Shown: piece by piece, positions 1 through 64,000 of the stretch
Layout: each line of letters opens with the position of its first letter
Numbering within the stretch: the stretch's first letter is position 1
Assembly: GCF_003063475.1 (NCBI RefSeq)
Contig: NZ_NESP01000001.1
Coordinates: 1,426,001 to 1,490,000, forward strand
Reading direction: 5' to 3'
DNA: 64,000 bases
DNA from: Limnohabitans curvus
Lineage (GTDB): Bacteria; Pseudomonadota; Gammaproteobacteria; Burkholderiales; Burkholderiaceae_C
Notes under the pieces: generated by a model
Told to the model about the DNA's origin: nothing
Databases searched by the model: none
The model's input: only the letters and a program-made list of their open reading frames with translations
Made by a program: the position numbers and the translations under genes

Positions 1-429
1 CACTTGTTTGGCACGCGCCGCTTGGTCCACAGGCGGCTCGCCAAATTTCTTTCGCCAGACTTCGCGGGCTCGCTCAAGCTCGGTGCTGCGCATCTCTTGC
101 ACGGCTTCGGCGATGGCCTCGACAGGCAACCCCTTGGCTTGCAATTCTTGACGCACCCGGGATGCACCGAGCTTGCGAGAACGGCTATTGACCACCGACT
201 CCACCACACGCTGTTCGTTGATGAAGTCTTTGGCCTGCAAAAAATCCAAAGCCTCGGCCAGCTCGCCCGGTGTTTCTTCAAAGGGTTTGAGCTTGCGCTC
301 TAACTCAAAGCGCGAGTGCTCGCGTTGCGACAGCAAGCGCAAGGCTCGGCCTTTGAGCGAGATTTGAAACCCCTTGGCCCTTTTCGCCTGAGGTTTCTCG
401 TCTCCGTTTGAATCAACGTCGTGTGTCAC
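1..429 (-). CDS. recX: Recombination regulator RecX (3' end cut by window edge)
   Basis: RecX binds RecA and its nucleoprotein filament and modulates recombinase activity. The minus strand from 429 reads as a continuous helical protein, with the typical RecX opening (FQISLKGRALRLLSQREHSR) after about 20 variable residues, then FLQAKDFINEQRVVESVVNSRSRKLG. About 143 residues are visible and the C-terminal part lies outside the window. The start is taken as GTG at 429 because no ATG is available and the upstream stretch up to the recA stop is only 36 bases; the ribosome-binding site is weak. It lies directly downstream of recA, the usual recA-recX arrangement, and is probably cotranscribed with it. 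Confidence 0.88.
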   Translation of the reverse strand, partial: MTHDVDSNGDEKPQAKRAKGFQISLKGRALRLLSQREHSRFELERKLKPFEETPGELAEALDFLQAKDFINEQRVVESVVNSRSRKLGASRVRQELQAKGLPVEAIAEAVQEMRSTELERAREVWRKKFGEPPVDQAARAKQV

Positions 430-465
430 GAAACTGGCTTTTTGGTTGACGCTTTTGAGCGAGCG

Positions 466-1596
466 TTAAGCCACCACGCCATCGGCATCTGCGTCCGCAG
501 CGCCTTTGGCTTCTTTGGCAGCCTTAGAGGCCTTGGGCGCTTTTTCTTCTTTGGCCGCAGGTGCATCTACACCGCCAGCCAACAAAGGAATACCCAAAGA
601 TTCGCGCACCTTGTTTTCGATTTCAAAAGCCAAGGCTTCGTTTTCACGCAAGAACTCACGGGCGTTGTCACGGCCCTGGCCGATTTTTTCGCCGTTGTAG
701 GCATACCAAGCACCCGACTTTTCAATGACTTTGGCGTTCACGCCCATGTCAATGATTTCGCCTTGGCGGCTGATGCCCTCACCAAACAAGATGTCGAACT
801 CGGCTGTCTTGAAAGGAGGCGCCACTTTGTTTTTCACCACTTTGACTTTGGTCTCGTTACCCACGGCCTCGTCACCACGCTTGATGGTGCCCGTGCGGCG
901 AATGTCCAAGCGCACCGAGGCGTAGAACTTGAGCGCGTTACCACCCGTGGTGGTTTCGGGCGAGCCGAACATCACGCCAATCTTCATGCGGATTTGGTTG
1001 ATGAAGATGACCGTGCAGTTGGTCTTCTTGATGGAAGCCGTCAATTTACGCAGTGCTTGGCTCATCAAACGGGCTTGCAAGCCTGGCAATGAATCACCCA
1101 TGTCGCCTTCGAGTTCGGCTTTAGGTGTCAAGGCAGCCACAGAGTCGATGACGACCAAATCGACCGCGCCTGAACGCACCAAGCTGTCGACCACTTCGAG
1201 GGCTTGTTCGCCGGTGTCGGGCTGGCTAATGAGCAAGTCTTGCAAGTTCACGCCGAGTTTTTGGGCGTATTGAGAATCCAAGGCGTGCTCAGCATCCACA
1301 AACGCGCAGGTGCCGCCTTGCTTTTGCATTTCAGCGATGACTTGCAAGGTGAGGGTGGTTTTGCCGGACGACTCAGGGCCGTAGATTTCAATCACGCGGC
1401 CACGGGGCAAACCGCCCACGCCCAAGGCGATGTCCAAACCCAAAGAGCCTGTGGAGACAACTTGGATGTCGTCAATCACTTCGCCTTCGCCCAAGCGCAT
1501 GATGGTGCCCTTGCCGAATTGTTTTTCAATTTGCGCCAAGGCGGCTTGGAGGGCTTTGGCTTTTTCGCTGTCAGCGACGATGGGTTTGCTGTTCAT
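466..1596 (-). CDS. recA: Recombinase RecA
   Basis: RecA is the ATP-dependent strand-exchange protein and the co-protease that triggers LexA cleavage in the SOS response. The 376-residue protein has Walker A GPESSGKT at residues 73-80, the Walker B-like [10 protein letters not shown], and the DNA-binding loop region with INQIRMKIG. It is slightly longer than E. coli RecA because of an Ala/Lys/Asp-rich acidic tail of about 30 residues at the C-terminus, which is common in Burkholderiales. ATG at 1596 is preceded by a GGAG-type ribosome-binding site. recX follows 36 bases later. A palindrome resembling a LexA operator lies upstream (see 1656-1673). Confidence 0.98.
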
Positions 1597-1655
1597 AAAA
1601 ATCTCCGTGGAATCAAGGGCTTACCGAGAGTGTCTAGTTACTGTGTTTAACAACA

Positions 1656-1673
1656 ACTGGATGCTTGACCAGT
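1656..1673. promoter_or_regulatory. Candidate LexA (SOS) operator upstream of recA
   Basis: An 18-base perfect-arm palindrome, ACTGG-N8-CCAGT, sits about 60-77 bases upstream of the recA start. It keeps the essential CTG-N10-CAG core of the E. coli-type LexA box but has CTGG/CCAG rather than CTGT/ACAG. The position fits a recA operator. The MarR gene reads in the opposite direction about 65 bases away, so it could share the site. Confidence 0.45.
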
Positions 1674-1724
1674 ACTTTAACGCAAAGTCAAAACTTGTAA
1701 ACACTTTTTTTGGTCAGTTTGCCT

Positions 1725-1730
1725 TACTAT
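1725..1730 (+). promoter_or_regulatory. Candidate -10 box of a leaderless marR mRNA
   Basis: TACTAT lies six bases before the ATG at 1737 and no Shine-Dalgarno sequence is present. Initiation about seven bases after the box would put the 5' end at the start codon. No good -35 box was seen, so the call is tentative. Confidence 0.3.
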
Positions 1731-1736
1731 ATAAAC

Positions 1737-2246
1737 ATGGCTTCTTCCCCCTCGTTTTCTAACCAGCAAGACTGGCGGCAAGTTCACTTGGGCCGCTTGC
1801 TGGGCCACGCCATGCGCCGCTTTGACGCACGTGTGCTGCAACTGATGGCGCAGAACGAAGATGTGCCGCTGGCCCTGTCTAACCTCGCGGCCCGCGCACA
1901 GGTCAGCGCGGCGCACATTCACATCACGCGCCATCTCAGCCTTGAGGGCTCACGTCTGATCGAGTTGGCCGCCAGTGCCGGCATGACCAAGCAAGCCATG
2001 GGCGACTTGGTCACCCAGTGCGAAGCCTGGGGCTTGGTGCAACGCACGCACGACCCGCAAGACGCCCGCGCGCGGCGCATTGTGTTCACCGAAACGGGCT
2101 TGGCTTGGCTACGCGCTTTTGAGCAAGCGGTGGCGCAAACCGAGGCGGAATTCAAACAAGAAGTCGGCAACGATGTGGCCACAGTGGTCAGCTTAGGGTT
2201 GGAGGCCTATGCGGGGGCCTACTCGGACCTAGAATCGCAGCGCTGA
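1737..2246 (+). CDS. MarR-family winged-helix transcriptional regulator
   Basis: A 169-residue DNA-binding protein. The N-terminal helical part (LGRLLGHAMRRFDARVLQLM) is followed by a winged helix with LIELAASAGMTKQAMGDLVTQCEAWGLV and a wing marked by DPQDARARR, the DxRxxR feature of MarR proteins. Such proteins usually repress their own or neighbouring genes and release DNA on binding small phenolic or oxidant ligands. The ligand cannot be read from the sequence. It is divergent from recA and lies upstream of a two-component system. ATG at 1737 is chosen over an in-frame TTG at 1710, which would add nine unconserved residues. Confidence 0.85.
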   Translation: MASSPSFSNQQDWRQVHLGRLLGHAMRRFDARVLQLMAQNEDVPLALSNLAARAQVSAAHIHITRHLSLEGSRLIELAASAGMTKQAMGDLVTQCEAWGLVQRTHDPQDARARRIVFTETGLAWLRAFEQAVAQTEAEFKQEVGNDVATVVSLGLEAYAGAYSDLESQR

Positions 2247-2283
2247 ACCTTCTAAAAAACACAAACAAAGTTGGAGACAACAC

Positions 2284-2958
<675 letters not shown>

Positions 2959-2976
2959 ACACACCTCCACACGGGC

Positions 2977-4419
2977 ATGGCAAAGCTGTTTAGGCGCGAG
3001 CAACACTCGCTGTTTGGCGAGATTTTGGATTGGATGCTCACGCCGCTGCTGCTGCTGTGGCCAGTCAGCTTGGCGCTGACCTGGCTGGTGGCACAAAACA
3101 TTGCGGGCCGCCCGTTTGACCGTGGCTTGGAATACAACGTGCAAGCCCTCGCGCAGCTTGTCAAGAGCGACCAAACGCGCATGTATTTCAACTTGCCTTT
3201 GCCCGCACGAGAAATTTTGCGCGCCGACGAAGCCGACTTGATTTACTACCAAGTGCTGGGCACACGCGGCGAATTTGTCAGCGGCGAGCGCGACTTTCCG
3301 CTGCCCCCCGACGAAGAAAAACCTTTGCCCAGTGAAGTGCGCATTCGCGATGACGAAATGCGCGGTGCCGATGTGCGCGTGGCCTACACCTGGGTGCGCG
3401 TGGACGTGCCGGGCGCCAAGCCCGTGCTGGTGCAAGTGGGCGAAACGCTAGAGAAGCGCTCGGTGCTGGCCACCGAAATTATCAAAGGCGTGATGCTGCC
3501 GCAGTTCGTCATCTTGCCGCTGGCCGTGTTGCTGGTCTGGCTGGCTTTGGCGCGCGGCATTCGCCCGCTCAACAAACTCGAAGAGCGCATTCGCTTGCGT
3601 AAACCCGATGACTTGAGCCCGTTGGATGAATCTGCGGTGCCGCAAGAAGTGGCCCCGCTAGTGGCATCCATCAACGACTTGCTCACACGACTCAAAGAAT
3701 CCATCGCCACCCAAAAACGCTTTTTGGCCGACGCCGCGCATCAGCTCAAAACACCGCTGGCGGGTTTGCGCATGCAAGCCGACTTGGCGCAACGCGCGGA
3801 CTCGAGTGCGGATGAACTCAAGCAATCGCTCAAGCTCATTGGCCGCGCCAGCATTCGTGCCACGCACACGGTGAACCAACTGCTGTCCTTGGCGCGCGCC
3901 GAAAGCGGCAGCACCAACATCGCGCGCAGCCCCTGCGATTTGGTGAGCTTGGTGAGTGATGTGATTCAAGACTCGCTGCCCCGCGCCATGGACAAATACA
4001 TTGACTTGGGCTACGAAGGCGCAGCGTCTGGCAGCACCGGCGTGCGCGTGATGGGCAACCCCACGCTGCTGAAAGAAATGGTGCGCAACCTGGTCGACAA
4101 CGCCATCAACTACACGCCCTCCACAGCTGACAATCCAGGTGTCATTACCGTGCGTTTGCTCGCCGACAAATTTGGCAAAGTGGTGGTGGTGCAGGTGGAA
4201 GATTCGGGCCCCGGCATTCCAGAGGCGGAACGCGATTTGGTGTTCCAGCCCTTCTACCGCGCCTTGGGCACCGAGGCCGATGGCTCGGGCTTAGGCCTGC
4301 CCATCGTGATGGAGATTGCACACCAACACGCGGCGGTGGTGACGTTGGAAGATGCTTATCCTGGCAAACCCATGCCGGGCGCTCGGTTCACAGTGCGTTT
4401 CTCGAATACGCAGGCTTGA
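2977..4419 (+). CDS. Sensor histidine kinase, TctE/QseC-like
   Basis: A 480-residue inner-membrane kinase. A TctE-type N-terminal domain has a membrane segment at about 20-40 and a periplasmic domain to about 170. A second membrane segment (PQFVILPLAVLLVWLALA) follows, then HAMP, the dimerisation domain with phospho-His H255 in DAAHQLKTPL, and an ATPase domain with N box NLVDNAINY, G1 DSGPGIP and G2 GSGLGLPI. It phosphorylates the response regulator encoded 18 bases upstream. It ends 33 bases from the convergent fbpC, which makes an iron or iron-citrate signal possible, but that is only guilt by association. Confidence 0.92.
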   Translation: MAKLFRREQHSLFGEILDWMLTPLLLLWPVSLALTWLVAQNIAGRPFDRGLEYNVQALAQLVKSDQTRMYFNLPLPAREILRADEADLIYYQVLGTRGEFVSGERDFPLPPDEEKPLPSEVRIRDDEMRGADVRVAYTWVRVDVPGAKPVLVQVGETLEKRSVLATEIIKGVMLPQFVILPLAVLLVWLALARGIRPLNKLEERIRLRKPDDLSPLDESAVPQEVAPLVASINDLLTRLKESIATQKRFLADAAHQLKTPLAGLRMQADLAQRADSSADELKQSLKLIGRASIRATHTVNQLLSLARAESGSTNIARSPCDLVSLVSDVIQDSLPRAMDKYIDLGYEGAASGSTGVRVMGNPTLLKEMVRNLVDNAINYTPSTADNPGVITVRLLADKFGKVVVVQVEDSGPGIPEAERDLVFQPFYRALGTEADGSGLGLPIVMEIAHQHAAVVTLEDAYPGKPMPGARFTVRFSNTQA

Positions 4420-4452
4420 TGCACGCGGCTTGCCAGCCTCTGAGGTAGTGGC

Positions 4453-5643
4453 TTAAACCGAAGGCTTCACGTGAAAGTGAATCGGCTGCTCATGCGATGA
4501 CTCATGTGCATGTGCGTGGTCATGCGGCGCTTCGTGCTCGGCGCACGGCATGTTGCACAAGTCGTGGCCGTTCACCGGGCAAGCGCGGTTGAACGTGACC
4601 ACATGGTCCACCTCGGCGCGAATGCCAATCCACTCGCCGACTTTGTGGTCGTGATGGCTGGGCACATGGGCCATCACCGTCTCGCCGGTCTTCAAGCGCA
4701 AGGTGTACAAAAACTCTGAACCGCGAAATGATTTGCGAATGATTTCGGCCTTCACCGGCGCATCGTCGTCATGCACGATATCGTCGGCGCGCAACAACAC
4801 ATCGCACTCACCTGATGCAAAAGTGCAGGGCAGCGGACACTCGGCCACATCCATCAAATCACCCATGGGCGTGTGAACCACGACTTGGTTGTTCACCTCT
4901 TGCAAAGTGGCGGGCGTGAACACACCGTGACCAATGAACTCGGCCACAAAGCGCGTGGCAGGGCGGTGGTACAGCGTGTAGGCATCGTCCCACTGGTGCA
5001 AGCGACCTTCGGACATGACGCCAATCACATCACCAATCGCAAAGGCTTCCATTTGGTCGTGCGTCACAAACAAGGCGGTGGTTTGTGCCTCTTTCAAAAT
5101 ACCGCGCACTTCCAAGGCCAAACGTTCGCGCAACTCCACATCGAGGTTGGAGAATGGCTCGTCCAGCAACAGCAGTTGCGGCTTGGGCGCCAACGCGCGG
5201 GCCAAAGCCACGCGTTGTTGCTGGCCACCCGACAACTCGTGCGGAAAACGTTGTGCGCTGGTGCTCAAGCCCACGAGGGCCAGCACCTCACGCACACGCG
5301 CCTCGCGCTCGGCACGGGGCTGCTTGTGCAAGCCAAAGCTCACGTTGTCATGCACAGTCAAATGCGGAAAGAGGGCGTAGTCTTGAAACACCATGCCAAT
5401 GCGTCGCGCTTCGGGTGCCACATGCACGGAGGCACTGCTGACCACCGATTGGGCCAAACGAATTTCGCCCGCGCTGGCACGCTCTAGGCCAGCCACCGCA
5501 CGCAACAGCGTGGTCTTGCCGCAGCCCGAAGGGCCAATGAGCACGCCCATTTCACCCGCACGCAGTCCCAAAGTCACGCGGTCCACCGACGGGCGGGGGC
5601 GTTCTGGATAGCTGACGGAGAGCTGGGCGACATCTAAAAACAT
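4453..5643 (-). CDS. fbpC: Ferric iron ABC transporter ATP-binding protein FbpC, with His-rich tail
   Basis: The ATPase that powers ferric-iron import through the FbpB permease. In 396 residues the ABC domain shows Walker A GPSGCGKT (37-44), the Q-loop region GMVFQDYALFPHLTV, signature LSGGQQQR and Walker B LLLLDEPFSNLD. A C-terminal TOBE-like regulatory domain follows. The last 42 residues are unusual, with three Cys and nine His including a DHAHAH run, which looks like a metal-binding tail. The gene is divergent from fbpB, with 60 bases between the two ATGs. There is no Shine-Dalgarno sequence; a TACAAT box lies six bases before the ATG. Iron is inferred from the FbpA-like binding protein nearby. 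Confidence 0.9.
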   Translation of the reverse strand: MFLDVAQLSVSYPERPRPSVDRVTLGLRAGEMGVLIGPSGCGKTTLLRAVAGLERASAGEIRLAQSVVSSASVHVAPEARRIGMVFQDYALFPHLTVHDNVSFGLHKQPRAEREARVREVLALVGLSTSAQRFPHELSGGQQQRVALARALAPKPQLLLLDEPFSNLDVELRERLALEVRGILKEAQTTALFVTHDQMEAFAIGDVIGVMSEGRLHQWDDAYTLYHRPATRFVAEFIGHGVFTPATLQEVNNQVVVHTPMGDLMDVAECPLPCTFASGECDVLLRADDIVHDDDAPVKAEIIRKSFRGSEFLYTLRLKTGETVMAHVPSHHDHKVGEWIGIRAEVDHVVTFNRACPVNGHDLCNMPCAEHEAPHDHAHAHESSHEQPIHFHVKPSV

Positions 5644-5649
5644 AAGCTC

Positions 5650-5655
5650 ATTGTA
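5650..5655 (-). promoter_or_regulatory. Candidate -10 box of a leaderless fbpC mRNA
   Basis: TACAAT on the minus strand is separated by six bases from the fbpC ATG at 5643, and no ribosome-binding site lies between. The same hexamer occurs at the mirror position for fbpB. Confidence 0.4.
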
Positions 5656-5692
5656 GAGAGGGCGCTTTAACGCTATGCCGTGTGCGGCTACC

Positions 5693-5698
5693 TACAAT
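5693..5698 (+). promoter_or_regulatory. Candidate -10 box of a leaderless fbpB mRNA
   Basis: TACAAT is separated by five bases from the fbpB ATG at 5704, with no ribosome-binding site. It is the mirror partner of the fbpC -10 box 38 bases away. Confidence 0.4.
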
Positions 5699-5703
5699 GC
5701 CGC

Positions 5704-7323
5704 ATGGTTTTTAGCTCCCGCTTGTTTTTACGCTGTGTGTTGGTCGTGCTGGCCTTGCTGTTGGCACTGCCGGTGTTGACCGTGCTGTTTTCCTGGGCAC
5801 AGTGGAACGACGCCTCAGCCAGCATCTTGGCCGAGATGGCCAGCACCGTGCTTCCCGACTACGTGGGCACCTCATTGCTGTTGTGCGCCTTGGTGAGCGT
5901 GGGCGTCATCAGCATGGGCACGGTGTCTGCGGCGGCGGTGACCTTGTTTGACTTTCCAATGCGCCGCAGCTTGGAATGGGCGCTGCTCTTGCCACTGGCC
6001 ATGCCAGCGTATGTGGTGGCCTATGCCTACACCGACTACTTGCAATTCAGCGGTCCGCTGCAAACCGGCATTCGTGCGGCGTTTGGCCTTGAGGGTCGAG
6101 TGTTTCCCGAAGTGCGCAATGTGTGGGGGGCAGCGTGTGTGTTCACGCTTGCGCTTTATCCCTATGTGTATTTGTTGGCTCGCACCGCGCTATCTGAACG
6201 CGCCAACCATTTGATGGAAGCCGCACGTTTGCTGGGCGCACCTTTGTCGCGCCGCATCATGCGCGTGGCCTTGCCGCTGGCCCGCCCTGCGATTGCCGCT
6301 GGCACCGCGTTGGCCTTGATGGAAACCTTGGCTGACTTTGGTGTGTCGAGCTACTTTGGCATTCAAACCTTCACCGCAGGTATTTACAAAGCCTGGTTGG
6401 TGATGGACAACCGCATTGCAGCAGCGCAGTTGGCCACTTTGCTGCTCATCGTGGTGGTGGCGTTGTTGGCCGCAGAGCAACGCGCGCAATCGCGTTTGCG
6501 TTTTTCTAGCGCACGTGCCGACCGTCACAGCAGTGAATCGCAACCGTTGAAGTTGCATGGCTTGTCTGCTGCGTTTGTGTGGACCTTGTGCGTGTTGCCC
6601 GTGTTGTGTGGTTTTGTGTTGCCCGTGCTCTTCATGGTGCGCGCCTTGCTGCAAGGCGACGGCGTGGTGGACTTGCCTTGGGACCGCTTCATGCAATGGT
6701 CGCTCACCAGTTTGTCGTTGGGCGGCATGACGGCTTTGTTGGCGGTGGGTGCTGCGCTGCTGCTGGCCGCACAAGCCCGCTTGCATCCCAACTGGCTCAC
6801 GCGTCAGGCCATGGGCGTGGTGAGCTTGGGCTATGCCGTGCCGGGCGCGGTGATTGTGGTGGGCTTGCTCTTGCCCGTGGGCTGGGTGCAAGCCACTTGG
6901 CCGCAATCGGGCGTGGGCTTTTGGCTGACCGCCACGGTGCTGGGTTTGGTCTGGGCGTACTTGGTGCGCTTTGTGGCCGTGGCTTTGCAATCGGTGCAAA
7001 GCGGCTACGCGCGCGTGCCTGCTTCGCTGGACGACAGCGCGCGCATGCTGGGCACATCGGGCTTGTCGCTGGTGCGCCGCGTGCATTGGCCTTTGCTGAA
7101 AAAACCATTGGCAGCGGCTACGCTGCTGGTGCTGGTGGATGTGATGAAAGAGCTGCCCGCCACCTTGGTGCTGCGCCCCTTCAACACCGACACCTTGGCC
7201 GTCATGGCCTACCAATTGGCGCGTGATGAACGCTTGGGCGAAGCCGCTTTGCCCTCGTTGGCTTTGGTGCTGGTGGGCTTGTTGCCGGTCATCTTGCTGA
7301 GCCGCACCTTGCGCCGCAGCTGA
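5704..7323 (+). CDS. fbpB: Ferric iron ABC transporter permease FbpB
   Basis: An inner-membrane permease of 539 residues built from two fused BPD-transporter domains, about 12 predicted membrane helices. Each half carries an EAA-type loop that contacts the ATPase: EAARLLGAPLSRRIMRVALPL in the first half and SARMLGTSGLSLVRRVHWPL in the second. Length and duplicated layout match FbpB/SfuB iron permeases. ATG at 5704 is preferred; an in-frame GTG at 5680 would add eight residues but would lie upstream of the TACAAT box. FbpC is divergent and FbpA lies 111 bases downstream. It would pass iron delivered by FbpA into the cytoplasm using FbpC. Confidence 0.92.
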   Translation: MVFSSRLFLRCVLVVLALLLALPVLTVLFSWAQWNDASASILAEMASTVLPDYVGTSLLLCALVSVGVISMGTVSAAAVTLFDFPMRRSLEWALLLPLAMPAYVVAYAYTDYLQFSGPLQTGIRAAFGLEGRVFPEVRNVWGAACVFTLALYPYVYLLARTALSERANHLMEAARLLGAPLSRRIMRVALPLARPAIAAGTALALMETLADFGVSSYFGIQTFTAGIYKAWLVMDNRIAAAQLATLLLIVVVALLAAEQRAQSRLRFSSARADRHSSESQPLKLHGLSAAFVWTLCVLPVLCGFVLPVLFMVRALLQGDGVVDLPWDRFMQWSLTSLSLGGMTALLAVGAALLLAAQARLHPNWLTRQAMGVVSLGYAVPGAVIVVGLLLPVGWVQATWPQSGVGFWLTATVLGLVWAYLVRFVAVALQSVQSGYARVPASLDDSARMLGTSGLSLVRRVHWPLLKKPLAAATLLVLVDVMKELPATLVLRPFNTDTLAVMAYQLARDERLGEAALPSLALVLVGLLPVILLSRTLRRS

Positions 7324-7376
7324 CTCTGCGCGGCAAAACCTGCACTTTCGGCAGGGGCATTTGATCCAAGTCAAAT

Positions 7377-7395
7377 GATAATGATTCGCATTTGA
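7377..7395. promoter_or_regulatory. Candidate Fur box upstream of fbpA
   Basis: The 19 bases from 7377 match the GATAATGATAATCATTATC consensus at 13 of 19 positions, including an unbroken GATAATGAT left arm. The box lies 40-58 bases before the fbpA start, where Fur with iron would block transcription. Confidence 0.7.
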
Positions 7396-7434
7396 TGTAA
7401 ACTCCATCCAAGCTTTTTAACTTGGAGTCGCCAC

Positions 7435-8493
7435 ATGCGTCGCACCCTCACCGTTTTGTCGTTGGCCATTTCCGCCGTATCTGCTGGTTTATTCAGCACT
7501 ACAGCCTTTGCCGACGAACAGGTCATCAACCTCTACTCAGCCCGCCACTACCCCACCGACGAAGCGCTGTACAGCGACTTCACCAAAGCCACGGGCATCA
7601 AGATCAACCGCGTCGATTCGGACGACGCAGGCATCATCGCCCGCCTCAAGGCTGAAGGCACCGCATCGCCCGCTGACGTCATCTTGCTGGTAGACGCCGC
7701 CCGCTTGTGGAAAGGCGAAGTCGATGGCATGTTCTTGCCCATCAAGTCCAAAACTTTAGAAACCGCTGTGCCCACACAACTGCGCGCCAAGCCCTCTGAC
7801 GATGGCGGCACCGCTTGGTTTGGTTTGTCCACCCGCGCTCGCGTGGTGGTGTACGACAAGCTCAAGGTCAAGCGTGAAGACGTGGACACCTACGAAGAGC
7901 TGGCCGACCCCAAAAACAAAGGCAAGCTGTGCATCCGCTCAGGCTCGCACCCGTACAACCTGAGCTTGTTTGGCGCGATGACCGAACACCTCGGCCCAGC
8001 CGCCACAGAGACGTGGCTCAAAGGCATGGTCGACAACATGGCACGCGCCCCCAAAGGCGGTGACACCGACCAAATCAAAGCGGTGGCCAGCGGCGAATGC
8101 GGCATTGCGGTGACCAACACCTATTACTTGGCGCGTTTGATGCGCTCCACCAACCCCGCCGAAAAAGCGGTGGCCGAACGCGTGGGCGTGGTGTTCCCCA
8201 ACCAACAAAGCTGGGGCACACACGTGAACGTGGCCGGCGGAGCGGTGGCGCGGTACTCGAAGAACCAAACCAACGCCGTGAAGTTTTTGGAATACCTCGT
8301 CAGCCCCGAAGCGCAAAACCACTTTGCCAACGGCAACAACGAGTGGCCCGTGGTCAAGGGCATGAAGCTGGACAACCCAGCCCTCAAAGCCATGACCGGC
8401 GGCAACTTCAAAAGCGAGCTGGTGCCCATCAGCGCCGTGGGCATGAACCAAATCAAGGTGCAACAAATGTTGGACCGTGTGGGTTTCAAGTAA
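7435..8493 (+). CDS. fbpA: Ferric iron ABC transporter substrate-binding protein FbpA
   Basis: A 352-residue periplasmic iron-binding protein. A Sec signal peptide of 26 residues ends at STTAFA, and mature DEQVINLYSARHYPTDEALY is the characteristic FbpA opening. The adjacent tyrosines Y230-Y231 in TNTYYLARL match the Tyr pair that ligates ferric iron in this family. The NxSxWGTHVNVAG and ANGNNEWPVV segments are also typical. It has a GGAG ribosome-binding site and its own Fur box, so it can be made in excess of the permease as is usual for binding proteins. Its partners FbpB and FbpC lie directly upstream. Confidence 0.95.
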   Translation: MRRTLTVLSLAISAVSAGLFSTTAFADEQVINLYSARHYPTDEALYSDFTKATGIKINRVDSDDAGIIARLKAEGTASPADVILLVDAARLWKGEVDGMFLPIKSKTLETAVPTQLRAKPSDDGGTAWFGLSTRARVVVYDKLKVKREDVDTYEELADPKNKGKLCIRSGSHPYNLSLFGAMTEHLGPAATETWLKGMVDNMARAPKGGDTDQIKAVASGECGIAVTNTYYLARLMRSTNPAEKAVAERVGVVFPNQQSWGTHVNVAGGAVARYSKNQTNAVKFLEYLVSPEAQNHFANGNNEWPVVKGMKLDNPALKAMTGGNFKSELVPISAVGMNQIKVQQMLDRVGFK

Positions 8494-8506
8494 GCACCTG
8501 CCTCAC

Positions 8507-8567
8507 GCACCGCGCACCCCGCGCGGTGCCCAGCACTGAGGCGCAAAGCATAGAAATTTTTGCGCCT
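8507..8567. repeat. Two strong inverted repeats between fbpA and the siderophore receptor
   Basis: A 9-base stem GCACCGCGC/GCGCGGTGC with five-base loop (8507-8529) is followed ten bases later by a second 9-base stem AGGCGCAAA/TTTGCGCCT with an 11-base loop (8539-8567). Neither has a downstream T-run. The first may be a terminator or 3' stabiliser of fbpA; the second could be an operator for the receptor gene. The remaining bases up to 8682 show no clear Fur box. Confidence 0.6.
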
Positions 8568-8682
8568 GAACTTTTCGGCCAGCCAACAAACCCTGTGTTT
8601 GTCGCCCTCCGTGCAAGGGCGTGTAGCCAGCCTCTGATCACAACTGCCGACTTGGTTCGGCGACTACTTTCGGAGCTTCTCC

Positions 8683-11013
8683 ATGGCGACTACCCGTTCG
8701 CGGCTCAACCGACGCCGCTTGTCTTTACCTGCGCCTCGCACCACACGCGTGCAAGCCACGCCGTCTTCCAAACTGTTGCCCTTGGGTGCCATGTTGTTGG
8801 CCGCCAGTTTTGCAAGCACTCTCCGTGCGCAAACTGAAAACACACTCAGCACCGTCACCGTGCGCGAAAAGGCCGAAGTGGCTGAAGGCAAAGACAGCCT
8901 ACGCGCGACAGAAACCCGCATTGGCAAAGGCCAACAAAAGCTGCGCGACATTCCGCAATCCATCACCGTGGTAACCGAACGCATGATGGATGACCGCAAT
9001 TTGGACACCGTCAAAGACGCGCTCAAGCAAACCGCGGGCATCACCTTTCAAGCGGCCGAAGGCGGCGAAGAAGACATCCGCTTGCGCGGCTTTGCACTCT
9101 CCACCACCGGCGATATTTTTGTAGACGGCATTCGCGACCCCGCGTTTTACGACCGCGACACCTTCAACCTCGACCGCGTGGAACTCTTGCGCGGCTCGGC
9201 CTCCATGTTGTTTGGCCGCGGCTCCACAGGGGGTGCCGTCAACATGGTCAACAAAGTGCCGCGCTTGATGGACGAAAACCAAATCGACGTGACCGTGGGC
9301 AGCCACAACCACCGCCGCGTGGTGGGTGACTTCAACCAACAAACCGGCGAGAGCTCGGCCTTGCGCGTGAGCGCCATGAAGACCACCGCCGACAACAACG
9401 GCGCGGGCAGCAGCATTGACAAACAAGGCATCGCTGGCAGCTACCGCTGGGGCATTGGCGAGCGCGACGAATTCACCGCCAGCCTGTACCGCTTAGAAAA
9501 CAACAACGGCATCAATTACGGCATGCCGTGGATCAAACCCACCAGCACCAGCCTTGCCAGCGCCACCACCTTGCTGCCAGTGAGCCCCACGAGCAATTAC
9601 GGAATGGCCAGCGACTACAACGATGGCACCGCCACCTACGCCACGCTCGCACACACGCACCGTTTTGATGGTGAGACCGAACTCACCACCCGTGTGCGCC
9701 GCGGTGCTTACACGCGCGACCAACGCGCCAGCACCATTCGCTTGACCGCTGGCGAAGACTTATCCAACTTCAGCTCCATCACCGAACTCACACGCGGCAC
9801 GCAAAACAAAATTCAAAACTTGGACTCGGTGTATATCCAAAGCGACTTGAGCGCCAAGTTCAACGCCCTCGGCATGAGGCATGAGTTGCTCAGCGGCGTG
9901 GACATTGCGCAAGAGAAAAAAGTGGTTTACGGCATTCCGAGCTATGGCGTCACCGGCACCAACGCCACGCTTTACGGCAACACCTATCTCGGTTCGTTCG
10001 GTCTTTTAAAACCCAGCACATACGTTGGCACAGCCAACGACGGCGCGAGCGTGAACGAGAGCATTCGCCCACCATTCGAAACCAACAACTACACCTCCAC
10101 CGCTTGGGGTGTTTACGCGCAAGACTTGGTGCAAATCGCCAACCACTGGAAACTTTTAGGTGGCCTGCGTTACGACAGCCTGAATGGCAGCTACAACACC
10201 AACAACTACAGCTACTCCGGCAATGCCACCACTGCAGGTAACTTTAGCCAAACAGGCGTCACCAACTACAAAATGAACGTCGGCGAATGGAGCAAGCGCG
10301 TGGGCGCCTTGTTCCAACCCAACGAACGCGAGTCGTACCACTTCTCTGCGGCCACCTCGTTCAACACGTCGGGCGATGCCTACTCCTTGGGTGCGAGCAA
10401 TGCCGATGTGCCACCCGAACAAAGCATCAACTTAGAGCTGGGTGCCAAGATTGATTCGGCCGATAAAAACTTCACCACACGCTACGCGCTGTTTCGCTCC
10501 ACCAAACTCCACGAGCGCAACACCGACCCCTTGGTCGACGTGGCCGTGTTGTCGGGCAAGCGCCACGCCACAGGCTTAGAGCTTGACTTCACAGGTCGCA
10601 TCACGCCACGATGGGAAGCGTATGGCTCGTTCATGTGGATTCCAGATGCACGCATTGACGAAGCCTACAAGTCGCCCACCGGCAGCGACAACGAGCGCAC
10701 CGGCGCACGCCCCTCGCTCACACCGCGTATCAGCGCCACGTTGTGGAACACCTACCAAATCAACGGCCAATGGCGTGTGGGCGCAGGCCTGAACCACCGT
10801 GGCGCACAAACGCCCAACCGCAACCCCGGCTGGGAAGCGCCTGCCTTCACCACAGCCGACGTGATGGCCGAGTACCGCGTGGACGAGCAGCTCACCTTCA
10901 AAGGCAATGTGAGCAACCTCACCAACAAGCGCTACGCCGACCAGCTCTACAGCGGCCACTACGTGCCGGGTGCGGGACGCTTGGTGCAGGTGACGGGCTC
11001 TTACAAGTTTTGA
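8683..11013 (+). CDS. fiu: TonB-dependent siderophore receptor, Fiu/PiuA-like
   Basis: An outer-membrane receptor of 776 residues that imports ferric siderophores, probably catecholates. It has a long N-terminal signal region (the cleavage site near LRAQT at about residue 48), a plug domain at about 75-190 with [30 protein letters not shown] and [22 protein letters not shown], and a 22-strand barrel ending in GSYKF with the terminal aromatic residue. The next gene encodes PiuC, the usual partner of Fiu/PiuA receptors, and the TonB-ExbBD energiser follows. ATG at 8683 lies after a GGAG motif. The specific siderophore is not known. No Fur box is obvious upstream. Confidence 0.9.
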
Positions 11014-11024
11014 CAGGAGACACC

Positions 11025-11075
11025 ATGACACCGCTTTCAACACGCCCCATGTCATCGGGTCGAGCATGCTGCTGA
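11025..11075 (+). CDS. Short leader ORF overlapping the piuC start
   Basis: ATG at 11025 follows the strong AGGAGA ribosome-binding site just after the receptor stop and encodes only 16 residues ([16 protein letters not shown]). Its stop lies inside the first codons of piuC in another frame. piuC itself lacks a good ribosome-binding site, so this ORF may deliver ribosomes to the piuC start by translational coupling. It may instead be a relic of an earlier start. Whether the peptide is made is unknown. Confidence 0.45.
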
Positions 11076-11746
11076 CCCTGCCCAATTTGTTGTCCGCAGA
11101 AGAGCTGAGCCAAGCCCGCGCTTGGCTCAAAGATGCGCCTTGGGAGCCGGGCCTTGGCACGGCAGGTCGGCAAGCGGCGATGGTGAAACACAACGAGCAA
11201 TTGCCACAGACTTGTGATGCAGCGGTGAACATTCGAGAGATGGTGCTCAAGGCACTCAACGCCAACCCCACCTTCTTCTCGGCCACGCTGCCCAAGAAAA
11301 TTTACACACCGCGCATCAACCGCTATGCGGGTGACAGCAATTACTTTGGCAAACACATCGACGGTTCGATCCGCATGCTGAGCCACGAAAAACGCGTGCG
11401 CACTGACATTTCATGCACGGTGTTTTTGAGCGACCCCGACACTTACGACGGCGGCGAGCTGACCATTGCCGACACCTACGGCGAACAAAGCATCAAGCTG
11501 CCCGCAGGCAGCATCGTCATCTACCCGGGCACCAGCTTGCACGAAGTCAAACCCGTCACACGCGGCGAACGTTTGGCTTGCTTCTTTTGGATTGAAAGTT
11601 TGGTGCGCAGCGACGAACAACGCCGCTTGCTGTACGAACTCGACATGAGCATCTTGAGCTTGCGTGACCAATATGGCGAACTGCCAGAGGCCGTGACACA
11701 AACCGGCGTCTATCACAACCTCTTGCGCATGTGGGCAGACACCTGA
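11066..11746 (+). CDS. piuC: PKHD-type Fe(II)/2-oxoglutarate dioxygenase PiuC/YbiX
   Basis: A 226-residue non-haem iron hydroxylase. The iron-binding triad is visible as H97-x-D99 in GKHIDGS and H159 in SLHEVKPV, with the 2-oxoglutarate-binding Arg in TRGERLAC. The N-terminus ([14 protein letters not shown]) and C-terminus ([23 protein letters not shown]) match E. coli YbiX along the whole length. Family members are encoded next to catecholate siderophore receptors and are iron-regulated; the true substrate is not settled. The start at 11066 matches the family start. The stop overlaps the tonB ATG (TGATG). Confidence 0.93.
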
Positions 11747-12411
11747 TGCTGCAATTCACTTACGCGCCATCACACGCAGAGCGACCACGCACAGCCCCCA
11801 CCGTGGTGCTATGTGTGTTGGCGCTGCATGTGTTGGCCATTGGCAATTTGCTGTTGTCGCCAAGCACCACCGACATCGACAACCAACACAGCATCGCCAT
11901 GGAAATGGTGCTGGCTCCGGTCAGCAACACAGCAACAAAAGCACAGACGACAGTCACGCCCACGGCCGCGCCGACAACACCCAGCACGCCTGCCGTTGCC
12001 GCACCTTCGCTTGCATCTGCGCTGGCCACACGCAACGCGGAGGCCTTGGCTGCATCCTCAGCTACTAACGCCAACGCCACACCAGCAGCGACACCCGCAC
12101 AAACAGGCAAATCACAAGGCACCCCCGCCTTCAGCCTACCCAGCAGCGAAGCACATGGCTTGAACAACCCCAAGCCCGCTTACCCACGTATGAGCCGTCG
12201 CTTGAACGAACAAGGGCAAGTGTTGATTCGCGTCTTTGTAGCGGCCGATGGCTCAGCACAGCAAGGCGAGGTCAAAACCAGCAGCGGTTATGACCGCCTC
12301 GACCAAGAGGCCTTGCGCACCGTACTGCGCTGGCGGTTTGTGCCGGGTCAACGCTTGGGCACGCCCGAGGCCATGTGGTTCAACGTCCCCGTTAATTTTG
12401 TTTTGGAATAA
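11746..12411 (+). CDS. tonB: Energy transducer TonB
   Basis: A 221-residue inner-membrane protein that spans the periplasm and transmits proton-motive force to outer-membrane receptors. There is one signal-anchor helix at about 18-36, then an Ala/Pro/Thr-rich spacer at about 60-125, shorter on Pro-Lys repeats than E. coli TonB. The C-terminal TonB domain at about 135-221 has NPKPAYPRMSRRLNEQGQVLIRV and a YDRLDQEALRTVLRWRFVPG ending. It overlaps the piuC stop by one base and exbB follows after 15 bases, so the three form an operon and TonB presumably serves the receptor encoded upstream. Confidence 0.93.
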   Translation: MLQFTYAPSHAERPRTAPTVVLCVLALHVLAIGNLLLSPSTTDIDNQHSIAMEMVLAPVSNTATKAQTTVTPTAAPTTPSTPAVAAPSLASALATRNAEALAASSATNANATPAATPAQTGKSQGTPAFSLPSSEAHGLNNPKPAYPRMSRRLNEQGQVLIRVFVAADGSAQQGEVKTSSGYDRLDQEALRTVLRWRFVPGQRLGTPEAMWFNVPVNFVLE

Positions 12412-12426
12412 CTTTTGGAAACTGTC

Positions 12427-13137
12427 ATGGAAAACCAAGCCGGCATTTTGAATTTTTGGCAACAAGGTGACGCCATCACCCACATCGTGGCGCTGCTGTT
12501 GATCGGCATGTCTGTGTTGTCGTGGGTGGTCATCGTCATGAAGGCGCTCGACATCGTGCGCTTGAAACGCATGGCGCAACACGTCGAATCGTTTTGGCAC
12601 AGCAGCAACTTAGACGAAGGCTTGGCCGCACTCGATGGCGCCACACCACACGCCGCCAACACCAACCCGTTTTACAGCTTGGCCAAGCAAGGCCACGAGG
12701 CATCGGCCCACCACCGCGCCACGCAAGAACAACTGCACGACAGCTTGGACGTGAGCGATTGGGTCACACGCAGTTTGCGCAACGCGATTGACGACTCCAC
12801 CGCGCGCTTGCAAGCAGGCTTGGCCGTGTTGGCATCCATTGGCTCCACCGCACCGTTCGTGGGTTTGTTCGGCACGGTGTGGGGCATTTATCACGCACTC
12901 ATCAGCATGGGTGCCTCGGGCCAAGTGGGCATGGACCACGTGGCGGGCCCGATTGGCGAAGCCCTCATCATGACGGCGTTAGGCTTGGTGGTGGCCGTGC
13001 CTGCGGTGCTGGGCTACAACGCCTTGGTGCGTGGCAACAAATTCATCTTGGGCCAACTCAACCGCTTCGCACACGACTTGCACGCCTTTTTGGTCACAGG
13101 CGCTCGCGTCGGCCAGCGCAACCACGCAGGCGTTTGA
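12427..13137 (+). CDS. exbB: Biopolymer transport protein ExbB (MotA/TolQ/ExbB family)
   Basis: A 236-residue proton-channel subunit of the TonB-ExbB-ExbD motor. A first membrane helix lies at about 15-37. A cytoplasmic region follows, then the hallmark pair of helices at about 130-210 with STAPFVGLFGTVWGIYHAL and GPIGEALIMTALGLVVAVPAVLGYN. TolQ is an alternative, but the tonB neighbour supports ExbB. ATG at 12427 is used rather than the in-frame TTG at 12415. exbD starts three bases after the stop. Confidence 0.93.
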   Translation: MENQAGILNFWQQGDAITHIVALLLIGMSVLSWVVIVMKALDIVRLKRMAQHVESFWHSSNLDEGLAALDGATPHAANTNPFYSLAKQGHEASAHHRATQEQLHDSLDVSDWVTRSLRNAIDDSTARLQAGLAVLASIGSTAPFVGLFGTVWGIYHALISMGASGQVGMDHVAGPIGEALIMTALGLVVAVPAVLGYNALVRGNKFILGQLNRFAHDLHAFLVTGARVGQRNHAGV

Positions 13138-13139
13138 GC

Positions 13140-13547
13140 ATGTCGTTCTTACCCGCCCAAGACGATGACGAGGTGATGACCGAAATCAACATGACACCGT
13201 TGATTGACGTGATGCTGGTGTTGTTGGTGGTGTTCATCTTGGCCGTGCCTGCCATTCACAGCGCCATTCCCTTGGTGCTGCCGCGCGCCAGCAGTGCGGC
13301 GCCACAACAACCCGCCGAACCCGTGCGCCTCGACATTGACGCCCAAGGCCACACCTATTGGAATGGCAAACCGGTCGAAGACGACGCACTCAAAGCCCAA
13401 GCCCAACAAGCCGCCACGCTTGACCCGCAACCCGTGGTACGCCTGAGTGGCGACCGTGCCGTGCCCTATGAACGCGTGCTGCAAACGCTCAGCACCTTAC
13501 AAGGCGCGGGGTTGGCCAAGGTCAATTTCATCGCCCAAAAGCCTTGA
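13140..13547 (+). CDS. exbD: Biopolymer transport protein ExbD
   Basis: A 135-residue motor subunit with one N-terminal membrane helix. The conserved proton-carrying Asp is in MTPLIDVMLVLLVVF, at about residue 22-24, and the periplasmic domain ends in VNFIAQ. The leading MTEINMTPLIDV motif is diagnostic of the ExbD/TolR family. It follows exbB after three bases and its stop overlaps the TTG proposed for hemP. It works with ExbB and TonB to energise siderophore uptake. Confidence 0.93.
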   Translation: MSFLPAQDDDEVMTEINMTPLIDVMLVLLVVFILAVPAIHSAIPLVLPRASSAAPQQPAEPVRLDIDAQGHTYWNGKPVEDDALKAQAQQAATLDPQPVVRLSGDRAVPYERVLQTLSTLQGAGLAKVNFIAQKP

Positions 13548-13777
13548 GCACTCGCCCGCCCACATCGGCCTCAATAGCCACGTCAGCCACGTCAGCCACG
13601 TCAGCCACGCAGCCTGCGCCAAGCCCAGCGCCCACCACCGCGACTGGGTGCGTGGGGCCACTACGCGTGGACAGCGCAGCGTTGATGGACGGCCAACGCG
13701 TGCTGGAAATCGTGCATTTGGGCGAGGTCTATCGGCTACAAACCACGCGTTTTGGCAAGTTAATTTTGACCAAGTGA
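13544..13777 (+). CDS. hemP: Hemin-uptake protein HemP family
   Basis: A small 77-residue protein. Its last ~37 residues (RVDSAALMDGQRVLEIVHLGEVYRL then TTRFGKLILTK) match the HemP family, found in iron and haem uptake operons. The family's role is not firmly established; in some Burkholderiales it regulates haem-uptake genes. The proposed TTG at 13544 overlaps the exbD stop (TTGA). In-frame GTG codons further down could also be the start, since the first 35 residues are Ala/Thr/Ser-rich low complexity encoded partly by a 9-base tandem repeat. It closes the receptor-piuC-tonB-exbBD run. Confidence 0.8.
   Translation: MSTRPPTSASIATSATSATSATQPAPSPAPTTATGCVGPLRVDSAALMDGQRVLEIVHLGEVYRLQTTRFGKLILTK
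13577..13609 (+). repeat. Tandem 9-base repeat inside hemP
   Basis: Unit GCCACGTCA occurs three times perfectly and a fourth time partly. As 9 is a multiple of 3, copy-number change keeps the hemP frame and only changes the number of Ala-Thr-Ser units. Confidence 0.85.
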
Positions 13778-13804
13778 TGACGCAAGGACGGCACCGCACA
13801 AGGC

Positions 13805-13829
13805 TGTCTCAATCGGCCTCATTGAGACA
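13805..13829. repeat. Inverted repeat between hemP and ahpC
   Basis: Perfect 9-base arms TGTCTCAAT/ATTGAGACA with a seven-base loop. It may terminate the iron operon, but no T-run follows. Confidence 0.55.
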
Positions 13830-13855
13830 AACAATCACCGACACAGAAAATCTTG

Positions 13856-13894
13856 ACTATCATTCACGTCAATGAGTTTTGCTCATTCGATAGT
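13856..13894. promoter_or_regulatory. Nested inverted repeats in the ahpC promoter region
   Basis: ACTATC at 13856 and GATAGT at 13889 enclose a second pair, AATGAG/CTCATT (13871-13887). The ATAG/CTAT elements recall OxyR half sites, and ahpC genes are classic OxyR targets, but the spacing is not the canonical four ATAG/CTAT elements. A -35-like TTGACT begins at 13854. Confidence 0.4.
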
Positions 13895-13921
13895 TTTTAA
13901 CAACCACACAAAGGAAACCAC

Positions 13922-14485
13922 ATGTCTTTGATCAACACACAAGTTCAGCCTTTCAAAAACCAAGCCTTCCACAACGGCAAGTTCATCGAAGTGACCGAAG
14001 CCAGCCTCAAAGGCAAGTGGAACGTGTTCATCTTCATGCCAGCCGCTTTCACCTTCAACTGCCCCACAGAAATCGAAGACGCTGCTGACAACTACGCTGC
14101 TTTCCAAAAAGCCGGCGCTGAGGTGTACATCATCACCACCGACACCCACTTCTCACACAAAGTGTGGCACGAGACTTCTCCAGCAGTGGGCAAAGCCAAG
14201 TTCCCATTGGTGGGCGACCCCACACACAAATTGACACGCGCTTTTGGCGTGCACATCGAAGAAGACGGCCTGGCTTTGCGCGGCACTTTCGTGATCAACC
14301 CAGAAGGCATGATCAAGACCATGGAAGTCCATTCCAACGAAATCGCGCGTGACGTGTCTGAAACACTGCGTAAGTTGACTGCTGCTCAGTACACGGCCGC
14401 CAACCCAGGCCAAGTGTGCCCAGCGAAGTGGAAAGAAGGCGCGAAGACTTTGGCGCCTTCCATCGACTTGGTCGGCAAGATCTAA
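13922..14485 (+). CDS. ahpC: Alkyl hydroperoxide reductase subunit C (2-Cys peroxiredoxin)
   Basis: A 187-residue typical 2-Cys peroxiredoxin that reduces H2O2, organic peroxides and peroxynitrite. The peroxidatic Cys is C47 in FTFNCPTE and the resolving Cys is C166 in PGQVCPAKW, both intact. The full length matches E. coli AhpC. ATG at 13922 follows AAAGGAAACCAC. AhpF, its electron donor, lies 193 bases downstream, separated by a hairpin that may let ahpC be made in excess. Confidence 0.97.
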   Translation: MSLINTQVQPFKNQAFHNGKFIEVTEASLKGKWNVFIFMPAAFTFNCPTEIEDAADNYAAFQKAGAEVYIITTDTHFSHKVWHETSPAVGKAKFPLVGDPTHKLTRAFGVHIEEDGLALRGTFVINPEGMIKTMEVHSNEIARDVSETLRKLTAAQYTAANPGQVCPAKWKEGAKTLAPSIDLVGKI

Positions 14486-14498
14486 TTTTTGCCACCGC

Positions 14499-14521
14499 GT
14501 GGTCCTGCGCAGCAGGGCCAC
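14499..14521 (+). terminator. Possible attenuating hairpin between ahpC and ahpF
   Basis: A 10-bp stem GTGGTCCTGC/GCAGGGCCAC with one G-U pair and a three-base loop lies 14 bases after the ahpC stop. No T-run follows, so it may stabilise the ahpC 3' end rather than terminate fully. Nothing else was recognised in the 193-base gap apart from the GGAGA site for ahpF. Confidence 0.45.
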
Positions 14522-14678
14522 TTCGGTCTCACAGCCTGCTCACCCAGGACGCTGACCGCAGCGCATGGCCTCAACCCCGTGCGCTGTACTCAGCGAATTC
14601 CCCAACCTTTTGAACCCACCAGGTCAGCGCCAAAAGTGCTTGGCCTAGGTTTTCTGCACCCCGAAACAGGAGAACACC

Positions 14679-16244
14679 ATGCTCGACGACGCACTCAAAT
14701 CACAACTTCAACAATACCTTGGCATGCTGCGCCAGCCCATCCGCTTGATCGCCTCACTTGACGACAGCGAAACCGGCAAAGACATGCACGAGCTGCTCAA
14801 CACCATCGTGGGCCTGTCAGACAAAGTCACACTCGACACCTCGGGCACCGATGCACGCAAGCCTTCCTTCGTGGTGGCACGTGAGAACGAAGCCCAAGGC
14901 GTGCGCTTTGCAGGCTTGCCTCTCGGCCACGAGTTCACCTCGTTGGTATTGGCGCTGTTGTGGACCGGCGGCCACCCACCCAAGGTGGAACAAGACGTGA
15001 TCGACAGCATCAAGGCCCTTCATTCTGCGGATGGTGGCGACTTCAACTTTGAGGTCTACATGTCCCTGAGCTGCCACAACTGCCCAGACGTGGTGCAAGC
15101 GCTCTCGCTCATGGCCATCGTCAACCCCAAGGTCAAGACCGTGGTGATCGAAGGCGGCGCATTCCAGAAAGAAGTGGAAGAGCGCCAAATCATGGCGGTG
15201 CCCATGGTGTTCTTAAACGGCCAAGTGTTCGGCTCTGGTCGCATGAGCGTGGAAGAAATCGTGGCCAAGCTCGACACAGGCGCCGCAGCCCGCGACGCGG
15301 TGAAGATGAGCGAAAAAGCCCCTTACGACGTGTTGATCGTGGGCGGTGGCCCAGCCGGTGCGGCCGCCGCTGTGTATGCCGCCCGCAAAGGCATCCGCGT
15401 GGGCATTGCGGCTGAGCGCTTCGGCGGTCAGCTGAACGACACCATGTCGATTGAGAACTACATCTCGGTGTTAGAGACCAACGGCCCCAAACTCGCCGCT
15501 GACCTCGAAGCCCAAGTGCAGCACTACGGCGTAGAAATCATGGCGATGCAACGCGCCAGCAAAATTGTGTCTGCCGAACAAACGGGCGGCATGACCGAGG
15601 TGCACTTAGAAAACGGCGGCGTGCTCAAAGCCAAGAGCGTCATCTTGTCCACCGGCGCACGTTGGCGCAATGTGAACGTGCCCGGCGAAGCCGAGTACAA
15701 AAACAAAGGCGTGGCCTATTGCCCGCATTGCGACGGCCCCTTGTTCAAAGGCAAGCGCGTGTCGGTGATCGGCGGCGGCAACTCTGGCGTGGAAGCCGCG
15801 ATTGATTTAGCAGGCATCGTCGAACACGTGACGCTGATTGAATTTGCCGACCAGCTCAAAGCCGATGCCGTGTTGGTCAACAAGCTCAAGAGCTTGCCCA
15901 ACGTGACCATCCATGCCAATGCCCAAACCACCGAAATCACCGGCGAAAGCGGCAAGGTCAATGGCCTGAGCTACAAAGACCGCGCCACGGATGTGGTGCA
16001 TCACATTGAGTTGGAAGGTGTGTTCGTGCAAATCGGCTTGGTGCCCAACACCGAGTTCTTGAAAGGCACGTTGGAGCTGAGCAAGTTTGGCGAAATCGTG
16101 GTGGACGCCAAAGGCCACACCAGCATGCCCGGCGTGTTTGCTGCGGGTGACTGCACCACCGTGCCCTACAAGCAAATCATCATTGCGGCAGGTGAAGGGG
16201 CCAAAGCGGCGTTGTCAGCGTTTGACCACTTGATTCGCAACTGA
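14679..16244 (+). CDS. ahpF: Alkyl hydroperoxide reductase subunit F
   Basis: A 521-residue flavoprotein disulfide reductase that passes electrons from NADH to AhpC. The N-terminal double thioredoxin-like domain has its redox pair C132/C135 in SCHNC. The thioredoxin-reductase-like body has the FAD motif [10 protein letters not shown], the active pair C348/C351 in YCPHCDGP, the NAD motif [10 protein letters not shown] and a C-terminal FAD segment [16 protein letters not shown]. Length equals E. coli AhpF. It is expressed from downstream of ahpC, with GGAGA six bases before ATG. Confidence 0.97.
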
Positions 16245-16262
16245 TCGTTGAGACACTTGCTG

Positions 16263-16296
16263 AGCCCAACGTGTGTCTATGCGTTGGGCTTTTTTC
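16263..16296 (+). terminator. Intrinsic terminator after ahpF
   Basis: AGCCCAAC/GTTGGGCT stem with a 12-base loop is followed by a run of six T. Confidence 0.9.
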
Positions 16297-16307
16297 TGAG
16301 CCGCGCG

Positions 16308-16508
16308 TTAGTGCGAAGAGGCCGCAGACGCTGCTGGTTTGATCGTGAGCAGCTCTGGGTCCACTTGGTTGTCAACGCGGTGCGGCTCTTGCACGGGCTT
16401 GGGGCCCAGTCCTAAGAAACGCAAACCACCGTCGTTCCACAACCAAAACAAGAGGTTGATGGCGGCCAAGGCATAGACCACGTTGCGCCAAAAATATTTC
16501 GAGTTCAT
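16308..16508 (-). CDS. Small single-pass membrane protein, resembles the N-terminal part of SPOR-domain proteins
   Basis: A 66-residue protein of unknown function. One hydrophobic helix (VVYALAAINLLFWLWN) is followed by LGLGPKPVQEPHRVDNQVDPELLTI and an Ala/Ser-rich end. The EPxRxxxQ-xPE stretch after a single membrane helix recalls, from memory, SPOR-domain proteins encoded next to birA in Comamonadaceae, but the SPOR domain itself is missing. ATG at 16508 has AAAGG eight bases upstream. Two in-frame GTG codons just before it are less likely. It is the last gene of the SET-birA run on the minus strand. Confidence 0.65.
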   Translation of the reverse strand: MNSKYFWRNVVYALAAINLLFWLWNDGGLRFLGLGPKPVQEPHRVDNQVDPELLTIKPAASAASSH

Positions 16509-16565
16509 AAACACCACCTTTGTTCTTTAAGTTGCGCCGAATTTGCGCGCATGAAGTTGTCCGCG

Positions 16566-17378
16566 TTAAACCGGCCGCACGCTCACCTCTGAGCTACTGA
16601 TGGCCTCTTGGCCTTGTTCGGTGTCCACCAGCATCGCGCCAGCGGCGTCTACGCCCCTTGCCACGCCGTGACGACCATCGCTCAAAGTGACGTTCAAATT
16701 GCGTAATGCGTCACGGGCATTAAAGGCGTTTTGCAATGGCGCAAAGCCCGTGCGTTCAAACGCCAGCAAAGTGGCCAACAAAGGCCCGGCCACCCTCATC
16801 AAGGCCTCGGGTGCGGTGATGCCGTTTTGCAGGTCTTGCAGGCCCAATGGCGCGGTGGACAAGCCCTCGGCCACAGGCGGGGCGATGTTGATGCCCACAC
16901 CGACTACGCAATAACGACCTTGCTCTCGTCCTTGGTCAGCGCTGTAACCCATACCTACGGGCAAGGCTGTTTCAATCAATATGCCCGCCAATTTGCCCCA
17001 GCCTGTCGCCGTCTGGGGGCGCTTCACCCACAAGTCGTTGGGCCACTTCAAGCGCACGCCCAGTTCACCCTGCGGATCTAGGCTGCGCGCCAACGACAAG
17101 CCGACCGCCAAAGACAGGCCCGACCAATCCGCGGGCTTGAGCATGAGGCCCAAGGAGAAGGTCAAGGCATGGCCCACTTCACCGTGCCACGGGCGACCTA
17201 GGCGGCCACGGCCTGCGGTTTGGGTTTCGGCCACCAACAGCACCGGTTCGGTTTGGCCTGCGCGTGCGCGGCGCATCAGCTCGGTGTTGGTGGAATCAAT
17301 CGCTGGCAGCACCTCGACTGTGATGCCTGGTTGCTTGGCAACCAGGGCAAGCCAGAGGTCTTCAGCGGGCCAAATCAT
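16566..17378 (-). CDS. birA: Biotin--[acetyl-CoA-carboxylase] ligase BirA (monofunctional)
   Basis: Attaches biotin to the biotin carboxyl carrier protein of acetyl-CoA carboxylase using ATP. The 270-residue protein has the ligase signature GRGRLGRPW at residues 56-64, the LKWPNDLWV motif, GKLAGILIE and VVGVGINI. It lacks the N-terminal helix-turn-helix found in E. coli BirA (321 residues), so it should be an enzyme without the repressor role. It starts five bases after the SET gene stop and is probably cotranscribed with it. Confidence 0.95.
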   Translation of the reverse strand: MIWPAEDLWLALVAKQPGITVEVLPAIDSTNTELMRRARAGQTEPVLLVAETQTAGRGRLGRPWHGEVGHALTFSLGLMLKPADWSGLSLAVGLSLARSLDPQGELGVRLKWPNDLWVKRPQTATGWGKLAGILIETALPVGMGYSADQGREQGRYCVVGVGINIAPPVAEGLSTAPLGLQDLQNGITAPEALMRVAGPLLATLLAFERTGFAPLQNAFNARDALRNLNVTLSDGRHGVARGVDAAGAMLVDTEQGQEAISSSEVSVRPV

Positions 17379-17383
17379 GAGGC

Positions 17384-17989
17384 TCAGCCTTTTTTAGATT
17401 TGGTTTTGTCGGCCTTCTTGTCCGACTTCTTTTTGTCACCTTTGGCTAGCTTGCTCTTTGGCTTGTCCGCCTTTTTCGCTTTGGGCTTTTCGTCCTTTGG
17501 AAATTCAGAGGTGGAAGACAACAAAGTGCCACGGCACTTCTTCGCGCCGCACCAGCAAGGGTATTCCAGCTTGAGCGCGGGCGTCATGGGCGCGTCGATC
17601 ACCAAGCCATAGTCGTAGCTCAGCTCTTCACCGGCTTTGATGTCGCGTATCGCCCTAATGAAAATGCGACCGTCCACTTCGTCTGGTTCACAGCTGGGTT
17701 TGCACGAGTGGTTGATCCAACGCGAAGAGTTGCCGCCGTACAGCGCGTCAATCACGTGGGTCTCGTCGATGTGAAAGTAAAACGTGTGATTGGGGTCGGT
17801 GGGGTCGTGCGGATGGCGGCGCAGCGCCTCTTTCCAGCTGATGATCTCGCCCACGTACTCAATGATGGTCTCGCCTTTGGCGAAGTCTGTCAGTGCAAAA
17901 ACCCCTTTGCCATGGACACCTGAGCGACGGGTTTGGATGCGACGGCCTTTGATGGGCGCGGGGGGTTGGGCGATAGATTTTTTGGACAC
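17384..17989 (-). CDS. SET-domain protein-lysine methyltransferase with lysine-rich tail
   Basis: A 201-residue protein with a complete SET fold: RRSGVHGKGVFA (21-32), the cofactor and active-site motif RWINHSCKPSC (90-100), GEELSYDYG (120-128) and a post-SET zinc motif with C145, C147 and C152. SET proteins transfer methyl groups from S-adenosylmethionine to lysines. The target here is unknown. The last 37 residues contain 18 lysines in a KKADK/KSK pattern like histone H1 tails or bacterial histone-like proteins, suggesting nucleic-acid binding or self-methylation. birA follows five bases later. All catalytic motifs look intact. Confidence 0.9.
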   Translation of the reverse strand: MSKKSIAQPPAPIKGRRIQTRRSGVHGKGVFALTDFAKGETIIEYVGEIISWKEALRRHPHDPTDPNHTFYFHIDETHVIDALYGGNSSRWINHSCKPSCEPDEVDGRIFIRAIRDIKAGEELSYDYGLVIDAPMTPALKLEYPCWCGAKKCRGTLLSSTSEFPKDEKPKAKKADKPKSKLAKGDKKKSDKKADKTKSKKG

Positions 17990-18011
17990 TGAATTTTTCT
18001 GTTAACTTAAA

Positions 18012-18057
18012 TACGTACGCATGTGCGTGCGCGCCCGTGGGCGCGCGTGCGCACGCG
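18012..18057. repeat. Z-DNA-prone alternating purine/pyrimidine tract with palindrome
   Basis: From 18012 to 18034 every step alternates purine and pyrimidine, and after a short break it does so again from 18041 to 18057. Inside is a GCGCGCCC-GT-GGGCGCGC inverted repeat (18029-18046), followed by the self-complementary GTGCGCAC (18047-18054). It lies between the divergent SET gene and topB starts. Confidence 0.8.
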
Positions 18058-18099
18058 AGAGAAGCAAATTGTAGTGGTCAGTTTTTAAGGAACTTTGAA

Positions 18100-21048
18100 A
18101 TGAGCAAAACCCTCGTGATTGCCGAAAAACCTTCGGTCGCGCAAGACATCGTGCGCGCACTCACGCCTGTGGCGGGGAAGTTCGAAAAACACGACGATCA
18201 CTTTGAGAGCGACACCTATGTCGTCTCTAGTGCCGTGGGTCATTTGGTGGAAATCCAAGCACCCGAAGAATTCGACGTCAAACGCGGCAAATGGAGCTTT
18301 GCCAACCTGCCCGTCATCCCCCCCTTCTTCGACTTGAAGCCGGTGGAAAAAACCAAGACCCGTTTGAACGCGGTGGTGAAGCTGGCCAAACGCAAAGACG
18401 TGACCGCCCTCATCAACGCGTGTGACGCGGGCCGCGAAGGTGAATTGATTTTCCGTTTGATCGAGCAATACGCAGGCGGCAAAAAGCCCCTCGACAAACC
18501 CGTCAAACGCCTGTGGTTGCAGTCGATGACGCCGCAAGCGATTCGCGATGGTTTTGAATCTTTGCGCAGCGAAAAACAAATGCAAGGCTTGGCCGATGCC
18601 GCACGAAGCCGCTCGGAAGCCGACTGGCTGGTGGGCATCAACGGCACCCGAGCCTTGACCGCGTTCAACTCGCGCGAAGGTGGCTTCTTCTTGACCACCG
18701 TGGGCCGTGTGCAAACGCCCACGCTGTCTGTGGTGGTGGAGCGCGAAGAACAAATTCGCAAGTTCATCAGCCGCGACTACTGGGAAATTCACGCGTCATT
18801 CAAGGTTGAAGCAGGTGCCTACCCCGCCAAGTGGTTCAACCCCGAGCACAAAAAAGACGCCGAGAAAAAACACGACCGTGTGTGGAGCGAAGCCGAAGCT
18901 TTGGCCATCGCCGACGCTGTGCGCAACCAAATTGCCACCGTCACCGAAGAAAGCAAGCCCACCACCAAAGCCAGCCCCGGTTTGTTTGACTTGACCTCGC
19001 TGCAACGCGAAGCCAACGGCCGCTTTGGCTTCTCCGCCAAAACCACCTTGGCCTTGGCGCAAAGCTTGTACGAGCGCCACAAGGCGCTGACCTACCCACG
19101 TACCGATTCACGCCACTTGCCCGAAGACTATGTGGCCGTGGTGAAAGACACTTTCACCATGCTTGCTGATAGCGGCATGAAGCACTTAGAGCAACACGCC
19201 ACCGTCGCGCTGAACAACAAGTACGTGCGCAAACTGCCCCGTGTGTTTGACAACAAAAAAGTCAGCGATCACTTTGCGATCATCCCGACCTTGCAAGCAC
19301 CCAGCGGTTTGTCTGAAGCCGAGCAAAAGTTGTATGACTTGGTGGTGCGCCGCTTCATGGCGGTGTTCTTCCCCAGCGCCGAATACATGGTGACCACGCG
19401 CATCAGCACGGTCAAAGCTGCGGGCAAAGACCACGCCTTCCGCACCGAAGGCAAAGTGTTGGTCAACGCCGGTTGGATGGCCGTGTACGGCAAAGACGCC
19501 GCGCAAGAAGCCTCCGACAACGAAGAAGATGGCAAGACCCTCGTCGCCTTGAAAGCAGGCGAATCGGCCAAGAACGAGTCGGCCGACGCCAAAGGCCTGA
19601 AAACCCGCCCACCCGCACGCTACAGCGAAGCCACGTTGCTGGGCGCGATGGAAGGTGCTGGCAAGTTGGTGGAAGACGACGAGTTCCGCGAAGCCATGCA
19701 AGAAAAAGGCTTGGGCACACCAGCAACGCGCGCGGCCATCATCGAAGGCCTGCTCAACGAGAAATACCTCATCCGCGATGGCCGCGAGATGATTCCCACC
19801 GCCAAGGCTTTCCAGCTGTTCACGCTGCTGCGCGGTTTGGGCGTGGAAGAGCTGTCCAAGCCCGAACTCACTGGCGGCTGGGAACACAAACTCTCGCTCA
19901 TGGAACACGGCCAACTGAGCCGCGAAGAGTTCATGCGCGAAATTGCCGAGATGACCGAGCACATCGTCAAGAAGGCCAAAGAGTTTGACCGCGACACCAT
20001 CCCCGGTGACTACGCCACGCTCAAAACCCCATGCCCCAAGTGCGGCGGCGTGGTGAAAGAAAACTACCGTCGCTACGCTTGCGTGGGCAAAGACGGCAGC
20101 GCGTCTGACTCCGGCGAAAACGGCGCAGGCTGCGGTTTCTCTATCAGCAAAATTCCAGGCGGTCGCACCTTTGATGCGGCTGAAGTAGAAGCGTTTTTGA
20201 CCAACAAAAAGATTGGCCCACTCGACGGCTTCCGCTCCAAAGCGGGCTGGCCGTTCACCGCCGAAATCGCGCTTAAGTACAGCGAAGAAGACCAAAACTG
20301 GAAACTCGAATTCGACTTTGGTGACGACGGCGCAGACTCGGGCGAAATCGTGGAATTCAGCGACGCAGCACCCTTGGGCAACTGCCCCAAGTGCGGCAGC
20401 CCAGTACACGAACACGGCAGCAACTATGTGTGTAGCAAGGCTGTGCCCACGCACGCGCAAGCCACACCCAGCTGTGACTTCAAGAGCGGCAAAATCATCT
20501 TGCAGCAACCGGTGGAACGCGAGCAAATGGCCAAGTTGTTGAGCGAAGGTAAAACCGATTTGCTCGATAAGTTTGTGTCCATGCGCACACGCCGTTCGTT
20601 CAAAGCGTTCTTGCAGTGGGACGCCGAAGCCGGCAAGGTGAACTTTGCGTTCGAACCACGCGTGAGCAAGTACCCGCCCAAAGGCGGCAAGACGCCCACG
20701 ACCAACGCGCTCATCAAAGCCGCTGGCAAGAAAGTGCCCGCTAAAACCACCAAGGCTGCCAAAGCAAAAGCAGAAAAAGTGGCCAAACCCAAAGCACCAC
20801 GCAAAGTCACCGCAGGCTATTTGCCCAGCGCTGACCTAGCCAACGTGATTGGTGCAGAAGCCGTGGCCCGCACCGAGGTGATTAAGAAGCTGTGGGACTA
20901 CATCAAGGCCAATGGCTTGCAAGATGCCACCAACAAACGCGCCATCAACGCCGACGCCAAACTCAAACCCGTGTTTGGTAAAGACCAAGTGACCATGTTT
21001 GAACTGGCAGGCATTGCCGGCAAACACCTGCGACCCATTGGTGAGTAA
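18100..21048 (+). CDS. topB: DNA topoisomerase III (TopB) fused to a C-terminal SWIB/MDM2 domain
   Basis: A type IA topoisomerase of 982 residues that relaxes and decatenates DNA. The Toprim domain opens the protein (KTLVIAEKPSVAQDI; CDAGREGELIFR), and the active-site tyrosine is Y332 in LTYPRTDSR. Two Cys-rich topoisomerase zinc-finger-type regions follow at about 643-685 (PCPKCGG...GCGF) and 760-795 (NCPKCGS...CDF), then a Lys/Ala linker and, at about 907-980, a SWIB/MDM2-like domain (YLPSADLANVIG to HLRPI). E. coli TopB has 653 residues, so about 330 are extra. ATG at 18100 follows AAGGAACTTTGAA. metX starts 16 bases downstream. Confidence 0.94.
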   Translation: MSKTLVIAEKPSVAQDIVRALTPVAGKFEKHDDHFESDTYVVSSAVGHLVEIQAPEEFDVKRGKWSFANLPVIPPFFDLKPVEKTKTRLNAVVKLAKRKDVTALINACDAGREGELIFRLIEQYAGGKKPLDKPVKRLWLQSMTPQAIRDGFESLRSEKQMQGLADAARSRSEADWLVGINGTRALTAFNSREGGFFLTTVGRVQTPTLSVVVEREEQIRKFISRDYWEIHASFKVEAGAYPAKWFNPEHKKDAEKKHDRVWSEAEALAIADAVRNQIATVTEESKPTTKASPGLFDLTSLQREANGRFGFSAKTTLALAQSLYERHKALTYPRTDSRHLPEDYVAVVKDTFTMLADSGMKHLEQHATVALNNKYVRKLPRVFDNKKVSDHFAIIPTLQAPSGLSEAEQKLYDLVVRRFMAVFFPSAEYMVTTRISTVKAAGKDHAFRTEGKVLVNAGWMAVYGKDAAQEASDNEEDGKTLVALKAGESAKNESADAKGLKTRPPARYSEATLLGAMEGAGKLVEDDEFREAMQEKGLGTPATRAAIIEGLLNEKYLIRDGREMIPTAKAFQLFTLLRGLGVEELSKPELTGGWEHKLSLMEHGQLSREEFMREIAEMTEHIVKKAKEFDRDTIPGDYATLKTPCPKCGGVVKENYRRYACVGKDGSASDSGENGAGCGFSISKIPGGRTFDAAEVEAFLTNKKIGPLDGFRSKAGWPFTAEIALKYSEEDQNWKLEFDFGDDGADSGEIVEFSDAAPLGNCPKCGSPVHEHGSNYVCSKAVPTHAQATPSCDFKSGKIILQQPVEREQMAKLLSEGKTDLLDKFVSMRTRRSFKAFLQWDAEAGKVNFAFEPRVSKYPPKGGKTPTTNALIKAAGKKVPAKTTKAAKAKAEKVAKPKAPRKVTAGYLPSADLANVIGAEAVARTEVIKKLWDYIKANGLQDATNKRAINADAKLKPVFGKDQVTMFELAGIAGKHLRPIGE

Positions 21049-21064
21049 AAAATAGAGTGACCGC

Positions 21065-22282
21065 ATGACCGTCCACGCCAAACCCATGATTGCCACGCCG
21101 CAGGCGATGCACTTTGTAGAACCACTCGCGCTGCAGAGTGGCGCCAGTGTGCGCGACTACACCCTCGCCTATGAAACCTACGGCACGCTCAACGCCGACC
21201 GCTCCAACGCGGTGCTGGTGTGCCACGCCCTCAACGCCTCGCACCACGTCGCAGGCGTGTACGAAGGCCAAGACAAAAGCGAAGGCTGGTGGGACAACAT
21301 GATTGGCCCAGGCAAGCCTGTGGACACCAACCACTTCTTCGTGATTGGCGTGAACAACCTCGGCTCTTGCTTTGGCTCCACCGGCCCCATGCACACCCAC
21401 CCCGACACGGGCAAGGTGTACGGCGCGGACTTCCCCGTGGTCACCGTAGAGGACTGGGTGAACACCCAAGCCTTGTTGCTCGACCGTTTGGGCATCCAGC
21501 AACTCGCCGCTGTTTTAGGCGGCAGCTTGGGCGGCATGCAAGCCCTGAGCTGGACGCTGCAATACCCAGACCGCGTGCGTCATGCCGTGGTGGTGGCAAG
21601 TGCGCCCAACCTGACGGCGGAGAACATCGCCTTCAACGAAGTGGCGCGTCGCGCCATCGTGACCGACCCCGACTTTCATGGCGGTCATTTTTACCAACAC
21701 GGCGTTGTGCCGCAGCGCGGTTTGCGTATCGCCCGTATGGTGGGCCACATCACGTATCTGAGCGACGATGTGATGAACGAGAAATTCGGCCGTGAACTGC
21801 GTGATGCTGTCGTTGGCAGTGCCACAGGCTACAAGTACTCCACCCAAGACGTGGAGTTTCAAATCGAAAGCTATCTGCGCTACCAAGGCGACAAGTTCAG
21901 CGAGTACTTTGACGCCAACACCTATTTGCTCATCACCCGCGCCCTCGATTACTTCGACCCCGCACGCACTTACGGCGGTGATTTGTCAGCTGCGTTTACG
22001 CGCACAGCGGCTAAATTTTTGCTGGTGAGCTTCACCACCGATTGGCGCTTCTCACCCGCACGCAGCCGCGAGATGGTGCAAGCCCTGCTCGACAACCAAC
22101 GCGATGTGAGCTACGCCGAAATCGACGCGCCACATGGCCACGATGCGTTCTTGCTGGACGATGCCCGCTACATGAATGTGGTGCGCTCGTACTTTGCGCG
22201 CATCAGCGGCGAGTTGCCCGCGTGCAGTTCTAACAACGGCGTCCAGCCCGCCTTGGCCGCGCACACCGGAGGTGCAGCATGA
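21065..22282 (+). CDS. metX: Homoserine O-acyltransferase MetX
   Basis: Acylates homoserine, the first committed step of methionine synthesis. A 405-residue alpha/beta hydrolase with nucleophile S154 in the GGSLGGMQ elbow, the Asp in [14 protein letters not shown] and the His in [12 protein letters not shown]. Pairing with MetW is typical of proteobacteria that use MetX, several of which turn out to use succinyl-CoA rather than acetyl-CoA, so the acyl donor is not decided here. It overlaps metW by four bases (ATGA). The C-terminal tail of about 20 Ala/Gly/Asn-rich residues looks unconserved. Confidence 0.93.
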
Positions 22283-22860
22283 CCCACGACAACTTAGTGG
22301 CCATTGCCGCCCTCGTGCCCCAAGGCAGCCGCGTGCTTGACCTTGGCTGCGGCGACGGTGCATTGCTGGCCCACTTGCAGCAACACAAAGCCTGCACCGG
22401 CTATGGCGTAGAGCTTGATGACACCAATGTGCATGCCTGCGTGCAACGCGGTGTCAACGTGTTGCAGCTCAACCTTGATTTAGGCCTGAGCGTGTTTGCC
22501 GACCAGTCGTTTGACGTGGTGCTGCAAATCGACACCTTGCAACACTTGCGCAACGCCGAAACCATGTTGCGCGAAACTGCGCGTGTGGGCAAAACCGGTA
22601 TCGTGGCTTTCCCCAACTTTGCACACTGGCCCAACCGCCTGAGCATTCTGCAGGGGCGCATGCCCGTGACCAAGCGCCTGCCCTACCAGTGGTACGACAC
22701 GCCCAACATTCGCGTGGGCACGTTCAAGGACTTTGAAGTGTTGGCCGAGAAAAACGGTCTGCATGTGACCGATTCCTTTGGCTTGCAAAACGGCCAGCGT
22801 GTGGACACGTGGCCAAACCTCATGGCGGGGACAGCGGTGTTTAAATTTGAGCGTTCATAA
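22279..22860 (+). CDS. metW: Methionine biosynthesis protein MetW
   Basis: A 193-residue methyltransferase-fold protein that partners MetX and is needed for its activity in several proteobacteria. It has the SAM-binding-like motif [12 protein letters not shown] near the N-terminus, then GVELDD and [11 protein letters not shown], and the family segment [24 protein letters not shown] overlap with metX implies translational coupling. It converges with rsmE; the 82 bases between the two stops show no clear terminator. Confidence 0.93.
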
Positions 22861-22942
22861 ACGCTTGGTGAGTTAACGGCTTAAGACAGACGCACCCACT
22901 GCCTTATGCGCAGCTAGGGCCGTCGCCTTTGGCTCACGCAGG

Positions 22943-23674
22943 CTATGCCAAAGTCAGCAGGGCCAATGCACCTAAAGCGGCCGTTTCAGCACGTAGCACC
23001 CGCTCGCCCAAGCTCAACGCCACGAAGCCCTTAGCTCGCGCAGCCGCATCTTCTGCATCGGTCAACCCGCCCTCTGGGCCATTGAGCAATACCCACGACT
23101 TGCTACTTGCCGCTGCGCCATCACGCAAGGCGTTCAAAGGCTGCGTGCTCGCATTCAACGACAACACGCCATGCACCACATCCGCCTGCGCCGTTTGACG
23201 CATCAGCCACGCATCTAAGCGCTCGGGCATGTCAATCACAGGCACGCGGTTGCGCCCGCACTGCTCGCTCGCGCTCGCCGCCACCGCTTGCCAATGGGCT
23301 TGTTTCTTTTCGGCGCGCTCGCCCGTCAGGCGAATCACGCTGCGCTCGGTCATCAAAGGAGTGATGCGGCGCACGCCCAACTCGGTGGCTTTTTCCACCA
23401 GCCAATCCATGCGCTCGTTGGCGGGCATGCCCACCGCGAGGTGCACTTGGCACACGGCTTCGCATTCCACGGCACGGTGCTCGCCCACGACCACGCGGAC
23501 ATCGCTGCGGCCCATGTGTTGCACTTCGGCGCTGAACTCGCCGCCCTCGCCGTTGAACAAAGTCAGTGTGTGGCCGGGCTGCATGCGCAGCACTTGCACA
23601 TGGCGAGCGGCGGTGGGCGGCAGGTCGACCACTTGGCCAGCCACCAAGGGCAGGGGGCAGTAAAAGCGCGCCAC
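22943..23674 (-). CDS. rsmE: 16S rRNA (uracil1498-N3)-methyltransferase RsmE
   Basis: Methylates U1498 of 16S rRNA. In 243 residues there is an N-terminal PUA-like domain (MARFYCPLPLVAGQ; ARHVQVLRM), then a SPOUT methyltransferase knot with ERMDWLVEKATELGVRRITPL, ERSV, ASEQCGRNRVP, LLNGPEGGL and LSLGERVLRAETA. The start is GTG at 23674, one base after the amgK stop, so the two are coupled on the minus strand. Confidence 0.95.
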   Translation of the reverse strand: MARFYCPLPLVAGQVVDLPPTAARHVQVLRMQPGHTLTLFNGEGGEFSAEVQHMGRSDVRVVVGEHRAVECEAVCQVHLAVGMPANERMDWLVEKATELGVRRITPLMTERSVIRLTGERAEKKQAHWQAVAASASEQCGRNRVPVIDMPERLDAWLMRQTAQADVVHGVLSLNASTQPLNALRDGAAASSKSWVLLNGPEGGLTDAEDAAARAKGFVALSLGERVLRAETAALGALALLTLA

Positions 23675-23675
23675 C

Positions 23676-24797
23676 TTAGCCGCGCCCGTTCAAACGGGGA
23701 AAGGCCAAGCTGATAGCGGGCTCTGTGCCTTCAATCTTGTCGATCAAGCGCAGCAAGGGCGTGAGCTCGCTGTAGCGACTGGCTGTGGTGCGGATGTAGT
23801 TGATGAAACGCGGCGCATCGGCCAAGTACTTGGGCTTGCCGTCACGCAGGGTCAGACGCGCAAAGATGCCCGCCACTTTGAGATGACGTTGCAAGCCCAT
23901 CCACTCCACGGCACGGTAAAACGCGCCGAAGTCGTTGTGCCAGCCGTCAAAGTCCATCAGGCCGAGTTTGCGGGCGCGTTCCCAGTAGCGGATGGTCACG
24001 TCCAACACCACGTCTTCTTCCCACGTCAAAAACGCGTCGCGCATGAGGCTGGCAATGTCGTAGGTCACAGGGCCATAGACGGCATCTTGAAAGTCGAGCA
24101 CGCCCAAGCGTTGTTCAGCGGGGTCGTGCGGCATCATCAAATTGCGCGGCATGAAATCGCGGTGCACGTACACACTGGGCGCGGCCAAGTTGCGTTGCAC
24201 GATGGTTTGGAAGGTTTTGTCCAGCATCTGGCGCTGGCTGCTGTCGATGTCTAGCTTGCGGTGTTGGGTGAGGTACCAATCGGGAAACAGTGACAGTTCG
24301 CGCTGCAACAAGGCCTCGTCATAGACAGGCAACACGCCGGGGCGGCTGCTTTGTTGCAAGGTCAACAGCGCATCAACGGCGCGCATGTACAGGCCGTGGT
24401 TGGCTTGTGGGTCGTCACGGTTGATCACGTCCATCATGGTTTGCGAGCCAATGTCGTCCAGCAACATGAAGCCCTGCGGCTCGTCCCACGCCAAGATGCG
24501 GGGGGCATAGAGGCCCGCGTCCAGCATCAGGCGGGCAATGCGCACAAAGGGTTCACAGTTTTCTTTGTCGGGCGGGGCGTCCATGACGATGCACGAGCCA
24601 TTGGCCGTATCGACACGGAAATAGCGCCTAAAGCTGGCATCTGCCGAGGCGGCACGCACGGAGGCGGGCAGCACGCCGTGGGCGCTGGCTTGGGCGTCTA
24701 GCCACTGGTGGAAGGCCACTTGGCGCTCGGGCTGGGCCCATTCGATTGGCGCGTGGAGGGATGTGCCCGAAGGCTGGGAAATAGAGGGTGTGCTCAT
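23676..24797 (-). CDS. amgK: N-acetylmuramate/N-acetylglucosamine kinase AmgK (aminoglycoside-phosphotransferase fold)
   Basis: A 373-residue sugar kinase of the APH fold. It has YVHRDFMPRNLM (the HxDxxxxN catalytic loop) and GVLDFQDAVYGPVTYD (metal-binding Asp). AmgK phosphorylates the anomeric carbon of MurNAc and GlcNAc in the muropeptide-recycling bypass that ends in UDP-MurNAc. Its divergent neighbour lptD and the presence of murU at 34166-35014 support this role. ATG at 24797 is chosen; an upstream in-frame start would add 20 unconserved residues and run toward lptD. Earlier annotations often call this family simply phosphotransferase. Confidence 0.87.
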   Translation of the reverse strand: MSTPSISQPSGTSLHAPIEWAQPERQVAFHQWLDAQASAHGVLPASVRAASADASFRRYFRVDTANGSCIVMDAPPDKENCEPFVRIARLMLDAGLYAPRILAWDEPQGFMLLDDIGSQTMMDVINRDDPQANHGLYMRAVDALLTLQQSSRPGVLPVYDEALLQRELSLFPDWYLTQHRKLDIDSSQRQMLDKTFQTIVQRNLAAPSVYVHRDFMPRNLMMPHDPAEQRLGVLDFQDAVYGPVTYDIASLMRDAFLTWEEDVVLDVTIRYWERARKLGLMDFDGWHNDFGAFYRAVEWMGLQRHLKVAGIFARLTLRDGKPKYLADAPRFINYIRTTASRYSELTPLLRLIDKIEGTEPAISLAFPRLNGRG

Positions 24798-24889
24798 GGA
24801 TAATCTAAATTCTACAAACGGTCCTCGGCGCCCCGACTTTTCGGGCACGCTGCTCAAGGGGTCGCTTCATTGAAGGTTTTCCCGTTTTC

Positions 24890-27358
24890 ATGCTGTTGCC
24901 TGATTTTCACCGCCAAATTCGCGCCCTGTCGTGGCTGGTGATGGGCATGTTCGCCGGTCACGCCAGCGTGCAGGCACAAACGGCCGATGCACCGTCGCTG
25001 GTTTTGAAGCCGAGCAGCTTGCTGCAAGAAGCTCTGTCGCCTGAAACACGCCGCCAATTGCCCACCTTTTTACAGAGCGACACGCTCAATGAGCGAACCA
25101 GCCAACAAACTGTGCTCGAAGGCCAAGTGGTGTTGCGTCGGGGCGAGCTTTTGCTCAAAGCCGACAAAATTGATTACGACCAGGTCAACGACCTCGCCCA
25201 AGCGCGTGGCCATGTGTACATCAACCAGTCGGGCAACGTGTACCAAGGTCCAGCGCTTGATTTGCATTTGGATGCGTTCGAAGGGTTCTTCACGCAACCC
25301 AACTACCGCCTGTTAAAAAACAACGCCTACGGCAACGCCGACCGCATTGATTTTGTGGACCCTGCCCACACCGTCATGCACAACGCCAGTTTCACCACCT
25401 GTCAACGCAAGCCCGGGCCAGGCTGGATGCCAGACTGGTTCTTCAAAGGCGACAAAATTTCCATCGACAGCGATCGCAATGTGGGTTTGGTGGAAGGCGC
25501 ATCGGTTCGCTTCAAAGGTGTCCCCATCTTGCCAGTGCCAGAGGTTGAGTTTCCGCTGAACGACGAACGCAAATCGGGCCTGCTACCGCCCAGCATTGGC
25601 ATCGACAACATTGGCGGTTTGGAATACACCCAACCGTACTATTGGAACCTGGCGCCCAACCGCGACATGACCTTGACCCCGACGTACTGGAGCAAACGCG
25701 GCATCAACTTAGGCACCGAGTTCCGCTACATGGAAAGCGCGGCACCACAGCCTCCGTTCCAAGGCATCATGCGCTTTGACTACATGGAGAAAGACCAGAT
25801 TCGCAACGATTCGCGCCGCTGGAGCATGAATTACGCGCACACGGGCCTGCTGAACCCCTACTTTGCAGGCGGTGGTCTGGGCATGAACCTGAACATCAAC
25901 CGCGTGAGCGACGACGATTATTGGAAAGACTTTTCGGTCAGCAGTGGCGTCGGCATTCAACGCTTGTTGTCCAGTGACGCAGGCCTCACTTGGACCGATG
26001 GTTTTGTCAGCACAGGCATACGCGCTCAAAAATGGCAAACGCTGCAAGACTTGGCCAACGTGAACAACCGCATCACGCCACCGTTTGATCGTTTGCCCCA
26101 GGTCACAGCGCGGCTACAAAAATTCAACGTCACGGGCGGCTTCGATTTCAGCGTCGACGGTGATTTGACGCGTTTTTCATCTGTCCGCGATATCGACTGT
26201 GCCGCCGCTACGGCCAACGGCACCAGCAAGTCGTTTTACAACTGCGCCCCCAATGCCGATCGCGCCGTGTCCTGGGTTCAACTGAGCCGCCCCTTTGTGT
26301 CGCCTTATGGCTATGTCACACCCAAAGTGCAATTGCATGGCCGCAACTACCAGTTTGATGGCGGCCTTCCCAACACCTCGTTTTACGACGGCCACCAAGG
26401 CCAAACCAGCGCCAGCGTGACGGTGCCAACCTTCAGCTTAGATGCGGGCATGGCCTTTGAGCGCAACAAGCGTTTGTTCAGCCGCAACTGGATACAAACC
26501 CTAGAGCCTCGCGTGTTTTATGTGCACACGCCTTACCGCAACCAAAACTACTTGCCGAACTACGACTCGGGCAGCAACGCCTTCAACTTCGCCAGCATCT
26601 TCACTGAGAACGCCTTTGGTGGGCATGACCGCATTTCAGACAGCAAGCTGCTCACTTTGGGCGCCACGTCACGCTTCATTGATCCTGAAACAGGCGCCGA
26701 AGGCGCACGCTTTGGTGTAGCCCAACGCTTGCGCATGCAAGAGCAACTGGTCACGCTGCCAGATGACCCAACCGCCAAGGCAGGTATCAGCGACATCTTG
26801 GCCGGCGCAACCCTGAACCTGTCGCGCGCTTGGGCGCTGGACTCCACCGTGCAGTACAACCCCAAAACCAGCAACTTCATGCGCCGAGTGGTTGGTGGAC
26901 GCTACAACCCCGGCTCTTACCGCGTCATCAATGCCGCCTTGCGAACCGAAAACGACGAGTCTGCCAACCCCGTGTCCAAACAGTTAGACGTGGGCTGGCA
27001 ATGGCCGTTGCACGACCTGTGGGGCGGCGCAGACGGCGACGATGGCCAAGGCCGCGGCTTGGGCGAAGGCCGTTGGTACAGCGTGGCACGTGTGAACTAC
27101 GACATGCTGAACAAGAAGGCGGTCGAGTCCGTCATTGGCTTCGAATACGATGCGGGCTGTTGGCTCAGCCGCACCGTGATTGAACGTTTGCAAATTACCG
27201 ACGGTTTGGCCCGTCAACGCATCTTGTTCCAACTTGAGTTTGTGGGCCTGTCGCGCGTGGGCACAAACGCACTGGGCTCGCTGCGCAACAACGTGCCGCG
27301 TTACCAACCCCTGCGCCAACCGACCATGAACCCTAGCCGTTTTGGCAATTACGATTGA
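24890..27358 (+). CDS. lptD: LPS-assembly protein LptD
   Basis: An outer-membrane beta-barrel that inserts lipopolysaccharide into the outer leaflet. The 822-residue protein has a signal peptide ending near VQAQ (about residue 30), an OstA/LptA-like N-terminal domain (TVLEGQVVLRRGELLLKADK, LAQARGHVYI) to about 190, then the barrel with conserved FPLNDERKSGLLPPSIG. Cys residues in FTTCQRKPGPGW near the N-terminal domain and in DAGCWLSRTVIE near the C-terminus fit the inter-domain disulfides of LptD. It is divergent from amgK and overlaps the region of the surA start. Order lptD-surA-rsmA is classical. Confidence 0.95.
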   Translation: MLLPDFHRQIRALSWLVMGMFAGHASVQAQTADAPSLVLKPSSLLQEALSPETRRQLPTFLQSDTLNERTSQQTVLEGQVVLRRGELLLKADKIDYDQVNDLAQARGHVYINQSGNVYQGPALDLHLDAFEGFFTQPNYRLLKNNAYGNADRIDFVDPAHTVMHNASFTTCQRKPGPGWMPDWFFKGDKISIDSDRNVGLVEGASVRFKGVPILPVPEVEFPLNDERKSGLLPPSIGIDNIGGLEYTQPYYWNLAPNRDMTLTPTYWSKRGINLGTEFRYMESAAPQPPFQGIMRFDYMEKDQIRNDSRRWSMNYAHTGLLNPYFAGGGLGMNLNINRVSDDDYWKDFSVSSGVGIQRLLSSDAGLTWTDGFVSTGIRAQKWQTLQDLANVNNRITPPFDRLPQVTARLQKFNVTGGFDFSVDGDLTRFSSVRDIDCAAATANGTSKSFYNCAPNADRAVSWVQLSRPFVSPYGYVTPKVQLHGRNYQFDGGLPNTSFYDGHQGQTSASVTVPTFSLDAGMAFERNKRLFSRNWIQTLEPRVFYVHTPYRNQNYLPNYDSGSNAFNFASIFTENAFGGHDRISDSKLLTLGATSRFIDPETGAEGARFGVAQRLRMQEQLVTLPDDPTAKAGISDILAGATLNLSRAWALDSTVQYNPKTSNFMRRVVGGRYNPGSYRVINAALRTENDESANPVSKQLDVGWQWPLHDLWGGADGDDGQGRGLGEGRWYSVARVNYDMLNKKAVESVIGFEYDAGCWLSRTVIERLQITDGLARQRILFQLEFVGLSRVGTNALGSLRNNVPRYQPLRQPTMNPSRFGNYD

Positions 27359-27360
27359 CG

Positions 27361-28668
27361 ATGACCATGTTCTTTTCAAAACCCCGTTCTTACCTTGTGT
27401 GGGCCTTGATGGCGTGGACAGTGTCTGTCGCAGCGCAAAGCGCCGTCAATGGTCGCGACTTCATTGTGGCCGTCGTCGACTCGGTGCCCATCACCAACCA
27501 CGACGTGGCCTTGCGCGCGCCGCAGTTGCGCGACCAGCTCAAGCAACAGGGTCGCCCCGTTCCCGAAGGGGACGCGCTGCTCAAAGCCGCTTTGGAGCGT
27601 TTGATTGTTGAAAAAGCCTTGCTGCAACACGCCAAAGAAGCAGGCGTCACTGTTGAAGACGAGGCGGTGACGCAAGCCGAGCAACGCTTGGCTGCGCAAA
27701 GCCAACTCAGCGTAGATGCCCTGCATAAAAAAGTAAAAGCCGAAGGCTCCAGCGTGGCGCGTTTGCGTCAAAACCTGCTTGAACAACTCACCCTGCAGCG
27801 CCTGACCGAGCGCAATGTCCCCAGCCGAATTCGTGTCAGCGATGTGGAGATTGACCAAGCGATTCGCGAGCGTCAAAACGCCAGCGTGGGCACCAACCCC
27901 GACATTGAACTTGGCCACGTCTTGGTTGCCATTCCAGAAAAAGCCAGCGACGCAGAAGTGGCCGCGCTTCAAACCAAAGCCCAAACCGCATTGGCACACG
28001 TCAAGCGCGGCGATGACTTGGCGCGTGTTGCCAAAGAATTTTCTGACGGTGCGGAGCGCGACAAAGGCGGCTTGATGGGCTTGCGCGCTGCCAGCCGTTA
28101 CCCAACGCTGTTTGTGGATGCCATCAAAAATATGAACGTGGGCGATGCAACGCTTGTGCGTTCAGGTGCCGGCTTTCATGTGTTGAAGGTGGTCACCAAA
28201 CGTGCCAGCAGTGTGATCACCGTGACACAAACCCACCCCCGCCACATCTTGCTGCGCCCAGGCGGCCAGCTCAGCCAAACCACGGCACGTGCGCAGTTGG
28301 CTGAATACAAACGCCAAATCGAAGCGGGCAAAGCCGACTTTGCCAAACTTGCCCGTGAACACTCGCAAGACGGCAGCGGCCCAGAAGGCGGCGACTTGGG
28401 CTGGGTCTCGCCAGGCATGTTTGTGCCTGAGTTTGAAGAGGTCATGAACAAACTGCAACCCGGCCAAATGGCTGATCCCACCATCTCGCGCTTTGGTGTG
28501 CATCTGATTCAAGTGCTGGAGCGCCGTGAAGCCCCCATCAGCGAACGCGAGCTGCGTGACATGGCGCGCAACAACCTGCGCGAGAAAAAGTTTGATGAAA
28601 CCTACCAGTTGTGGGCACAAGAAGTACGTGGCCGCGCCTATGTGGAATACCGCGACGCACCGCAATAA
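27361..28668 (+). CDS. surA: Periplasmic chaperone and peptidyl-prolyl isomerase SurA
   Basis: Assists outer-membrane proteins, including LptD, on their way through the periplasm. A signal peptide ends near VAAQ (about residue 28), then a SurA N-terminal helical domain at about 35-170. Two parvulin (PPIC) domains follow: about 180-285 (IELGHVLVAIP; DKGGLMGLR) and about 290-395 (HPRHILLR; GGDLGWVSPGMFVPEFE). A short C-terminal helix closes the protein. ATG at 27361 or 27367 are both possible, and TTG at 27355 overlaps the lptD stop; no clear ribosome-binding site, so translation is probably coupled to lptD. Confidence 0.93.
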   Translation: MTMFFSKPRSYLVWALMAWTVSVAAQSAVNGRDFIVAVVDSVPITNHDVALRAPQLRDQLKQQGRPVPEGDALLKAALERLIVEKALLQHAKEAGVTVEDEAVTQAEQRLAAQSQLSVDALHKKVKAEGSSVARLRQNLLEQLTLQRLTERNVPSRIRVSDVEIDQAIRERQNASVGTNPDIELGHVLVAIPEKASDAEVAALQTKAQTALAHVKRGDDLARVAKEFSDGAERDKGGLMGLRAASRYPTLFVDAIKNMNVGDATLVRSGAGFHVLKVVTKRASSVITVTQTHPRHILLRPGGQLSQTTARAQLAEYKRQIEAGKADFAKLAREHSQDGSGPEGGDLGWVSPGMFVPEFEEVMNKLQPGQMADPTISRFGVHLIQVLERREAPISERELRDMARNNLREKKFDETYQLWAQEVRGRAYVEYRDAPQ

Positions 28669-28680
28669 ACAGAGCCCACT

Positions 28681-29439
28681 TTGAAACACATTGCACGCAA
28701 GCGCTTCGGCCAACACTTCTTAACCGACGGTGCCATCATTGAAGGCATCGTGGATGCCATCAACCCGCAAGCGGGCGACCCCATGGTCGAAATTGGCCCG
28801 GGTCTGGCCGCCTTGACACAACCTTTGGTGGAGCGCTTGGGTCAACTCAACGTCATTGAGCTGGACCGCGATTTGGCCGTGCGCCTGCGCGAGCATCCGC
28901 ACCTGAACGTGATTGAGTCCGACGTGCTGCGCGTGAACTTCACCCAATTGGCCGCTGATTTGAAGGCGCCCAAACTGCGCGTGGTGGGCAACCTGCCGTA
29001 CAACATCTCGTCGCCTATTCTGTTCCACCTGCTTGAACACGTGGCCGTGGTGCAAGACCAGCACTTCATGCTGCAAAAAGAAGTGATTGACCGCATGGTC
29101 GCCACGCCCAGCAGCGGCGACTACAGCCGGCTGAGTGTGATGCTGCAATGGCGTTACGACATGGAAAACGTGTTGTTTGTGCCGCCTGAATCGTTTGACC
29201 CGCCCCCGCGCGTAGACAGCGCGGTGGTGCGCATGGTGCCGTTGGCTGAGCCGCCTCAAATCAACGTCAAGTTGATGGAGGAAATGGTGAAAACAGCTTT
29301 TAGCCAGCGCCGCAAACTGTTGCGTCACACCTTAGGTCGCTGGCTAGAGGCGCGCAACTTTGCGGGGCAATTTGATGTGCAGCGCCGTGCGGAAGAAGTG
29401 CCGGTGGCTGAATATGTGGCGTTGGTGCAGCGTCTGTAA
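28681..29439 (+). CDS. rsmA: 16S rRNA (adenine1518/1519-N6)-dimethyltransferase RsmA (KsgA)
   Basis: Dimethylates two adjacent adenines near the 3' end of 16S rRNA. In 252 residues there is [10 protein letters not shown] at the start, the SAM motif [14 protein letters not shown], the Asp-containing VIESDVL, and [12 protein letters not shown], the base-binding NLPY motif. The start is a TTG at 28681, chosen because [13 protein letters not shown] is the conserved N-terminus and no ATG is upstream. It follows surA by 12 bases and is closed by a strong terminator. Confidence 0.95.
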
Positions 29440-29455
29440 AGACCGAAGCGCCAAC

Positions 29456-29496
29456 AAAAAACCCGTCAGCAGTCACCTGCGACGGGTTTTGTTTTT
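29456..29496. terminator. Bidirectional intrinsic terminator between rsmA and the barstar-like gene
   Basis: ACCCGTC/GACGGGT stem flanked by an A-run on the left and TTTTGTTTTT on the right, so it can end transcription from both sides. A second small hairpin GCCGCC-TGAAA-GGCGGC follows at 29500-29516. Confidence 0.9.
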
Positions 29497-29523
29497 GGTG
29501 CCGCCTGAAAGGCGGCCTGCCAA

Positions 29524-30081
29524 TTAAGCCGCTGTTTGCCAGTAGCCTGCGTTGAAGGGGCTGCTCATGCGCAAAGCCATGGGCGACACGTCTACCAACT
29601 TGTCGGTTGGCATTTTTTCGCCCTCTTCCAACAACTCGATGCCTTCGGGCGATACGCCTGCTTTTTCAGCTGAAGGTGCGCGCGCCACAGAGAACGAGTA
29701 GAAGCAGCGGAACGCCACTTTGCGGTCAGACCAGTAATCAGCGGCTTCGCGGAAGATGTCCAACAGCTGTTCGCGGGCTTCTTTGTCGAATTTGGCGTGG
29801 GCAGGAATGTGCTCCAACACCAAGATAAAGCCAGGCTGTGGGCCAGACTTGTGCAGAGGATCGGTCATGCCGTCATACAAAGAATCAAAGTTTTTGCTGG
29901 CGGAAGCCGACAGATTGAATTCTTTAGAGATGATGTCCAAGATGTCTTGCTTGCTTTGGGCTTGAGCCAAATTGACATACAGAAAGTGGTGGCCCAGGCC
30001 TTGGGCGGCCTCTTGCAAGTCAGGCACGCGGAATGCGCGGATGGACTGGACGATATTTGTTTTGACGGTACGCAATGGCAT
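29524..30081 (-). CDS. Barstar-family (ribonuclease-inhibitor-like) protein
   Basis: A 185-residue protein with a barstar fold at about 30-135: FLYVNLAQAQSKQDILDII, then NLSASASKNFDSLYDGMTD (the NxDxLxD signature), FILVLEHIP and LLDIFREAADYWSD. Barstar blocks the ribonuclease barnase by covering its active site with acidic residues. No barnase-like gene is in this window. The protein is about twice the length of barstar and has a C-terminal tail of about 50 residues. ATG at 30081 is preferred to an upstream start that would cross the maeB terminator. The function in this setting is not known. Confidence 0.82.
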   Translation of the reverse strand: MPLRTVKTNIVQSIRAFRVPDLQEAAQGLGHHFLYVNLAQAQSKQDILDIISKEFNLSASASKNFDSLYDGMTDPLHKSGPQPGFILVLEHIPAHAKFDKEAREQLLDIFREAADYWSDRKVAFRCFYSFSVARAPSAEKAGVSPEGIELLEEGEKMPTDKLVDVSPMALRMSSPFNAGYWQTAA

Positions 30082-30142
30082 AAGTATTCGTTTCGTGTTC
30101 GGGTTAACCCGAAAATTGGAAGCGCAAGTGTCTTCGAATTGA

Positions 30143-30182
30143 AACAAAAAAGCAAGGGCCCACCCATTACTGGGGGGCCCTT
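30143..30182 (-). terminator. Intrinsic terminator after maeB
   Basis: AAGGGCCC/GGGCCCTT stem with a 13-base loop, followed on the minus strand by GCTTTTTTGTTT. It separates maeB from the barstar-like gene. Confidence 0.9.
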
Positions 30183-30229
30183 AAAGGGTTATTTAACCTA
30201 AAAAGCTTAATTTAGGCTAGGGAAAACGC

Positions 30230-32539
30230 TTAACGCACCGCGCTGGCATCCGCCACGGTCAAGGCCGTCATGTTGACGATGCGACGCACGGTGGTGCTCG
30301 CGGTCAAGATGTGCACAGGTTTGGCAGCACCCAACAACACGGGGCCAATGGCAATGTTGCCGCCAGCCGCTGTTTTCAGCAGGTTGTAGGCAATGTTGGC
30401 GGAGTCCAAATTGGGCAACACCAACAAATTGGCATCGCCAATCAAAGAGCTGTCAGGCATTTGAGCTTCGCGGACATGGCCATCCAAGGCCACGTCACCG
30501 TGCATCTCTCCATCAATTTCAAGCCAAGGTGCCTTTTTCTTAACCAAGCCCAAGGTTTCGCGCATTTTGAGGGCTGAGGGCTGATCGCTGCTGCCGAAGT
30601 TGGAGTGCGACAGCAAAGCGGCTTTGGGCTGAATACCAAAGCGACGCATTTCTTCAGCCGCCATCACCGTGATTTCAGCCAACTGCTCAGCCGTGGGGTC
30701 GTAGTTGATGTGCGTGTCGACCAAAAACACTTGGCGGTCAGGCAACAACAAACCGTTCATGGCGGCGTAGGTGCTCACGCCTTTGCGGTGGCCAATCACT
30801 TGGTCCACATAGTTCAGATGGGTCAGCGGTGTGCTCCACGTGCCGCAAATCAGGCCGTCTACCTCGCCTTTGTGCAACATCATGGTGCCAATCAACGACA
30901 AACGGCGACGCATGTCGATTTTGGCCAACTGCTCGGTCACGCCTTTGCGAGCCGTCATCTTGTAATAGGTTTGCCAGAAATCGCGGTAGCGGTGGTCTTG
31001 CTCGACGTTGACCACGTCATAGTCCACGCCTTCTTTCAGGCGCAAGCCGAATTTCTCAATGCGCTGGGCAATCACGGCTGGGCGGCCAATCAAGGTGGGC
31101 TTGGCCAAACGCTCGTCCACCACGATTTGCACAGCGCGCAACACGCGTTCTTCTTCGCCCTCGGCATAGCACACGCGCTTTTTGGTGGCGCGTTTGGCAG
31201 CGGCATAGATGGGCTTCATGATGGAGCCAGAGGCATACACAAAGCCTTGCAGCTTCTCAATGTAGGCTTCCATGTCTTTGATGGGGCGCGTGGCCACACC
31301 ACTGTCTGCAGCCGCTTTGGCCACGGCAGGCGCGATCTTCATCATCAAGCGTGGGTCGAACGGCTTGGGGATGAGGTACTCAGGGCCAAAGGCCAAGGTC
31401 TCGCCCGCATAAGCCGCCGCCACCACTTCGCTTTGCTCGGCTTGCGCCAGCTCAGCAATGGCGTACACCGCGGCAATTTCCATCTCGTCGGTGATGGTGG
31501 ACGCACCCGCATCCAAGGCACCACGGAAGATGTAGGGGAAGCACAGCACGTTGTTCACTTGGTTGTGATAGTCGCTGCGACCCGTGGCGATGATGGCGTC
31601 GTCGCGCACCGCCTTCACTTCTTCAGGCGTGATTTCAGGGTTCGGGTTGGCCAAGGCCATGATGATGGGCTTAGACGCCATCTTCTTGACCATCTCTGGC
31701 TTCAACACGCCACCTGCGGAGAGGCCCAAGAACACGTCCGCGCCTTCGATGATGTCGCTCAAAGTGCGCGCATCGGTTTTTTGGGCGAATTGGATCTTGT
31801 CTTCGTCCATCAGCTCGGTACGGCCTTCATAGACCACACCGGCCAAGTCAGTGACATAAATGTTTTTGCGTGGCATACCCATCTTGAGCAGCAAGCCCAA
31901 GCAAGCCAAAGCCGCAGCACCCGCACCCGAGGTGACGAGCTTGACGGTTTTGATGTCTTTGCCAGCCACCTTGAGGCCGTTCAAAATGGCGGCGCCCACG
32001 GTGATGGCGGTGCCGTGTTGGTCATCGTGGAAAACTGGGATTTTCATGCGCTCGCGCAACTTGCGCTCGACGTAGAAGCAGTCGGGCGCCTTGATGTCTT
32101 CGAGGTTGATACCGCCAAACGTGGGTTCCAGCGACGCAATGATGTCGACCAACTTGTCGAGGTTTTTCTCGTCAATTTCCAAGTCGAACACATCGATGCC
32201 GGCAAACTTCTTGAACAGAACGCCCTTGCCTTCCATCACTGGCTTAGATGCCAGTGGGCCGATGTCACCCAAGCCCAACACGGCGGTGCCGTTGGTGATC
32301 ACGGCCACCAAGTTGCCGCGGCTGGTGTACTTGAAGGCGTTGTTGGGGTCTTTGACGATTTCTTCGCAAGGTGCGGCCACGCCAGGCGAATAAGCCAGGG
32401 CCAAATCGTGTTGGTTGACCAGCTGCTTGGTGGCGTGAATCGCCACTTTGCCTGGGGTGGGGAACTCGTGGTATTCGAGCGCGGCGCGGCGCAGTTCGGC
32501 ACGTGCCTCGGCGCTGTTGTGAGAGTGGTTGGAACCCAT
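30230..32539 (-). CDS. maeB: NADP-dependent malic enzyme (MaeB type, malic domain plus PTA-like domain)
   Basis: Decarboxylates malate to pyruvate with reduction of NADP. The 769-residue two-domain protein has an N-terminal malic-enzyme part ([58 protein letters not shown] [12 protein letters not shown]). A C-terminal phosphotransacetylase-like part from about 440 has [11 protein letters not shown] near the end; it is regulatory rather than catalytic in characterised MaeB enzymes. ATG at 32539 has a textbook AAGGAG six bases upstream, and an upstream in-frame start is rejected. A large hairpin lies just upstream in the leader. Confidence 0.95.
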
Positions 32540-32560
32540 AGAAATCTCCTTGTTATGCAA

Positions 32561-32594
32561 AAGGCGGCTGTGCTTTGCAAAAGCACACCGCCTT
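32561..32594 (-). promoter_or_regulatory. Large hairpin in the maeB leader
   Basis: A 15-bp stem with one bulged base and a three-base loop (AAGGCGG and TGTGCTTT on one side) ends 21 bases before the maeB ATG and is followed on the transcribed strand by TTTT. It may act as an attenuator or mRNA stabiliser. A TAAAAT -10-like box lies further upstream near 32610-32620. The rest of the 199-base gap shows nothing else I recognise. Confidence 0.65.
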
Positions 32595-32738
32595 GGCTTG
32601 TGATTTCATTTTAGGCCTGTGACTAAGGCGCTTTATGCGTGGATGTGCTTACACAAGTGGCAATGGTTTTTACTTATTCGCAAAAGCAAACTTAAGCGGT
32701 CAGTTGTTTTGTTTGCCTTGGCCGCCACGCCAAAGAAA

Positions 32739-34133
32739 TTAGCCGCGCATCAACGCTTCAATTTCAGAAGCAATCACAGGCACACCACGCGTGATGAGTT
32801 CGCAGCCATCAGCTGTCACGATGGCATCGTCCTCAATGCGAATGCCGATGTTCCAAAACGCCTCTGGCACATCGTCGGCAGGTCGCACATAGAGACCCGG
32901 TTCGATGGTGAGCACCATGCCCTCGCGCAAGATGCGACTGGGTCGGTTGACGATGGTCTCGCCTGACAGCGGGTCTTTGCGCTCGCTGGTTTGGCCCAGT
33001 TCAGACGGCTCCACGTAGCTTCCGCAGTCGTGCACATCCATGCCCAACCAGTGGCTGGTGCGGTGCATGTAAAACGGAAAGTACGCACGCTTTTCAATCA
33101 CGTCTTGCGCGGTGCCGTGCTTGGCTTTGCTCAGCAGCCCGAGATCCAACAAACCCTGAGCCAACACTTGAACGGTCGCATCGTGCGGGTCGGTAAAACG
33201 TGCGCCCACTTTGGTGGCAGTCACGGCCGCGTCTTGGCTGGCGAGCACCAAGTTGTAGAGGTCGCGCTGCGGGCCTGTGAATTTGCCATTGGCAGGGAAG
33301 GTGCGGGTGATGTCGGAGGCATAGCCATCTAATTCGCAACCTGCATCAATCAACACCAACTCGCCTTCGCGCACAGGCGCGGCGTCGGCGCGGTAGTGCA
33401 ACACGCAGGCATTGGCGCCCGCGGCCACGATGGAGGTGTAGGCAGGAAACTGTGAGCCGTGCATGCGGAACTCATGCAGCAACTCGGCGTCCAAGTGGTA
33501 CTCGCGCACGTCTTGGCCCGCACGCAACATGCGCACGCTGGTTTGCATGGCACGGATATGGGCGCGAGAGCTGATAGCGCTGGCACGGCGCATCACGTCT
33601 TGCTCGTACGCGTCTTTGACAAGGCGCATTTCGTCGAGTGGGCCGCAGGCATCACGCTGTTGCGCGGGGCATTGCGCGCCAAAGCGCACACGGGCGCGCA
33701 CGGCATTGAGCCAACCGTCCACACGGGTTTCCAAACCTTTGTGCGTAGCAAACGGATACCAAACCGTGTGTTGGTTCTCCAGCAATTTAGGCAGCTGTTT
33801 GTCCAGCTCGGCCACTGACACAGCGGCACTCACGCACAGCGAGGCAACGGCGGCATCTGGCCCCAAACGGTAACCGTCCCAAATTTCGCGCTCCAAGTCT
33901 TTGGGTTGGCAAAACAACGTGCTGCGCCCCGTGGCGTCGAGCACCAGCCAAGCGTTGGGTTCGGTGAAGCCCGTCAGGTAATAAAAGTAGCTGTCGTGGC
34001 GGTACGGAAAATCGCTGTCGCGGTTACGCGCGTGCTCGGGGGCCGTGGGGATGATGGCCACGCCACCGTCGCCCAACTGTGCAGCCAAGCGGGCGCGGCG
34101 AGCGGCGTAAAGAGAAGCAGAGGCTTGGGTCAT
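32739..34133 (-). CDS. pepP: Xaa-Pro aminopeptidase PepP
   Basis: Removes N-terminal residues before proline. The 464-residue protein has an aminopeptidase P N-terminal domain (to about 150) and a pita-bread metallopeptidase domain. The two-metal site can be read as Asp-Asp in LVLIDAGCELDGYASDITRTFP, His in HRTSHWLGMDVHD, Glu in VLTIEPGLY and Glu in GIRIEDD. ATG at 34133 is used since the longer open frame upstream adds 68 unconserved residues that overlap murU. It follows murU on the same strand. Confidence 0.94.
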   Translation of the reverse strand: MTQASASLYAARRARLAAQLGDGGVAIIPTAPEHARNRDSDFPYRHDSYFYYLTGFTEPNAWLVLDATGRSTLFCQPKDLEREIWDGYRLGPDAAVASLCVSAAVSVAELDKQLPKLLENQHTVWYPFATHKGLETRVDGWLNAVRARVRFGAQCPAQQRDACGPLDEMRLVKDAYEQDVMRRASAISSRAHIRAMQTSVRMLRAGQDVREYHLDAELLHEFRMHGSQFPAYTSIVAAGANACVLHYRADAAPVREGELVLIDAGCELDGYASDITRTFPANGKFTGPQRDLYNLVLASQDAAVTATKVGARFTDPHDATVQVLAQGLLDLGLLSKAKHGTAQDVIEKRAYFPFYMHRTSHWLGMDVHDCGSYVEPSELGQTSERKDPLSGETIVNRPSRILREGMVLTIEPGLYVRPADDVPEAFWNIGIRIEDDAIVTADGCELITRGVPVIASEIEALMRG

Positions 34134-34165
34134 GGCGCGTTCAGTTTTAAAGTGATGTTGACGTG

Positions 34166-35014
34166 TCAGCTGACAGATGCAGCGTTCAACGCTGCCAATC
34201 GCTCGGGCGTGCCCACATCGGTCCACGCGCCACTGAAGAGCGACGCACTTACCGCTCCATTGTCCATGGCGGCACGCAACATGGCGGCCAGTGGGGCTTT
34301 CACGCCTTCCGGATTTCCTGCGGGGATAGGACACCAAGCCGCTTCGAAGAAAGCACGCTTGTAAAGCGCGATGGTGCTGAAGGTGTAGCGCGGTATCTCT
34401 TGGCGTGCTGCAGCAGCGGCAACAACAGGCGCATCAGCGGTTGTTGCGACAGCTAACTTCGGCAAATTCAAAGCCAAGCCCTCGGCAGACAAACCAAAGT
34501 CGCCGCCTAGGTTGTGTTCGGGATTAGGGACCAGCCAAATGTGAGCGAGTTGAGGGCTGGCTGTGAAGCGCGCATAGGCCTCAGGCGCAAACACAAAGTC
34601 TGGGGCAAACACATCGCCCGCCGCCACCCAAAACACATCTGCCAACTGGGGCAAGGCACGGGCAATGCCACCTGCTGTTTCCAATGCGCCGCCAAAGTCC
34701 ACGCCTTCTTGCGAATATTGGAGATGCATGGGCGCAAGGCCGTTGGTGTCAAACACATCACCAAAGTGCTGAGGAATTTGCTCGCCCAGCCAAGCCGTGT
34801 TGATGACCAAGTTTTCTACGCCGCCGCGCTGCAGGCCTTGCATGGCCCATTGCATCAGGGGTTGGCCGCGCACGGGCAGTAGCGGCTTAGGCGTGGCATC
34901 GGTGAGGGGACGCATGCGCTCACCGCGGCCTGCTGCCAAAAGTAGGCCCGTGGCAAGGCCTGACGCAGAGCCAACAGGCGAAGTTGAAGGGGCTGAAATG
35001 AGGTGTTTTGTCAT
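34166..35014 (-). CDS. murU: N-acetylmuramate alpha-1-phosphate uridylyltransferase MurU
   Basis: A 282-residue nucleotidyltransferase with the nucleotide-binding signature LLAAGRGERMRPLTDATPKPLL and a C-terminal WTDVGTPERLAALN typical of NDP-sugar pyrophosphorylases. MurU forms UDP-MurNAc from MurNAc-1-phosphate made by AmgK. The short N-terminus and the presence of amgK in the same region support MurU over other sugar nucleotidyltransferases. ATG at 35014 is chosen; the GTG directly before it (35017) lies five bases after a TACACT box and is a possible alternative. pepP follows after 32 bases. Confidence 0.85.
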   Translation of the reverse strand: MTKHLISAPSTSPVGSASGLATGLLLAAGRGERMRPLTDATPKPLLPVRGQPLMQWAMQGLQRGGVENLVINTAWLGEQIPQHFGDVFDTNGLAPMHLQYSQEGVDFGGALETAGGIARALPQLADVFWVAAGDVFAPDFVFAPEAYARFTASPQLAHIWLVPNPEHNLGGDFGLSAEGLALNLPKLAVATTADAPVVAAAAARQEIPRYTFSTIALYKRAFFEAAWCPIPAGNPEGVKAPLAAMLRAAMDNGAVSASLFSGAWTDVGTPERLAALNAASVS

Positions 35015-35140
35015 CACGCCGCAGTGTAGCCAGCCCTGCCGCTGGGTATTTATGAAACATCTGTCACGCGTGGTCAGCCAGCGGTAGGCAGGCTCGCTAA
35101 AATCGTGGTTTTCCCTCACACCCCACCGGAGCCGCCTGAC

Positions 35141-37222
35141 ATGGCAAACACCCAACAAATGGCCAGCGCAATTCGCGCCTTGGCAATGGACGCTGTACAA
35201 CAAGCCAACTCAGGACACCCCGGCGCGCCCATGGGCATGGCCGATATGGCTGTCGCTTTGTGGGGCGACCACCTGCGTCACAACCCCAAGAACCCCCATT
35301 GGTTGAACCGCGACCGCTTTGTGTTGTCCAACGGCCACGGCTCGATGTTGATTTACGCGTTGCTGCACCTCACCGGTTATGACTTGCCCATGGACGAGTT
35401 GAAAAACTTCCGCGTATTGCACAGCAAAACCGCCGGCCACCCCGAAGTAGGCGTGACCCCTGGCATCGAGACAACGACCGGCCCATTGGGCCAAGGCATC
35501 ACCAACGCGGTGGGCATGGCGCTGGCTGAAAAGCTGTTGGCGTCTGAGTTCAACCGCGAAGGGCACGACATCGTCGACCACCACACCTACGCCTTCATGG
35601 GCGACGGTTGTTTGATGGAAGGCATCAGCCACGAAGCGTGCTCATTGGCAGGCGCTTGGAAGCTGAACAAACTCATCGCCTTGTACGACGACAACGGCAT
35701 TTCCATCGACGGCCAAGTGGCCCCTTGGTTCGCTGACAACACACCTGAGCGCTTCAAGTCTTACGGCTGGCAAGTCATTGGCCCCATCGACGGCCACGAC
35801 GCCGCTGTGGTGAGCCAAGCGATTGCCAGCGCCAAGCTGAGTACGACCAAGCCCACCTTGATCGTGTGCAAAACCAGCATCGGCAAAGGCAGCCCCAACC
35901 GCGCTGACACGGCCAAAGCCCACGGCGAGCCCTTGGGCGCCGACGAAATCGCCTTGACCCGCGCCGCCATCGGCTGGAACCACGCGCCCTTCGAAATGCC
36001 CAAAGAGGTGTACGCCGACTGGAACGCTGCTGCCAAAGGCAAGGCCCAAGAAGCCGAGTGGAAAACCGCTTTCGCCGCTTACAAAGCCGCGCACCCCGCC
36101 TTGGCCAAAGAACTGCTGCGCCGCATGGCCGGCGAGTTGCCCAAAAACTTTGCACAAACCGTGGTCGACACCGTCATCGGCGCCCACACCAAAGCCGAAA
36201 CCGTGGCCAGCCGCAAGGCCAGCCAATTGGCCTTGGAAGCCTTCACCGCCGCCTTGCCCGAGCTCTTGGGTGGCAGCGCTGACTTGACCGGCTCCAACCT
36301 GACCAACACCAAATCCACCCCCAACCTGCGCTTTGACTTGGCAGGCAACGTGGTGAAGAACGAAGCAGGCCAAGGCGGCCGTCACATCAACTACGGCGTG
36401 CGCGAATTCGGAATGGCCGCCATCATGAACGGCGTGGCTTTGCACGGCGGCTTCATCCCTTACGGCGGCACGTTCCTGACCTTCAGCGACTACTCGCGCA
36501 ACGCCATCCGCATGGCCGCGCTGATGAAGCAACGCATCATCCATGTGTTCACCCACGACTCCATCGGTTTGGGCGAAGACGGCCCTACACACCAGTCCAT
36601 CGAACACGCAGCGTCATTGCGCTTGATTCCTAACCTCGACGTGTGGCGTCCCGCTGACACGGCTGAAACCGCCGTGGCTTGGGCCGTGGCGTTGCAAAAC
36701 AAAAACAAGCCCACCGCGTTGTTGTTGAGCCGCCAAAACCTGCCTTACTTGCCCAAGGGCGACGTGGTGGCCACCAAAACCACCGAAGCTGCTGGCGATA
36801 TCTCTGGCCTCGACGCCATCAACAAAGGTGCTTACGTGCTGGCCGAGCCAAGCGAAGTCGGCATCAAGAAAAAGGCACAAGCGATCATCTTGGCCACCGG
36901 CTCTGAAGTGCAACTGGCCATGAAAGCGCAAGCTTTGCTGGCCGAGCGCAAGATTGCCGTGCGCGTGGTGTCTGTGCCCAGCACCACCACCTTTGACCGT
37001 CAAAGCGCCGCTTACAAATCAGCCGTCCTGCCCTCAGGCGTGCCGCGCATTGCGGTGGAAATGGGCTCGACCGACGGTTGGTGGAAATACGGCGTGTCCG
37101 CCGTGGTCGGCATCGACACCTACGGCGAGTCTGCACCTGCACCCGTTTTGTTCAAACACTTCGGTTTCACGCCTGAAAACGTGGCCGACACGGTTCAAGC
37201 CGCGCTGCAAAAGCAGGCTTAA
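35141..37222 (+). CDS. tkt: Transketolase
   Basis: A thiamine-diphosphate enzyme of the pentose phosphate pathway. In 693 residues there is the N-terminal [10 protein letters not shown] and [21 protein letters not shown], the TPP/magnesium motif [13 protein letters not shown], then [22 protein letters not shown] in the pyrimidine domain, and a C-terminal domain with [13 protein letters not shown] at 35141 is the conserved start; an earlier in-frame start adds 12 residues. A TAAAAT -10 box at 35098-35103 fits a promoter with a leader of about 30 bases. gap follows after 37 bases. Confidence 0.96.
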
Positions 37223-37250
37223 ACCACCTAGGTTTTTAACTTTCTCCTGA

Positions 37251-38267
<1,017 letters not shown>

Positions 38268-38290
38268 TTCTTTAAAACCTTGCTACACAT

Positions 38291-38315
38291 AAGCGCCTTC
38301 GGGCGCTTTTTCTTT
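38291..38315 (+). terminator. Intrinsic terminator after first gap gene
   Basis: AAGCGCC-TTCG-GGCGCTT stem with a UUCG tetraloop followed by TTTTCTTT. Confidence 0.92.
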
Positions 38316-38333
38316 GCCTGCTTTTTTCATTAG

Positions 38334-39407
<1,074 letters not shown>

Positions 39408-39446
39408 AACAAATAGGCACTTTGCGTGCCTTGTGGCTCCAACAGC

Positions 39447-39475
39447 GCCAGTGCTTCAAACGCACTGGCTTTTTT
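39447..39475 (+). terminator. Intrinsic terminator after second gap gene
   Basis: GCCAGTGC/GCACTGGC stem with a seven-base loop and a six-T run that touches the stop of the convergent GDT1-family gene. A smaller hairpin AGGCAC/GTGCCT precedes it at 39415-39431. Confidence 0.9.
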
Positions 39476-40133
39476 ATGGCGCGCTTGATGCGGCTAAAGC
39501 CGCCGATGCAGGCTCGCTAGGAGCAACAGCTTGTGCGGCCACATCATGTGGTTTGCCATGCGTCTCAGGCGCTTCGCCGCCAAACAACACCAGCAGTCCC
39601 AGCACCACAAACACCGCCGCGCTGATGCGATGCACCCAAGTAAGCGGCACCAAACGCGTGATGCGCTCGCCAAACCACACCACCGGCGCGTTGGCCAACA
39701 TCATGCCCAGCGTCGTGCCCGCCACCACCCACAACCACGACTGATATTCCGCTGCCAGCATCACGGTAGCAATTTGTGTTTTGTCGCCCATCTCGGCCAA
39801 GAAGAAAGCAATGACCGTGGTACCAAACACACCAAACTTTGGCTGCACATCTGCGTCATCGTCGTCCAATTTGTCAGGCACCAACATCCACGCAGCCATG
39901 GCCAAGAACGACACGCCCAAGACCCAGCGCAACACCGTCGGGCCCATCAGGCTGGTGACCCACGCCCCCAAACCGCCAGCCAAGGCGTGATTGGCCAGTG
40001 TGGCCACAAAAATACCCCACACGATGGGCCAGGGCTTGCGAAAACGTGCGGCCAGCACGAGTGATAAAAGTTGCGTCTTGTCGCCCATTTCGGCGAGGGC
40101 GACGATGCCCGTTGAGATCAAAAAAGCTTCCAT
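39474..40133 (-). CDS. TMEM165/GDT1 family cation exporter (UPF0016), probable manganese exporter
   Basis: A 219-residue inner-membrane protein with about six helices arranged as two repeats. Each carries the family signature: ALAEMGDKTQLLSLVLAARF near residue 13 and FLAEMGDKTQIATVMLAAEY near residue 110. ExGDKT motifs bind divalent cations in this family, and bacterial MneA-type members export Mn. The C-terminus is an Ala/Pro/Ser-rich tail of about 25 residues. It lacks a ribosome-binding site; a TAGGAT box lies six bases before the ATG. It is divergent from amtB. I looked for a yybP-ykoY manganese riboswitch upstream and did not find one. Confidence 0.85.
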   Translation of the reverse strand: MEAFLISTGIVALAEMGDKTQLLSLVLAARFRKPWPIVWGIFVATLANHALAGGLGAWVTSLMGPTVLRWVLGVSFLAMAAWMLVPDKLDDDDADVQPKFGVFGTTVIAFFLAEMGDKTQIATVMLAAEYQSWLWVVAGTTLGMMLANAPVVWFGERITRLVPLTWVHRISAAVFVVLGLLVLFGGEAPETHGKPHDVAAQAVAPSEPASAALAASSAP

Positions 40134-40139
40134 GAAGCG

Positions 40140-40145
40140 ATCCTA
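40140..40145 (-). promoter_or_regulatory. Candidate -10 box of a leaderless GDT1-gene mRNA
   Basis: TAGGAT on the minus strand is followed by six bases and the ATG at 40133, with no ribosome-binding site between. Confidence 0.3.
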
Positions 40146-40177
40146 CCGCGCGTCGCTTTTCAAATCTCCGCACCATT

Positions 40178-40193
40178 TGGTGCATTTTTTGCT
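40178..40193 (+). promoter_or_regulatory. Candidate sigma54 promoter of amtB
   Basis: TGG and TTGCT are placed with GG (40179-40180) and GC (40191-40192) exactly ten bases apart, the defining sigma54 -24/-12 spacing. An inverted GCACC-N4-GGTGC overlaps the -24 element (40170-40183). Further GGTGC copies at 40201 and 40219 and GCACC at 40230 follow. Nitrogen-regulated amtB promoters commonly use sigma54 and NtrC, whose sites contain GCACC/GGTGC. Confidence 0.5.
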
Positions 40194-40265
40194 TACATCA
40201 GGTGCAAACGAAAAAATAGGTGCAAAAACGCACCAAAACAAAACAAACCTTCCAAGGATAAATTT

Positions 40266-41468
40266 ATGGACGCACACAAACAGGGCGCAGATGCTTTGTT
40301 CATTCTGCTCGGAGCCATCATGGTGCTTGCCATGCATGCAGGTTTCGCATTTTTAGAACTGGGCACCGTTCGCCGCAAAAACCAAGTCAATGCACTGGTA
40401 AAGATTTTGGTGGACTTCTGCGTATCCACCCTTGCCTACTTTGTGGTGGGTTACGGCGTGGCTTATGGCGCAAGCTTCATGATCGGCGCCGAATCGCTGG
40501 CCGACAAAAATGGCTACGAGCTGGTGAAGTTCTTTTTCTTGTTGACATTTGCGGCGGCAATTCCCGCCATCATCTCAGGCGGTATTGCGGAACGCGCCAA
40601 GTTTTGGCCACAACTGATTGCCACCGCCGTCATCGTCGGCTTCGTGTACCCCTTCTTTGAAGGCATTGCTTGGAACCAGCATTTCGGTTTTCAGGCGTGG
40701 CTCAAAGAATTGACCGGTGATGAGTTCCACGACTTTGCGGGCTCTGTGGTGGTTCATGCCGTGGGCGGCTGGATTGCTTTGCCTGCGGTGTTGTTGCTCG
40801 GCGCACGCAGCAACCGCTACCGCAAAGACGGTGCGATTTCTGCACATCCACCATCGAGCATTCCGTTCCTCGCCTTGGGCGCATGGATTTTGATCGTGGG
40901 CTGGTTTGGCTTCAACGTGATGAGCGCACAAACCCTAGACAAAATTTCTGGCCTCGTGGCGGTCAACTCGTTGATGGCCATGGTGGGCGGCACCTTGGTA
41001 GCGCTGATTGCGGGCAAGAACGACCCAGGCTTTGTACACAACGGCCCCTTGGCGGGGTTGGTCGCGGTGTGCGCGGGCTCTGATTTGATGCACCCCATGG
41101 GCGCCTTGGTGGTGGGCGCTGTAGCAGGTGGCATTTTTGTGGTGATGTTCACGCTCACCCAAAACAAGTGGCGCATTGACGATGTGTTGGGTGTGTGGCC
41201 TTTGCACGGCTTGTGCGGCACATGGGGCGGCATTGCCGCAGGCGTTTTTGGCTCGCAAGCGCTCGGTGGTTTGGGCGGCGTCAATCTCACGGCGCAGTTG
41301 GCGGGCACAGCGCTCGGTGTGGTGTGGGCATTGATGGGTGGTTTTGTGGTGTACGGCGTACTGAAGATGACGCTCGGTTTGCGCTTGAGCCAAGAGGAAG
41401 AATTCGAAGGCGCCGACTTGACGATTCACAAGATCACAGCGTCTCCAGACAGAGAAGCCAGCTGGTAA
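40266..41468 (+). CDS. amtB: Ammonium transporter AmtB
   Basis: An inner-membrane ammonium channel of 400 residues, 11 predicted helices and no cleaved signal peptide. The pore twin-His motif is visible as VVVHAVGGW and WPLHGLCGTWGG, and the phenylalanine-gate region and SGGIAERAKFWP match Amt proteins. The C-terminal tail after helix 11 has the short EFEGADLTIHK segment, which in family members contacts PII proteins. No glnK gene is adjacent, unlike the common glnK-amtB pair. An AAGGA site lies upstream of ATG at 40266. Confidence 0.95.
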   Translation: MDAHKQGADALFILLGAIMVLAMHAGFAFLELGTVRRKNQVNALVKILVDFCVSTLAYFVVGYGVAYGASFMIGAESLADKNGYELVKFFFLLTFAAAIPAIISGGIAERAKFWPQLIATAVIVGFVYPFFEGIAWNQHFGFQAWLKELTGDEFHDFAGSVVVHAVGGWIALPAVLLLGARSNRYRKDGAISAHPPSSIPFLALGAWILIVGWFGFNVMSAQTLDKISGLVAVNSLMAMVGGTLVALIAGKNDPGFVHNGPLAGLVAVCAGSDLMHPMGALVVGAVAGGIFVVMFTLTQNKWRIDDVLGVWPLHGLCGTWGGIAAGVFGSQALGGLGGVNLTAQLAGTALGVVWALMGGFVVYGVLKMTLGLRLSQEEEFEGADLTIHKITASPDREASW

Positions 41469-41559
41469 GTCGGCACGATTTGTCGTTTTTCGGGTATGAA
41501 TCCAGTTAAATACAGGTAAACGCTTGGTTATTTAGGTAACTTGTGCTCCATAATGGTCG

Positions 41560-41592
41560 CAACCTTGTGAATGCTCGTCATTGGCAAGGTTG
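41560..41592 (+). promoter_or_regulatory. First stem-loop in the RRM-protein mRNA leader
   Basis: CAACCTTG/CAAGGTTG (8 bp) continues, after a two-base internal loop, into AATG/CATT around a five-base loop. A CATAAT -10-like box at 41549-41554 would start transcription almost at the foot of the stem. Confidence 0.6.
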
Positions 41593-41619
41593 TATTTGGT
41601 GATCGGTCAGTTTCGGTTC

Positions 41620-41658
41620 GGGACTCCATCGCTTTGTTTTTGTGTTTTAAGGAGTCCC
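41620..41658 (+). promoter_or_regulatory. Stem-loop that sequesters the ribosome-binding site of the RRM-protein gene
   Basis: GGGACTCC (41620-41627) is perfectly complementary to GGAGTCCC (41651-41658), which contains the AAGGAG ribosome-binding site five bases or so before the ATG at 41663. The 23-base loop is U-rich. Confidence 0.75.
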
Positions 41659-41662
41659 TTTC

Positions 41663-42103
41663 ATGGGCAATAAACTGTACGTCGGCAATTTGCCGTATTC
41701 GGTACGCGACAGCGATCTTGAGCAGTCTTTCGGACAGTTCGGTTCTGTGACTAGCGCCAAGGTCATGATGGAGCGCGACACTGGCCGCTCTAAAGGTTTT
41801 GGTTTCGTCGAAATGGGCAGCGATGCCGAAGCTTTGGCAGCCGTCGAAGGCATGAACGGCGCCCCTTTGGGTGGTCGTAGCCTCGTGGTGAACGAAGCTC
41901 GCCCAATGGAGCCACGTCCTCCCCGCACCGGCGGTTTCGGTGGTGGTGGTGGCGGCTACGGTGGTGGCGGTCGTGAAGGCGGCGGCGGTGGTGGTGGCGG
42001 CGGTTTCCGTAGCCCCTACGGCGGCGGCGGTGCTGGCGGCGGTCGTCGTGAAGGCGGCGGCGGCGGTGGTCGTGGCGGTTTCGGTGGTGGCAGCAGCTAC
42101 TAA
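41663..42103 (+). CDS. RRM-type RNA-binding protein with glycine-rich tail
   Basis: A 146-residue protein. One RRM domain spans about 3-80 with RNP2 LYVGNL (5-10) and RNP1 KGFGFVEM (44-51), and a Gly/Arg-rich low-complexity tail runs from about 90 to the end (GGGGYGGGG and REGGGG blocks). Similar small RRM proteins in cyanobacteria and proteobacteria bind U-rich RNA and are often cold-induced. The tail is the kind that promotes RNA binding and condensation. The ribosome-binding site is buried in a leader hairpin, so translation is probably controlled. The precise role is unknown. Confidence 0.92.
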   Translation: MGNKLYVGNLPYSVRDSDLEQSFGQFGSVTSAKVMMERDTGRSKGFGFVEMGSDAEALAAVEGMNGAPLGGRSLVVNEARPMEPRPPRTGGFGGGGGGYGGGGREGGGGGGGGGFRSPYGGGGAGGGRREGGGGGGRGGFGGGSSY

Positions 42104-42125
42104 TCGATCTGCTTCACTGCAAATC

Positions 42126-42152
42126 AAAAGGCTCCCTTGGGAGCCTTTTTTT
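42126..42152. terminator. Bidirectional intrinsic terminator between the RRM gene and lptC
   Basis: AAAAGGCTCCC-TT-GGGAGCCTTTT with T-runs on both strands. Confidence 0.93.
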
Positions 42153-42170
42153 ATGGGCATTTGAATGCGC

Positions 42171-42818
42171 TTATTTTTTGTCTTTGGGTGGTTGCAATGT
42201 ACCGCGCACACGTCCAGTGAGCTGCATCAAACGATCTAAATTGTCGTAGTCCATGCCGTCTGCAGTAAATCGATCACCGGCACCACGGACCAAAACAACG
42301 GGCAAGTGCGAACGAACTTGTTCGGTATTGGCAAACAAGTGCAAGAAATCACTTTGCAATTCGCTTCGTGGCGTCACCACCCCTTGGGCGCTGGTGCTGG
42401 CTTCACGGATGACAACCGCTTTATCAAACAACTGTGCCTCTGAGCCATCTGCATTGATAAGACCACGCGCAGCCACGGCGGTAGTGATGCGACCCTCTGC
42501 GCCCAAGATCCGGATGCGGGGTTGGTCGATTTCTAAGGTGTCGGTATCGGGGTAATGGCGTCCTTCGATGCCCACCATTTCGCTTTTGAGTTTGCCATCT
42601 TCGCCAAACACCTTCACTGAAAAATCTCGCATGAAATAGTCAGGGACATGGCGCGGTGCGGCTTCAAGCTCTGGCTCACTCATGGTGGGCGTGTTGCGCA
42701 CGAGCCAGTAGGTGGTCATGGCCATCACGCCCATGAGTAACAGCGGCAGGTAGACAGCGAGGCGATCCCACACACGGCGGACGCGCAGCACCAACGACAC
42801 AGGGGCGGCCGTGCTCAT
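42171..42818 (-). CDS. lptC: LPS export protein LptC
   Basis: The inner-membrane-anchored bridge component that takes lipopolysaccharide from LptBFG and passes it to LptA. The 215-residue protein has one N-terminal helix (LAVYLPLLLMGVMAMTTYWLV), then a beta-jellyroll with YFMRDFSVKVFGEDGKLKSE and a GRVRGTL ending. It overlaps kdsC by four bases (ATGA). lptA and lptB, which usually follow, are not present; a terminator and a convergent gene come instead. Confidence 0.92.
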   Translation of the reverse strand: MSTAAPVSLVLRVRRVWDRLAVYLPLLLMGVMAMTTYWLVRNTPTMSEPELEAAPRHVPDYFMRDFSVKVFGEDGKLKSEMVGIEGRHYPDTDTLEIDQPRIRILGAEGRITTAVAARGLINADGSEAQLFDKAVVIREASTSAQGVVTPRSELQSDFLHLFANTEQVRSHLPVVLVRGAGDRFTADGMDYDNLDRLMQLTGRVRGTLQPPKDKK

Positions 42819-43369
42819 GCGAGATAACCTCTTAGCAACTCAGCGTAACAGCCACTGGCCACCAGCAACAAGTCGCAAAACTCGCGCGCAGCGCCGTGCC
42901 CGCCTTCGCGTTGCGTCACATAGTGCGCAACTGCTTTCGCTTCGATGTGTGCGTTGCTGGGTGCGCAAGCAAAAGCCGCGCGTGTCATAACAGCCAAGTC
43001 TGGCCAGTCATCGCCCATGTGTGCGGCTTGTGACCAATCCAGGCCAAGCTCATTCAAAATTTCTTGCGCAGCGGGCGCTTTATCTTCAGTGCCATAACGC
43101 ACGTGCGTGATGCCCAAGGCCTTGAGGCGCGCACGCAAAGGCGCACTGTCGCGACCTGTGATGACTGCGGCTGTGATGCCCACTTTTTGCAGCATCTTCA
43201 AACCATGGCCATCCAGGGTAGAAAACCGCTTGATCGTTTCACCGCTCTCGGTAAACAGCAAACCGCCGTCGGTGAGCACGCCATCCACGTCAAAAAATGC
43301 AATGCGTATGCCTTGTGCGCGCAACAGCAGCGCGGGTTCAAAATTCAGTGCAGGGGTAAAGGTATTCAT
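42815..43369 (-). CDS. kdsC: 3-deoxy-D-manno-octulosonate-8-phosphate phosphatase KdsC
   Basis: HAD-family phosphatase releasing KDO for lipopolysaccharide core synthesis. In 184 residues the nucleophile motif FFDVDGVLTDG lies near residue 27, followed by TGRDS, and motif with Lys and GDDWPDLAVM. The ATG at 43369 overlaps the kdsD stop (TGATG); an earlier in-frame start is rejected because it lies inside kdsD. It is the second enzyme of the kdsD-kdsC-lptC run. Confidence 0.94.
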   Translation of the reverse strand: MNTFTPALNFEPALLLRAQGIRIAFFDVDGVLTDGGLLFTESGETIKRFSTLDGHGLKMLQKVGITAAVITGRDSAPLRARLKALGITHVRYGTEDKAPAAQEILNELGLDWSQAAHMGDDWPDLAVMTRAAFACAPSNAHIEAKAVAHYVTQREGGHGAAREFCDLLLVASGCYAELLRGYLA

Positions 43370-44382
43370 CAAATGACTTTCGCGCGCATCAGATCGTTGG
43401 TGTTGATCGCGCCGCACAGGGTGCCTTGCTCGTCCACCACCAAAACGCTGGTGATGCGGTGCAGCTCCATCAACTCAGCGGCTTCAGCAGCCAATGCCCC
43501 TGAACGCACCGTACGTGGGTTGGCGTGCATGACTTGCTGCGCGGTGAGTTGACGCATGTCGGTGCCTGTTTCAATCAAGCGACGCAAGTCCCCATCGGTG
43601 AAGATACCCAACACTTTTTTGTTCGCGTCCACGATGGCCGATGCGCCCAAACCTTTGACACTCATTTCGCGCATCAAGTCACTGAAAGTCGCTGTGGGCA
43701 ACACGCCTGGCACGGCGTCACCGCTGCGCATCACATCGCTCACGTGCGTGAGCAAACGGCGGCCCAAGGCGCCGCCGGGGTGTGAACGGGCAAAGTCTTC
43801 GGCCTTGAAACCACGCGCATCCAGCAGCGCAACGGCCAAGGCGTCGCCCATCGCCATTTGTGCAGTGGTGCTGGCGGTGGGCGCCAAGTTGAGTGGACAG
43901 GCTTCTTTGAGCACGCCTGTGTTGAGCACGATGTCCGCATGGCTGGCAAGCGTGGACTGCGCGCCACCGGTGAGCGCCACCAGAGGAACGCCTTGACGTT
44001 TGAGCACGGGCAGGATGGCAGCGAGTTCATCGCTTTCACCGCTGTTGGAAATGGCAATCACCAAATCCGAATCTTTGACCATGCCGAGATCGCCATGGCT
44101 AGCCTCGGCAGGATGCACAAACATTGCGGCAGTGCCCGTGGACGCCAAGGTCGCAGTGATCTTGCGACCCACATGGCCGCTTTTGCCCATGCCCATCACG
44201 ACCACGCGGCCTGTGACTTTGAGGATTGCACGCACGGCTTGCACGAATGAGGGCGACAAGCCTTCGCGCAAGTGCCGCACTGCGTCTGCCTCGATGGTGA
44301 GGGTGTCATGGGCCAGCTGCAAAATGCGCTGGTCGTCCACCTGCGCAGCAGTGCTGGCGACGTGAGCATGGGTTTGGGTCAT
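43369..44382 (-). CDS. kdsD: Arabinose-5-phosphate isomerase KdsD (KpsF/GutQ family)
   Basis: Converts ribulose-5-phosphate to arabinose-5-phosphate, the first step of KDO synthesis. The 337-residue protein has a SIS domain at about 40-190 (GMGKSGHVGRKITATLASTGT; HGDLGMV; ISNSGES) and two CBS domains after about 200 (GIFTDGDLRRLIETG; ITSVLVVDEQG). ATG at 44382 is used. An in-frame GTG two codons upstream is possible. A TAAAAT box lies six bases before the ATG with no ribosome-binding site. It sits 26 bases after the mnmE stop on the same strand. Confidence 0.94.
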   Translation of the reverse strand: MTQTHAHVASTAAQVDDQRILQLAHDTLTIEADAVRHLREGLSPSFVQAVRAILKVTGRVVVMGMGKSGHVGRKITATLASTGTAAMFVHPAEASHGDLGMVKDSDLVIAISNSGESDELAAILPVLKRQGVPLVALTGGAQSTLASHADIVLNTGVLKEACPLNLAPTASTTAQMAMGDALAVALLDARGFKAEDFARSHPGGALGRRLLTHVSDVMRSGDAVPGVLPTATFSDLMREMSVKGLGASAIVDANKKVLGIFTDGDLRRLIETGTDMRQLTAQQVMHANPRTVRSGALAAEAAELMELHRITSVLVVDEQGTLCGAINTNDLMRAKVI

Positions 44383-44388
44383 GCGCAC

Positions 44389-44394
44389 ATTTTA
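44389..44394 (-). promoter_or_regulatory. Candidate -10 box of a leaderless kdsD mRNA
   Basis: TAAAAT on the minus strand is followed by six bases and ATG at 44382, with no ribosome-binding site. Confidence 0.4.
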
Positions 44395-44408
44395 TCGGTG
44401 GGGTGGGC

Positions 44409-45833
44409 TTATTTGCCGATGCAAAAACTGGAGAAGATCACGCCCAATAAGTCATCCGAGGTGAACTCACCCGTAATGGCGTTGAGTGCGTTTTGGCTCA
44501 AGCGCAGTTCTTCGGCCAACAAGTCCAGTGCGGGCACTTGGGCCTGGAGACTGGCATTGGCCAACATGAGGTGTTCATCCACCTCGTGCAGGGCTTGTAC
44601 GTGGCGCCCACGGGCCATGAACATGCCTTCGGCACCGCCCCCTTGCCAACCCACCAGATGCAGCAGTTGTTGGCGCAGCGCGGGCAGGCCGTCGCCTGTC
44701 TTGGCCGACAGGGTGAGGTGCGTGGCTTGGGTTGGCAGCGCTGCCGCCGTGCTTTGGGCATCGGCCTTGTTCCAGAGGTGCAAAACAGGCACATGGGCGT
44801 CTAATTTGCCTTGCAATGTTTGTTCGATTTGTAGATCGGCGGCGGCGTAAGCCGCATCGTCTTTGCGCGTCAGATCATGCAAAAAGAGCACCGCATCGGC
44901 CTGACCAATTTGTTCCCATGCGCGGGCAATGCCAATGCGCTCGACCTCGTCCACATCGGGATGCTCACGCAACCCGGCGGTGTCCACCACATGCAAAGGT
45001 ACGCCATCAATTTGAATGGTTTGCTGCACCACGTCGCGCGTGGTGCCCGCAATCGGCGTGACGATGGCGAGCTCTGCGCCTGCCAAGGCATTGAGCAACG
45101 AGCTTTTGCCAGCATTGGGCTGACCGGCAATCACCACGCGGATGCCTTCGCGCAACAGCGCGCCTTGTTTGGTTTGCGCCATCACACGCGCAAGGTTGTG
45201 TTGCAAGCGGTTGAGCTGCCCTTGTGCGTCGGCCTGCTTCAAAAAGTCGATATCTTCTTCTGGAAAATCCAACGTGGCTTCAACCAACATGCGCAAGTGG
45301 ATGAGCGCATCACGCAACTGATGAATTTCGTTGGAGAACGCCCCCGCTAACGAACGGCTGGCACCGCGGGCTGCCGCTTCGGTACTGGCATCAATCAAAT
45401 CGGCCACCGCTTCGGCTTGGGCTAAATCAAGCTTGTGGTTCAAAAACGCACGCTGGGTAAATTCACCGGGCTGCGCCAAACGTAAGCCGCCAAGTAAAGG
45501 CACGCCCTGTTGGTTCAACGAAGCCGCGACGCGCAGGCAACGCGCCAAGATGAGTTGCAGCACCACGGGACCACCATGTGCTTGCAGCTCCAACACGTCT
45601 TCGCCGGTGTAACTGTTCGGGCCTGGAAAATGCAAGGCCAGCACATGGTCTATGGGCGCGCCGGTTTCATCTGGCAACGGCATGTAGGTGGCCTCACGCG
45701 GTTTGAGTCCGCGACCACACAAAGCCTGAATCAAAGCGCCGAGGTTTTTGCCGCTCACGCGCACAATGCCCACGGCGCCTCGACCGGGTGCGGTGGCAAT
45801 GGCAATGATGGGGGCGTCGTGTTGAGCAAGCAT
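44409..45833 (-). CDS. mnmE: tRNA uridine-5-carboxymethylaminomethyl modification GTPase MnmE
   Basis: With MnmG, modifies the wobble uridine (U34) of several tRNAs. The 474-residue protein has an N-terminal folate-binding domain ([22 protein letters not shown]), a helical domain interrupted by the G domain with [14 protein letters not shown], the TPIAGTTRD switch region, DTAGLRE and NKAD, and the C-terminal catalytic FCIGK. Start ATG at 45833 gives the family N-terminus. The partner mnmG begins at 63699, about 18 kb away. Confidence 0.96.
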
Positions 45834-45848
45834 GGCTAGATTGTCCAG

Positions 45849-45885
45849 AAAAAAACCCGCCAACCGATGAAGGAGGCGGGGTTTT
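45849..45885 (-). terminator. Intrinsic terminator after yidC
   Basis: On the minus strand a CCCCGCC/GGCGGG stem is followed by TTTTTTT. It lies between yidC and mnmE. Confidence 0.85.
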
Positions 45886-45904
45886 GATAGACCAAGTTTC
45901 TACG

Positions 45905-47608
45905 TTAGAACTTAGGCAGGTTGAATTGCGGTGGCACGCCCATACGAACGTTGATGAGCCATTGCTGTGCAATCGACAACACGTTGTTGGTGATCCAATA
46001 CAAGACCAAGCCTGCAGGGAAGAAGAAGAACATCACGCTGAAAGCCAGCGGCATGATCCACATCATCTTGGCTTGCATGGGGTCCGGTGGTGCGGGGTTC
46101 AATGCAGTTTGCAGCAACGTTGTCAATGTCATGAACAGCGGCAAGATGAAGTAAGGGTCTGGTGCCGACAAGTCGTGAATCCAACCCACCCAAGGTGCGT
46201 TGCGAATTTCAACGGTGGACAACAACACCCAGTACAAAGCAATGAACACGGGGATTTGCAACGCAATAGGAACGCAACCGCCCATGGGGTTGACCTTCTC
46301 TTCGCGGTAAATCTTCATCATCTCCACTTGCATTTGTTGTGGGTTGTCTTTGAGACGCTCGCGCATTTCCATGATTTTTGGATTGATGGCTTTCATCTTG
46401 GCCATGCTTTGGTACGCATGAGCGTTCAACCAGTAGAAGGCCGCTTTGAGCAAAACCACCAAGCTGACAATCGACCAGCCCCAGTTACCCAAGATGTTGT
46501 TGAGCTGATGCAGCAACCAGAACAAGGGCTTGGCCAAAATGGTCAACCAACCGTAGTCCTTGACCAACTCCAAGCCTGGGTAGAGCGCTTCAAGTTTTTT
46601 CTCTTCTTGTGGGCCTGCATAGAACGTGGCGGCCACGCTCTTGGTTTGACCTGGTTTGATGGCGTCCAAAGGCGCAATCAACGTCACGCGGTAGCAGCAA
46701 TCGGCCATGGTTGAACCAATGTCGACCGCGTCGATGGAGATGTCACGGTTCATGCCATCAGGCAAGATCCATGCGCTCGCGAAGTAGTGCTGCACCATGG
46801 CGATATAGCCGGTGCTGGCTTGTTTTTCAACATCTACTTTTTTCTTTTTGATGTCGGCAAACTCCACCTTTTGGTACTTCTTAGCTTCTGTGTAAATCGC
46901 AGGGCCCGTGAAGGTGGAATAAAACGAGGACTCGCCTGCAGGCTTGTTGCCATCGCGGACCAATTGGAAATACAACTGCGGTGCCACGTCTTGAGTGCCC
47001 GTGTTCACGATGTCGTGTTTCACAGCCATGTCGTACGCGCCACGCTTGACGGTGTAGGTCTTGACCAACTTCACGCCGCCTTGTGCAGTCGACTCAAACG
47101 TGATGGACAACTCGTTCTCACCGTCTTTGAGTTGGCGAGCGCCTGGGCGAACGGTCATCAAGGTCTTGTGTGTGGGCAATGCAACGCCTGGGGTGCTGGC
47201 TATCAGACCCGTTTGTGCGGTATAGATGCGGTCTTTGCTGTCGTCCAACAACACAATTTTGTGACCCGGCTTTTGCTCGTCTTCATGCTTGAGCAACTCG
47301 GCACGGACCAACGTGCCGCCTTCGGTGTCGAAGCTGAGTTTGAACAAATCGGTTTCAACTTGAACCAACTCTTTGCTGGCAGCGCGTGTTTCAACCACTG
47401 GCACAGCCACCGTACCTTGCGGCACAACAGCCGCTGGTACGCCCGCCGCTTGCGGTGCGGCAGCTGAAGCTGCTGCCACTTGCGCTTGTTGCGCAGGTGT
47501 TGGGAAAAATGTGGCTTTGTGACCGTTGTGAACTTGCCATTGGTCCCACAGGAGGACCATGGAGAAGCCAAAGATCACCCACAAAATGGTGCGGCGAATG
47601 TCATTCAT
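45905..47608 (-). CDS. yidC: Membrane protein insertase YidC
   Basis: Inserts proteins into the inner membrane, alone or with SecYEG. The 567-residue proteobacterial form has an N-terminal helix (RTILWVIFGFSMVLLWDQW), a large periplasmic beta domain to about 360, then the five-helix core with AFYWLNAHAYQSMAKMKAINPKI, the cytoplasmic loop EKVNPMGGCVPIALQIPVFIALYW and a C-terminal FFPAGLVLYWITNNVLSIAQQW. It overlaps yidD by four bases and is followed by a terminator. Confidence 0.97.
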   Translation of the reverse strand: MNDIRRTILWVIFGFSMVLLWDQWQVHNGHKATFFPTPAQQAQVAAASAAAPQAAGVPAAVVPQGTVAVPVVETRAASKELVQVETDLFKLSFDTEGGTLVRAELLKHEDEQKPGHKIVLLDDSKDRIYTAQTGLIASTPGVALPTHKTLMTVRPGARQLKDGENELSITFESTAQGGVKLVKTYTVKRGAYDMAVKHDIVNTGTQDVAPQLYFQLVRDGNKPAGESSFYSTFTGPAIYTEAKKYQKVEFADIKKKKVDVEKQASTGYIAMVQHYFASAWILPDGMNRDISIDAVDIGSTMADCCYRVTLIAPLDAIKPGQTKSVAATFYAGPQEEKKLEALYPGLELVKDYGWLTILAKPLFWLLHQLNNILGNWGWSIVSLVVLLKAAFYWLNAHAYQSMAKMKAINPKIMEMRERLKDNPQQMQVEMMKIYREEKVNPMGGCVPIALQIPVFIALYWVLLSTVEIRNAPWVGWIHDLSAPDPYFILPLFMTLTTLLQTALNPAPPDPMQAKMMWIMPLAFSVMFFFFPAGLVLYWITNNVLSIAQQWLINVRMGVPPQFNLPKF

Positions 47609-47868
47609 GAAGTTTTCTTTCCGGAGTTGGAAGAGGTCAAAGAGGTAAACAAAGCGGGAGGTACGGGGTCATGTCCACCCACACACCAAGGATGGCAACG
47701 CGCTAAGCGACGCAATGTCAGATAGCTGCCACGCGCAGCACCATGAACTTCTAAAGCTTGCAACGAATACACAGAGCATGTCGGTTCAAATCGGCACGAT
47801 GACCCCAGCCATGGACTGAGGAACAAGCGGTACCCACGCACCAACGCCATTAAAAATGACTGCATCAT
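47605..47868 (-). CDS. yidD: Membrane protein insertion efficiency factor YidD
   Basis: An 87-residue small membrane-associated protein of the YidD family that assists YidC-dependent insertion. It has an amphipathic N-terminal helix, then the Cys-containing signature SSCRFEPTCSVYSLQAL and RCHPWCVGGHDPVP. It overlaps both neighbours (rnpA stop and yidC start) by about four bases. A second ATG at 47865 is equally placed. Confidence 0.95.
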   Translation of the reverse strand: MMQSFLMALVRGYRLFLSPWLGSSCRFEPTCSVYSLQALEVHGAARGSYLTLRRLARCHPWCVGGHDPVPPALFTSLTSSNSGKKTS

Positions 47869-48299
47869 GGTGTACTCACTCTGCCAAACAATTGTTTGAG
47901 CTCTTCACGCACCGTTTGCTTGAGTACATCCGAAGACGCGCTGACAAACTTCTGTGCGTTAAATGTTGCGCGTAACCGAACCACATAGGCGGTGGGCATC
48001 AAGCCTTTTTCAAAGTCACGCGAAACAGCATGGATTTGACGTCGAATTAAATTGCGCGTGACAGCGCGCTTGGCCCAACGCTTGGGCGTCAGCGCACCCA
48101 TCATCAAGACGCCATCGACAAACAGGGTCGGGGCTTCTTCAAACCCAGACCCTGTAGAGGCTTTGGCAGACGGTTGCCACTGGTGCAGCACAAAGTGCGG
48201 CGTGCGTGCAACAGAACCTGCCGACATGACGGCCTGAAATTCTGACCACTGTTTCAGACGTACCACGGCGCTTGGGTCGCGGGCCTGTTCAGCAGTCAA
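47865..48299 (-). CDS. rnpA: Ribonuclease P protein component RnpA
   Basis: The protein subunit of RNase P, which trims tRNA 5' ends. In 144 residues there is RLKQWSEFQAVMSAG, VARTPHFVLHQ, and the RNA-binding motif RWAKRAVTRNLIRRQIHAV. The start is uncertain: TTG at 48299 lies just after rpmH with no ribosome-binding site, while an in-frame GTG at 48266 would give a start closer to the family (VVRLKQ). It lies between rpmH and yidD as usual. Confidence 0.93.
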   Translation of the reverse strand: MTAEQARDPSAVVRLKQWSEFQAVMSAGSVARTPHFVLHQWQPSAKASTGSGFEEAPTLFVDGVLMMGALTPKRWAKRAVTRNLIRRQIHAVSRDFEKGLMPTAYVVRLRATFNAQKFVSASSDVLKQTVREELKQLFGRVSTP

Positions 48300-48302
48300 A
48301 AA

Positions 48303-48437
48303 TTAGACAGCCAGACGCTTGCGACCTTTGGCGCGACGTGCGTTGATCACAGCGCGGCCACCGCGTGTTTTCATGCGGACCAAGAAGCCATGGGTACGGG
48401 CGCGACGGGTTTTAGAAGGCTGGTAAGTGCGTTTCAT
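48303..48437 (-). CDS. rpmH: 50S ribosomal protein L34
   Basis: A 44-residue basic protein of the large subunit, [20 protein letters not shown] onwards to GRKRLAV. It is divergent from dnaA across the origin region and is followed four bases later by the rnpA frame. Confidence 0.98.
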
Positions 48438-48643
48438 GATTTTTCCAAAAAGCTAAGCCCTGAGAGATCAGGGAAACCAATGATTATCTCAAACTTTTCG
48501 CCCCCTTGCAGACTTTTATCCACACTCTTTTTAGCTTTGCTTTTTTAAAAGTCTCGCAGTTTTAGATGACCTGTGGATAATTTTTTGATAAAGTGTCCAG
48601 TTGCCTGTCTTTTTAAGGCAGCTATCCACAGAAAAAATATTGC
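48438..48643. other. rpmH-dnaA intergenic region with DnaA boxes
   Basis: 206 AT-rich bases hold TTATCCACA at 48516-48524, its reverse complement at 48572-48580 and CTATCCACA at 48622-48630, the last just before the dnaA ATG. These may be origin boxes, dnaA autoregulatory sites, or both. T-rich tracts lie between the boxes. Confidence 0.75.
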
Positions 48644-50056
48644 ATGAACCAGGGTCTTCCATCTTCTGCCGCCGACGGCCTACCACCAGGTTCTGGTGAG
48701 GGTTTGTGGCAGGCCTGCGTCGATCAATTGGCGCAAGAATTGCCCGAACAGCAGTTCAATACTTGGATCAAACCGTTGGTCGCCAACGTCGCTGAAGACT
48801 TCAGCAAAGTGGTTATTTTGGTTGGCAACCGCTTCAAATTAGACTGGATTCGCGCCCAATACGCCAATCGAATTGCAGGCTTGTTACAACAAATGCACGG
48901 GCAATCTATTCAAGTGGAGTTAGCGATTACTCCCAAAGAAACGCCCGTCAGAATTAAGCCTGTCTCATTTTCCCAAGAGCTTGAGTCTTTACCGGAAAGT
49001 TTTGTAGGCCTTGAGGAAGGTATTCCCAGCGGCCCTCGTACACGCCTCAACACAGCCCTAACCTTTGACACCTTGGTTGAAGGTACAGCTAACCGGATGG
49101 CACGTGCTGCTGCGATGCATGTAGCCACCATGCCAGGGCAGCTGTACAACCCTTTGTTCATCTATGGTGGTGTGGGTTTGGGCAAGACCCATTTGATGCA
49201 TGCGGTTGGCAACAAGCTGTTGTCCGAACGTCCCGAAGCCAAAGTTCTCTACATCCATGCGGAACAGTTTGTTTCCGATGTGGTTAAAGCCTATCAACGT
49301 AAAACTTTTGACGAATTCAAAGAGCGTTATCACTCGCTAGATCTACTTTTGATCGACGATGTTCAGTTTTTTGCCAACAAAGAACGCACCCAAGAAGAGT
49401 TTTTCAACGCGTTTGAAGCTTTGTTGGCTAAAAAATCGCACATCATCATGACGAGTGATACCTATCCAAAAGGGTTGACTGACATTCATGAACGTTTGGT
49501 GTCGCGTTTTGATGCGGGTTTGACAGTGGCGATTGAGCCTCCTGAACTCGAAATGCGTGTGGCCATCTTGATCAGTAAATCACGCGCTGAAGGCTCTGAA
49601 ATGCCTGAAGAAGTGGCCTTCTTTGTTGCAAAGAACGTGCGTTCTAACGTACGTGAACTCGAAGGCGCCTTGCGTAAAATTTTGGCTTATTCGCGTTTCA
49701 ATCAAAAAGAAATATCAATTCAACTGGCACGCGATGCATTGCGTGATTTGCTTTCTATTCAGAACCGCCAAATTTCCGTAGAGAACATCCAAAAAACGGT
49801 TGCCGACTATTACAAGATCAAAGTGGCGGACATGTACTCTAAGAAGCGCCCTGCCTCGATTGCACGTCCACGTCAGATTGCCATGTATTTGGCCAAAGAA
49901 CTCACGCAAAAGAGCCTTCCTGAAATTGGTGAGCTGTTTGGCGGACGAGACCACACCACCGTGCTACATGCAGTTCGCAAAATCACGGCAGAGCGTCAAC
50001 AAATGGCTGACCTGAACCAACAACTGCACGTTTTAGAACAAACACTCAAGGGCTAA
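48644..50056 (+). CDS. dnaA: Chromosomal replication initiator DnaA
   Basis: Binds DnaA boxes and opens the origin. The 470-residue protein has domain I ([25 protein letters not shown]), then the AAA+ domain from about 130 with Walker [16 protein letters not shown] near residue 174 and Walker [14 protein letters not shown]. The C-terminal domain IV helix-turn-helix is [20 protein letters not shown] at 48644 directly follows a DnaA box in the leader. Confidence 0.98.
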
Positions 50057-50287
50057 ACAGCAAAAGAACAACCTTGTGGATGGTTTCTGGATAACACCAG
50101 AGTTATCCACAGAAAAGTAGGAAAAATAAAGTTATCCAGTTTTGAACGACAGCAGAAAAGCAAGCTTGCCAACACCTTATGGGTCAACCCAAGTGCTTGA
50201 AAAAAAAGAGGAAAATGCTGTTGTCCACAGAAAGATGCTTTGCTTATCTACTACTACTAATTTAAATAAAGAAAACAAGAGGAAGAG
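50057..50287. other. Probable replication origin (oriC) between dnaA and dnaN
   Basis: 231 AT-rich bases contain TTATCCACA at 50103-50111 and relaxed boxes at 50075-50083 (minus), 50086-50094 (minus), 50132-50140 and 50221-50229 (TTGTCCACA). The last box is followed by four CTA triplets (50248-50259) and AATTTAAATAAAG, an unwinding-element-like tract. Genes on each side read away from this point. Confidence 0.75.
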
Positions 50288-51394
50288 ATGATCGTACTGA
50301 AAGCAACACAAGACAAGGTTTTGTCAGTTCTGCAATCTGTTGCAGGCATCGTTGAACGTCGCCACACATTGCCAATCTTGGCCAATGTGTTGATTCGCAA
50401 AACAGGCAGTGCATTGCAACTCACCACCAGCGATTTAGAAATTCAAATTCGCACCACAGCTGAGCTGGATGGTGATGCAGGTAACTTCACCACGACAGTG
50501 GGCGCTCGCAAGTTGATCGACATCTTGCGCACCATGCCTTCAGATCAAACCGTGAGTTTGGAATCCAATCAAAACAAATTGATTTTGAAAGGTGGCAAGA
50601 GTCGTTTTACTTTACAAAGCTTGCCTGCTGAAGATTTCCCATTGGTACAAGAAGCTGCCAACTTTGGCCCTTCGTTCAGCGTGCCACAAAAGACACTCAA
50701 AGAGTTGTTGCACCAAGTGTCATTCGCCATGGCCGTGCATGACATCCGTTACTACCTCAACGGTATTTTGTTTGTGGCAGAAGGCAAGCAGTTGAGCTTG
50801 GTGGCCACGGATGGTCACCGTTTGGCTTTTTCTTCGGCCACGTTGGATGTAGAAGTGCCACGCCAAGAAGTCATCTTGCCGCGCAAAACAGTGCTGGAAA
50901 TGCAGCGTTTGTTGAGTGACAAAGAAGGCGCGATTGAAATGCAATTTGCAGGCAACCAAGCCAAGTTCACTTTTGAGGGCATGGAGTTTGTGACCAAGTT
51001 GGTCGAAGGCAAGTTCCCTGACTACAACCGCGTGATTCCAAAGAACCACAAGAACACCATCACCATGGGTCGTACGGCTTTGTTGGCCACCTTACAACGT
51101 ACCGCGATTTTGACCAGCGAGAAGTTCAAAGGTGTTCGTCTGAACCTCGAGCCAGGTGTGTTGCGCGTGGCGTCAAGCAACGCTGAGCAAGAAGAAGCTG
51201 TAGATGAACTTGAAATTGATTACAGCGGCGATGCCATTGAAATTGGTTTCAACGTGACCTACTTGATCGACGCTTTGACCAATATGGATCAAGATATGGT
51301 TCAGGTTGATTTGGCAGATTCCAACAGTTCTGCACTGATCACTATTCCAGATAACGCCACCTTCAAATACGTGGTGATGCCAATGCGTATCTAA
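50288..51394 (+). CDS. dnaN: DNA polymerase III beta subunit (sliding clamp)
   Basis: The processivity clamp of 368 residues; three repeats of the clamp fold. It begins with VLKATQDKVLSVLQSVAGIVERRHTLPILANVL and ends in YVVMPMRI, both family hallmarks. A DGHRLAF motif is visible. An AAGAGGAAGAG ribosome-binding region lies before ATG at 50288. gyrB follows with no recF between. Confidence 0.97.
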   Translation: MIVLKATQDKVLSVLQSVAGIVERRHTLPILANVLIRKTGSALQLTTSDLEIQIRTTAELDGDAGNFTTTVGARKLIDILRTMPSDQTVSLESNQNKLILKGGKSRFTLQSLPAEDFPLVQEAANFGPSFSVPQKTLKELLHQVSFAMAVHDIRYYLNGILFVAEGKQLSLVATDGHRLAFSSATLDVEVPRQEVILPRKTVLEMQRLLSDKEGAIEMQFAGNQAKFTFEGMEFVTKLVEGKFPDYNRVIPKNHKNTITMGRTALLATLQRTAILTSEKFKGVRLNLEPGVLRVASSNAEQEEAVDELEIDYSGDAIEIGFNVTYLIDALTNMDQDMVQVDLADSNSSALITIPDNATFKYVVMPMRI

Positions 51395-51424
51395 CGCGCT
51401 GTTGTTTCCCTTTTTACTGATTGA

Positions 51425-54510
<3,086 letters not shown>

Positions 54511-54631
54511 AGAAGCTTCCTTGAAGTGAGAGGCGAAATGCCTCGGTCAAGTTCGTACTGTGAACCGTTCGTGTAACGCGTCTGTGCGTCGCCGCACAAG
54601 TTTCGTAAAGTTTTGTAGCGTGGCTTTGCCT

Positions 54632-54829
54632 TTACGCGACTTGGTAGCCTTCGTCGGCAATGGCATGTGCAATGTCTTCGCGTGGTTTGGTGCTGTGCAC
54701 ATCGACCTTGCCTGTGCTGCGGTCAATCTCCACTTTAGCTTCCGGATCCAAGCGCGCAATGGCCTTTTTGACGGCCATTTCGCAATGGCCGCATGTCATG
54801 CCCTGAACTTGAAACGTGTTGTCCATCAT
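54632..54829 (-). CDS. copZ: Heavy-metal-associated domain protein, CopZ-like copper chaperone
   Basis: A 65-residue HMA-fold protein. The metal-binding motif GMTCGHC is at about 10-16, and DVHSTKPREDIAHAIADEGY closes the fold. Such proteins carry Cu(I) to copper ATPases. ATG at 54829 or the next codon ATG at 54826; the AAGGAG site is better spaced for the second. It is divergent from copA, only 31 bases apart, so the two promoters must overlap. No obvious CueR operator could be read. The 121 bases before the Spy-like gene show small hairpins at 54530-54544 and 54583-54598. Confidence 0.92.
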   Translation of the reverse strand: MMDNTFQVQGMTCGHCEMAVKKAIARLDPEAKVEIDRSTGKVDVHSTKPREDIAHAIADEGYQVA

Positions 54830-54860
54830 TTGCTCCTTATAAAAGATGTAACCTTAACTC

Positions 54861-57110
54861 ATGTCTGAATTGTTTTGCGATATTGGTATTGGTGGAATGA
54901 CCTGTGCGTCCTGCGTGGCCCGTGTGGAGCGCGCGATTGCCAAACTGCCCGGGGTTGAATCGGTGAGCGTTAACTTGGCCACCGAGTCTGCAAGGGTGAC
55001 ATGGGCTGCCTTGCAGACCACTGAGGACGAACAAACCCAGCAAGCCCGCTTGCGACGTGCTGTACGCGATGCAGGGTACGAGCCCTTGGCGGCTGAGCAT
55101 TTAGAGCAAGCACCTGCAGGGGCCTGGGCGGGTTTTTCACTCGTTGCTTTGGGTCTGCTGCTCAGTACGCCGTTGGTTTTGCCAATGCTGGGCGATGTTT
55201 TAGGCCAGCATTGGATGTTGTCTGCGCTGTGGCAGTTTTTGTTGGCGACGCCTGTGCAGTTTGTGCTGGGTGCGCGCTTTTACAAAGCGGGTTGGCATGC
55301 CCTGTTGGCAGGCAGCGGCAATATGGATTTACTGGTTGCTTTGGGCACGAGCGCGGGCTGGGCGTTGTCCGTGTGGCTGTGGCTCACCGCCCCAGCAGGG
55401 GCCATGGTGCATTTGTATTTCGAAGGCTCAGCCGTTGTCATCACCTTGGTGTTGTTGGGCAAATGGCTCGAGGCCCGCGCCAAGCGCCAAACAACCGATG
55501 CCATTCGCGCCTTGCATGCCTTGCGTCCAGCGCGCGCACGTGTGATTACTTTGGACGGCGAGGCTGAAATTCCCATCGAAGAATTGTTGGTCGGCGACCG
55601 TTTGGTGGTTTTGCCCGGTGAACGCTTCGCCGCAGATGGCGTGGTCCTTGAAGGGCAAACACAGGTCGATGAAGCCATGCTCACGGGCGAGCCATTGCCC
55701 GTACACAAGGTTGTGGATTCACGTGTGACGGGGGGCAGCATCAACGGTGAAGGCCGTGTGGTGATTCGCGTCAGCGCGACAGGCACGGCCACGGTGTTGG
55801 CCAACATCATCCGCTTGGTGGAAGACGCACAAGCGGCCAAGGCACCCATTCAGCGCTTGGTGGATCAGGTGTCTGCGGTGTTTGTGCCGGTAGTCTTGGT
55901 GCTGGCCTTGGTCACGTTGTTGGTTTGGTGGTTCACGGGTCATAGCTTTGAGGTGTCGCTCATCCATTGCGTCGCGGTGCTGGTGATTGCGTGTCCTTGT
56001 GCCCTGGGTTTGGCCACGCCAGCGGCCATCATGGCGGGCACGGGCGTGGCGGCCAAGCACGGCATCTTGATCAAAGATGCTCAGGCCTTAGAAGTGGCTC
56101 ACAAAGTCGACGCGGTGGCGTTTGATAAGACCGGTACATTGACCGTGGGTCAGCCCCGTTTGTTGTCGTTGCTCGCGACCGCAAGTACCGACGCGATAAC
56201 AGAGGCTCAAACTTTGTTGCTCGCCCTTGCCGCGAGTTTGCAAAGCGGCAGCGAACATCCGTTGGCTCATGCGGTGGTGCAGGCGGCCAAGGCCCAAGGC
56301 GTGGCGTTTGCCGCCCCTGACAGCGCGAAGGCGGTTCCCGGCTTTGGCAGCGAAGGTGTGGTGCAGGGGCGTACCCTGCTGCTAGGTAGCTTGCGTTGGA
56401 TGACCGAACTGGCTTTGCCAGAAGGTGCATGGCTCGCGCAAGCGAGCGTTTTGCAAGCCCAGGGCGCCACGGTGTCGGTGTTGGCTGAACGCACGGCGCA
56501 AGGGATAGCACCACTCGCCGTTCTGGCCTTTGGCGATGAGCCTAAACCTGGCGTGCAGGCTGCCTTGGCTAAGTTGCGTGCGCGTGGTTTGCGTTTGGTG
56601 ATGATTTCAGGTGACAACGCGGGTGCCGCACAAGCCATGGCCGCACGCTTGGGTTTGCGTTCAGACGAGGTACATGCCGACGTGATGCCCGGTGACAAAG
56701 CGGCGTTGGTGAAGCGCTTGCAACACAACCCACATGGCTCTCCCCATGTGGTCGCTTTTGTGGGCGACGGCATCAACGACGCGCCCGCTTTGGCTGCTGC
56801 TGATGTGGGGTTGGCCATGGCCAACCTCAATGCAGATGGCCAGCGTGGTGGCACCGATGTGGCCATGCAAGCCGCAGGCATCACGCTCATGCGCGGTGAC
56901 GTGGCCTTGGTCGCCGGTGCGTTGGACATCTCGGCGCGCACGGTCGCCAAGATCCGCCAAAATTTGTTTTGGGCGTTTGTTTACAACGCCGCAGGCATCC
57001 CGCTGGCAGCGATGGGCTATTTGAGTCCAGTCGTCGCGGGTGCCGCCATGGCGTTGAGTTCCGTCAGCGTGATGACCAACGCTTTGTTGTTGAAGCGTTG
57101 GAAACCTTGA
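54861..57110 (+). CDS. copA: Copper-translocating P-type ATPase CopA
   Basis: An ATP-driven Cu(I) exporter of the inner membrane, 749 residues. One HMA domain has GMTCASC at 12-18, then eight membrane helices. The TGEP motif and channel motif CPC at C378-C380 are present, with the phosphorylated D422 in DKTGTLTVG, SGSEHPLAHAV (P1B HP motif) and GDGINDAPALAAADVGLA. After LAM a nine-residue insertion ANLNADGQR precedes GGTDVA, unlike typical CopA. No ribosome-binding site is evident before ATG at 54861. It converges with the RND gene with only 16 bases between them. Confidence 0.95.
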   Translation: MSELFCDIGIGGMTCASCVARVERAIAKLPGVESVSVNLATESARVTWAALQTTEDEQTQQARLRRAVRDAGYEPLAAEHLEQAPAGAWAGFSLVALGLLLSTPLVLPMLGDVLGQHWMLSALWQFLLATPVQFVLGARFYKAGWHALLAGSGNMDLLVALGTSAGWALSVWLWLTAPAGAMVHLYFEGSAVVITLVLLGKWLEARAKRQTTDAIRALHALRPARARVITLDGEAEIPIEELLVGDRLVVLPGERFAADGVVLEGQTQVDEAMLTGEPLPVHKVVDSRVTGGSINGEGRVVIRVSATGTATVLANIIRLVEDAQAAKAPIQRLVDQVSAVFVPVVLVLALVTLLVWWFTGHSFEVSLIHCVAVLVIACPCALGLATPAAIMAGTGVAAKHGILIKDAQALEVAHKVDAVAFDKTGTLTVGQPRLLSLLATASTDAITEAQTLLLALAASLQSGSEHPLAHAVVQAAKAQGVAFAAPDSAKAVPGFGSEGVVQGRTLLLGSLRWMTELALPEGAWLAQASVLQAQGATVSVLAERTAQGIAPLAVLAFGDEPKPGVQAALAKLRARGLRLVMISGDNAGAAQAMAARLGLRSDEVHADVMPGDKAALVKRLQHNPHGSPHVVAFVGDGINDAPALAAADVGLAMANLNADGQRGGTDVAMQAAGITLMRGDVALVAGALDISARTVAKIRQNLFWAFVYNAAGIPLAAMGYLSPVVAGAAMALSSVSVMTNALLLKRWKP

Positions 57111-57126
57111 TCGTCTTTTGATTTTC

Positions 57127-60100
57127 TTAGGCGTTGGCTTTGCTGTTTATCGTTGGCGCTTTCGGTGTTGAAAACCACGACACATAAAGGGCCGGCAGCA
57201 CCACCAGCGTCAACAACGTGGCGGTGACCAAGCCGCCAATCACCACGATTGCCAAAGGGCGTTGGGTTTCGGAGCCGATGTCATGACTCAACGCCATGGG
57301 CAGCAAACCCAGTGCGGCGAGCATGGCTGTCATTAAGACGGTGCGTAGACGTTGCAATGCACCCTCCTTGACGGCCTCAATCACGGTGTAGCCCGCATTG
57401 CGCAACTGTTGGAAGACCGAAAGCATAACCACGCCATTGAGCACGGCTTGGCCCGATAGCGCAATAAAACCAATGGCGGCTGACACGGACAGCGGAATGC
57501 TAAAAATCCATAGCGCCGCAAAACCGCCAATCAATGCGAGCGGCACGTTGATCAAAATCAAACCCGCAGTTTTGAACGAACCAAACGCGTCGAACAGCAA
57601 CACGAAAATCAGCAGCAGCGAAATTGGCACCACCACGCCCAAGCGTTGCATGGCGCGCTCTTGGTTTTCAAACTCACCGGACCAAGTGACGGCGTAGCTG
57701 TCGGCAATCTTCACGTTCTTTTCGACACGTGCCTTCATGTCTGCCACGACCGAGCCCATGTCGCGGCCCTTCACAAAAATACCAATCGCCATGGTCCGTC
57801 GGCCGGCTTCTCGGGCGATGTTCATCGCGCCGCTGCCTTGCCGAATCGTGGCCACGTTTTCTAGCGTGGCGTAGCCACCGCCAGGCAGAGCGATGGGGGT
57901 GGCTGGTAAGTTGATGACCGAGCGTCGGTCACTAGCCAAGCGCAGTACCACGGTGAACTTGCGCTCCCCCTCCCAAATTTGGGTGGTGGCGCGACCGGCC
58001 AAAGCAGACTCAATCACGTCTTGAATGTCACCCACGTTGAGTCCCAATCGTGCGGCGCGGTCACGGTCGATGTCGACGATGAGTTGTGGCACTTCACCCA
58101 ATCGGTCAATCTCAGCACGCTGTACACCTACGACTTGTTTGAACTCACGTTGCATGGCTTCGGTGGTTCGACGCAGTTCATCTAAGTCGTCTCCCGAAAC
58201 CTTCACCACGATCTGCCCTTTGATTTGCGAAATTGACTCCAACACGTTGTCACGAATGGGCATCGAAAATGCAGGGTCTACGCCCGGAATAATCGCCAGC
58301 TTTTGGTCCATTTCTTCAATCAGCAAATCGCGTGTCATGCCTTTGCGCCATTCTTCAGCGGGCTTCACGTCTACAAACACCTCGGCCATGCTGAGTGTTT
58401 TAGGGTCGGTGCCGTCTTCCGGTTGACCGGCCTTGGAGACCACGGTACGCACTTCAGGAATGGTCAGCAGTTGTACGCGCGCTTTGCGCAGCACTTTGGC
58501 GGCTTCTTCTTGTGACACGCTGGCAGGCATGTCCCAGTTCACCCAGAACGTGCCTTCGTTCAGTTCAGGTAAGAACTCAGAGCCCAAACTGGCTGCCGCT
58601 AAAACAGAAATGGCAAATCCACTCAGGGCGATGCCCACCACTTTGCGAGGTTTTTCAAGTGCCCAGTTCAGCACGGGTTCGTACACCCGCTTGGCCCACG
58701 ACACCAGGCCGTTGTCGCCGTGCGGAATGCCTTTACGCAGCATCCAATAGGCCAGCAGTGGGACCAAGGTCAACGAAAAAATGAGCGAGCCCACCAGTGC
58801 TGTGGTCACGGATAGCGCCATAGGCTGAAAAATTCGGCCCTCGTGGCGTTGTAGTGCAAAGATAGGAATGTGCGCGGCGATGATGATGAGCATCGAGAAC
58901 AACGTAGGGCGACCCACTTCGTTGGCCGCGTTGGTGATGAGCGTGCGACGCTCTTTCTCGTTCATGCCTTCACCGCGTTCGGCCAAGCGGTGCATGATGT
59001 TTTCAATCACGATCACCGCACCATCCACGATGATGCCGAAGTCCATCGCGCCTAAACTGAGTAAGTTGGCGGGCACACCCAAAATTTTGAGCCCCAAGAA
59101 GGTAGATAGCAGGGCAAGTGGAATGACGACGACCACCGCGAGCGAAGCGCGCATGTTGGACAAGAACAAATACAGCACCAGCGACACCAGTAGCGCGCCT
59201 TCGACCAAGTTTTTAAACACGGTGGTGAGGGTCTTGCCCATCAACCATGTGCGGTCGTAAAACGGCACGATCTGCACGCCCTTGGGTAGCACGCGTTCGT
59301 TGAGGTCAATCAGTTTTTCTTTGATGCCCTTGAGCACCACGCTGGGGTTCTCGCCCTTGCGCATGATGATGATGCCGGTGACTACATCGTCGTCTAAGTC
59401 TTGACCGACGGTGCCCAAACGAGGTACTGCGCCAATGGCGATGGTCGCTACATCCTTTACCAGTACAGGGGTGTTACCGCGTGCAGTGACCACGATGTTG
59501 CCAATGTCTTGCGCCGAATGCAGCAAGCCAATGCCACGAATGGCGAACTGTTGTGCGCCTTGGGCTACATAGCTACCCCCCGCGTTTGAGTTGCCACGGC
59601 CCATGGCATCTTGCAAATCTTGCAGCGTGAGTTTGTAGGCGCGCAGCTTTTGCATGTCGGGCTGCACTTCGTACTGTTTGATGTAGCCGCCCATGCCCAC
59701 GACGTCGGCCACACCTGGAATTTGGCGCAACGCTCTCTCGACGGTCCAGTCTTGGATGGTGCGCAGCTCGGTAGATGTCTTGCCATCGCCCTTGAGGCGG
59801 TAACGCATCACTTCACCCACGGGGGTCGCGTTGGGCATGACATTGGCTTGCACGCCTGTGGGTAAGTCCACGCTGCTTAAGCGTTCATTGACCTGTTGAC
59901 GGGCGAGGTTCACCTCGGCCTTGTCGTCGTACGTGACGACGGTGAACGACAAACCAAACTGCGTGTGTGAGAACACGCGAATTGAGTTGGGCAAGCCAGA
60001 CAGCGCGACTTCAATGGGCAAAGACACTTCTTTTTCCACCTCTTCGGCGGCACGGCCAGGGTAGAGCGCAATCACCGTGACTTGGGTGTCGGTGACGTCA

Positions 60101-60216
60101 GGGAAGGCTTCAACAGACAGGTTTTTAAAAGCAAATACGCCCGCCATCACAAACAGCAGTGTGCCCAACAGAATGAAGAGCGGCTGGTTCAGCGCATAGT
60201 CAATGAGGCGCTTCAT
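57127..60216 (-). CDS. czcA: Heavy-metal efflux RND transporter, CzcA family
   Basis: A 1029-residue inner-membrane proton-driven exporter. Twelve membrane helices and two periplasmic loops are evident. Helix 4 carries GAMDFGIIVDGAVIVIEN with D392, D398 and E405, the triad equivalent to CzcA D402/D408/E415 needed for divalent cation transport. Start and end motifs (KRLIDYALNQPLFILLG) fit the family. It overlaps the membrane-fusion gene by four bases. No CzcC outer-membrane gene is adjacent. The metal (Zn, Co, Cd or Ni) cannot be set from sequence; the helix-4 triad argues against a Cu/Ag CusA type. Confidence 0.9.
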   Translation of the reverse strand: MKRLIDYALNQPLFILLGTLLFVMAGVFAFKNLSVEAFPDVTDTQVTVIALYPGRAAEEVEKEVSLPIEVALSGLPNSIRVFSHTQFGLSFTVVTYDDKAEVNLARQQVNERLSSVDLPTGVQANVMPNATPVGEVMRYRLKGDGKTSTELRTIQDWTVERALRQIPGVADVVGMGGYIKQYEVQPDMQKLRAYKLTLQDLQDAMGRGNSNAGGSYVAQGAQQFAIRGIGLLHSAQDIGNIVVTARGNTPVLVKDVATIAIGAVPRLGTVGQDLDDDVVTGIIIMRKGENPSVVLKGIKEKLIDLNERVLPKGVQIVPFYDRTWLMGKTLTTVFKNLVEGALLVSLVLYLFLSNMRASLAVVVVIPLALLSTFLGLKILGVPANLLSLGAMDFGIIVDGAVIVIENIMHRLAERGEGMNEKERRTLITNAANEVGRPTLFSMLIIIAAHIPIFALQRHEGRIFQPMALSVTTALVGSLIFSLTLVPLLAYWMLRKGIPHGDNGLVSWAKRVYEPVLNWALEKPRKVVGIALSGFAISVLAAASLGSEFLPELNEGTFWVNWDMPASVSQEEAAKVLRKARVQLLTIPEVRTVVSKAGQPEDGTDPKTLSMAEVFVDVKPAEEWRKGMTRDLLIEEMDQKLAIIPGVDPAFSMPIRDNVLESISQIKGQIVVKVSGDDLDELRRTTEAMQREFKQVVGVQRAEIDRLGEVPQLIVDIDRDRAARLGLNVGDIQDVIESALAGRATTQIWEGERKFTVVLRLASDRRSVINLPATPIALPGGGYATLENVATIRQGSGAMNIAREAGRRTMAIGIFVKGRDMGSVVADMKARVEKNVKIADSYAVTWSGEFENQERAMQRLGVVVPISLLLIFVLLFDAFGSFKTAGLILINVPLALIGGFAALWIFSIPLSVSAAIGFIALSGQAVLNGVVMLSVFQQLRNAGYTVIEAVKEGALQRLRTVLMTAMLAALGLLPMALSHDIGSETQRPLAIVVIGGLVTATLLTLVVLPALYVSWFSTPKAPTINSKANA

Positions 60217-61481
60217 TTTTGACCTGCACCGCGGGCGGGAACGGCAGAGCCGGGAGCTGGGGTGTGTTGCATGGCTTCATCTTGAGCGTTGCGGAATTCG
60301 CGGGCCAGCAGCAAGCTGTTTTCTTTCACCACCAACTCGTTGGCTTGTACGCCATCAACGATGAGCACTTCTTGCAGGCCTTCATAGCCCAGCTTGACGC
60401 GGCGGGGTTCGAACACGCCAGGTTCGGTTTGTACATAAGCCCATTGCTCGGTACCGCGCAGCTGTACGGCGCTTGCGGGCACCAAAACGCCAGCGGCCAG
60501 TTTGCGCTCGATGCGGGCGGTGCCCAGCATTTCGGCTTTGAGCAAACGCTGGGCGTTGTCGATGACGGCGCGCACTTTGATAGATCGGGTGTTGCTGTCG
60601 ATAAAGTCACCTGCCGCGGTGATCTTGGCCTCAAAGGTTTGGCCTGGGAAGTTCGGCAGTGTTAAAGAAATTTTGGTGCCGGGTTTGAGGGATGCGGTGT
60701 CAGACTCGCGGGCATCAATTTGCACCCATAGCACGCCGGGGTCGCTGACCACAAACAGGGCTTGGTTGCCTGGGCCGCCTTGGTCGGGGCGCACTTCTTG
60801 GCCCGCGCTCAGGTTGCGCTCGACCACCACCCCACGCACGGTGGCCGCCAGGCCTAGCTGTTGGTTCACACCATTGGTGCTGCCATACATACGTGTGCGT
60901 GCTTGCGCGCGTGCCAGTTCGGCTTTGGCGCGGAGCGCGTCGGCTTCGGTGGCATCCAGTTCTTTGCGAGAGATCACGTCGGCTTCAAACAAGGTTTGGT
61001 GACGGACCAAGGCGCGGTCGGCCACTTGAGCGTCAGCCATGGCTTTGGCCGTGTCAGCCTGGGCCGCGCCAAATTCTGGCGATGCCAAGGTGGCCAATAC
61101 TTGACCGGCATTGACGGTTTGACCAATGTCAGCATTGAGTGTGAGGACGCGCCCCGCGAATGCGGGGTAGATCCGCTGGGTGCGCTCTTCGTTCCAGACC
61201 AAGCGGGCGGGTAATTCAATGGTCACGCTCTCGGCGGCCTTGGCTTCAATGGTGCTGAGTAAAGCCAGCTGTGGGTGGCCTGCGGGAAAGCGCAGTTGTT
61301 GACCTTGCACGATAGGCTGAGGCGCGGGTGGTTTGGTGGGGGCTTCTTGGTTTAGCAAGGCATAGGCCAGCACCAGAAGTGCGACGACACCGCCTGCTGC
61401 GCTGTAGCGCTTGGCGGGGGTGTCTAACAAGGTTCGGGAGGCTTGGCGCAAGCGGTCTTGCAGGTTCTGTCGTATGCTCAT
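60213..61481 (-). CDS. czcB: RND efflux membrane-fusion protein, CzcB family
   Basis: A 422-residue periplasmic adaptor linked to the inner membrane by an N-terminal helix (SAAGGVVALLVLAYALLN, about 27-44). It has a barrel-sandwich with FAGRVLTLNADIGQTVNAGQVLATL and a helical hairpin with Ala/Glu-rich heptads (about 140-200). The beta-barrel and MP domains follow, with VPASAVQL. Overlap with czcA shows an operon. It is divergent from the response regulator, with 20 bases between the start codons. Confidence 0.9.
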   Translation of the reverse strand: MSIRQNLQDRLRQASRTLLDTPAKRYSAAGGVVALLVLAYALLNQEAPTKPPAPQPIVQGQQLRFPAGHPQLALLSTIEAKAAESVTIELPARLVWNEERTQRIYPAFAGRVLTLNADIGQTVNAGQVLATLASPEFGAAQADTAKAMADAQVADRALVRHQTLFEADVISRKELDATEADALRAKAELARAQARTRMYGSTNGVNQQLGLAATVRGVVVERNLSAGQEVRPDQGGPGNQALFVVSDPGVLWVQIDARESDTASLKPGTKISLTLPNFPGQTFEAKITAAGDFIDSNTRSIKVRAVIDNAQRLLKAEMLGTARIERKLAAGVLVPASAVQLRGTEQWAYVQTEPGVFEPRRVKLGYEGLQEVLIVDGVQANELVVKENSLLLAREFRNAQDEAMQHTPAPGSAVPARGAGQK

Positions 61482-61501
61482 AGACAGGTTTATCGTTCAT
61501 C

Positions 61502-62233
61502 GTGGCTGACCAGCCCCTGACTTCATATTTCTTTGGGCCTCACTTGCGAATTTTGTTGATTGAAGACGACGCCGTGTTGCAAGCGGTGATGCTGCGCAGC
61601 CTCAGCGATGCGGGTCATCGCGTGGACGCTGCAAGCCATTTGGAAGATGGCGCGCACTTCTGGCAAGTGCAGGCCTATGACGCGGTATTGCTGGATTTGA
61701 ATTTGCCGCTCAACGGCCAGCCCCATGCCCAACAAGGCAGTGGTTTGCAGCTTTTGCGCGAAGCGCGTGCCCGTGGCGACCGCACACCGGTGCTGGTGTT
61801 GACGGCGCGTAACCGTACTGACGAACGCATTGCCGGCTTAGACGCTGGTGCAGACGACTACCTTGGCAAACCCTTTGATTTGGAAGAGGTGGAGGCCCGT
61901 TTGCGCGCCTTGGTTCGCCGCAGTCAGGGCGTGGATGATGAGGTGCAAGTGGGGCAGTTGCGCTTGCACCGCAAGCACCATCGTATTTTTTTGGGGGATG
62001 CTGATTTGGCCTTGCCCGCGCGTGAGTTTGAGGTGCTGTGCGAGCTGATGACGCCACCGGGTCGCGCCGTGAGCAAGCGTGTGTTGTCAGACAAACTTTC
62101 GGGATTTGATGAGGCGCTGGGTGACAACGCCTTAGAGGCTTTCATTTCCAGGTTGCGTAAAAAATTGGCAGACAGCGGTGCCACCATTCGCACCTTGCGC
62201 GGGATTGGCTATGTTTTGGAAGAGCAGCCATGA
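61502..62233 (+). CDS. Response regulator, OmpR family, with an insertion beside the phosphorylation site
   Basis: A 243-residue regulator. The receiver domain has RILLIEDDAVLQAVM and phosphoacceptor D65 (numbered from GTG) in VLLDLNLP, then an extra stretch of about eight residues (NGQPHAQQ) before GSGLQLLREARARG. The conserved KPFDLEE follows, and a winged helix with DNALEAFISRLRKKL and RTLRGIGYVLEEQ. GTG at 61502 leaves a 13-residue N-terminal addition; TTG at 61544 just before RILLIEDD is an alternative. It overlaps the kinase gene by four bases and is divergent from czcB, so it probably controls czcBA. Confidence 0.88.
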   Translation: MADQPLTSYFFGPHLRILLIEDDAVLQAVMLRSLSDAGHRVDAASHLEDGAHFWQVQAYDAVLLDLNLPLNGQPHAQQGSGLQLLREARARGDRTPVLVLTARNRTDERIAGLDAGADDYLGKPFDLEEVEARLRALVRRSQGVDDEVQVGQLRLHRKHHRIFLGDADLALPAREFEVLCELMTPPGRAVSKRVLSDKLSGFDEALGDNALEAFISRLRKKLADSGATIRTLRGIGYVLEEQP

Positions 62234-63624
62234 AAGCCACGCACAGCAAACCCTCGTTGCGCAACCGTTTGTTGCGTCATGTCTTGGTGCCGCTGGCGGT
62301 GACGTGGTTGCTGGGCTCTGCGTTGGTCGTGGGCATTGCTTCTTACTTTGCACAACAGGCGTTTGACCGTGCTTTGCTAGACGATGCTTATTTGGTGGCC
62401 AGCCATGTACGTCGTGTGACGGGCGAGTCAGGCGCGTTGGATTTGAGCCTCTCCGCCCAAGAGATGAGCACGGTTTTGTTTGACCAAAGTGAATCGTTGT
62501 ATTTTGCGGTGCTCAGCCCCAGTGGTGCTTTGTTGGCGGGTCACGCCGGGTTGCGTCCGCCGCAGTTTGACGACAATTTAAAACCGCATTTCGATGCCAT
62601 TGAATACCAAGGCCGTGTGTTGCGCAGCGTCACCATTTACCGCGAGCATCCGGGTAATTTTTATGTGGTGATGGCTCAAACCACGGCCAGCCGCGACCAC
62701 TTGTTGCAGCGCTTGCTCACGTTTTCTATTGTTCCGCAACTGCTGTTGCTCATGGGCTTGGCCGCTTGGCTGCAGCGCGCGATTGAAGACGATTTGGTGC
62801 CGCTCGCTGACCTTGAACATGCCGTGGGCCGCCGTGACGCGCGTGACCTAACCCCTGTGCCTGTCAGCGCCACCACGCGAGATGTGCAACGCTTGGGTCA
62901 AGCCATCAATGCGTTGTTGGGGCGCATTGCGCACAGCGTGCAAGCGCAGCGCGAGTTCTCGGGCAATGTCGCGCATGAGTTGCGCACGCCTCTCGCTGGC
63001 ATTCGTGCTTTGGCCGATTACGGCCTGCGTCAAAACGACCCGCAGGTGTGGCGCGAGCAGCTGCTTGGCATTGCACAAAGCCAAGAACGGGCCAGCCACT
63101 TGGTCGACCAGTTGTTGGCGTTGGCCTTGGCCGATGAGGCGCAACACACCTTAGAACAAATGCCTGTCGCCATTGATGCGCTGGTGGGCGAAGCGGTGTT
63201 GCGCTTTTTGCCCCGAGCCGATGCTGCTGGTGTTGACCTGGGTGCGCGTGGCATTGAACAACCCGTGTGGGCGTTTGCCAATGCGGCTTTGATAGAAGGC
63301 GTGTTGAATAATTTGCTCGACAACGCCTTGCGTTATGGCCGCGCGCCTGATGGCGAAAGCCACATCACGGTGTCGGTGGTGGATGCCCCGCAAGCCGTGG
63401 TGTTGGCCGTGATTGACAACGGCCCCGGCGTTTCGCCCGAGCAGCTCAAAAAACTCACGCAACGCTGGGTGCAAGGCTCGGCCGGTGAGGCACTCAAAGA
63501 AGGCTCGGGTTTGGGCTTGGCCATCGTCAGCGAGTATGTGCGTTTGCTCGGCGCCAAGGTGACCATGCAAACCGAAAGCCCCCACGGCTTGCGGGTGAGC
63601 ATCACCTTGAACAAGCCCTTGTAA
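62230..63624 (+). CDS. Sensor histidine kinase, QseC/TctE-like
   Basis: A 464-residue membrane kinase with a first helix at about 18-40, a periplasmic domain of about 130 residues, a second helix near 165-185, and HAMP. The phosphoacceptor is H249 in [10 protein letters not shown]. The ATPase has N box [11 protein letters not shown]1 DNGPGVS and G2 [10 protein letters not shown]. Four-base overlap with the response regulator makes the pair an operon. Divergent placement from czcBA suggests metal sensing, but no metal-binding motif is evident in the periplasmic domain, so the signal is inferred only. Confidence 0.91.
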
Positions 63625-63698
63625 AATCGCCCCCTCGGCTAAAAGGGCGGCGCACAACCCTGAGGCCTCGCACTTGTGCACACCCAAAGGTTGGTTTT

Positions 63699-64000
63699 AT
63701 GTTGTACCCCCAAGAGTTTGATGTCATCGTCGTAGGCGGTGGTCACGCTGGCACCGAAGCCGCGTTGGCCGCTGCACGCATGGGGGCTAAAACTTTACTC
63801 TTAAGTCACAACATCGAAACCTTGGGCCAGATGAGCTGCAACCCGTCTATCGGCGGCATCGGTAAAGGCCACTTGGTCAAAGAGGTGGACGCTTTGGGCG
63901 GTGCCATGGCCTTGGCCACTGACGAGTCGGGCATCCAGTTCCGCATCCTCAACAGCTCCAAAGGCCCAGCCGTGCGCGCCACCCGCGCACAAGCCGATCG
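63699..64000 (+). CDS. mnmG: tRNA modification flavoenzyme MnmG (GidA), start only
   Basis: The FAD-binding partner of MnmE. About 100 N-terminal residues are present before the window ends, with [21 protein letters not shown] (the FAD dinucleotide fold) and [27 protein letters not shown] at 63699 follows a weak AAAGG site eight bases upstream. A TAAAAT box near 63622 lies inside the end of the kinase gene and could be its promoter. Confidence 0.96.

Follow-up and report, generated by a model that had tools for sequence, protein, structure and literature searches.

The mRNA of a small RRM protein in the window, by which we mean the whole stretch of 64,000 nucleotides analysed here (positions 1426001-1490000 of its contig, in a genome of 3.03 Mb), possesses a leader that, because of its conservation and gene specificity, is very likely a cis-acting control element. 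For the fuller reading, namely that this conserved leader controls the translation of its own mRNA, we consider the case evenly balanced. Autoregulation by the RRM protein would be the best explanation of these features, because the element is found only before RRM genes in the genomes searched, its loop is U-rich and the protein has one RRM with canonical RNP motifs. The preliminary description of this DNA had singled out the leader as a riboregulator candidate that would fall if its complementarity were not conserved in relatives; the complementarity is conserved, and the candidate is now well supported.

The leader appears larger than was first noted: its sequence displays, in this order, a putative -10 box, a 5'-terminal stem-loop, a block conserved in sequence (block A) and the hairpin holding the Shine-Dalgarno site (the SD hairpin, P1; Table 1). 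A sigma-70 promoter in the leader region was not listed by a consensus promoter scan. The gene codes for a protein in which Pfam RRM_1 is recovered as a single RRM (E 7e-22), with LYVGNL and KGFGFVEM as its RNP motifs, which we take to be canonical versions. A protein search of its own genome found no second RRM relative at E<=0.001. Its nearest named relatives come from Acidovorax, Polaromonas, Limnohabitans and Variovorax, and on this ground the genome is placed in the family of the Burkholderiales that holds these genera, the Comamonadaceae. Upstream, in the same orientation, lies a gene for an ammonium transporter. A likely intrinsic terminator, absent from the consensus scan, lies 3' of the RRM gene, which is therefore probably monocistronic. 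The arms of this terminator, GGCUCC/GGAGCC, look like the leader's own anti-SD and SD arms, a similarity that is probably coincidental.

Table 1. The leader, its gene and their surroundings, in window positions.
Feature	Positions	Strand	Description	Basis
Ammonium transporter gene	40266-41468	+	upstream neighbour	
-10-like box	41549-41554	+	CATAAT; predicted transcription start near 41561, inferred from the -10	sequence
5'-terminal stem-loop	41559-41593	+	GCAACCUUGU-G-AAUG(CUCGU)CAUU-G-GCAAGGUUGU	folding, comparison
Block A	41598-41615	+	GGUGAUCGGUCAGUUUCG, sequence-conserved	leader comparison
SD hairpin P1, 5' arm	41620-41627	+	GGGACUCC	sequence, folding, alignment
P1 loop	41628-41650	+	23 nt; AUCGC (41628-41632) near-invariant, remainder U-rich (UGUGUUUU)	
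P1, 3' arm	41651-41658	+	GGAGUCCC; holds GGAG of the SD (AAGGAG, 41649-41654)	
RRM protein gene	41663-42103	+	146 aa, one RRM and a glycine-rich tail	
Likely intrinsic terminator	42126-42152	+	AAAAGGCUCC..GGAGCCUUUUUUU	read from sequence

P1 is a perfect stem of 8 bp with a 23-nt loop, which closes the GGAG of the SD 8 nt upstream of the AUG of the RRM gene. Stem and loop are thus as originally described, but the AAGGAG site is not fully paired as had been stated: only GGAG lies in the stem and the two As fall in the loop. When folded, the 132-nt leader stretch has z = -3.4, with none of 200 shuffles as stable, and the hairpin region alone has z = -2.0, with 7/200 as stable; the predicted energy of the P1 hairpin is -13 kcal/mol. 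Predicted burial of the SD is by itself not rare: among the ORFs of the window (49 taken, 41 scorable, their start codons being uncertain) the SD core is buried in silico (<5% access) in 14. It is similarly buried in 65 of the 91 main-type RRM leaders (p ~1e-5 versus the control ORFs); in RRM leaders outside the main type SD accessibility is no lower than in these ORFs (p = 0.45). What lifts the hairpin above chance is hence its conservation before RRM genes.

A search of the genus with the RRM protein gave matches in 55 of 61 genomes, and from a protein search of genome contigs the best 80 of 185 loci were used. The motif CYCCAUCGC, with at most one substitution, occurs in 95 of the 113 leaders read, one of these occurrences (L065) being spurious and dropped; at loci with two RRM genes it precedes both in 12 of 16. 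Tandem RRM genes with starts 570-656 bases apart were seen in Acidovorax and relatives (L004, L007, L008, L009, L011 and L030), each gene having its own SD hairpin; in most cases the loops are of two types, CAUCGCGUUUU and CAUCGCUUU. For searches at a larger scale we used R1, a covariance model of the SD hairpin including the start codon. In its own genome R1 has one clear match (E 1.8e-14; the next is at E 3.6). Across 120 family genomes, with search filters that lose weak matches, it yields 90 matches (E<=0.1), which place the SD hairpin before RRM genes in 64 of these genomes (from 63 genera): 88 of the 90 lie directly before independently found RRM genes, and RRM frames follow the other two as well, in one case at the end of a contig and in the other in a frame-shifted copy. 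At one locus (L264) a frame-shifted RRM copy, 3' of an apparently intact one, keeps a weakened hairpin.

Since R1 includes the start codon, a start-codon-free pattern was run as well. It finds 112 places: the 58 with a U-rich middle (U >=0.4) are without exception before RRM genes (58/58), and the 54 U-poor matches comprise 5 before RRM genes and 49 elsewhere. Among 200 genomes of the order, R1 gives strong matches in five genomes of the same family and weak ones (20.8-25.3 bits) in three others; a protein search of these three out-of-family genomes found no RRM relative at E<=1e-5, and two weak places that were read, both in one of them, have no RRM frame downstream. In the genomes searched, and leaving aside chance-level matches, the element lies only before RRM genes, and is thereby confined to the protein's own gene in the manner of an autogenous leader.

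The loop is conserved in its own right. Among the hairpins aligned, 80 of 83 distinct ones, U16 and C17 of the loop never vary, while A15, G18 and C19 are each kept in at least 90%. The stretch after AUCGC is 66.3% U, against 23.4% T upstream (86 leaders), which bears out the U-rich loop of the preliminary description; in 86 leaders it varies in length between 15 and 32 nt while both arms persist. An inner loop helix, CGC:GYG, is available in 57% of 116 loops versus 21% in shuffles, mostly through unchanging sequence. Covariation in relatives, originally proposed as a check on the stem, is scant in the main clade: P1 shows 2 double changes in 640 cells, and a tree-simulated G-test scan of 148 leaders gives no significant pair (best pair E ~4.7). 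In the 117 distinct hairpins caught by script, the sixth P1 pair is a C-A mismatch in 22 and the first (outermost) one is lacking in 38; what is conserved is hence in part the sequence rather than the pairing. That sequence seems to be retained alongside pairing suggests that some factor recognises the 5' arm and AUCGC.

Different arms are found in a sister clade. R1 has no match at 62 of 150 listed RRM places; 60 of these were fetched, and many carry GAAGCUCC-ACAUGG together with GGAGCUUC, GGGGCUUC, AGGGCUUC or the like as 3' arm. In the best register, the 43 sister-clade leaders scored form 8/8 pairs in 5 cases, 7/8 in 22 and 5-6/8 in 16, with a mean pairing score of 12.7 versus 6.1 with shuffled 3' regions. 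The best arms of the two clades, GGGACUCC:GGAGUCCC and GAAGCUCC:GGAGCUUC, differ at three pairs on both sides. Swapping arms between the clades has a clear effect one way (17.8 vs 8.4) and a weak one the other way (12.7 vs 11.7). No block A was seen in the sister-clade leaders. A different conserved stretch, approximately CGCCUUCGCUUGAAUGGUUCACGAUGGGUUGAAGCUCCACAUGG and unlike block A, lies upstream of many RRM genes of this clade (L205-L258). Some of the 60 places belong to different paralogues, whose leaders differ too. At L250, L257 and L261 a more distantly related RRM paralogue has a conserved leader of its own, with approximately GGUUUUUUAACCAAGACCGUCA, later CCCGC, and then GAAAGGUCCC or GAAAGAUCCC.

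Upstream of the SD hairpin, comparison agrees with the earlier observation of a further stem-loop near the likely start, which we place just downstream of CATAAT. Among leaders of the genus, its z is below 0 in 30/30 and at or below -2 in 19/30, when folded singly; among 124 leaders outside the genus loci (a set that still includes at least L002 and L003 of the same genus) the mean z is -2.62, with 80 at or below -2 and 3 above 0. The fold of this stem-loop thus appears to be kept, as predicted for each leader, while its sequence diverges. The register that RNAalifold gave for the 5' stem on 12 genus leaders was not trusted, and pair counts on the same MAFFT alignment were mixed, slid versions being higher on several covariation measures and lower on cells paired; the 5' stem was therefore judged by folding each leader alone.

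Of 247 distinct leaders, block A went unrecognised in 88 and was recognised in 159; 138 of the latter have [CTG]ATAAT on the 5' side of the block, and in the remaining 21 the -10 was not recognised. GC precedes block A, giving a GCGGUG-type start, in 84 of 148 leaders. In many other leaders block A is followed, ahead of the SD hairpin, by a block B, GGUUUGUUGAUUGCG or a near variant, that the window's own leader lacks. Among the matches listed, those to block A elsewhere with 0-1 mismatch are all at RRM leaders or at a contig-end copy, and those with up to three mismatches look, by eye and unsummed, about as frequent as in a reversed control. UYGCG repeats in the leader are enriched relative to shuffles, an enrichment confounded by descent.

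Two registers of complementarity link block A and the P1 loop, one of GCGGUG to CAUCGC and one of GGUGAU to AUCGCU. Among 148 leaders 56 have the first only, 56 the second only, 28 both and 8 neither; on inspection, at least two of these eight (L014, L304) show a shorter or shifted complement. In a permutation that keeps relatedness, 9/500 are as good as the observed pairing (55 distinct equal-length rows), a figure that is post hoc and confounded by descent. The window leader alone scores 12 by hand, not above chance (null mean 11.9), and no significant covariation is observed between block A and the loop in the 148 leaders. The sequences are no more than suggestive of a hypothetical H-type pseudoknot in which block A would pair with the P1 loop and close the SD. 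A different pairing, the anti-sequestor AGUUUCG:CGGGACU of block A with the 5' arm, was rejected: 106/500 permutations are as good, and it is not above control.

We propose that the closed hairpin would be the translationally silent state of the mRNA. The RRM protein itself may be the regulator, although this is less certain, by binding the unpaired loop with its AUCGC and U-rich stretch, and possibly block A too; it is the most economical candidate, because no other gene with the element was found. When plentiful, the protein might hold the leader closed, amounting to negative feedback, a direction that is a guess: a hairpin closed by default leaves little room for negative feedback, and one of -13 kcal/mol could alternatively need help to open. 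The 5' stem-loop would probably protect the mRNA end. HuD and Sxl prefer U-rich RNA, and the preference of PUF60 is evident from its name; all three appear further down among the PDB relatives of the RRM protein. Its best PDB match by sequence is a polyadenylate-binding protein, a match that argues for no U preference. More speculative, and in our estimate rather improbable as a whole, is that this is a new class of autoregulatory leader kept across one large Burkholderiales family: the RRM protein would set its own translation by recognising an RNA site composed of loop and block, which might take the form of an H-type pseudoknot closing the SD (GCGGUG of block A paired to CAUCGC of the loop, and a U-rich third loop).

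An alternative that we hold to be unlikely is a temperature-responsive leader, in which heat melting, or refolding in the cold with cold-shock proteins, tunes an RNA chaperone. Cyanobacterial RRM proteins are linked to cold according to PMC9333190, and a 1998 paper, by its title as cited in PMC6091082, deals with the rbpA1 5'-UTR in cold regulation. Among the named organisms listed, the stems predicted to be weakest, at -4.1 to -8.2 kcal/mol, belong to four Polaromonas, two Limnohabitans, Lampropedia, Simplicispira psychrophila and one Paenacidovorax caeni gene. Tibeticola and Tepidicella are thermophiles; the stems of the former are at -10.9 and -11.4 kcal/mol, and the latter was missed by the script and is outside this comparison. 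However, two other Polaromonas (-11.3 and -12.6 kcal/mol) and a Limnohabitans (-12.5 kcal/mol) have strong stems, so that there is no clean trend of stem energy with temperature. The thermo-switch that had been envisaged earlier is, as a matter of simple melting, not supported: the predicted opening of GGAG in the window leader at 4, 37, 42 and 60 C is 0.006%, 0.08%, 0.12% and 0.47%, respectively. The prediction thus has the SD closed throughout this range and counts against passive melting, and no Rfam thermometer matches the leader.

Somewhat less probable still is that another trans factor, such as a small RNA, a cold-shock protein, ribosomal S1 or a ligand, reads the AUCGC loop and block A, with the RRM protein being only the output. 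The conservation of AUCGC does exceed the needs of a stem, and the complementarity of block A and loop is what a ligand-gated or pseudoknotted switch might show; but R1 matches no other gene in the 120 family genomes, which would be unusual for a general regulator. We are more doubtful again of a leader that mainly sets mRNA stability and a fixed level of expression, with the 5' stem-loop acting against 5'-end-dependent decay and the SD hairpin as a constant brake, and no regulated switch: keeping the fold but not the sequence of the 5' stem-loop fits such a purely structural role, whereas the near-invariant AUCGC, the U-rich loop and block A call for sequence-specific recognition. Despite the scant covariation of the main clade and the commonness of SD burial in silico, it is very improbable that this is a chance fold kept by descent, with the upstream conservation reflecting promoter sites at the DNA level or slow drift, given that both arms stay while the loop after AUCGC changes in length, that sequence outside the blocks diverges freely and that the sister clade has different complementary arms.

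Autogenous leaders are known for several families of RNA-binding proteins, including ribosomal proteins. Reported cases are an RbpB site within the rbpB mRNA in Bacteroides (PMC11697453) and feedback through the rne 5'-UTR (PMC10989929); the RRM protein Musashi-1 has reportedly been engineered to repress translation in E. coli. RbpB, Musashi-1 and the Chlorobi-RRM candidate described below are precedents for the proposed control by the RRM protein. Like rbpB, rne and the ribosomal-protein leaders, the leader reported here goes specifically with a gene for an RNA-binding protein and has a structured initiation region; in fold and sequence it differs from them. In RNA thermometers of the fourU and ROSE type, as here, a hairpin upstream of the start codon holds the SD base-paired. 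In fourU elements the SD is faced by a run of U; here, in contrast, it faces GGGACUCC in perfect Watson-Crick pairs, with no U run and no predicted opening in the physiological range. No Rfam family matches in the window at the gathering score, nor in 41450-41700 at E<=5.

The 2010 survey PMC2864571 holds three entries of relevance. For the msiK motif its authors suggest protein feedback, and the ribosome-binding site is on the 3' side of a hairpin, as here; its gene, msiK, codes for a sugar-transporter ATPase, and the structure is another. Chlorobi-RRM (RF01697) is marked 'cis-regulatory: y' in the table of the survey, and the Burkholderiales-1 motif has no Rfam number in that table. The former is, like our leader, a candidate structured cis-regulatory leader preceding RRM-protein genes, for which it is named, but it comes from Chlorobi rather than Burkholderiales, and the score of its covariance model is not reached. 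The meaning of the table column, and the rationale for counting Chlorobi-RRM as a cis-regulatory candidate, are presumed by us. Among the titles and abstract openings listed by literature searches there was no paper on this leader. It is apparently undescribed, though of a known kind, and could be identical with Burkholderiales-1, which we know by its table entry.

RRM proteins are common in eukaryotes; to our knowledge, little is known of the targets and control of their bacterial counterparts. Should another factor prove to be the regulator, this would still be a conserved leader without an Rfam family. The comparison yields consensus parts for the design of tests, and a leader that accompanies its gene in many genera would make a convenient natural RNA target for such a protein and allow autoregulation by a bacterial RRM protein to be put to the test.
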